Shown: one piece after another, positions 1 through 27,865 of the stretch
Position numbering within the stretch: position 1 is the stretch's first letter
How the letters are laid out: each line of letters begins with the position of its first letter
Virus record (IMG/VR): IMGVR_UViG_3300021962_000507
Span: 1-27,865 of that record
DNA: 27,865 nucleotides
Direction: 5' to 3' (one strand)
DNA from: a virus
Translations under genes and position numbers: made by a program
Notes under the pieces: generated by a model
What the model saw: the letters and a program-made list of their open reading frames with translations, nothing else
Database searches by the model: none
Told to the model about the DNA's origin: nothing

Positions 1-72
1 ATGCTGACCCTGCCATACATTGCCACCCCGACCGATTCGGGCAATGATGAGATGGAGATTGTCTTCACCTGA
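1..72 (+). CDS. C-terminal end of a tail protein (partial), probably major tail protein
   Basis: An open frame runs from the first base to a TGA at 70-72 and encodes the last 23 or so residues of a protein whose body lies outside the window; the ATG at base 1 is probably internal. The tail end is acidic (DSGNDEMEIVFT). In lambda-like phages the gene just before the G/GT tail chaperone pair is the major tail tube protein, so position suggests that identity. The sequence is too short to recognise by itself. The next gene starts only 5 bases after this stop, which suggests a shared transcript. Confidence 0.5.
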   Translation: MLTLPYIATPTDSGNDEMEIVFT

Positions 73-77
73 TCCGC

Positions 78-458
78 GTGGCATTTGTCCTTAAGCAGTC
101 GGACTCCTACACCTGGCCGGTGAGCATCAAGCTCCCGGCCAACGGTGGGAAACGAGAGCGGCAGACATTTGATGCTGAGTTCAAGCGGCTGGCCCAGAGC
201 CGCATCAATGAGATTCAGCGCGAGGTGCAGCTGCGCGTCAAGGCCAACGAAAAGGGTGAGGACACTGGCGAGGGCATCAGCGATCAGAGCATTGCAGATG
301 AGATCCTCGTGGGATGGGATGGCATTGTCGATGGTGATGGTGAGCCCGTGCCATTCAGCAATGCCGTGAAGGCACAGCTATTGGATGTGCCGATGATGGC
401 CGGCGCATTGGTTGCTGCCTACTTCGAGTCGCTGGTGGAGCAGAAGAGAAAAAACTGA
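78..458 (+). CDS. Tail assembly chaperone, gpG-like short form
   Basis: This 126-residue protein starts at a GTG five bases after the preceding stop. It is hydrophilic and mostly helical in appearance, ending EQKRKN. It lies immediately before the tape measure gene, the usual place of the lambda G/GT pair. In that family the short form coats the tape measure during tail assembly, and a minor frameshifted form recruits tail tube subunits. The last codons contain an A AAA AAC slippery heptamer in the zero frame directly before the TGA, so the assignment rests on position, size and the shift signal rather than on sequence identity. No clear Shine-Dalgarno sequence precedes the GTG; translational coupling is likely. 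Confidence 0.82.
   Translation: MAFVLKQSDSYTWPVSIKLPANGGKRERQTFDAEFKRLAQSRINEIQREVQLRVKANEKGEDTGEGISDQSIADEILVGWDGIVDGDGEPVPFSNAVKAQLLDVPMMAGALVAAYFESLVEQKRKN
449..455 (+). promoter_or_regulatory. Programmed -1 ribosomal frameshift slippery site (A AAA AAC)
   Basis: The heptamer AAAAAAC is split A|AAA|AAC in the reading frame of the upstream chaperone and is followed at once by its TGA (456-458). This is a canonical X XXY YYZ slippery sequence. A -1 slip puts ribosomes on CTG ATC GGG from 455, a frame that stays open through the ATG at 488 to the stop at 776-778. The geometry matches G/GT frameshifting in tailed phages. I did not identify a downstream stimulatory pseudoknot by eye. Confidence 0.9.
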
Positions 459-778
459 TCGGGGCCGCTGAGCATTGGCTAGGTGGCATGGAAGTTGACG
501 ACACAGCAAAGGATGCAGCTGTGTTCGGCATCGAACCACCACCGAGCAAAGCGGCCGTCAACTTCGAGGTGGAGCCAGACGCATGGGCAGCCGTGCGTGT
601 GTTCCTAAAGGTGCAGACGCAATGGCGTACTGATTCAGGTACCATGATCGGCCTCGACTATGGCGCCGTGCGCTGGGTGTTTGATCTGCTGCAGATCGAT
701 GATCCGGCCGAGGTTCTAGGTGATCTGCAGATCATCGAGGCTACAGTGGTTGCAGCAGTCAACAAGCGCAAGAAATAG
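455..778 (+). CDS. Tail assembly chaperone, T-domain produced by -1 frameshift (gpGT-like; DUF1799-like)
   Basis: This is the -1 frame extension of the upstream chaperone, 107 residues from the shift point, giving a predicted fusion of 233 residues. Read alone it could start at ATG 488 (96 residues), but the frame is open back to the slippery site and encodes LIGAAEHWLGG before that Met. The domain resembles DUF1799: the conserved core is visible as WAAVRVFLKVQTQWR followed by GLDYGAV. In the lambda paradigm the T part binds tail tube protein while the G part binds the tape measure. Two bases separate its stop from the tape measure ATG. Confidence 0.85.
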   Translation: MIGAAEHWLGGMEVDDTAKDAAVFGIEPPPSKAAVNFEVEPDAWAAVRVFLKVQTQWRTDSGTMIGLDYGAVRWVFDLLQIDDPAEVLGDLQIIEATVVAAVNKRKK

Positions 779-780
779 CC

Positions 781-2706
781 ATGGCGCTGGACATGACAAC
801 CGCCCTGACGATCAGGGCCAAGGTTGACGGTCTGGCGCAGATTGATGGTTTGACTCGTTCGCTTGATAAGGCGAACAATCAAGCCAGTGGCTTGAGTGGT
901 GCATTCAGCAAGCTGGGCGGAATGGCCAAGAATGCCGGCATCGCCATTGCCGGTCTCGGTGCTGCTGCAGTTGGCGGTCTTGCGGTGCTTGGCAAGAACG
1001 CGATTGATGCAGCAGACAATCTCAACGATCTGAGCCAACGCACTGGTGTTGGCGTTGAGACGCTCAGCAAGTTTGGCGCAGCAGCAGAAGATAGCGGCAG
1101 CAGCATCGAGGAAGTCGCCAAGGCGATGGGCAAGTTGTCGAAGGGGATTGTTGATCCATCTTCAAAGGTCAACGAAGCCTTGAGATCGATTGGCATCAGC
1201 TCGACCGATACACAAGGCAAGATCCGCAGCGTTGATCAGGTGATGCTCGACATTGCCGACAAGTTCAGCAAGCTGCCAGATGGTGCGCAGAAGACTGCTC
1301 TGGCTATGGAAATCTTCGGCAAATCAGGCGCCAACCTGATTCCGATGTTGAACGGTGGCCGCGAGGCGATGAGTCAATATTCAGCGACCATCACTAAGGA
1401 GATGGCTGAGGCTGCCGACCGATTCAATGATGCGATCAATATGATCATGCGTGAACTGGCGGGGCCGTTTAATCAGGCGATTGCAGCCTCACTGCCATAC
1501 ATCACGCAACTGGCGCAGCAGCTTGGTGCCGCATTGCCTGGGGCGATTGCAGCCTTAGTTCCAATCTTGACTGGCTTTGTCAGCACACTGGCTCAGATCG
1601 GCCAGTGGTTCGCCACGCTGACGCCGCAACAGCAAGGATTCGTAGCCGGCGCTGCTGCACTCACAGTGGCCTTCATCGCATTGGCGCCTGCCATCACAGC
1701 AATCGTCACAGTACTGACTACGTTCGGCCCGCTAGTGGCTGGCATTGCTGCAGCGATTGTCGGAATCCCTGCTGTGATCGCCGGCTGGGCTGGTGCCATT
1801 GGTCCACTGGTGGCTGGCCTTGGCAGTCTCGGCCAGATACTGGTGGCGGTGTTCAGCGGCCCAGTTGGATGGGTGGCGCTTGCTGTTGCTGCTGGCGTAG
1901 CGATCTACGCCTTCCGTGATCAGATCGGTGCAGCGTTTCAAGCGATTGGCGGATTCATCGCTGATGCAGCGATGGGATTCAAGACGGTCTTCATCGATCC
2001 CGTGATCCAGCTTGGGCAGCAGGTCATTGATTTCTATGCCAAGCCATGGATTCAGATTTTTCAATTTCTCAAGCAGCCATTCGAGCAAGGCTGGCAGTGG
2101 ATTCAGCAGAACTTCATCACGCCGTTGCAGAGCGCCTTCCAGCAGTCGGTGCAGTTCATCCAGAACGCATGGGCCGGGATGCAACAGATCATTGCAGCAC
2201 CATTCACTGCAGCCCTTGGCATTGTGAAGGGCGCATTGAACGGCATCATGGCCGCGATTGAAGGCGGCATCAATGGCGCTGTGGCAGGCATCAATCGATT
2301 GATTGCCGCAGCTAACCGCGTTCCAGGCGTCAAGATTCCACAGGTGAGCCCTGTCAAACTGCCACGTTTTGCCGAGGGTGGCGTTGTCAGTGGCCCAACC
2401 ATTGCCATGGTGGGTGAAGGCGGTGAGCCGGAATACATCGTGCCGCAATCCAAGGCCAGTGGCTTTGCCGCTAACTGGATGGCCGGCAAGCGTGGCGCAA
2501 GCGCCATCCCTCGCTTTGCTGAGGGTGGCGTGGTTGTGCCCAGCAGCGCCAATGTCAGCATTCAGACTGGCCCGGTGATGCAGATGAATGGCAGCAATTA
2601 TGTGACCACGCAAGATCTAAGTCGTGCCGTACAGGCTGGCGTTAATCAAACGCTCAGGCTGATCGCAGGCGATGGCAGCGTGCGCCGCCAGCTAGGGATA
2701 GCCTGA
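781..2706 (+). CDS. Tail tape measure protein
   Basis: This 641-residue protein sets tail length and is expected to be ejected with the DNA. The N-terminal 200 or so residues look like the TP901-type tape measure core (ADNLNDLSQRTGVGVETLS, then an ALAMEIFGKSG segment). The middle, about residues 240-380, is a string of long Ala/Gly/Val/Ile-rich hydrophobic segments likely to include membrane-interacting helices. The C-terminal part carries the repeated RFAEGGVV motif and GEGGEPEYIVP, common near tape measure ends. By the usual 1.5 angstrom per residue rule the tail would be roughly 95 nm (inference). The gene directly follows the chaperone pair and its TGA overlaps the next ATG as TGATG. Confidence 0.93.
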   Translation: MALDMTTALTIRAKVDGLAQIDGLTRSLDKANNQASGLSGAFSKLGGMAKNAGIAIAGLGAAAVGGLAVLGKNAIDAADNLNDLSQRTGVGVETLSKFGAAAEDSGSSIEEVAKAMGKLSKGIVDPSSKVNEALRSIGISSTDTQGKIRSVDQVMLDIADKFSKLPDGAQKTALAMEIFGKSGANLIPMLNGGREAMSQYSATITKEMAEAADRFNDAINMIMRELAGPFNQAIAASLPYITQLAQQLGAALPGAIAALVPILTGFVSTLAQIGQWFATLTPQQQGFVAGAAALTVAFIALAPAITAIVTVLTTFGPLVAGIAAAIVGIPAVIAGWAGAIGPLVAGLGSLGQILVAVFSGPVGWVALAVAAGVAIYAFRDQIGAAFQAIGGFIADAAMGFKTVFIDPVIQLGQQVIDFYAKPWIQIFQFLKQPFEQGWQWIQQNFITPLQSAFQQSVQFIQNAWAGMQQIIAAPFTAALGIVKGALNGIMAAIEGGINGAVAGINRLIAAANRVPGVKIPQVSPVKLPRFAEGGVVSGPTIAMVGEGGEPEYIVPQSKASGFAANWMAGKRGASAIPRFAEGGVVVPSSANVSIQTGPVMQMNGSNYVTTQDLSRAVQAGVNQTLRLIAGDGSVRRQLGIA

Positions 2707-3215
2707 TGGCTTATCACGATCTGCTGTGCTTCCTTGAATACTACGCTGATCGCAGCAGCGTGTACGATCCAAGCACAGGGAAGCGTGCACCAACACGCCG
2801 CTGGCAGAACTTCTATCAAGTGCCGCAAGATCTATCAACAGTTGACAACGCTGTGCAAGGCACCTTTGTATATATCCCATTTAGTGCCTCTGGTTTCACC
2901 TTGAAATCAGCCAACAGCATTGGCGAGCTATCGATTGAGATCGCGGCAACTGGTGACATCATCGATCTGACCGACACAGCCATTGGCGCCAATCGGCTGG
3001 TCATCGCTTCGCTTTATTTGCAGGATGCCGGCCAGGATCAGCTGGATCCTGCTAGCGCTACGCTTGTCAGCCGATACATTGGTGGCATCGATGGAGCCGA
3101 AGTGAACGACACATCAGTCACTTGGGCTATTACGCCAGTAATCGACAAGACAAAGCCACAGATCCCAACGCGCAAGGTGGCATCTGATTTGATTGGGAGG
3201 TTTGTTGGGCAATGA
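2706..3215 (+). CDS. Tail tip protein following the tape measure (minor tail protein)
   Basis: The 169-residue product begins at an ATG overlapping the tape measure stop (TGATG). It has no signal peptide or membrane segment and looks beta-rich. The opening MAYHDLLCFLEYYADRSSVY and a later VSRYIGGIDGAEVND are its most distinctive features. Position between tape measure and J-like protein corresponds to the lambda M/L slot, so a role in the distal tail or tail tip is inferred. I do not recognise a named domain. It overlaps the next gene by 4 bases (ATGA). Confidence 0.7.
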   Translation: MAYHDLLCFLEYYADRSSVYDPSTGKRAPTRRWQNFYQVPQDLSTVDNAVQGTFVYIPFSASGFTLKSANSIGELSIEIAATGDIIDLTDTAIGANRLVIASLYLQDAGQDQLDPASATLVSRYIGGIDGAEVNDTSVTWAITPVIDKTKPQIPTRKVASDLIGRFVGQ

Positions 3216-3430
3216 CAATGCAGGTGCTTGCCGTGAATGTTGAAGTGCAGTGCTGCGATGGCACAACGCATCAGGGCGTCAGATTGGCCGTTGACGGCAC
3301 GCGGCGTCTTTATCTTGCGGCTGATGACACGGAAATCAGCGACGTGCAGACTGTGACACAATGCACGGCCATTGTTCCTCCAATGATCTTGGCAGCAGCA
3401 TTGCATCATTGCAAGGAGTGTGAGCAATGA
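3212..3430 (+). CDS. Small tail-region protein with Cys/His-rich C-terminus
   Basis: A 72-residue protein that I do not recognise. It overlaps the preceding and following genes by 4 bases each (ATGA), strong evidence that it is translated. Paired cysteines occur near the N-terminus (QCCDG) and the C-terminus reads HHCKECEQ, a possible metal-binding or disulfide-forming pattern. Its place just before the J-like gene is where lambda K and I lie, but the length and sequence do not support equating them. Function unknown; tail-tip assembly is a guess from context. Confidence 0.62.
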   Translation: MTMQVLAVNVEVQCCDGTTHQGVRLAVDGTRRLYLAADDTEISDVQTVTQCTAIVPPMILAAALHHCKECEQ

Positions 3431-5577
3431 CTAATTCAGCCTATAACCGTGGACCACAGATCAATCAGCAAGTAATGCCTGCAAAGGCACCGCCAGGACA
3501 GCGTGGTCCACAGGGTGCAGATGAAGTTTCCGATTGGGTAGTCAAGGAGCAGAATCGATTAAATCCTGGGCAGACTTGGGCAAAGCGTCCATCTGGCTCT
3601 GGAAGTGGATGGATTGTCTATCGCGTAAAAGATGGACAGCAAGGTGCTGCTCAACAAAAGGGCTCACCCAATCAAGCCATATCACAACGCGACAAATCAC
3701 CAGAAAACCGCAAGACACCTAGCGCTGATCTAGGTGCTGAACAGCGCATCGCGACAGCTGGCGAAACCGTGCCGATTGTGTTCGGCAAGCGCATGAGTGG
3801 CAATGGTGGTGTGTGGGTGCAGCCATCACTGGTGCGTGCTGGTTCAAGTTTTTTTGTGGGTAGTTTTCTGTTTCCCGTCAGTCAAGGGCAGATTGTCAGC
3901 AGCCCAGTGAAGCACCGCACATGGGTTGGCCTGCGCAACATGGCGTTTCTGGCTGATCAAACGATCACGATCAGCGCGATTTACAACAGCGCTGCCACGC
4001 TAGCCGCCAATCCTGGCACGTGCCCAATCATTGGCAACGGTCTCTATTGTGGCAATGAGACCTACAGCTATTTGGGTCAACTGATCACTGGGTCTGGAGA
4101 AGCTGTAGATCGTCAAGACTGGCCTACCAGCTATTCAGGTGTGCGCTACGTAGCACGCGGCACTGGCAATACAACCAACTCGGCGGTGCTCGCTACTTAC
4201 GAAGTCTACGACAACGTAACAGGTGCAGATCTGACAAGCGCCTTCTTTTCGTATCTTGGCGTCCCCTCTAGCACGCAGTTCGCATTCAATGTTGACGCCA
4301 ACTCAAGCGGCACGATCTTTGGAGGCTTTGCTGTTGGTGTTGTTCAGGACTACATAGGTGGCACCAACCTCCGGCCAGGCGTGGCTACTGGATTCTTTAT
4401 CGATCCAGTATTTGCAGCCATTGGTGCAAGTGCTGGTGGCGCGACATTCAAGATCATTGGCGCAGGCGTCAATAATCAAATCAATCCAAGCAATCCAGCC
4501 AGTACTGGGACACTGGATGGCGTCCAGCCTGAATGGACAATTAGTAAGTACGCTGATCCAGCCAGCACGCCAACGGCCAATAACTCAGCGTTTGCAGATA
4601 TCACTTTTCTGAAGGTTGTTGGAGACATCTACGATCCACCGGAATCTGGATCGTATCCAACCACGCCACGTCAACTGTCGGTTTACTACGAGCAAGGCAT
4701 CAGCGTTGATCTCTATAGCGTCGGCCTTGTCGGTGGCGTCTACACGCAAGGTGCCAGCAACCAGCTGGTCGACTTGGCGATGTACCTCTTCACGATCTAC
4801 AAGCGCACGAGCAACACTGATCCTGATGTGGCGGCGCCGATCTACACCGGCAACATGGAGGATCTGGCCACGTTCTGCGATGAATACAGCCTGCACTTCA
4901 ATGGTGTGATCTCAGACTATTTGAACATTGTTGAGTTCCTTGGTGAAACTGCGCCCTACTTCCTGCTCTCTTTCCAATCCAATGGCGGTCAGTATCGATT
5001 TGAACCGCTATTGCCATTGAACGGCAGTCAAGAGATTGATACAACAGCGCTCACGCCAGCAGCTACATTCACAGAGGATGAGATCCTGCCAGGCTCATTT
5101 ACCAAGATGTATGTGCCAGCAGCCGACAAAACCGACGTGACTGCCACGGTGCTCTATCGCCTCAACAATCCCGAGGCCATTGGAACACAGCAAAGCGTGC
5201 AGGTGCGTTATAGCGGCGTGAGCCTTGACGCGCCGGTTGAGCAGTTTGATATGTCGGACTTTTGCGCCAACCGTGATCATGCCGTGATCTACGCCAAGCA
5301 CTACCTGGCCCGGCGTAAGTATTCAGTGCATTCCATCAGCTTCGCCACGCCACTCTCGACCGCTGGCCTGAAGCCCACCGACGTGATCAAAATCGAGCGG
5401 CAGCGGATCACTAGCACTGGCGACAACCGCACGGAGATTGAGTGGTATCAGATCACCACCATTCAGCATCAGACCGATGGCACCACCAGTATCGAGGCAG
5501 CCCAGTTCCCGGTGAATGGCAGCGACATTGCACGCATCAGCAATGATGTGCTGAATGGCACCTTTACAGTGGTGTGA
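3427..5577 (+). CDS. Tail tip / central hub protein (gpJ-like, host specificity)
   Basis: The 716-residue product is the largest tail-tip gene, in the lambda J position. Residues 1-100 are low-complexity and hydrophilic, with PGQRGPQG and SGSGSGW stretches. A GETVPIVFGKR motif near residue 115, typical of phage tail hub proteins, begins the structured part. The middle is Ser/Thr/Gly-rich, and the C-terminal 250 residues contain a hub-like segment (LATFCDEYSLHFNGVISDYL, later ARRKYSVHSISFATPL). It probably closes the tail tube and contacts the receptor or carries fibres. It is tied to its neighbours by an ATGA overlap upstream and a TGATG overlap downstream. No enzymatic motif was seen. Confidence 0.82.
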   Translation: MTNSAYNRGPQINQQVMPAKAPPGQRGPQGADEVSDWVVKEQNRLNPGQTWAKRPSGSGSGWIVYRVKDGQQGAAQQKGSPNQAISQRDKSPENRKTPSADLGAEQRIATAGETVPIVFGKRMSGNGGVWVQPSLVRAGSSFFVGSFLFPVSQGQIVSSPVKHRTWVGLRNMAFLADQTITISAIYNSAATLAANPGTCPIIGNGLYCGNETYSYLGQLITGSGEAVDRQDWPTSYSGVRYVARGTGNTTNSAVLATYEVYDNVTGADLTSAFFSYLGVPSSTQFAFNVDANSSGTIFGGFAVGVVQDYIGGTNLRPGVATGFFIDPVFAAIGASAGGATFKIIGAGVNNQINPSNPASTGTLDGVQPEWTISKYADPASTPTANNSAFADITFLKVVGDIYDPPESGSYPTTPRQLSVYYEQGISVDLYSVGLVGGVYTQGASNQLVDLAMYLFTIYKRTSNTDPDVAAPIYTGNMEDLATFCDEYSLHFNGVISDYLNIVEFLGETAPYFLLSFQSNGGQYRFEPLLPLNGSQEIDTTALTPAATFTEDEILPGSFTKMYVPAADKTDVTATVLYRLNNPEAIGTQQSVQVRYSGVSLDAPVEQFDMSDFCANRDHAVIYAKHYLARRKYSVHSISFATPLSTAGLKPTDVIKIERQRITSTGDNRTEIEWYQITTIQHQTDGTTSIEAAQFPVNGSDIARISNDVLNGTFTVV

Positions 5578-5948
5578 TGGCCACCTTCCCTGCGCTGGCA
5601 CCACGTACACGTTCGCTCTCATTGGGCGATATACCGCAGCAGCAATATGTGGGCACCAGTGGCGGTGAAGTGCGATTTAAGCAGGGCAACTCCTACATCG
5701 CTCAAACGCTCAGCATCGGCTATGAGTATCTGACCGAGGCTGAGGCCCAGCTGTTGCTCGATCACTATGCCGGGCAGGAGGGCAGCCTGATCCCTTTCGA
5801 TCTATCCGCTGAGGTATGGGGCGGCTACACCACGCCGCCAGTCAGTTCAGCCAGTTACCAATGGCGCTATACCGGGCCATTCGGCGTGGATATCGCAGCG
5901 CCAAGGCGATACAACATCAGCATCGAGCTTGAAACGGTGCCGATCTAG
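5577..5948 (+). CDS. Small tail-tip protein, copy 1 of a tandem duplication
   Basis: A 123-residue protein starting at the ATG that overlaps the hub protein stop (TGATG); the GTG three bases earlier is possible, but the paralogue begins MTFPAL and supports the ATG (MATFPAL). It shares with the next gene the pattern FPALxPxxR, GDxPQxQ, QGNxxIxQTL, HYxxxxG, LSxEVWxGYTTPPV and WRYxGP, so the two arose by tandem duplication. The position after the hub suggests a tip or fibre-attachment component. I know no function for the family. Confidence 0.72.
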   Translation: MATFPALAPRTRSLSLGDIPQQQYVGTSGGEVRFKQGNSYIAQTLSIGYEYLTEAEAQLLLDHYAGQEGSLIPFDLSAEVWGGYTTPPVSSASYQWRYTGPFGVDIAAPRRYNISIELETVPI

Positions 5949-5950
5949 CC

Positions 5951-6451
5951 ATGACCTTTCCTGCTCTGATCCCATCGGCTCGCGTCTACACACCTGGCGA
6001 TGTACCGCAGCATCAGCAGGTGACGCTATCGGGTGTCAACAGCGGCTATAGGCAAGGCAACCGCAGAATCGGGCAGACGCTGCAGCTGGCATTCAACAAC
6101 ATCAGCGAATCAGATCTGAACCTGATCAAGGCTCACTACCTAGATCGGCAAGGCACATTCGATATCTTCTTTCTGTCCACTGAAGTGTGGAACGGCTACA
6201 CCACGCCCCCGGTTCCACTGCTGAGTGATTACGCCTGGCGGTATGCCGGGCCACCAGTCATCACGGATGGATCGTGCGATCTATGGAGCGTTGAACTTGA
6301 GCTGACCACCTATGCCATTGATCTGAGCGATTTGATCATTGATGGCCTGTCGGCAGCTGCCACACCAGCCCGCGATTATATTGTTGACGGTGGTGCAGCG
6401 TCTGCCACGCCGGCACGCGACTATGTGATCAACTCCGGTGCAGCAACATGA
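5951..6451 (+). CDS. Small tail-tip protein, copy 2 with C-terminal repeat extension
   Basis: A 166-residue paralogue of the preceding gene, starting two bases after its stop. The first 125 residues align along their length with copy 1 (see GDVPQHQQ and STEVWNGYTTPPV). The last 40 residues are an extra tail with an internal duplication, ATPARDYIVDGGAA followed by ATPARDYVINSGAA. This extension leads directly into the fibre gene through an ATGA overlap, and may be an adapter that docks the fibre (inference). Confidence 0.72.
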   Translation: MTFPALIPSARVYTPGDVPQHQQVTLSGVNSGYRQGNRRIGQTLQLAFNNISESDLNLIKAHYLDRQGTFDIFFLSTEVWNGYTTPPVPLLSDYAWRYAGPPVITDGSCDLWSVELELTTYAIDLSDLIIDGLSAAATPARDYIVDGGAASATPARDYVINSGAAT

Positions 6452-8016
6452 GTATCACTCTCACAGCCCTTCAGAAACAGCGCCGCGATACTGCCGCCAA
6501 CTGGACGGCCGAGAATCCAACGCTGCTGGCTGGCGAGATTGGTGTTGAGAGTGATACCGGCTACTGGAAGATCGGCAACGGCAGCACCGCATGGAACAGC
6601 CTCGCCTACCTGGCCGGCACCAAGCTGAGCGCCTATCCGTTGGTGAATGCGGATATCGCCAGCAATGCTGAGATCGCCGTCAGCAAACTGGCCGATGGCG
6701 CAGCCAGGCAACTGCTGCAGACCGATGCGGCTGGCACTGGTGTTGAGTGGGCCAGCAATATCGATGTGCCGGGCACGCTCGACGTGACGGGTGCGGCCAC
6801 GTTTGACAACAACGTCATCATTCAAGGCGATCTAACGGTGAATGGCACCGAAACGATCATCAATACTCAGACGCTGGACGTTGAAGATAAAAACATCGTC
6901 ATCGGCAAGGTCACCACACCATCGGATGTAACGGCCGATGGTGGTGGCATCACACTCAAGGGGACCACCGACAAAACGATCAGCTGGCTCGATGCCACAG
7001 ATGCGTGGACGTTCAGCGAGCACGTCAATATCGCTAGCGGCAAGGAATACCGCATCGCGGGCACCAAGGTCTTGGACGCCACCAGCCTGGGTAGTGGCGT
7101 CATCGGTTCCAGCCTCACTAGCCTCGGCACCATCAGCACAGGCACTTGGCAGGGCACTGCTGTTGTCGCCGCCTATGGCGGGACCGGGCAGACCACCTAT
7201 ACCGATGGCCAGCTGCTGATCGGCAAGACTGATGGCACGCTTGCCAAGGCAACGATTACGCAGGGTTCTGGCGTCACTATCACTAATGGCGATGGCAGCA
7301 TCACGATTAGCGCCACGGGCACGGGTGGAACCGTCACAAACGTAACGGGCACCGCTCCGATCAGTGTGGCGAATGGCACCACCACGCCAGCAATCTCTAT
7401 TGCAACAGCAAGCACCAGTGCGGCGGGTGCAGTTCAGCTGACTGATTCCACCAGCAGCACCAGCACAACGACAGCAGCAACGCCAAACTCAGTCAAGTCG
7501 GCGTATGACCTAGCCAATGCAGCGCTGCCCAAAGCAGGCGGCACGCTTACGGGCGATGTAACCCTCAACGCTCAATCTGATCTGCGCTTTGCGGACGCGG
7601 ATAGCAGCAACTGGGTTGCATTCCAAGCTCCGGCAACTGTCACCAGTAACGTCACTTGGACCCTGCCCAGCGCAGACGGAACCAGCGGGCAGGTGTTGCA
7701 GACCAATGGGTCAGCAACCCTGAGCTGGGTTTCACCCGGTGGTACCTATACGATCACAACCACGGCGACAAGCAAAACGTTAGCCAACCGTGAGAGATGT
7801 ACGGTTACAGCTGCCACTCAAACCATTACACTCCCAGCAAGCCCTTCAGCAGGTGATGAAGTGACCATTTCGATTGCAGGCACTTTTACCGATACAGTAA
7901 TTGCCCGCAACGGCTCAAACATTATGTCTCTTGCTGAAAACATGACCGTAGACAAAGCAAACGTCTCGGTCACTCTTTACTACGTTGATGCCACCCGTGG
8001 CTGGAGGATTATCTGA
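6448..8016 (+). CDS. Tail fibre protein with Mtd-like N-terminal domain
   Basis: This 522-residue protein opens with an N-terminal segment like that of the major tropism determinant and related fibres: QKQRRDTAANWTAENPTLL, then GEIGVESDTGYWKIGNGSTAW. The body is a long Thr/Gly/Asn-rich beta-repeat region typical of trimeric fibre shafts (repeats such as TLDVTGAATFDNNV and YGGTGQTTYTDGQLLIG). The C-terminus may be a small jelly-roll-like tip. It would bind the host surface. It overlaps the previous gene by ATGA and the next by TGATG, so it is in the tail operon. No variable-repeat or reverse transcriptase partner for diversity generation is present nearby. Confidence 0.85.
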   Translation: MSITLTALQKQRRDTAANWTAENPTLLAGEIGVESDTGYWKIGNGSTAWNSLAYLAGTKLSAYPLVNADIASNAEIAVSKLADGAARQLLQTDAAGTGVEWASNIDVPGTLDVTGAATFDNNVIIQGDLTVNGTETIINTQTLDVEDKNIVIGKVTTPSDVTADGGGITLKGTTDKTISWLDATDAWTFSEHVNIASGKEYRIAGTKVLDATSLGSGVIGSSLTSLGTISTGTWQGTAVVAAYGGTGQTTYTDGQLLIGKTDGTLAKATITQGSGVTITNGDGSITISATGTGGTVTNVTGTAPISVANGTTTPAISIATASTSAAGAVQLTDSTSSTSTTTAATPNSVKSAYDLANAALPKAGGTLTGDVTLNAQSDLRFADADSSNWVAFQAPATVTSNVTWTLPSADGTSGQVLQTNGSATLSWVSPGGTYTITTTATSKTLANRERCTVTAATQTITLPASPSAGDEVTISIAGTFTDTVIARNGSNIMSLAENMTVDKANVSVTLYYVDATRGWRII

Positions 8017-8762
8017 TGTCTACGCTTACTCAGTTTTTTGGTGGTAGCGGTGGTTCTGGTATTCCTGTTGAGCTTCTTGTTGTAGGTGGTGGCGGTGGTG
8101 GCGCTGCTAACAGTGGTCAAAACTATTACGCAAATGCAGGAGGCGCAGGCCGTCTGAATTACGGCATCTGCTCCGTGCCGCTTGGTTTTTACTCCACTAT
8201 TACTGTTGGTGCCGGAGGGGCTGCTGCTGCAGGCAACACAGGCTCTGATGGCTCTACATCGTCGGCTTTGTTTAGTTTTGCTGGTGGTGGTGGTGGTAAT
8301 GGTCGTACAAATGCGCCCGGTATTCTCGGGTCTATTACTGGTAGCACTGGCAATGTGAGTGCAAGCTTTTCCGCGTTGTTCTCTTCGTTGGCAAACATTG
8401 GAGGCGCTGCCACTGCAAGTTCTAGCGGAGGAGCAGGTGGCCCTGGCAATGGCATCACCGCTGGGGCTGGCCTGGCTCTTGACATCACTGGTAGCTCTGT
8501 AACTTACGCCGAAGGTGGTGCAGGAGCTTCTGCTGCGTATGGGGGAGGTGGTGCAGGTAACGCCAATACTGGCAGTGGCGGAGGAGGTTGTGGCCCATAT
8601 ACGTATGTGGCTAACACTGGAGGGTCTGGCATAGTCGTTATCGCTTACCCCAACACTTTCGGTGCCGCAACTTGTACAGGTACGTACAACGAACCCACCC
8701 GCTCTGGCTACCGCGTCTACCGCTTCACCGGTAGCGGAACAATCACCTTCCCCGCTTCGTAG
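8016..8762 (+). CDS. Glycine-rich tail adhesin
   Basis: A 248-residue protein dominated by glycine, alanine and serine runs (VVGGGGGGAAN, FAGGGGGNGR, YGGGGAGNA). This composition is typical of glycine-rich phage receptor-binding proteins that fold as polyglycine helix sandwiches, such as S16 gp38-type adhesins. The last 50 residues depart from the glycine pattern (GSGIVVIAYPNTF, then YRVYRFTGSGTITFP), a C-terminal end common in glycine-rich fibre proteins. It follows the fibre gene with a TGATG overlap and probably forms the fibre tip. The first half uses more T-ending codons than its neighbours, which could reflect recent exchange. Confidence 0.75.
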   Translation: MSTLTQFFGGSGGSGIPVELLVVGGGGGGAANSGQNYYANAGGAGRLNYGICSVPLGFYSTITVGAGGAAAAGNTGSDGSTSSALFSFAGGGGGNGRTNAPGILGSITGSTGNVSASFSALFSSLANIGGAATASSSGGAGGPGNGITAGAGLALDITGSSVTYAEGGAGASAAYGGGGAGNANTGSGGGGCGPYTYVANTGGSGIVVIAYPNTFGAATCTGTYNEPTRSGYRVYRFTGSGTITFPAS

Positions 8763-8764
8763 CC

Positions 8765-9127
8765 ATGGCACACTTCGCAGAACTAGATGCTGACAACAAG
8801 GTTCTCCGCGTTGTTGTTGTGGGGAACCAAGACTGCCAAGACACCAGCGGCCAGGAATCTGAATCCGTTGGCATTGCCTTCTGCCAGTCATTGTTTGGCG
8901 CAGACACTACTTGGGTGCAGACCTCCTACAACGGCAACATGCGAGGCAAGTACGCCGGCATTGGCGACACCTACGACGCACAGCGGGATGCGTTCCTTGC
9001 GCCTCAACCGTTCTCATCTTGGGCGCTGAACGAGAGCACGCTGCAATGGGAGCCCTCGGTGCCAATGCCTGACGATGGCCAGTTGTATCAATGGGATGAA
9101 GATGCTGGCGACTGGGTGCTGAGCTGA
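8765..9127 (+). CDS. Conserved cyanophage tail-region protein (MAHFAEL type)
   Basis: The 120-residue product starts two bases after the adhesin stop. I recognise the type from marine and freshwater cyanophages: an N-terminal MAHFAELDADNKVLRVVVV, a central WVQTSYNGNMRGKYAGIG, and a C-terminus rich in Pro, Trp and Asp (PDDGQLYQWDEDAGDWV). It is usually found beside tail fibre genes. The function is not known to me; a fibre-associated structural or chaperone role is inferred only from repeated association. Its stop overlaps the ATG of the next small gene (TGATG). Confidence 0.82.
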   Translation: MAHFAELDADNKVLRVVVVGNQDCQDTSGQESESVGIAFCQSLFGADTTWVQTSYNGNMRGKYAGIGDTYDAQRDAFLAPQPFSSWALNESTLQWEPSVPMPDDGQLYQWDEDAGDWVLS

Positions 9128-9264
9128 TGGCTGTCAAATCCAAGACCGGCACCGCGCGGATTGACCACCAGCCAGGGCCGCCAAAAACCACACGGTCTGG
9201 ATTCGGCCAGCACTCACGCCCGCGCCGCCGCGGCAAGAAACCCTTACGCGGTCAGGGTCGGTAA
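9127..9264 (+). CDS. Small basic protein ending RGQGR, cyanophage type
   Basis: A 45-residue protein translated from the ATG that overlaps the preceding stop. It is strongly basic, beginning MAVKSKTGTARIDHQPGPPK and ending RRRGKKPLRGQGR. Similar tiny proteins ending in RGQG(R/K) lie next to tail genes in many cyanophages, as I recall. The function is unknown. The charge suggests nucleic acid or acidic protein binding. The tight overlap and familiar form are the grounds for calling it. Confidence 0.7.
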   Translation: MAVKSKTGTARIDHQPGPPKTTRSGFGQHSRPRRRGKKPLRGQGR

Positions 9265-9289
9265 GCTGAACAGGTAGCCCCATGGCGCC

Positions 9290-9538
9290 ATGATCGAAGT
9301 CATCGCCGCCATCGCTGGCGCTTCAATCTCAGTTGCAGCCATGGGTGCTGCTGGTTTCAGCCGCAAATCTGATGAAGCCCGCGAGGCCGTAATCCGTCTC
9401 ACCTCAGCAGTGGAGCACATCGCCTCGCAGCTCGAGGTGCTTCACACTGATATCAAGGAAGACCGCAAAGAGACATTCGGCCGGCTATCGACGGTAGAGC
9501 AACGTGTCTCTAGGTTGGAGGCATCACCAAACCGCTAG
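9290..9538 (+). CDS. Small membrane-anchored coiled-coil protein, possible holin-region component
   Basis: An 82-residue protein with one N-terminal hydrophobic segment (about residues 3-21, IEVIAAIAGASISVAAMGA) followed by a hydrophilic helical region with coiled-coil character (IKEDRKETFGRLSTVEQRVSRLE). The start is the ATG at 9290, which lies in the short palindrome ATGGCGCCAT; an ATG eight bases earlier stops after three codons. It sits two genes before the endolysin. A single-pass anchor plus cytoplasmic or periplasmic coil could fit a holin, antiholin or spanin-like role, but no motif decides this. Confidence 0.72.
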   Translation: MIEVIAAIAGASISVAAMGAAGFSRKSDEAREAVIRLTSAVEHIASQLEVLHTDIKEDRKETFGRLSTVEQRVSRLEASPNR

Positions 9539-9540
9539 CA

Positions 9541-9687
9541 ATGGAACAGGCAACCACTCTTGCCATCGTCGCGATCATCGTGGCCGCTGGCTCTGAAATC
9601 ATTGCCATCAGCCCTCTGAAATCCAACAGCTGGCTGCAGCTGCTATTTCAAGCGCTGCGCCTGATGTTCCCAAAGCAGCGCCGCTGA
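9541..9687 (+). CDS. Small membrane protein, candidate holin
   Basis: A 48-residue protein with an N-terminal transmembrane segment (ATTLAIVAIIVAAGSEIIAI), a central PLKSNSWLQLL and a basic C-terminus FPKQRR. The form (one hydrophobic helix followed by an amphipathic stretch and positive tail) resembles small class III-like holins, and I recognise the SPLKSNSW-type sequence from cyanophage lysis regions. It starts two bases after the preceding stop and ends three bases before the endolysin gene. The holin role is inferred from size, topology and position. Confidence 0.72.
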   Translation: MEQATTLAIVAIIVAAGSEIIAISPLKSNSWLQLLFQALRLMFPKQRR

Positions 9688-9690
9688 ATC

Positions 9691-10770
9691 ATGGCGAACG
9701 ACGCGCCAATCTCATTGCAGCAGCTCTTCAAGTATTACAAGGGCCAGCCGCATCAGACCGCCGCGATTCAGCAGCTCGAATCCGATCTCTCCGCCAACGG
9801 CTACGACGCCGCGATGCGCAGGGATCGCGCGTGGTTTCAAACGTGGAGCCAAGACGGCAAGCAAACCGACCTGGCCGCGGCCATCAAGCTCATTAAGGAG
9901 TTCGAGGGCTGCCACCTCTCGGCATACCCCGATCCACTGAGCGGCGGCGATCCGTGGACCATCGGTTATGGCACCACGCGCTACAGCAATGGCAATGCTG
10001 TGAAGCGTGGCGACCTGATCAACGTGATCGAGGCCGACATGCTGCTGCGCCTTGAGATCGACCGCATCACAGACAAGCTGCGCACCACCATCCCGCACTG
10101 GAATGTGATGGATGACAATCAGCGCTCGGCGTTGGTGAGCTTCGCCTACAACCTCGGCGCAGGCTTCTATGGCTCCGCTGGATTTGAGACCATCAGCAAG
10201 TGCCTGCGAGAGCGTGATTGGGCTGCAGTACCAGCAGCGCTCGAGCTCTACCGCAACCCTGGCACCCCAGTTGAGGCTGGCCTGCTGCGCCGCCGCCGTG
10301 CTGAGGGCGAGCTATGGGGCAAGCATCAGGCCGCGGCTGCACCAGAGACCGCAAAGCTACGGCCCGGCAGTCCATTCACCGCACGCATCACGCCGCACAT
10401 CCGGCTGGGTGAGTTCGCGCTGGATCAGGAGGCCAGGCGCTTTCAAAATCAGGGCCAGCTCGATATCGCAGCGGAGCTAGCCGCGTTCCTCGAGCGCGTG
10501 CGGACGCAGTTTGGCGGGCGGCCAATCGTGATCACATCCGGCTATCGGCCTGAGGCGATCAACCGGCAGGCCGGTGGCGCCAGCAACAGCGAGCACCTCT
10601 ACAAACCCGGATGCGGTGCAGTCGATTTCTACATTGATGGCGAGGATACCTACGTGGTGCAGAACTGGTGCGACAAGAACTGGCCGCACTCGCTTGGCTA
10701 TGGCGCATATAAAGGATTCGTGCATCTGGGCATCCGCCAAGGCCGACCTAAACTCCGCTGGGATTATTGA
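9691..10770 (+). CDS. Bifunctional endolysin: GH24 lysozyme plus M15 peptidase
   Basis: A 359-residue cell wall hydrolase with two recognisable enzymes. Residues about 62-210 are a T4-type lysozyme domain: Glu72 in EFEGCHLSAYPD, Asp81 and Thr90 in WTIGYG match the catalytic E-D-T triad of GH24, which cleaves glycan strands. Residues about 235-359 look like an M15-type zinc D-Ala-D-Ala peptidase: SGYRP at 283-287, His302 in SEHLY, Asp312 in VDF and His345 in FVHLG are the likely zinc ligands. There is no signal peptide, so release needs a holin, for which the two preceding small membrane proteins are candidates. The first 55 residues form an extra helical segment of unknown purpose. Confidence 0.9.
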   Translation: MANDAPISLQQLFKYYKGQPHQTAAIQQLESDLSANGYDAAMRRDRAWFQTWSQDGKQTDLAAAIKLIKEFEGCHLSAYPDPLSGGDPWTIGYGTTRYSNGNAVKRGDLINVIEADMLLRLEIDRITDKLRTTIPHWNVMDDNQRSALVSFAYNLGAGFYGSAGFETISKCLRERDWAAVPAALELYRNPGTPVEAGLLRRRRAEGELWGKHQAAAAPETAKLRPGSPFTARITPHIRLGEFALDQEARRFQNQGQLDIAAELAAFLERVRTQFGGRPIVITSGYRPEAINRQAGGASNSEHLYKPGCGAVDFYIDGEDTYVVQNWCDKNWPHSLGYGAYKGFVHLGIRQGRPKLRWDY

Positions 10771-10776
10771 GGGCCT

Positions 10777-11292
10777 GTGCTCGTTCCTGATCATGAAATC
10801 CGGCGGCTGTGCAAGCAGCACGCCATGGTGATGCCGTTCGATGAAGAGCTGCTAAACCCAGCCAGCTTGGATGTGACGCTGGGCAGCCGGATCATGATCG
10901 AGGTGGCAGAGACACCTGAGCTGCAGGTGGTCGATATCCTCGGCCACACGGCAGATGATCCATATCTGATCCAGCCGGGCGAGTTCTTCCTGGCAGAGAC
11001 ACGTGAGATCTTCAACCTGCCGAACCACATCGGCGCTCAGTTTGTGCTCAAATCCAGCCGCGCACGCGAGGGTTGGGACCATGCTGAGGCCGGCTGGTGT
11101 GATCCAGGGTGGTATGGCAGCCGGCTCACGATGGAGATCTGCAACCAACGCCGCCTGCATCCACTTGGCATCTGGCCCGGAATGAAGTTCGGGCAGATGA
11201 AGTTTTTGCTGGTCAGCGGCACCGTGGAGCGCAGCTACGCGGAAACCGGGCGTTATAATGGACACTTAGGAGTTCACCCGTCTCTTGGATGA
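10777..11292 (+). CDS. dcd: dCTP deaminase (or bifunctional dCTP deaminase/dUTPase)
   Basis: This 171-residue enzyme starts at GTG. Family motifs are clear: NPASLDVTLG (residues 27-36), FVLKSSRAREGW (89-100), DPGWYGSRLTMEICN with the likely catalytic Glu120, PGMKFGQMKF and the C-terminal GRYNGHLGVHPS. dCTP deaminase makes dUTP from dCTP, feeding dTTP synthesis during phage replication; some relatives also hydrolyse dUTP, and the sequence does not settle which. The end appears natural in length. Its stop overlaps the ATG of the HNH gene (ATGA). Confidence 0.85.
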   Translation: MLVPDHEIRRLCKQHAMVMPFDEELLNPASLDVTLGSRIMIEVAETPELQVVDILGHTADDPYLIQPGEFFLAETREIFNLPNHIGAQFVLKSSRAREGWDHAEAGWCDPGWYGSRLTMEICNQRRLHPLGIWPGMKFGQMKFLLVSGTVERSYAETGRYNGHLGVHPSLG

Positions 11293-11810
11293 ATTGGGCA
11301 GTTGCGGCCAGTGCGCCAACTTTGCTAGTTAGCGATACCGGGCGCGTTGTCCGAATGGCCAGCTCAAGGCTTAGAAAACGCAGTTGGCAGACTTTCCCAG
11401 AGTGTGAGTTAAAGCCTCGACGCATAGGCGCTGGATACCTTGCGGTGAACAGCAAGGAGCAAGGAGTAAAACGCACGCTTTACGTGCATCGGCTAGTCGC
11501 AGAGGCTTTTCTAGGTAAGCCAGCTGACGCCAACGAGGTGAACCACCTCGACGGAAATAAGCAGAACAACAACCTCGACAACCTCGAATGGACAACGCAC
11601 TCTGCAAATTTGCAGCACGCCTATAAGGAAGGTTTGCATCCAAACAGATCGCTCACGCCTGAACAGGTTCACCAAATAAGAGCCAAGTTTGTTGAGGGCC
11701 ACTCGTTGCAGCAAATTGCTGCAGAGTTTGGCGTTAGCCGATCAGCTATTAGCCATCTCAAGCAGGGCCGCAGTTGGGCGTGGCTGGCAGACCCGATCAG
11801 GCAGGGCTAG
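11289..11810 (+). CDS. HNH homing-type endonuclease with C-terminal HTH
   Basis: The 173-residue protein has the HNH_3-type core: VHRLVAEAFL (66-75), NHLDGN with His86, NNNLDNLEW (93-101) and a following His104. Residues about 121-160 form a helix-turn-helix (SLQQIAAEFGVSRSAISHL) like the DNA-binding tail of mobile phage HNH enzymes. It has no host intron and is free-standing, overlapping the deaminase stop by ATGA. Codons are visibly richer in A and T than in adjacent genes, which fits a recent mobile insertion. Seven bases separate its stop from that of the convergent minus-strand gene. Confidence 0.88.
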   Translation: MNWAVAASAPTLLVSDTGRVVRMASSRLRKRSWQTFPECELKPRRIGAGYLAVNSKEQGVKRTLYVHRLVAEAFLGKPADANEVNHLDGNKQNNNLDNLEWTTHSANLQHAYKEGLHPNRSLTPEQVHQIRAKFVEGHSLQQIAAEFGVSRSAISHLKQGRSWAWLADPIRQG

Positions 11811-11817
11811 CGTTCAA

Positions 11818-12030
11818 TCAAGCGCCAGTGGTTCGGGCCGGCGCCTTTTTCATGGGCTGCGCCAAGGGTGCCATGCGCAGGCGGTGGATGATGCCGGGCG
11901 CCTCAGCTGGATCGTCTAGCGGCACCATCGTGTAATCGTCGCAACCATGGCGTTCTGCCCAGTGCTGCGCGCCTTGGTGCGTGTCAAACGGCCCGACGTG
12001 CCACGGGCCGATGCGGAGGATGTATGTCAT
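11818..12030 (-). CDS. Small hypothetical protein, cyanophage type
   Basis: A 70-residue protein read leftward from ATG 12030 (MTYILRIGPWHVGPFDTHQG); a start 39 bases upstream would add an arginine-rich leader and is less likely. The pattern IGPWxVGPFDT, AQHWAERHG and PLDDPAEAPGI looks like a small conserved cyanophage family of unknown function. The ordered Trp-rich beginning and proline-rich end suggest a compact domain with a disordered tail. It converges on the HNH gene and diverges from the gene at 12135 across a 104-base control region. Confidence 0.62.
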   Translation of the reverse strand: MTYILRIGPWHVGPFDTHQGAQHWAERHGCDDYTMVPLDDPAEAPGIIHRLRMAPLAQPMKKAPARTTGA

Positions 12031-12134
12031 GCGCGAGACGGTAGCGCGAATAATGCGCCGCAATCCCATAGCAATTCTGTAATCCCATGAGACTCAGTGG
12101 CGACCGCTACCGTATGCCAAGCGGCGGCTAGCCC
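12031..12134. promoter_or_regulatory. Divergent intergenic region with inverted and direct repeats
   Basis: These 104 bases separate two divergent genes. ACGGTAGCG (12038-12046) is repeated in inverse at 12105-12113 (CGCTACCGT). The octamer AATCCCAT occurs twice on the plus strand at 12062-12069 and 12081-12088, 19 bases apart and so close to two helical turns. This is what a divergent promoter with paired operator sites would look like. No convincing -35/-10 pair was found, so promoter activity is inferred. Confidence 0.4.
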
Positions 12135-12320
12135 ATGCGGGCGTTCTACCTTGAAATCTCCGCCAAGCTGATCATCCGATCCGATACGGATCCCGACGAT
12201 TTGCCGGCTGATATCTACAGCCAGATGGCTGAATACATCCGATCCGATGAGGACATCATCGATATCGAGGTGAACGCTGTCCCCTTGCCGCCTGATCTCT
12301 GTGGATCAACACCACATTGA
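12135..12320 (+). CDS. Small acidic hypothetical protein
   Basis: A 61-residue protein beginning MRAFYLEISAKLIIRSDTDP, rich in Asp and Glu through the middle (DDLPADIYSQMAEYIRSDED). It could adopt a small alpha/beta fold, with strands at FYLEISAKLII and IIDIEVNAVPL. I do not recognise the family. It lies downstream of the repeat-bearing control region and overlaps the following HNH gene by 20 bases, so the pair is probably co-transcribed. Confidence 0.55.
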   Translation: MRAFYLEISAKLIIRSDTDPDDLPADIYSQMAEYIRSDEDIIDIEVNAVPLPPDLCGSTPH

Positions 12321-12606
12321 TGGCACCCGACTGGTCACACGGCGATCAGCGCGTGATCAAATCCTTCTGGCATGGAACTATCGCTGCGCATACTGCGGCG
12401 ATGAACTAGGCCGCAGCCCAACACTCGATCACGTGCTGCCCAAGGTGCATGGCGGCATGACAGTGCGCAGCAATATGGTGGCCTGCTGCCTTGGCTGTAA
12501 CTCCAGCAAGGGGCACAAACCATGGGTGGATTGGTATCGCGCTCAGCCGTTCTGGACCACGCTTGGCGAGTGGGCAATCGCGCGATGGCTGGCCGAAGAT
12601 CCCTAA
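12301..12606 (+). CDS. HNH endonuclease, zinc-finger type
   Basis: A 101-residue HNH nuclease starting at GTG. The core is CAYCGDELGR, LDHVLPKVHGG and CCLGCNSSKG: two CxxC pairs that bind structural zinc around the DH...H/N metal-binding loop. Small proteins of this type are common in cyanobacteria and their phages. It could be a homing, packaging-associated or restriction nuclease; nothing nearby decides. The TAA stop overlaps the TAG of the opposing minus-strand gene within CTAA at 12603-12606. Confidence 0.82.
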   Translation: MDQHHIDGTRLVTRRSARDQILLAWNYRCAYCGDELGRSPTLDHVLPKVHGGMTVRSNMVACCLGCNSSKGHKPWVDWYRAQPFWTTLGEWAIARWLAEDP

Positions 12607-12743
12607 GCTGTCGCCGTTGTTTGTTTCGTCTTCAGTCGTCCGTTTCGCCCGGCAGCGGTGAGGCCAGGAGCGCGTGAGCCCTGACCACCGGGCACCACAA
12701 TCACGGCAGGATTCTGCTGCACACCCACAACGCGATTAGGCAC
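12603..12743 (-). CDS. Possible 46-residue hypothetical protein at the end of the minus-strand operon
   Basis: Read leftward from GTG 12743 (MPNRVVGVQQNPAVIVVPGG) the frame encodes 46 residues ending KTKQTTATA. A GGAG sequence lies about 11 bases before the GTG. Its TAG interlocks with the TAA of the convergent HNH gene as CTAA, an arrangement also seen at 16720-16723, which supports a real 3' end. The frame is open further upstream (to 12884), but that part would overlap another gene deeply. Function unknown. Confidence 0.4.
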   Translation of the reverse strand: MPNRVVGVQQNPAVIVVPGGQGSRAPGLTAAGRNGRLKTKQTTATA

Positions 12744-12787
12744 GTCGCCCAATACTCCGCGATCAGGATCAGCACATCGCGCAGCAT
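12701..12787 (-). CDS. Possible 28-residue membrane peptide
   Basis: An ATG overlapping the stop of the preceding minus-strand gene (TGATG) opens a 28-codon frame, MLRDVLILIAEYWATCLIAL followed by WVCSRILP. Nearly all of it is one hydrophobic helix, as in other phage micro-membrane peptides. It overlaps the start of the 46-residue frame at 12603-12743 in a different frame. The stop/start overlap is the only strong evidence. Confidence 0.35.
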   Translation of the reverse strand: MLRDVLILIAEYWATCLIALWVCSRILP

Positions 12788-12957
12788 CAGCGGGCCAGCA
12801 GATGATCGAGATACAGCTCCGCCTGCCATAGATCGGAGCTATACCGGCAGATGCCACCGACGCAACTGCGGTAGTAGACCTCACCCCGCACTGGCATCAG
12901 CGTTTCGATGTAGCCGCCGTCTCGGTCAGTGCGGCTGATGACTTCCGTGCCGAACAT
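12787..12957 (-). CDS. Small hypothetical protein
   Basis: A 56-residue protein beginning MFGTEVISRTDRDGGYIETL and containing GEVYYRSCVGGICRYSSDLW. A start at 13014 would add 19 residues but overlap the upstream gene by 89 bases; the start at 12957 reduces the overlap to 32. The two cysteines in a CVGGIC motif could form a disulfide or bind metal. I know no function. It is the second-to-last well-supported gene of the minus-strand operon. Confidence 0.55.
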   Translation of the reverse strand: MFGTEVISRTDRDGGYIETLMPVRGEVYYRSCVGGICRYSSDLWQAELYLDHLLAR

Positions 12958-13264
12958 ACAACTCGCACCTGGCCGCGTAACGGCCGCCGCTTCTCTTTGA
13001 TTCTGGCAACTCAAAAGCGCAGCGCTGCTTTTGCATATCCCACTGCTGACAATCCCAGCACATCAATGGCTCAGCAGGCCGCAGCTTGCGCCTAGCAGCC
13101 TGGTAGAACTGCTGCGCCTTCAACAGCGCAGGTTGCAGCTGAATGGCGCCGGTATCCATCTCGATCTGATGCTCTGGCTTCGGGCCCAGAATCACTCGAG
13201 CGTGCCAGGTGCGATCTGACCGACTGCACAGCAGCAACAATCGGCCGCCGTGCAAACTGATCAT
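12926..13264 (-). CDS. Hypothetical protein with C-terminal cysteine cluster
   Basis: A 112-residue protein with start ATG 13264 overlapping the preceding stop (ATGA). The C-terminal third contains MCWDCQQWDMQKQRCAF and a later RCELYV, a four-cysteine pattern (CxxC...C...C) likely to form a small zinc site. The N-terminal part (RLLLLCSRSDRTWHARVILG) is beta-like. Such cysteine cluster proteins are common in phage accessory regions, and this one carries no other recognisable domain. Confidence 0.6.
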   Translation of the reverse strand: MISLHGGRLLLLCSRSDRTWHARVILGPKPEHQIEMDTGAIQLQPALLKAQQFYQAARRKLRPAEPLMCWDCQQWDMQKQRCAFELPESKRSGGRYAARCELYVRHGSHQPH

Positions 13265-13491
13265 TCCACCTCGCCTGCCGCTGGCTGGTGATAGATCCGC
13301 TCGAGCAGCATTGAAGCCGGCTCTGCGTGGCCGTTGGTGACGTAGCAGGCCACATCATCCGATGGATCGGCCGCGGCAAACACCGTTGGCCAGAGGTGCT
13401 CCTTCACCACAACCAAACTGGTGCGCGGGCTACGCACCAGCACCCAGAGCGCCAGGCGTTCAATCAGGTTCAGCCCCGGCAGGTGCATCAT
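13261..13491 (-). CDS. Hypothetical protein
   Basis: A 76-residue protein from ATG 13491 (MMHLPGLNLIERLALWVLVR), whose ATG overlaps the TGA of the upstream DUF3310 gene; the next codon is also ATG. A GGAGGG sequence lies directly upstream and would suit the second ATG better. The central SPRTSLVVVKEHLWPTV and a C-terminal amphipathic helix are visible. The N-terminal helix is hydrophobic but contains charges, so it is probably not a membrane anchor. I do not recognise the function. Confidence 0.6.
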   Translation of the reverse strand: MMHLPGLNLIERLALWVLVRSPRTSLVVVKEHLWPTVFAAADPSDDVACYVTNGHAEPASMLLERIYHQPAAGEVE

Positions 13492-13709
13492 CCCTCCAGT
13501 TTGCCGAGCAGGCGGTTCAAATACCACCGGGCCTTGGCAGCGTTCACCGCTGGATCACCCTTGTCCCACATCCTCAGGATGTAGCGCAGGACATGCCCTT
13601 GGCAGTTGCCGAGCACCGGATTGGGCGCGCGGGCGATGGCAGCCTCGATCACGTCGATCGCTTCTGCCGGTCCGTGTTTGTAGTGGTCGGGGTTGATCTG
13701 GTCAGTCAT
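13488..13709 (-). CDS. DUF3310 protein
   Basis: A 73-residue protein with the DUF3310 signature DQINPDHYKHGPAEAIDVIE and a helical C-terminal half (HVLRYILRMWDKG, AKARWYLNRLL). The start ATG 13709 is set by the family N-terminus (MTDQINPDHY) and by a strong Shine-Dalgarno GGAGGT seven bases upstream, rare for this window. The start lies in an ATGACTGA overlap with the preceding stop. DUF3310 proteins are widespread in phages, often in the nucleotide or replication region; their biochemical role is unsettled. Confidence 0.8.
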   Translation of the reverse strand: MTDQINPDHYKHGPAEAIDVIEAAIARAPNPVLGNCQGHVLRYILRMWDKGDPAVNAAKARWYLNRLLGKLEG

Positions 13710-13884
13710 TGAGTAGACCTCCATCAACGAGAGCATCACACCATTCCTTGAATGGCGCCTCGATCTGAGCCATGGCTTTGTTGTCCACGGCGCTTGGATC
13801 GCGGATCATGGCAATGGCAAGGCCAAGAGCATCACCGAGGCGATTCTCAAGGCTGTTTAGTGGCACAAATTTGAAGTCAGTCAT
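13702..13884 (-). CDS. Small hypothetical protein
   Basis: A 60-residue protein, MTDFKFVPLNSLENRLGDAL to its acidic end DALVDGGLLND. It is mostly helical, and the last codons contain the Shine-Dalgarno of the DUF3310 gene, so translation of the two is linked. The start overlaps the previous stop by ATGA and the stop overlaps the next start by 8 bases. No family recognised. Confidence 0.58.
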   Translation of the reverse strand: MTDFKFVPLNSLENRLGDALGLAIAMIRDPSAVDNKAMAQIEAPFKEWCDALVDGGLLND

Positions 13885-14402
13885 TGATTTGCTTGGTCAT
13901 AAAGAGCATTGACAATGATGCCGCGATCACCGGGGTAGAGATCAAAGGGAGTTTCGTTAAGCCACAAGGCCACCGTGCGGATCGCAGCGCGGGCTTCTTC
14001 CTCCCAGTTGATGGGTTCATCGTCTCGACCGATAGCGCGGGCTACCTGATCCACCAGCGAATTACCAACTTGGTTTGAAGTAGAAGTTGGCGTCATGCCA
14101 ACCCTAAAATCGGGCGTCAGTAATGCTTTTAACTCTGCCTGCTGCTTTGCAGTAAGTTTCAGAGGTTTGCTGATCTGGTGGACTTTTGATGCTTGGCGTT
14201 CAGCAGCCTCTAACGATTCAACCCGGCTAAATAAAGCCACAATGTTTGAATTCGTTTCGACAATATGTTTGTGAACTGCATCTTCTAGCGTCTTGACTCT
14301 GGCGCGGAGTTCAAGGATGCAGGTTTGAGGAGCGTAGCCGTATTCATCAGACCAATGCTCTATTTCGGCCCATTGCTTGGGCGTTGCTGTGTAATCAGTC
14401 AT
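13881..14402 (-). CDS. Hypothetical protein with coiled-coil, cyanophage type
   Basis: A 173-residue protein from ATG 14402 (MTDYTATPKQWAEIEHWSDE). The longer frame to 14462 is rejected because the ATG at 14402 sits in the same ATGACTGA stop-start overlap seen elsewhere in this operon. The N-terminus (QWAEIEHWSDEYGYAPQTCI, then ELRARVKTLED) is a type I recognise from cyanobacterial phages. A coiled-coil covers about residues 30-75. The C-terminal 70 residues (NSLVDQVARAIGRDD, EEEARAAIRTVALWL) form a helical domain. Function unknown. Confidence 0.65.
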   Translation of the reverse strand: MTDYTATPKQWAEIEHWSDEYGYAPQTCILELRARVKTLEDAVHKHIVETNSNIVALFSRVESLEAAERQASKVHQISKPLKLTAKQQAELKALLTPDFRVGMTPTSTSNQVGNSLVDQVARAIGRDDEPINWEEEARAAIRTVALWLNETPFDLYPGDRGIIVNALYDQANQ

Positions 14403-14751
14403 CGAGTTGCTCCAGGGCGCGGCGGATGGTTGGCAATGCGTCGGAAATAGTGATGCAGTCACCCCGCATTACCGCGTCGTCTAACGCTGCCAGCGCCTGC
14501 TCCTTTAAGCTCGGCGGCGTGGGACGGCGGGCGGAGCGGAGATGCAGGACGGTGTGGGGTTGACAGTATTCGCTGTTGTAGACCCACTCACAGCACGCCT
14601 CCAGCTCAGCGTCGGCGCCCCAGCAGGCGGCTTGAGTGGCAATAGCAATCTCGACATCACTTACTTCACCACTAACAGTGGTTCCAAAATGGTTGCCAAG
14701 CCAATGCTGCACCAGCTCAGGCGGTGGGGTGATCGGATGTTCTTGAGTCAT
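14395..14751 (-). CDS. Hypothetical protein, cyanophage type
   Basis: A 118-residue protein beginning MTQEHPITPPPELVQHWLGN. It contains ATQAACWGADAELEACCEW and ARRPTPPSLKEQALAALDD, features I recognise from a family spread among Synechococcus phages and cyanobacterial genomes. Function unknown. It is coupled to both neighbours by ATGA and ATGACTGA overlaps. The sequence is helical and soluble with a proline-rich linker at about residue 75-82. Confidence 0.66.
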   Translation of the reverse strand: MTQEHPITPPPELVQHWLGNHFGTTVSGEVSDVEIAIATQAACWGADAELEACCEWVYNSEYCQPHTVLHLRSARRPTPPSLKEQALAALDDAVMRGDCITISDALPTIRRALEQLDD

Positions 14752-14987
14752 TGTTGAACCTCGTAGTGTGTAGAACTAGCCACCTGCTGCTCAGCGTTCT
14801 TCCAGCGCTTGCGGTTCACAATGTCGCAGACGTGCGCCACGCTGATGCCATAGATGATCGAGATGCTCAGCATGGTCTCGCCCTTGGCGTGCAGATGGCG
14901 GATCTCGATGGCGTTCTGTGGCGTCAGCACCGCAGTGCCTGGGATGTGGCCGGGTTTGAAAATATGCCGGTTGCGGTTCACTTCCAC
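14748..14987 (-). CDS. Small HTH DNA-binding protein
   Basis: A 79-residue protein from GTG 14987, overlapping the preceding stop by 10 bases. Residues about 21-61 form a helix-turn-helix with the pattern LTPQNAIEIRHLHAKGETML, GISVAHVCDIV and RKRW. The same framework (LTPxx...IRxxxxxG...I...GxS......I..xRxW) makes up the C-terminal tail of the HNH endonuclease at 11289-11810, so the two are probably related. It lacks an HNH core. It could be a regulator of the operon or a domesticated or decayed remnant of a homing endonuclease. Confidence 0.65.
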   Translation of the reverse strand: MEVNRNRHIFKPGHIPGTAVLTPQNAIEIRHLHAKGETMLSISIIYGISVAHVCDIVNRKRWKNAEQQVASSTHYEVQQ

Positions 14988-15271
14988 TTATCTCCCAGTA
15001 GCTGCTGGCGGCACACCTCGATGGCCTGCTGCGCGTTCTTCTGCGTCATCACCGATTCGGTGGCATCCATGGCGAGCACCACGCGAGCCAGCAGATCGGG
15101 GTAGTACGTGTCGCGGAAATTGGCGGCCAGATCACGGGCGAACTCATCCCAGAGGCCGGTGTAGGTGCTGCGCAACGGATGGCCATAGGGCAGGTCATCG
15201 CGGCCGCTGCGCTCGTAGAGCGCCTCTATCATGTCGGCGCGTTGCTGATCGAGGAATGAGGCTGAGGTCAT
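14978..15271 (-). CDS. Hypothetical protein
   Basis: A 97-residue helical protein, MTSASFLDQQRADMIEALYE to its end RQQLLGDKWK. The middle reads DLPYGHPLRSTYTGLWDEFA and an aromatic stretch FRDTYYPDLLARVV. It overlaps the preceding gene by ATGA. I do not recognise a function. Position in the overlapping small-gene operon suggests early expression in infection, like its neighbours (inference). Confidence 0.6.
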   Translation of the reverse strand: MTSASFLDQQRADMIEALYERSGRDDLPYGHPLRSTYTGLWDEFARDLAANFRDTYYPDLLARVVLAMDATESVMTQKNAQQAIEVCRQQLLGDKWK

Positions 15272-15456
15272 TGTTCAAGTAATCGGCGGACGTGTTTGAG
15301 TTCAGCGCACAGCAGCTCGGTGCGTGGCACGGTGCGCAGCTCGTCGATCCTGAAATCGATCAGATGCTGCAGGCGCTCGCGTTCATCCTGCCTGCCCTGC
15401 TGGTATGCGCCAGAGTCTGTGATCAACTGATTGATGCGGTCGCGGATGGTGCTCAC
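15268..15456 (-). CDS. Small helical hypothetical protein
   Basis: A 62-residue protein from GTG 15456 within a GTGA overlap. Its whole length, MSTIRDRINQLITDSGAYQQ through ELLCAELKHVRRLLEQ, is predicted by eye to be helical with heptad-like spacing. It may form a coiled-coil with itself or a partner. Function unknown. Confidence 0.57.
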   Translation of the reverse strand: MSTIRDRINQLITDSGAYQQGRQDERERLQHLIDFRIDELRTVPRTELLCAELKHVRRLLEQ

Positions 15457-15683
15457 TCCACCTCCACAGCAGCGGAATCAGGCCAGCGGTTGCGAGCGTA
15501 TTTCTCGGCAGCCCGTTTGGATTCGGCGCGCGTGTACCACGTGATGGGGCGTGCGCCTTTCGGGTACACGATCACTTTGTAATCACGCACGCGGGCGTTG
15601 TGGCGTGGTCTGCTGACGCCTTCGCCATAGTTGCCGACGCTTTCAGGATCAGAGCGCCATTGAAATGCTGCAACCTCAGGCAT
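15453..15683 (-). CDS. Hypothetical protein
   Basis: A 76-residue protein beginning MPEVAAFQWRSDPESVGNYG. The second half (DYKVIVYPKGARPITWYTRA, then AAEKYARNRWPDSAAVEVE) looks like a small beta-beta-alpha unit in which a strand pair is followed by a helix, the arrangement of minimal DNA- or RNA-binding modules. That reading is weak. It overlaps neighbours by ATGCCTGA (8 bases) and GTGA (4 bases). Confidence 0.58.
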   Translation of the reverse strand: MPEVAAFQWRSDPESVGNYGEGVSRPRHNARVRDYKVIVYPKGARPITWYTRAESKRAAEKYARNRWPDSAAVEVE

Positions 15684-15849
15684 GGCAGTTGGGGTCGGTA
15701 ACGGTTTCAGGGTTCAGCCATTCGATCTCAGACCACCACGGCAGCCAAGAATCGGCGGCGATCAGCTTGGCCTCGGTGAGGCTATGGGCCGTGATGCACT
15801 CGACCACGTTGGCGGCCTTGATTGTGAAGTAGAAACGGCGTTCAGTCAT
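15676..15849 (-). CDS. Small hypothetical protein, cyanophage type
   Basis: A 57-residue protein from ATG 15849, MTERRFYFTIKAANVVECIT and on to LPWWSEIEWLNPETVTD. I recognise the arrangement (a strand, a helix with EAKxxAA, then a WSEIEWL(N/D)PE motif) from small cyanophage proteins. Its start lies in an ATGACTGA overlap and its stop in an ATGCCTGA overlap, so it fills what would otherwise be a gap in the operon. Function unknown. Confidence 0.68.
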   Translation of the reverse strand: MTERRFYFTIKAANVVECITAHSLTEAKLIAADSWLPWWSEIEWLNPETVTDPNCHA

Positions 15850-15973
15850 GGCGCACCACCTGCTGCGTGCCTGAGTGAGTTGGGCTGTGATGTGCGCCGG
15901 ATTCGATGCCGATCATCGCGAATACGGCCGCGGCGATCAGAACACAGATGGCGTTGTTAATGCGGTTGATCAT
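15842..15973 (-). CDS. Very small membrane protein
   Basis: A 43-residue protein from ATG 15973 with one transmembrane helix (INNAICVLIAAAVFAMIGIE) and a hydrophilic His-rich tail (GAHHSPTHSGTQQVVRHD). It exactly bridges the genes on either side with an ATGA overlap before and an ATGACTGA overlap after, good evidence for translation at this size. The role is unknown. It lies next to another membrane protein, the HTH protein at 15970-16164. Confidence 0.6.
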   Translation of the reverse strand: MINRINNAICVLIAAAVFAMIGIESGAHHSPTHSGTQQVVRHD

Positions 15974-16164
15974 TGAACTAGCGCCCGGCGGACGCGATAA
16001 CGGGACAGATTGAGACGGGCTGCGATCTGCTGCTGGCTGAGGCCAGTGCGGCGCAGGATGCGGATGCGGCGATCATCGGAAGCTGTGATCCAATCGATCA
16101 CCGCCACTACGAACAGCAGCGGTAGTAGCAGCTTCCAGATCACCAAGAGCGTGGTGGTGATCAT
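15970..16164 (-). CDS. Membrane-anchored helix-turn-helix protein
   Basis: A 64-residue protein from ATG 16164. Residues about 5-26 are a strongly hydrophobic transmembrane helix (LLVIWKLLLPLLFVVAVIDW), and residues about 32-64 are a basic helix-turn-helix of the resolvase or sigma-region-4 type (RRIRILRRTGLSQQQIAARL, then NLSRYRVRRAL). I recognise this unusual combination from cyanophages. It would place a DNA-binding head at the inner membrane face. A GTG start at 16221 is open but adds an arginine-rich leader that would hide the anchor. It is coupled by ATGA to the next membrane peptide. Confidence 0.66.
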   Translation of the reverse strand: MITTTLLVIWKLLLPLLFVVAVIDWITASDDRRIRILRRTGLSQQQIAARLNLSRYRVRRALVQ

Positions 16165-16176
16165 GGGTTGGTTGCG

Positions 16177-16192
16177 ATGCCCTTGCGGGCGT
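16177..16192. other. Short hairpin upstream of the membrane HTH gene
   Basis: ATGCCC and GGGCGT pair (one G-T wobble) around a TTGC loop. On the minus strand it lies about 12 bases before the ATG of the membrane HTH protein, in an 82-base gap (16165-16246) that holds no other gene. It has no T tract, so it is not a classic terminator. It could be an mRNA leader structure; the evidence is only the symmetry. Confidence 0.25.
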
Positions 16193-16246
16193 GCCGTTAG
16201 TATGCCCCGCCGACGGTTCACCCTGCTAGTGCCCTGTGACAGTTCT

Positions 16247-16480
16247 TCACACTGCCTGACTGCCGACCGCGATCTCCACCGGCACGCGCAGCACCGGCAC
16301 GCTTTTCTTGGTATCCGGCGTGCGCTGCCAGCCGATCACGGCCACGTGTACAGGTAGCTCCACCGTGTACCAAACGTGTCTGCACTGCACGCACCGCCGT
16401 TGGCGCGTCACTTTGTCCGCTTCCTTCCCATTGGTGCTGATCGCCCTAATCTCACTGCTGCCGCAACGCGGGCACTCCAT
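16247..16480 (-). CDS. Zinc-ribbon protein (NrdR/Ogr-like N-terminus)
   Basis: A 77-residue protein from ATG 16480. The first 38 residues are a zinc ribbon: Cys3, Cys6, Cys30 and Cys33 in MECPRCGSSEIR and RQRRCVQCRHVWYTVE. This resembles the DNA-binding ribbon of NrdR and of phage late activators like Ogr, but the NrdR ATP-cone is missing. The rest (HVAVIGWQRTPDTKK) is beta-like and unassigned. It may be a small transcription regulator and is the most promoter-proximal gene of the minus-strand operon. A longer frame to 16642 is antisense to the gene at 16541 and is rejected. Confidence 0.65.
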   Translation of the reverse strand: MECPRCGSSEIRAISTNGKEADKVTRQRRCVQCRHVWYTVELPVHVAVIGWQRTPDTKKSVPVLRVPVEIAVGSQAV

Positions 16481-16540
16481 AGGTAACCTGAACCTGTACC
16501 CCGTCACTATGGCACAATGAACTTCGGGGAGTGGATGTGC

Positions 16541-16723
16541 GTGCAGCTCACGCCAGAACAGCAATTCGAGATCGAAAAACAAGCCCGCACCCTCATTGCC
16601 AGTAAGGATGCAGGCTTCATGGCAGCAGCATTGCTCAAGCAAGCCTGCTATCAGCAGCAGCTACTACAGCAGGCCGTGAACGAGATCGCTCGCCTCGAGT
16701 GCGAGCTGATGGGCCGGCCCTAG
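16541..16723 (+). CDS. Small helical hypothetical protein
   Basis: A 60-residue protein, MQLTPEQQFEIEKQARTLIA, then LLKQACYQQQLLQQAVNEIA, ending MGRP. The frame also allows ATG at 16517 or 16535, but a GGGGAG Shine-Dalgarno lies nine bases before the GTG at 16541, and the family beginning MQLTPEQ fits that start. It is a glutamine-rich, coiled-coil-like helix. It is a lone plus-strand gene in a minus-strand region, and its TAG interlocks with the opposing TAG as CTAG (16720-16723). Function unknown. Confidence 0.6.
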   Translation: MQLTPEQQFEIEKQARTLIASKDAGFMAAALLKQACYQQQLLQQAVNEIARLECELMGRP

Positions 16724-17046
16724 AACAGATCCGGCTCGATATCAACCACCACGCCATCGGTGGCCGCGGCCAGGCTTTGCGCCGCAGCGGTCACCTGGGC
16801 GGCAGGTGGCACCCAATCACGCGGGGGCTGCGCAACAGCGCTCACATAGGCGAGCCCCTTCTGGCTGGTCTTCTTCCATCCGCTGATCGGCACCTGTACC
16901 GAGCCGTACTGATCAGGGGTCTGACTCATCACGAAAGCGCAGAAGGCATCAAGCTCTTCGACTTTCACGTTCATCATTCCCGAAAAGTCCACCTTGCTAT
17001 CGGGCTTGGTGCTCTTGAAGATGCTCAGATTCAGTTTGAAGCTCAT
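16720..17046 (-). CDS. Small protein with SSB-like acidic tail beside recT
   Basis: A 108-residue protein beginning MSFKLNLSIFKSTKPDSKVD. The first 80 residues are beta-rich with a conserved-looking VPISGWKKTSQKGLAYVSA. A Pro/Ala-rich linker (residues about 79-97) leads to the acidic end VVVDIEPDLF. That layout (beta core, flexible linker, acidic tip ending in Phe) is the layout of bacterial single-stranded DNA-binding proteins, whose tips recruit partners. Its place in the recombination operon supports an SSB-like role, but I see no defined OB-fold signature. Coupled upstream by ATGA. Confidence 0.66.
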   Translation of the reverse strand: MSFKLNLSIFKSTKPDSKVDFSGMMNVKVEELDAFCAFVMSQTPDQYGSVQVPISGWKKTSQKGLAYVSAVAQPPRDWVPPAAQVTAAAQSLAAATDGVVVDIEPDLF

Positions 17047-17234
17047 GATTGTCCTGGGGTGATGGTGTTGGCCTGTTCGTAGCGCTCCACCTCGGCCAAG
17101 GGATAGAGCACGAATCCGGGCGTCCTGAAATAAGCAGGACCCTTGCCGGCATCACGCCAGCGCTTCAACGTGTCGCGATGCAAGCCCCATCGCTTTGCCA
17201 GCTGGGGCGCTGTCAGATACTCAGAAGAGCTCAT
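17043..17234 (-). CDS. Excisionase-like / MerR-type HTH protein
   Basis: A 63-residue protein from ATG 17234 with a winged helix-turn-helix of the HTH_17 type: YLTAPQLAKRWGLHRDTLKR, followed by the wing GKGPAYFRTPGFVLYPLAEV. Phage excisionases and small regulators share this form. No integrase is visible in the window, so a regulatory or recombination-accessory role is as likely as excision. The start is in a 14-base overlap with the RecT stop; the longer frame to 17294 is rejected because it intrudes on RecT. Confidence 0.75.
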   Translation of the reverse strand: MSSSEYLTAPQLAKRWGLHRDTLKRWRDAGKGPAYFRTPGFVLYPLAEVERYEQANTITPGQS

Positions 17235-17889
17235 CCTGATCGGCCTCCACTGGTGCGGCAACGGGCTCAGGTGCAGGCTGAGCGATGGCAGCATTCAGAT
17301 CCGCCACGCTGGTCTCGGTCACACTGACGGGCTGCACATCGAGCACCTCTTCCTGGCTCTGCATCCCGAGCAACATATCGCTGGCATACAGACGCCCCCA
17401 GAAGGCAGCGGCCCGGTAACGGATCATCAGCTCAGGCATCGTGAGCCACTTGCTGCCACTCTTGGTGGCCCATCCTTCCTTTTTGGCCATCGCCATCGTG
17501 ATGGTCGGGCCTTTCAGTTCCTGGCCGCTGGCGAGATCCTTGGCGACCGCATAGCAGGCGAGGCTGTCACCGCTGCCGCTTAGCTCAAACCGCAATGGGC
17601 TGAACCGGCCGCAGCCATTCACCATCGCGATGATGAAGCTGCTGGACCAACTGGGGCGCCCGTGGATCACATGCAGATGCTGCATCGCGAGAAATGGGCT
17701 GATGCCCATCCGGTTCGCGATTTCAAGCGCCACAAGGCAGTTGGCAAAACCCTGCTGGCCTTGGAACTGCGGCGGGATCAATGTGCTGCTAGCCAGGGCC
17801 TTAGCGATCCGCTGCGCATCCTCAAACGCTTGGATGCCAGAGAACACTGAACCCGATGGCTGAGTGGTGATGGCTGATTGTGCGTCCAT
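17221..17889 (-). CDS. recT: RecT-family single-strand annealing protein
   Basis: A 222-residue protein with the RecT pattern FANCLVALEIANRMGISPFL, then MQHLHVIHGRPSWSSSFIIA and a later LMIRYRAAAFWGRL. RecT proteins bind and anneal single-stranded DNA exposed by a partner exonuclease, driving phage recombination. The exonuclease gene is directly upstream (TAA immediately followed by this ATG). The last 35 residues are an Ala/Pro linker and an acidic tip ADQDELF, similar in style to the tail of the neighbouring protein at 16720-17046 and to SSB tails. It is shorter than E. coli RecT (269 residues) but keeps the core. Confidence 0.88.
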   Translation of the reverse strand: MDAQSAITTQPSGSVFSGIQAFEDAQRIAKALASSTLIPPQFQGQQGFANCLVALEIANRMGISPFLAMQHLHVIHGRPSWSSSFIIAMVNGCGRFSPLRFELSGSGDSLACYAVAKDLASGQELKGPTITMAMAKKEGWATKSGSKWLTMPELMIRYRAAAFWGRLYASDMLLGMQSQEEVLDVQPVSVTETSVADLNAAIAQPAPEPVAAPVEADQDELF

Positions 17890-18726
17890 TTAATAGGTCT
17901 CGATTTCAGTGTTTGCCTGCTGCTGGCCAGTGGCGCCAGTCATCCAACCCGGCAGGCTGATGGTTTCGATCTGATCGCTGTAGCTCGGCCAGTGATCAGC
18001 GGCCTTGCATACCGCCAGCTTGGCTAGATCGCGCATTGCCTGATCATGGCCGCGTTCGATCATCTCCGCATCGGCGGCATAGACCGCAACCGCGTATGGG
18101 GCTGTGGTCTCGACGCAGATGAAGATGAACTGATCCGGGCGCTTGCCGGTGGCCTGCTCGATGCCGTGCAGATACCAACCGGCCTGCACGTGATACCGAT
18201 AATCGGCAATGCTGCGCTTGAAGCCCTGAATGCTGGCGCTCTTGGTGGTCTTGAGATCCACCACGATGCTGCCGTCATCGGTCAGCCAATCCGGCCGGCA
18301 TTTGCATTCGAGCCCGGTGCTGACATCAGTCCACATATGAGTGGTCTCTGCCTTGCCGGGCAGGCCCAGCAGCATCGCAGCAGCAGGGTGACGGAATACG
18401 GCGCGCGCCATGGCCTGCACCTGCGCGGCATCGTCGGCGGTGATGACAGTCTTGCCGGCAGCCTCAGCCTCAAATGCGGCCCATGATTCCTTGCCGGCTT
18501 TGGTGCGGCGATCCATGGGCGGCGCAACGGCGATCTCCTGATCCCATCTGCTGATCTCCAGCACGTGGGTATGCAATGCAGTGCCGAGGCGCATCTGCGG
18601 GCTTGGCTCTGGTGCCACACGATCAGGGTCCAGATAACGCGCCCAATAGTGCAGCGGTGATCTCGCGATGAGATCCAGATGAGACTTTGAGACAGCAGGA
18701 TGCGCGTGATACGCGGTGTTATCCAT
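17890..18726 (-). CDS. recE: RecE-like exonuclease (PD-(D/E)XK, exodeoxyribonuclease VIII type)
   Basis: A 278-residue nuclease from ATG 18726 (MDNTAYHAHPAVSKSHLDLI), the usual family start; the frame extends to 18768 but would run into the divergent control region. Signatures are LGTALHTHVLE (His52), ECKCRPDWL with Asp146, VVDLKTT giving the D-X-K pair Asp157/Lys159, and YHVQAGWY near 178-185. It resects double-stranded DNA 5' to 3' to produce the substrate for RecT. It is the first gene of the minus-strand recombination operon. Confidence 0.88.
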   Translation of the reverse strand: MDNTAYHAHPAVSKSHLDLIARSPLHYWARYLDPDRVAPEPSPQMRLGTALHTHVLEISRWDQEIAVAPPMDRRTKAGKESWAAFEAEAAGKTVITADDAAQVQAMARAVFRHPAAAMLLGLPGKAETTHMWTDVSTGLECKCRPDWLTDDGSIVVDLKTTKSASIQGFKRSIADYRYHVQAGWYLHGIEQATGKRPDQFIFICVETTAPYAVAVYAADAEMIERGHDQAMRDLAKLAVCKAADHWPSYSDQIETISLPGWMTGATGQQQANTEIETY

Positions 18727-18818
18727 AAGTTGTGGCGGGTTACGGCCAGATGCTAGCGGATGCCGCAAGCTGCGCTACGGTGCCACGCAGCGGGCCGCTC
18801 AGCCCGATCCACCCGCCT
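18727..18818. promoter_or_regulatory. Divergent control region between recombination and replication operons
   Basis: These 92 bases separate the ATG of the RecE-like gene (minus) from the ATG chosen for the helicase-methyltransferase (plus). Promoters for both operons must lie here or just inside the genes. Small inverted repeats such as GCGG-AT-G-CCGC are present, but I could not fix a convincing -35/-10 pair. The GTG at 18732 would extend the plus-strand gene across the whole region. Confidence 0.35.
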
Positions 18819-21086
18819 ATGAACTACTCCGCCTTTCTCGCCTCCAAATCCACCGCCTGCCCACCAGTCGGGTTTGACCCCGCACCATTCACCGCGCCGC
18901 TGTTCCCCTTCCAGCGCGACATCGTCACCATGGCCTGCCGCGTTGGCAGGTTCTGCATCTGGGCCGATTGCGGCATGGGCAAAACCGCCATGCAGCTGGA
19001 ATGGGCCGCTCAGGTTTGCCAGCAAACCGGCGGCAACGTGCTGATCTTGGCGCCGCTTGCCGTATCCCACCAAACCGTGCGCGAGGGCCAGAAGTTCGGC
19101 ATCGCCTGTCACTTCGCCAGCACGCAGGCTGATGTGAAACCGGGCATCACGGTCACCAACTACGAAAAGCTGGCCCACTTCGATCCGGGCAGCTTTCAAG
19201 GTGTGGTGCTGGATGAGTCCAGCATCCTGAAGGCATACACCGGCAAGATCCGCAATCAGATCATCGAGTCATTTGCGCAGACGCCATTCCGTCTCGCCTG
19301 CTCAGCCACACCAGCACCAAACGATCACATGGAGCTCGGCAATCACGCTGAGTTCATCGGCGTGATGACCCGCACCGAAATGCTGGCCATGTTCTTCGTC
19401 CACGACGGCGGCGACACCAGCAAGTGGCGACTCAAAGGTCATGCCGTCAGCAAGTTCTGGGAGTGGGTCTGCAGCTGGGCCGTAACCATCCGCAAGCCAT
19501 CAGACCTCGGCTACGACGATGGCAGCTTCATCCTTCCCGAACTACGGATCCAAGACTGCACCGTTGAGACGCCACGCGACGCTGCAACTGATGACGCTGG
19601 CCAGATGGCACTCTTCGCCATGGAAGCCCGCACCCTCAGCGATCAGCGCCACGTGCGCAAGGCATCGCTCGATCTGCGCGTTGCAGCTGCTGCCACCTTG
19701 GCCAACAGCAACACCGAGCAATGGCTGATCTGGTGTGATCTCAACGATGAATCCAAAGCGCTCACCGCAGCCATTGATGGCGCTGTTGAGGTATCAGGCT
19801 CTGATATCGACGATCACAAGCGCCAGGCCGCCATCGATTTCCAAGACGGCAAGATCCGCGTCCTAGTCAGCAAACCCAGCATCTTCGGGTTTGGCCTCAA
19901 CTTCCAGCGCTGCCACAACGTCGCCTTTGTCGGGCTGTCACACAGCTACGAGGCGTTCTATCAAGCCATCCGCCGCTGCTGGCGATTTGGCCAAAAGCAG
20001 CCCGTCAACGCTCACATCATCTACGACGTGGCAGAAGGCCGCGTGATCGACAACATCCGCCGCAAGGAAGCGGACAGCATCGCCATGGCTGAAAACATGG
20101 TCGCCATCATGAAGCAATCCACCATGGAACAACTCAAGAAGATCCAACGCCAAGTAGCACCCCACATCACCGAACACCAAACCGGCGACAACTGGGATCT
20201 CTACATGGGCGATTGCGTTGAGAGCATTCGCAAGCTGGACTCTGATTCGATCCACTACAGCATCTTCAGCCCACCATTCGCTTCGCTCTACACCTACTCC
20301 AACAGCGACCGTGATATGGGCAACAGCCGCACTGAACAGGAGTTCTTCGATCACTTCTCCTTTCTGGCCGCTGAGCTCCATCGCGTGATGATGCCTGGCC
20401 GGCTCATCAGCTTCCATTGCATGAATCTGCCCAGCAGCAAGGAGCGCGATGGCTTCATCGGAGTGAAAGACTTCCGCGGCGACATGCTGCGCATCTTCCA
20501 AGCTGCTGGCTTTGTATTCCATAGCGAGGTGTGCATCTGGAAGGATCCAGTCACTGCTATGCAGCGCACCAAGGCAATCGGCCTACTGCACAAACAGATC
20601 CGCAAGGATTCAGCACTCAGCCGCCAGGGCATCCCTGACTATCTGGTCACCGTGCGCAAGCTGGGCGACAACCCCGAGCCCTGCGCTGGCCCGTTCACTG
20701 AGTTTGCCGGCGAGAACCCACCACCTAAGACGGGCGATGCAATCAAGGATTCGATCAACATCTGGCAGCGCTACGCCAGCCCTGTCTGGATGGATATCAA
20801 TCCATCAGACACGCTGCAATATCGCAGCGCACGCGCCAATGAAGATGAGCGCCACATCTGCCCGCTGCAGCTTGAGGTGATCCGCCGCGGCCTGCAACTC
20901 TGGAGTAATCCCGGCGATCTGGTACTCAGCCCGTTCGCTGGCATCGGCTCCGAGGGCTACGTCAGCCTGCAGATGGGCCGCCGCTTTGTCGGCTTTGAGC
21001 TCAAGCCCAGCTACTTCAACTGCGCAGTCAAGAACCTCACCAACGTGCAGGCCGCTAAGCAGGCCGAGCTCCTGCCATGCAGCTGA
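18819..21086 (+). CDS. SNF2-type helicase fused to a DNA methyltransferase
   Basis: A 755-residue fusion; start at ATG 18819 is preferred over GTG 18732, which would fill the divergent promoter region. Residues about 30-400 are an SF2/SNF2 ATPase: ADCGMGKT (Walker A, 49-56), VVLDESSIL with Asp132-Glu133, CSATPAP (161-167) and motif VI QAIRRCWRFGQ (382-392). Residues about 455-745 are an amino-methyltransferase of beta order: motif IV SPPF (484-487) precedes motif I LSPFAGIGSEG (703-713), with FVGFELKPSYF after it. SPPF is the form favoured by cytosine-N4 enzymes, although N6-adenine cannot be excluded. It probably modifies phage DNA while translocating. Overlaps the next helicase by 10 bases. 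Confidence 0.87.
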   Translation: MNYSAFLASKSTACPPVGFDPAPFTAPLFPFQRDIVTMACRVGRFCIWADCGMGKTAMQLEWAAQVCQQTGGNVLILAPLAVSHQTVREGQKFGIACHFASTQADVKPGITVTNYEKLAHFDPGSFQGVVLDESSILKAYTGKIRNQIIESFAQTPFRLACSATPAPNDHMELGNHAEFIGVMTRTEMLAMFFVHDGGDTSKWRLKGHAVSKFWEWVCSWAVTIRKPSDLGYDDGSFILPELRIQDCTVETPRDAATDDAGQMALFAMEARTLSDQRHVRKASLDLRVAAAATLANSNTEQWLIWCDLNDESKALTAAIDGAVEVSGSDIDDHKRQAAIDFQDGKIRVLVSKPSIFGFGLNFQRCHNVAFVGLSHSYEAFYQAIRRCWRFGQKQPVNAHIIYDVAEGRVIDNIRRKEADSIAMAENMVAIMKQSTMEQLKKIQRQVAPHITEHQTGDNWDLYMGDCVESIRKLDSDSIHYSIFSPPFASLYTYSNSDRDMGNSRTEQEFFDHFSFLAAELHRVMMPGRLISFHCMNLPSSKERDGFIGVKDFRGDMLRIFQAAGFVFHSEVCIWKDPVTAMQRTKAIGLLHKQIRKDSALSRQGIPDYLVTVRKLGDNPEPCAGPFTEFAGENPPPKTGDAIKDSINIWQRYASPVWMDINPSDTLQYRSARANEDERHICPLQLEVIRRGLQLWSNPGDLVLSPFAGIGSEGYVSLQMGRRFVGFELKPSYFNCAVKNLTNVQAAKQAELLPCS

Positions 21087-22453
21087 GGGGCTACCAAGAA
21101 CGCGCCATCGATGCCCTGCGCTCCGCCATGCAGCAGGGCGCCAGGGCACCGCTGCTATGCCTACCCACCGGCGGCGGCAAGACCGTCATCCTCGCCACCA
21201 TCGCTGCACAAGCTGCAGCACGCGGGCGCCACGTGCTGATCCTCGTGCATCGCCGCGAGCTGATCCATCAGACCGCCAGCAAGCTGCAATGGGCTGGCCT
21301 CGATCACGGCATCATCGCCGCAGGCCATCCCGCATCCAATCACGCGGTGCAGGTGGCATCCGTCCAAACGCTGGTGCGTCGTCTCTCGCGCATGGCGTGG
21401 CAGCCATCGCTGGTGATCATCGATGAAGCCCACCACGCAGCAGCGGGCAGCTGGCGCCAGGTCCTTGAGCACTGGCCTGATGCCTATCGCCTAGGAGTCA
21501 CCGCCACACCATGCCGGCTCGATGGCCGCGGCCTTGGCGAAGCATTCGATCAGCTGGTAACGGGCCCCAGCGTTGCTGATCTGGTGTTCTGGGGTTTCCT
21601 ATCCGCCGCGCGTATCTATGCGCCACCAGTCGTTGCTGATCTATCCGGCATCCGCCGCCGCGCTGGTGACTACGCCAACGATCAGGCTGCAGCTGCCATG
21701 GATCGCCCCAAGGTCACCGGCGATGCAATCGCTCACTATCAGCGCCTGGCCACTGGGCAGCAGGCCATCGCATTCTGCTGCAATGTCGCCCATGCTGTCT
21801 CAGTCTGCGACGCGTTTAAGACGGCCGGGATCAGCGCAGCACTGTTGCTGGGCAATACGCAGGATCGTGATGCAGTAGTGGCGCAATATGCCGCTGGCGT
21901 GATCCGCGTGCTCGTGACCGTGGATGTGGTCTCCGAGGGCTTTGATGTGCCAGCCGCATCGTGCGCGATCCTGCTCAGGCCCACGCAATCGCTCGGGCTC
22001 TATCTGCAGCAGGTGGGCCGTGTGCTGCGCCCAGCGCCAGGCAAGCCTCACGCGCTGATCCTGGATCACGTTGGCAACGTGCCGCGCCATGGCTTCCCAG
22101 ATGATCCCCGCGAGTGGAGCCTGGTCGAGGGGGTGGTGCGTGGTGGCCGCGGCACCGCAGCGCCATCAGTGCGCACATGCCAGCAGTGTTACGCGGCGTT
22201 CAAGCCGGCGCCTATCTGCCCGGTGTGTGGCGCCCAGTGCGCACCCATCCGCAGCACCAAGATCCGGCAAATCATGGGTGAACTGAAAGAACTGAAACGC
22301 GAGCAGGTGCAGCAACGCATCGCAGAACGCGACCGCGCCAAGCGTGAACGCCAAGCAGCACGCACTCTCCCGCAGCTGCTCGCCCTAGCCAAAGAACGCG
22401 GTTACAGTCCCGGCTGGGCGTATCGGATTCATACCGCTAGGGGGGGGCGATGA
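21077..22453 (+). CDS. SF2 DEAD/DEAH helicase with zinc-binding C-terminus
   Basis: A 458-residue helicase. Motifs: LRGYQERAI (Q-like motif, 3-11), PTGGGKT (Walker A, 30-36), IIDEAHHA (DEAH 116-119), GVTATP (140-145), VSEGFDVP (285-292) and QQVGRVLRP (311-319). This matches the RadD/SSL2-like group used in phage replication and repair. After residue 365 a zinc ribbon follows (Cys368, Cys371, Cys381, Cys384), then a basic coiled helix. The last codons contain a run of eight G, and its stop overlaps the methyltransferase start as ATGA. Confidence 0.88.
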   Translation: MQLRGYQERAIDALRSAMQQGARAPLLCLPTGGGKTVILATIAAQAAARGRHVLILVHRRELIHQTASKLQWAGLDHGIIAAGHPASNHAVQVASVQTLVRRLSRMAWQPSLVIIDEAHHAAAGSWRQVLEHWPDAYRLGVTATPCRLDGRGLGEAFDQLVTGPSVADLVFWGFLSAARIYAPPVVADLSGIRRRAGDYANDQAAAAMDRPKVTGDAIAHYQRLATGQQAIAFCCNVAHAVSVCDAFKTAGISAALLLGNTQDRDAVVAQYAAGVIRVLVTVDVVSEGFDVPAASCAILLRPTQSLGLYLQQVGRVLRPAPGKPHALILDHVGNVPRHGFPDDPREWSLVEGVVRGGRGTAAPSVRTCQQCYAAFKPAPICPVCGAQCAPIRSTKIRQIMGELKELKREQVQQRIAERDRAKRERQAARTLPQLLALAKERGYSPGWAYRIHTARGGR

Positions 22454-23406
22454 CTCTCATGCTTCTCGACACCTTCGCAGGCATCGGCGGTTTTTCTCTC
22501 GCAGCGCATCAACTCGGCGGCTTTGAGACCATCGGCTTTGTAGAGCGCGAGCCGTTTTGCCAGCAAATCCTTTCAAAGAACTTCGCCGGCATTCCGATCT
22601 ATGACGACATCACCACTTTCAACCCAGAGCCCGGCTCAGCTGACGTTATTTGCGGTGGGTTCCCCTGCCAGGACATCAGTACCGCAGGCAAGCAAGCCGG
22701 TATCAAGGAAGGCACTCGGTCTGGTCTCTTTTACGAACTCATGCGAGTCGTTCGCTTGGTACGACCGCAGTACGTCATCTTGGAAAACGTCGCAGCGATC
22801 ATTGCTAACGGACTGGACACCGTTCTCGGGGAACTGGCCGAGGCAGGGTTTGATGCGGAGTGGGCATGTATTCCAGCAAGTGCTGTGGGAGCCTGCCATC
22901 AGCGAGACCGGTGGTGGCTTGTTGCCTACCCCAGTGCGCCCCAGCGGTGGCCGGAGCGTGCCCAAGGACGCAGAACGCAAAGGACTGAGCGCATACAAGG
23001 ACGGCAAGAAGATGCAGGTGGACCTGCAAAAACATCTGCGGTGGATGCTGCCAACCCCAAGAGCGGGCGAGACATCGGATATGACGAGCAAGCCTGGCAA
23101 CAGGTACAGCCTGAGTGCTTGGGCGCGTCAAGGGGGCGCAATGCTGCCAACCCCAACCACCAACGACAGCAAAAACAGCTCACTGCCGCCATCGCAGATC
23201 AACAGGGATGGCCTAGCTGGAACGATGCTCCGCGACGACTCAATCCCGACTGGCGAAGCTACGTATCTGAACCCGTCCTTTGTCGAGGAGATGATGGGCT
23301 TTCCGGTCGGGTGGACCGCCTTAAAGCCCTAGGCAACGCTGTGGTGCCACAAGTCGCCATGATTCCACTGCAACGCGTTCTGGATCTGCATTGTGGCCAA
23401 CGCTGA
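22450..23406 (+). CDS. dcm: DNA cytosine-5 methyltransferase
   Basis: A 318-residue C5 methyltransferase. Motif I is DTFAGIGGFS (7-16), motif IV GGFPCQD with catalytic Cys73, motif VI ENV (112-114), motif VIII HQRDRWW (150-156) and motif X RLKALGNAVVPQV (290-302). The region between VIII and X (about 160-270), where the target recognition domain lies, is unusually rich in Arg, Gln, Ala and Pro and looks like sequence constrained by another frame. Indeed a 243-codon open frame overlaps it almost entirely (22601-23332). The enzyme would methylate phage DNA for protection from host restriction. It overlaps the VRR-NUC gene by 14 bases. Confidence 0.9.
   Translation: MTLMLLDTFAGIGGFSLAAHQLGGFETIGFVEREPFCQQILSKNFAGIPIYDDITTFNPEPGSADVICGGFPCQDISTAGKQAGIKEGTRSGLFYELMRVVRLVRPQYVILENVAAIIANGLDTVLGELAEAGFDAEWACIPASAVGACHQRDRWWLVAYPSAPQRWPERAQGRRTQRTERIQGRQEDAGGPAKTSAVDAANPKSGRDIGYDEQAWQQVQPECLGASRGRNAANPNHQRQQKQLTAAIADQQGWPSWNDAPRRLNPDWRSYVSEPVLCRGDDGLSGRVDRLKALGNAVVPQVAMIPLQRVLDLHCGQR
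22601..23332 (+). CDS. Nested overlapping ORF (+1 frame) inside the C5 methyltransferase gene, LPTP-repeat type
   Basis: A 243-codon frame from ATG 22601, wholly inside the methyltransferase gene and shifted +1. Its product does not look random: it has SPARTSVPQASKP (21-33), WYDRSTSSWKTSQRSLL, FSGNWPRQGLMRSG (75-88), three LPTP motifs (108-111, 150-153, 182-185) and a C-terminal LNPSFVEEMMGFPVGWTALK. From memory, proteins with SPARTS...WKTSQ...WPRSGxMRNG...LPTP...LNPxFVEWMMGFPxGWT recur in many phages and prophages, apparently always beside or overlapping C5 methyltransferase genes. Both frames therefore seem under selection. Expression is not shown by sequence, and the function is unknown. 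The alternative is mirrored conservation of the methyltransferase frame. Confidence 0.55.
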   Translation: MTTSPLSTQSPAQLTLFAVGSPARTSVPQASKPVSRKALGLVSFTNSCESFAWYDRSTSSWKTSQRSLLTDWTPFSGNWPRQGLMRSGHVFQQVLWEPAISETGGGLLPTPVRPSGGRSVPKDAERKGLSAYKDGKKMQVDLQKHLRWMLPTPRAGETSDMTSKPGNRYSLSAWARQGGAMLPTPTTNDSKNSSLPPSQINRDGLAGTMLRDDSIPTGEATYLNPSFVEEMMGFPVGWTALKP

Positions 23407-23752
23407 GACAACCCTGCAGCAGCAGATCCGCCTCGCACTCGGCACCCGCTCCGATCTTCGCCTCTTCCGTAATCAGGTCGGCCAACTGCCAGATCCACGC
23501 ACCGGCCGACCCGTGCAGTTCGGCCTTGCACGTGGCTCAGCAGACCTGATCGGCTGGCGCACCATCACCATCACCCCCGACATGGTTGGCCAGCGCCTCG
23601 CGGTGTTCACCAGTATCGAGGTGAAGACGGAGCGTGGCAGGGTGCGCCCTGAGCAGCACGCATGGCTAGCCGCGGTCACCGGCGCAGGCGGCATCGCAGG
23701 CGTGGCCAGATCTGTCACAGATGCTCACGCCATCCTGAAAACCACCCCATAA
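23393..23752 (+). CDS. VRR-NUC nuclease
   Basis: A 119-residue protein from GTG 23393. It resembles the VRR-NUC family of PD-(D/E)XK nucleases: early helix ETTLQQQIRLALG, then LFRNQVG, FGLARGSADLIGW with the catalytic Asp, FTSIEVKTERGR (E-V-K, the D/E-X-K pair) and EQHAWLAAV. Phage stand-alone VRR-NUC proteins are thought to act as structure-specific or Holliday-junction nucleases in replication. It overlaps the methyltransferase stop by 14 bases. Confidence 0.85.
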   Translation: MANAETTLQQQIRLALGTRSDLRLFRNQVGQLPDPRTGRPVQFGLARGSADLIGWRTITITPDMVGQRLAVFTSIEVKTERGRVRPEQHAWLAAVTGAGGIAGVARSVTDAHAILKTTP

Positions 23753-23758
23753 TGCGCA

Positions 23759-23774
23759 GGCCAATAGGTTGGCC
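23759..23774. other. Perfect hairpin between VRR-NUC and primase-helicase genes
   Basis: GGCCAA-TAGG-TTGGCC forms a 6-bp stem with a 4-base loop in the 72-base gap at 23753-23824. There is no T tract, so it is not a standard terminator. It may affect mRNA stability or translation of the primase gene. A 32-codon frame starting in TAATG at 23753 spans it but lacks support. Confidence 0.35.
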
Positions 23775-23824
23775 GGCGGTGCTCCACACACCCCGGCCGC
23801 GGCCTACAGCCCTTACCTGCAGAC

Positions 23825-26224
23825 ATGTCGAATCTACAGAAGGCGCCTGATTTCGGCGCTATTCGTCAATTCCTCGCCATCCTCGGCAAACCAACAGGCA
23901 CTGCACGCCTTCGCGGTTTCTATCCATCAGGTCACCCCAATAAACCAGGCGACCCCGGCCGCAAAGCACCGCCATCACGTAACACCGTTGAGCAATGGCA
24001 AGCAGAAGGCCGCGGCGTTTATGTCGTCATCAATGACGGCGGCGATACTGACGCGGACATCACAGCCTGCCGTGCATTCTTCTGCGAATGGGATGACCGC
24101 CCAAAGGATTGGCAGATCAATGCCTGGAACGATCTCGGCCTGCCAGAGCCCACTATCCAGATCGATACCGGTGGCAAGTCAATCCACAACTACTGGGTGC
24201 TGAGCGAACAGATCAGCCCGCAACATTGGCGCATCATCCAGAAACGGCTCCTTGAGCACGCAGACGCTGATCGCACCCTTAAAAATCCATCTCGCGTGAT
24301 GCGCCTTCCAGGCACCTATCACGTCGGTGCAGATGGCACCCTGGGCGCTCAAGCATCAATCATCCACACATCAGACAACCTCTACACCGTCGAGCAGATC
24401 GAGGCGGCACTGCCTGATGATCAGATCTTCGAAGAACTAGACCGCGCAAGCCGTCACACCGATTACGACCCCCGTCCACTCGATCAAATCGAACAAGCAC
24501 TGAGCTGCATCCCAGCAGCCGTGCCGAAGCAAAAGCAATATCCCTATTACCGCAACCTCCTATGGGGTCTCATCAAAGCCTGCGAAGAGGCCGGCGGCAC
24601 CGCTGACTACGCCATCACACTGCTGAAAAAGCACAGCCCCTTATTCGCAGAGATCGATCAGGTCGCCCACTCAGGTGGTGATCGCGTCAACGCCGGCACC
24701 TTCTGGTATTTCGCCCAGCAACACGGCTGGCGGCCCCCATCAGCCATGAAGGTGGTACGCAAAAAGCCCGCCACCACGACGCCTGAGCTAGTCGATGTAA
24801 TCAATACCCAACTCGGCAGCAAGAGCGCTGACTACCTCCCAGAAGTCCTAAAGGGCGTCTTCCGTCATCCCGTTGATCGCTGGATTTGTCACGACAACAT
24901 CCTGCACAAGTGGAACGGCACCCACTACGAACCCATCCCCGATTCAAAGCTCACCCCACGGCTCGCCAACTTCCTCGCAACCCTTGAAGCACGCGATGGC
25001 AAAAATGGTCCCATCATCCATCCATGGGCACGGCCTCGCTACGTAGCCGAATCCCTCGCGTGGTTTCGCGATCAACTCGGTGGCTGTGAAGTCAACCCAC
25101 CGAATGCCATCAACTGCCGTAATGGCGTTGTCAGCTGGTACTGGCAAGACGGCCGCTATCACCAAGATTTCAGCCCACACGATCCTGAGGTGCCCTTCAC
25201 CTACGTGACCGGTTACGACTACGACCCGGCCGCAAACCCCGAGCACATGCACCGCCTGCTCGAGGCCGTAGAGCCCACCGACCAGGACACCCTGCAGCGC
25301 ATCCTCGGCTCATCCCTAGACCTCGCCAAATATCGCGCCACACGTGGCCGCCCTAGAGCACTGCTGATGATCGGCTCAGGCTCCAACGGCAAGGACACCA
25401 TCCGCACCGCACTGCGCGACACCCTAGGCGCTCGCAACTTCAGCTCATGCACGCTCGCTGATTTCCGCCAATACGACCAAGGCCGCAAGTTTCCCATCGC
25501 TCCACTGCGCGATGCATCGATCAATTGGTCATCAGAAAACAGCCAATTTGTTCACATCGATTCACTTCAAGCTCTTAAAAGCGCCATCTCAGGTGAGGAA
25601 CTTGCGTGGGAAGTCAAAGGCATTCAAGAGGCAACATTCACCCCGAACTGCCTGTTCGTTTTCAACCTCAACAAGGAACCATCACTTACCGGTGAGCAGG
25701 CCGCAATCGAGACACGTTTCCACGTCTTTCAGTTCAAACGCACCTACATGTCGGTGCCGAATCGCCCTGAACATCTAAAGGCCGATCCACGCCTAAAAGA
25801 CGATCCAGAGTTCATCCATCGCCACATCTGTCCAGCCTTCCTCAACTGGCTCTTAGAGGGTCTTCAGCTCTCAGTTGAACACGGCATCGACTACGAAACC
25901 GGTCGCGAGGCAATGCGTGCTGTACGCCGCAAGGGCAGCCACCTATGGGACTTCTGCGATGAGGTGGGCCTCGAGTGGCACGAGGGCGCCAGAACGCCCT
26001 TGTCGCAGGTTTGGGCGCTCTTATGCGACTGGTACGCCACAGAGGGCTTCAAGGACGCTCACGGCCGCTGGGTGATCGATCCACCCAACGACCCCCCAAT
26101 CAAGGCATCACGGCTCTTGGTGCCGCGGCTGCTGGCGGTCTTCCCCGAACTCAAGATCGAAAGGGAGGGCAAGTCCAGAAGCGCAGCGTTGGTGGGGGTC
26201 ACTTTGCCTCCAACCATCGGCTGA
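23825..26224 (+). CDS. Primase-helicase: AEP-like primase with SF3/D5-type helicase
   Basis: A 799-residue replication protein. The N-terminal 200 or so residues look like an archaeo-eukaryotic-type primase: FFCEWDDRP with Glu88 and Asp90, QIDTGGKSIHNYWVL (112-126) with His121, and NPSRVMRLPGTYH (154-166). After a linker, a D5-like region (about 340-470) leads to a superfamily 3 helicase with Walker A MIGSGSNGKDT (515-525), where Lys523 is followed by Asp rather than Ser or Thr, and a downstream INWSSEN and CLFVFNLNKEP (sensor-like Asn). It would open the origin and prime DNA synthesis. The candidate origin follows immediately and its first iteron lies in the final codons. Confidence 0.88.
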   Translation: MSNLQKAPDFGAIRQFLAILGKPTGTARLRGFYPSGHPNKPGDPGRKAPPSRNTVEQWQAEGRGVYVVINDGGDTDADITACRAFFCEWDDRPKDWQINAWNDLGLPEPTIQIDTGGKSIHNYWVLSEQISPQHWRIIQKRLLEHADADRTLKNPSRVMRLPGTYHVGADGTLGAQASIIHTSDNLYTVEQIEAALPDDQIFEELDRASRHTDYDPRPLDQIEQALSCIPAAVPKQKQYPYYRNLLWGLIKACEEAGGTADYAITLLKKHSPLFAEIDQVAHSGGDRVNAGTFWYFAQQHGWRPPSAMKVVRKKPATTTPELVDVINTQLGSKSADYLPEVLKGVFRHPVDRWICHDNILHKWNGTHYEPIPDSKLTPRLANFLATLEARDGKNGPIIHPWARPRYVAESLAWFRDQLGGCEVNPPNAINCRNGVVSWYWQDGRYHQDFSPHDPEVPFTYVTGYDYDPAANPEHMHRLLEAVEPTDQDTLQRILGSSLDLAKYRATRGRPRALLMIGSGSNGKDTIRTALRDTLGARNFSSCTLADFRQYDQGRKFPIAPLRDASINWSSENSQFVHIDSLQALKSAISGEELAWEVKGIQEATFTPNCLFVFNLNKEPSLTGEQAAIETRFHVFQFKRTYMSVPNRPEHLKADPRLKDDPEFIHRHICPAFLNWLLEGLQLSVEHGIDYETGREAMRAVRRKGSHLWDFCDEVGLEWHEGARTPLSQVWALLCDWYATEGFKDAHGRWVIDPPNDPPIKASRLLVPRLLAVFPELKIEREGKSRSAALVGVTLPPTIG

Positions 26225-26230
26225 ACCCAT

Positions 26231-26284
26231 CGGAGGCAATTGCCTCCGCCGCGTAGGCAAATCGGAGCCAAATCGGAGGCAAAA
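26231..26284 (+). repeat. Left iteron block (forward CGGAGGCAA copies)
   Basis: The block opens with the perfect 18-bp palindrome CGGAGGCAATTGCCTCCG (26231-26248). Three tandem copies follow at exact 11-base spacing: CGTAGGCAAAT (26252), CGGAGCCAAAT (26263) and CGGAGGCAAAA (26274). One-turn spacing places the same face of each repeat on one side of the helix, as expected for cooperative protein binding. A further inverted copy, TTGCCTCCA, is at 26204-26212 inside the primase gene. Confidence 0.75.
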
Positions 26285-26312
26285 CCCCTTGCCATTACTA
26301 GGCGGAGCCTAA

Positions 26313-26344
26313 TACCCCCTTACATATACACATACACGGGGGTA
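26313..26344. other. Stem-loop at the centre of the candidate origin
   Basis: TACCCCC (26313-26319) pairs perfectly with GGGGGTA (26338-26344) around an 18-base A/T- and C-rich loop, TTACATATACACATACAC. A stem of five G-C pairs with an AT-rich loop could be extruded when the origin opens and act as a priming or nicking site. No gene overlaps it. Confidence 0.45.
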
Positions 26345-26391
26345 AAGGGCTCTATATACGTGTGTAGAAAGAGAGTGGCTTTTTGCCCGTT

Positions 26392-26459
26392 TTGCCTCCG
26401 CCCCCGTCAACACTGGGGTTTTGCCTCCGCTCTGCCTCCGCCCTGTTAAATTGCCTCCG
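26392..26459 (-). repeat. Right iteron block (reverse TTGCCTCCG copies)
   Basis: TTGCCTCCG occurs at 26392-26400, 26421-26429 and 26451-26459, with a one-mismatch copy CTGCCTCCG at 26432-26440; starts are 29, 11 and 19 bases apart. A degenerate TTGCCCG lies at 26383. These are in the opposite orientation to the left block, so the two blocks face each other across the AT-rich core. The last copy ends 26 bases before the next ATG. Confidence 0.72.
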
Positions 26460-26485
26460 TCCAGCCCTTACCCGGACACCAAGAC

Positions 26486-27097
26486 ATGCCCAACCAACGG
26501 GATGGCGGCCTGCCATTGCAGGTCCTGCCGCGCCTTGCACATCACTTCCACATCCACCAAGAGGTGACCGGCCTCCACCCTTCCGGCAAGCGCCTCAGGA
26601 TCGATGCCATCGCAGTCCCACGTGACCCATCTCAATGGGCGCGACCTGATATCGCCCTTGGCATTGAGTTCAAAAGGGCCACGGCCTCAGGCCGTCGCGA
26701 CAGCAGCAAGGTGATTCGTCAGTGCATTGATTACACCTTGACCGATTGGAAAGGTTTCGGTGCCGGCCTGCCGATCTTCTATTGCCCTGGTTTTGATTCC
26801 ATTCAGGTCTGGCGTGATCTCAGAAACTGGTCGGCGTTTAGCTTCCGCGATGATGGTTTTCTTGGTGAATGGGTACCAAACGATCCTCCTACTAATCAAC
26901 AACGTTTCAGGGCTGGCATGGGCTATGCAATCAGTGGCATCCTTGGCCAGCACAACGTCGGTGAGTTGATCCAGCGGGATGACGATGGTTGGTCGTTCAT
27001 TAAGCATGGCGGCGGCTTCCATGTGCAGTGGTGTGAGCGCCGCGGCGTATGCGAAGCGCAGCGCAATCAACTAAGGCGTCGCATCGGGTCAGGCTGA
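26486..27097 (+). CDS. PD-(D/E)XK nuclease
   Basis: A 203-residue protein with a restriction-type nuclease core: Glu26 in HQEVTG, GKRLRIDAI with Asp40, then GIEFKRA giving Glu61-X-Lys63 and the helix VIRQCIDYTLTDW with Gln79. The D-X20-E-X-K spacing is right for a PD-(D/E)XK fold. The remaining part (SAFSFRDDGFLGEWVP, ending basic RRRIGSG) is unassigned. Immediately downstream of the putative origin, it may resolve replication or recombination intermediates, or degrade host DNA. Upstream iterons could control its expression. Confidence 0.75.
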   Translation: MPNQRDGGLPLQVLPRLAHHFHIHQEVTGLHPSGKRLRIDAIAVPRDPSQWARPDIALGIEFKRATASGRRDSSKVIRQCIDYTLTDWKGFGAGLPIFYCPGFDSIQVWRDLRNWSAFSFRDDGFLGEWVPNDPPTNQQRFRAGMGYAISGILGQHNVGELIQRDDDGWSFIKHGGGFHVQWCERRGVCEAQRNQLRRRIGSG

Positions 27098-27101
27098 CCC
27101 G
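27085..27101. terminator. Possible hairpin at the nuclease stop codon
   Basis: CGGGTCA-GGC-TGACCCG is a perfect 7-bp stem with a 3-base loop; its right arm contains the TGA stop of the nuclease gene. A T-rich tail is missing (it continues CCTACCCTTGGGG), so termination would have to be weak or Rho-dependent. It separates the replication block from the structural gene at 27116. Confidence 0.35.
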
Positions 27102-27115
27102 CCTACCCTTGGGGC

Positions 27116-27808
27116 ATGGCCATCACCCTTGAGATCGATCAGCAGGGCCTCGTGCAAGCCTCGAGGTGGTCGCAGGCTGTCGCCAAGCAGCTGCCGTTTG
27201 CCACGTCCGTTGCCCTCAATGACGTGGCCTTCAAGGCCCGCACATCGCTGAATGGCGCAACCCGCCAATACTTCCAAGGGCCCGTCAAGTTCACGCAGAC
27301 CGCCTTCTTGGTAGACAAGGCCAAGAAGTCCACACTCACCGCCTACGTCTTCGCCAACAACCAGCAAGGCCGTAACCGTGCCCGCTACCTCCGCTATGGC
27401 ATCCAAGGTGGGCAGCGTGTAGCCAAAGGCTTTGAGCGCTACTTCGCTGGTGCGGACAACGACGGCACCCTCGCCCCTGGCACCACCCTGGTCCCCACCT
27501 CCCTGGTCAAGACCACAGACGCGGGCAACGTCAGCCTCGCGACGCTGCGCTCCATCAGCAAAGGACTAAGCACCACCAACAAGCGCGGCGGCTTCTTCGT
27601 CGGCACACCACGAGGCGCTGGCAACCGACCGCCTGGTATCTATCGCCGTTCGCGCGAGCAACTCTTCCCTTACTTCATCGCGGCATCAGCAGCACCGCGC
27701 TACACAGGCCGCTTCCCAATCCAAGACATCGGAGAGAAGATCGTCGCCCGCAACTTCAACGATGCACTCAGCGCTGCGCTCGACAAGGCCATCGCGACCG
27801 CTCGCTGA
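27116..27808 (+). CDS. Probable virion structural protein (tail completion or minor tail, gpZ-like)
   Basis: A 230-residue soluble protein beginning MAITLEIDQQGLVQASRWSQ. The first half (ATSVALNDVAFKARTSLNGA, then TRQYFQGPVKFTQTAFLVDK) is reminiscent of minor tail protein Z-like neck or tail completion proteins that act on joining or terminating the tail. Sequence identity is not strong enough to be sure. The C-terminal end (FIAASAAPRYTGRFPIQDIG) is helical. It is the only likely structural gene after the replication block, so it may start the head-tail module that continues past the window. The last 57 bases hold nothing I can call. Confidence 0.48.
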   Translation: MAITLEIDQQGLVQASRWSQAVAKQLPFATSVALNDVAFKARTSLNGATRQYFQGPVKFTQTAFLVDKAKKSTLTAYVFANNQQGRNRARYLRYGIQGGQRVAKGFERYFAGADNDGTLAPGTTLVPTSLVKTTDAGNVSLATLRSISKGLSTTNKRGGFFVGTPRGAGNRPPGIYRRSREQLFPYFIAASAAPRYTGRFPIQDIGEKIVARNFNDALSAALDKAIATAR

Positions 27809-27865
27809 CGCCGCCAGACCGCGCGTGGGTCCTTCCAAGCCAATACTGTGTGGGTCGTTCGTTCG

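What the first reader, a model, noticed from the sequence alone, without database searches (positions are those of the whole stretch)
26204..26459. Inverted iteron array next to the primase-helicase: candidate phage origin
About ten copies of CGGAGGCAA/TTGCCTCCG are arranged as a left forward block and a right reverse block around an AT-rich centre, in the largest gene-free stretch of the window and directly after the replicative helicase gene. I saw no array of this motif elsewhere in the window. Inward-facing blocks of iterons with 11-base spacing suggest an initiator nucleoprotein assembled on both sides of an unwinding element.
Basis: partly seen in the sequence, partly recalled or inferred. 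Interest (0 to 1): 0.75.

Follow-up and report, generated by a model that had tools for sequence, protein, structure and literature searches.

The report
Phage replication origin that travels with helicase
Ten short DNA repeats facing each other across the easiest-to-melt stretch of the sequence, just behind the gene for a phage copying enzyme, are very probably the start point of this cyanophage's DNA replication, and comparison with about 80 relatives shows that when the helicase half of the enzyme is swapped the repeats are swapped with it.

Summary
The array is real. Ten copies of CGGAGGCAA lie at 26231-26459: five forward plus one reverse on the left, four reverse on the right, around an AT-rich centre that is the least stable 80 bp of the window. 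The copy at 26204 lies inside the upstream ORF and is not part of it. The upstream gene encodes a PrimPol fused to a D5-type helicase with a predicted C-terminal winged helix. Relatives in IMG/VR keep an array directly behind this gene. Decisively, the same PrimPol is joined to three unrelated helicase types (D5, VapE, a third), and each type has its own iteron. In two pairs of genomes the replaced block runs from about PrimPol residue 305 to just past the array, with homologous DNA on both sides. Cumulative GC skew has its minimum 1.0-1.5 kb from the array in seven of eleven relatives (circularity unproven in several); three relatives and S-2L do not show this. The best reading is a replication origin bound by its own helicase, laid out like PICI/SaPI origins but in full-sized tailed cyanophages. 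It also predicts the unreported origin of the 2-aminoadenine phage S-2L. Binding and replication were not tested.

The parts
23825..26224 (+). PrimPol-helicase, 799 aa: archaeo-eukaryotic PrimPol (about 1-300), D5/DUF5906 helicase (about 425-690), C-terminal winged helix (about 705-799); proposed initiator
   Evidence: Pfam DUF5906 and D5_N; TIGR01613 primase_Cterm E 2e-20 but below cut-off; 6zp9, S-2L PrimPol AEP, E 1e-38; AF2 model of 650-799
25940..26221 (+). C-terminal winged-helix domain (aa 706-799), proposed iteron-binding domain; predicted recognition helix about aa 762-772
   Evidence: AF2 with 48 sequences, helix-strand-helix-helix-strand-strand, mostly pLDDT 77-92 in this part; Foldseek: RFX5 DBD prob 0.98 at E 0.06, then AsfvPrimPol, Rep-DNA and ORC winged helices, all weak by E-value
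26231..26248 (.). Outer left pair of iterons as a perfect 18-bp palindrome CGGAGGCAATTGCCTCCG
   Evidence: kept in most D5-type relatives, usually with a 1-nt spacer
26252..26282 (+). Left block: three forward iterons at 26252, 26263, 26274, spacing 11
26303..26311 (+). Innermost left iteron, degenerate CGGAGCCTA
   Evidence: intact CGAAGGCAA in L006 and L086 at the same place
26281..26298 (+). Second conserved motif, AAACCCC-TTGSNANNACT ('motif B')
   Evidence: 54 distinct contexts within 450 nt of the stop, nearly all in D5-type and third-type loci, against 35 in all the rest of the loci; only match in the window for the longer form
26312..26391 (.). AT-rich centre, proposed unwinding element, with TACGTGTGTAGA kept in most close relatives
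   Evidence: least stable 80-bp stretch of the window; comparison by eye of relatives
26392..26459 (-). Right block: reverse iterons at 26392, 26421, 26432, 26451
26486..27097 (+). Downstream ORF; not part of the origin, marks the right edge of the exchanged cassette
   Evidence: homologues sit behind VapE-type helicases with another array; other relatives have other genes here

Best explanation
26231-26459 is the replication origin of a tailed phage, probably of picocyanobacteria, with an initiator encoded directly upstream. The C-terminal winged helix of the PrimPol-helicase binds the CGGAGGCAA iterons. Two oppositely facing sets of sites place two helicase hexamers head to head on either side of the AT-rich centre. 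ATP-driven melting opens the centre, the PrimPol domain primes, and two forks leave in opposite directions. Shown: the repeats, their layout, the weak duplex centre, their attachment to this gene in relatives, replacement together with the helicase half, and the skew minimum nearby in most relatives. Inferred: binding by the winged helix, two hexamers, melting, bidirectional initiation.
For: Array and centre. Of 80 loci with this PrimPol, 77 have sequence behind the stop: all 49 D5-type loci carry CGRASSCWA sites and none GTRGGAACA; all 26 VapE-type loci carry no CGRASSCWA; the two third-type loci carry CCGTTAS. An exact 8-mer repeat beats shuffles in 45/49, 26/26 and 2/2. The window protein and L079 are 63% identical over aa 1-318 and not alignable beyond. 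Window/L095 and L112/L216 DNA aligns upstream, through the PrimPol half, and again from +277 / +327, but not across helicase and array. L140 against L141: helicase core 92-97% identical, last about 120 aa 41-56%, iteron CGAAGGCAA against CGGACGCAA. Winged-helix model. Cumulative GC-skew minimum at +1.0 to +1.5 kb in G003, G004, G005, G006, G015, G016, G017; third-codon GC skew changes from -0.21..-0.29 upstream to +0.06..+0.20 downstream in co-directional genes. SaPI Rep binds iterons just downstream of its gene with its C-terminal domain (PMC7581432).
Against: No binding or replication data. The skew minimum is not at the array but 1.0-1.5 kb downstream, near the boundary to the structural genes where contigs often end; only G004 and G006 among the seven carry the terminal repeats of a circular map, and in G015 and G016 the contig end lies almost at the minimum. 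G011, G013 and G014 (the last two near-identical around the array) and S-2L have their minima elsewhere, and G012 is at +2.0 kb. Helicase types are clade-like on the PrimPol tree, so the co-change rests on at least two independent events, not on 77. Arrays of L090, L091, L112 and L119 are too degenerate to beat shuffles.
Confidence: 0.85

Rival explanations
1. The repeats are operators: the primase-helicase or another phage protein binds them to control transcription of the downstream gene or of its own operon, and replication starts elsewhere.
For: The array sits between two co-directional genes; a protein may do both jobs.
Against: No sigma-70-like promoter found at 26100-26600 (cyanophage promoters may differ). 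The downstream gene changes between relatives while the array stays, and the same downstream gene occurs behind a different helicase with a different array, so the array follows the helicase and not the regulated gene. An unusually unstable centre between inverted blocks is not needed by an operator.
Confidence: 0.08
2. A structure-based origin: one strand folds into a large stem-loop, as proposed for pRN1 and phage BIP-1, and the structure rather than the repeat sequence is recognised.
For: The strand folds far better than shuffles, z -6.3; pRN1 ORF904 has the same kind of domain order and its origin lies 3' of the gene (PMC4234260).
Against: Inverted iterons give such a fold automatically. 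Several copies are direct repeats without a partner, and the copies change in concert (CGGAGGCAA to CGGACGCAA) with the protein tail. The arms are not mirror images in all relatives, e.g. L133.
Confidence: 0.05
3. A packaging, recombination or attachment site rather than an origin.
For: Contig ends cluster 0.5-2 kb downstream of the stop: 25 of 77 loci, and the skew minimum lies in the same place.
Against: The ends are downstream of the array and not in it, in a stretch where genes are exchanged. An array coupled to the helicase half, including on a cyanobacterial genome contig (L179), is not expected of pac, cos or att sites.
Confidence: 0.02

Closest known systems
PICI / SaPI replication origins (SaPI5 Pri-Rep, SaPIbov1 Rep, E. 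coli PICIs)
   Same: Origin directly 3' of a pri-rep gene; two sets of iterons flank an AT-rich region (PMC6092414); SaPI Rep recognises iterons with its C-terminal domain (PMC7581432); SaPI5 Rep fuses primase and D5-type helicase. 7ola/7om0 (molecule named 'DNA primase') is a weak match to the helicase, E 0.0075.
   Different: Here it belongs to tailed phages with their own tail and lysis genes, not to satellites. [quoted passage not shown]
Satellite phage P4 alpha protein with ori/crr
   Same: One protein with primase, helicase and winged-helix origin binding at repeats (cited in PMC4234260); the helicase hits the 'P4 family' model TIGR01613.
   Different: P4 alpha has a Toprim primase; here it is an AEP PrimPol. 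TIGR01613 score 72.8 is below the 108.7 cut-off.
Cyanophage S-2L PrimPol and its neighbourhood
   Same: Same PrimPol (38.6% identity over 1-302), same neighbours (SSAP, PD-(D/E)XK nuclease, SF2 helicase, VRR-NUC) and a repeat cluster 3' of the gene: the GTGCC/GGCAC density peak of the S-2L genome lies at 23.04-23.30 kb.
   Different: S-2L has a VapE-type helicase, other repeats, PurZ (the only record with this family of 12 searched) and no skew change at the array.
Archaeal plasmid pRN1 ORF904 and its 3' origin
   Same: AEP + SF3 helicase + winged helix; essential sequence just downstream of the gene (PMC4234260).
   Different: pRN1 has a stem-loop without iterons; here there are iterons.
SCCmec Cch2 (D5-type helicase) and its AAGTG repeats
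   Same: C-terminal domain of a D5-type helicase binds direct repeats directly downstream (PMC7581432).
   Different: Only three 5-nt iterons; separate polymerase.

Membership tests
PICI/SaPI-type origin layout | Origin immediately 3' of the replication initiator gene | tested here: met
   Array starts 7 bp behind the stop; same place in relatives
[quoted passage not shown]
PICI/SaPI-type origin layout | Initiator binds the iterons through its C-terminal domain | not testable with these tools
   Winged helix predicted; co-change with iterons; no binding data
PICI element | Satellite dependent on a helper phage for particles | tested here: not met
   Tail, fibre and lysozyme genes in the window; relatives are phage-sized, up to 41-43 kb
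P4 alpha | Toprim primase domain | tested here: not met
   N-terminus matches S-2L AEP 6zp9, E 1e-38
P4 alpha | P4-family helicase model TIGR01613 above its cut-off | tested here: inconclusive
   E 2.1e-20 but 72.8 bits against 108.7
S-2L-type PrimPol | AEP PrimPol domain homologous to S-2L | tested here: met
   38.6% over 302 aa, E 8e-48
S-2L-type PrimPol | VapE-type helicase half | tested here: not met
   D5/DUF5906 instead; S-2L has PF05272
pRN1-type origin | Stem-loop without iterons | tested here: not met
   Iterons present; the fold z -6.3 follows from inverted iterons

The most novel reading that the evidence does not exclude
In these cyanophages the helicase half of the replicase and the origin behind it form one exchangeable cassette. 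The same PrimPol has been joined to three unrelated helicase types, and each brought its own iterons, which maps origin specificity to the helicase half by natural domain swap. The cassette is the PICI/SaPI-type origin serving as main origin of full-sized phages, including S-2L, whose origin must open although every adenine is 2-aminoadenine.
Probability: 0.6. Interest if true: 0.7.

Novelty: new variant of a known kind. Interest (0 to 1): 0.6.

Why it matters
Replication origins are unknown for most phages known only from sequence. This gives a rule for finding them in a large cyanophage group (look directly behind the PrimPol-helicase), a natural domain-swap series for decoding which residues read which iteron, and a candidate origin for S-2L, where how a genome without adenine opens its origin is an open question. 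It also shows that a layout described as exclusive to PICIs occurs in independent phages.

Tried and rejected
Copy at 26204 rejected (coding). RNA element: no Rfam match at 25900-26900. Promoter or terminator: no promoter-like site, one terminator-like hit inside the right block not clearly above chance. Motif B as a hairpin: flanking complementarity absent in most cases. Full-length AF2 model: pLDDT 49.5, not used. PDB search with the C-terminal profile alone: no credible hit. Mapping specificity residues by mutual information: confounded by clades; only noted that aa 757 is P in CGRAGGCAA genomes and R/H in CGGACGCAA genomes. GC skew of S-2L, G011, G013, G014: no support. Z-DNA chemistry in the window group: no adenylosuccinate synthetase family member found, though several records are fragments. 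The 15-mer scan of viral contigs was not pursued beyond the window's own sister contig.

Full report
What was checked. The window is a 27,865-base IMG/VR virus record. The reported array is present. Exact and near-exact CGGAGGCAA copies lie at 26231+, 26240-, 26252+, 26263+, 26274+, 26392-, 26421-, 26432-, 26451-, and a degenerate copy CGGAGCCTA lies at 26303+, where L006 and L086 have an intact iteron. The copy at 26204 is in the coding sequence of the upstream gene and is not kept as an iteron in several relatives. Six exact copies in 261 bp exceed anything in 1000 dinucleotide shuffles (maximum 4), and no other place in the window has four copies of a 9-mer within 262 nt. From the centre outward the two arms begin with the same spacings, 29 then 11. 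The 80 bp between the arms are the least stable duplex of the whole window.

The neighbour. The ORF at 23825-26224 has an N-terminal archaeo-eukaryotic PrimPol related to that of cyanophage S-2L (38.6% over 302 aa; PDB 6zp9, E 1e-38) and a D5/DUF5906 helicase (TIGR01613 E 2e-20, below its cut-off). An AlphaFold2 model of the last 150 residues made with 48 relatives has a winged-helix order, helix-strand-helix-helix-strand-strand, with mean pLDDT 76 and mostly 77-92 in the winged-helix part. Foldseek against the PDB gives the RFX5 DNA-binding domain first (prob 0.98, E 0.06), then ASFV PrimPol, Rep-DNA and ORC winged helices, all weak by E-value. Published work likens the tail of the D5-type protein C962R to the P4 alpha origin-binding domain and Rfx1 (PMC10516667).

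Relatives. Close relatives carry the array in the same place with drifting units, while the gene downstream differs between them. A search with the PrimPol part gave 80 loci. The helicase half is of three kinds: D5 like the window (49 with sequence behind the stop), VapE/PF05272 as in S-2L (26), and a third kind (2; L131 carries an apparent intein in its Walker A motif). All 49 D5 loci have CGRASSCWA sites and no GTRGGAACA; no VapE locus has CGRASSCWA; the third kind has CCGTTAS. Further searches added loci with VapE-type units GTTGGAACA, GGTTGGAC and GTGGGAACA and third-type loci with ACCGTTAC. A few of these (e.g. L200, L212, L223) show no strong exact repeat, and I did not test this second set statistically. 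A VapE-type relative on a contig of Synechococcus sp. ATX 2A4 (L179) has three forward and four reverse CGCCACCC sites behind its gene, which also points to picocyanobacterial hosts.

The natural swap. The window protein and the VapE-type L079 protein are 63% identical over residues 1-318 and not alignable after that, and the gene behind the array is homologous in both (72-83% in this group). At DNA level window and L095 align upstream (83%) and through the PrimPol half to -1488 from the stop, then not until +277, where the downstream gene begins to match at 75%; the array ends at +235. L112 (D5) and L216 (third kind) show the same: homology up to -1549, none across helicase and array, then 87% from +327. 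The exchanged piece is therefore helicase half plus array, on at least two occasions. On the PrimPol tree the helicase label needs at least two changes, so this is two or more events, not 77 independent observations. Within the D5 type, L140 and L141 share a 92-97% identical helicase core, differ most in the linker and in the last 120 residues (41-56%), and have different iterons.

Replication signal. G004 and G006 carry the terminal repeats of a circular map. Rotated to the array, the detrended cumulative GC skew has its minimum 1.0-1.5 kb downstream of the stop in G003, G004, G005, G006, G015, G016 and G017 and 2.0 kb in G012. Genes on both sides point the same way, and third-codon skew changes sign in the three genomes tested, so gene direction and protein composition do not explain it. 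Caveats: the switch is downstream of the array near the start of the structural genes; contigs often end there; circularity is unproven in G003, G015, G016 and G017; G011, G013, G014 and S-2L do not show it.

S-2L. Directly behind the S-2L PrimPol gene is a 359-bp unannotated gap. It holds eight GTGCC/GGCAC sites in both orientations, and this is the densest place for that motif in the 45-kb genome. The motif was chosen after looking at the gap, so this is a prediction rather than a test. The two S-2L papers, read by term search, name no phage origin.

Comparison with what is known. [quoted passage not shown] SaPI Rep binds its downstream iterons with its C-terminal domain, and the related Cch2 does so in vitro (PMC7581432). 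P4 alpha works alike but has a different primase. For pRN1-type AEP-SF3-winged-helix proteins a stem-loop was proposed instead (PMC4234260); here the concerted change of the iterons argues for sequence-specific double-strand binding. The element is thus a PICI-type origin by layout but not a PICI.

Verdict. Origin bound by its own helicase: 0.85. New variant of a known kind; interest 0.6, mainly for the helicase-plus-origin cassette and the S-2L prediction.

Noticed in passing
26281-26298; L112, L131, L143 and others within 450 nt of the stop: A second conserved motif, AAACCCC-TTGSNANNACT, occurs in both orientations beside the iterons of D5-type and some third-type arrays, but essentially not in VapE arrays; possibly a priming or host-factor site.
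   Followed up: partly
0.5-2 kb downstream of the array in many relatives: 25 of 77 loci end (contig end) 0.5-2 kb behind the primase-helicase stop, as does the window itself at +1.64 kb; variable gene region, packaging end or assembly break.
   Followed up: partly
18732-21086: One ORF fuses an SF2 helicase with an N6/N4 DNA methylase; this stretch is missing in the otherwise similar contig G001.
   Followed up: no
L131 5001-8591: Third-type PrimPol-helicase of 1196 aa with an apparent intein inserted in the Walker A motif (GSGK-...-T); the close homologue L181 (96% in the PrimPol part) is 847 aa long.
   Followed up: no
L073 (S-2L) 23038-23397: Unannotated gap behind PrimPol with a GTGCC/GGCAC cluster: candidate origin of the 2-aminoadenine phage.
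   Followed up: partly
26486-27097: ORF without Pfam or NCBIfam match containing GIEFKR and similar motifs, perhaps a PD-(D/E)XK nuclease; exchanged among relatives.
   Followed up: no
L179: Synechococcus sp. ATX 2A4 contig carries a PrimPol-VapE gene with its own array, perhaps a prophage or satellite.
   Followed up: partly
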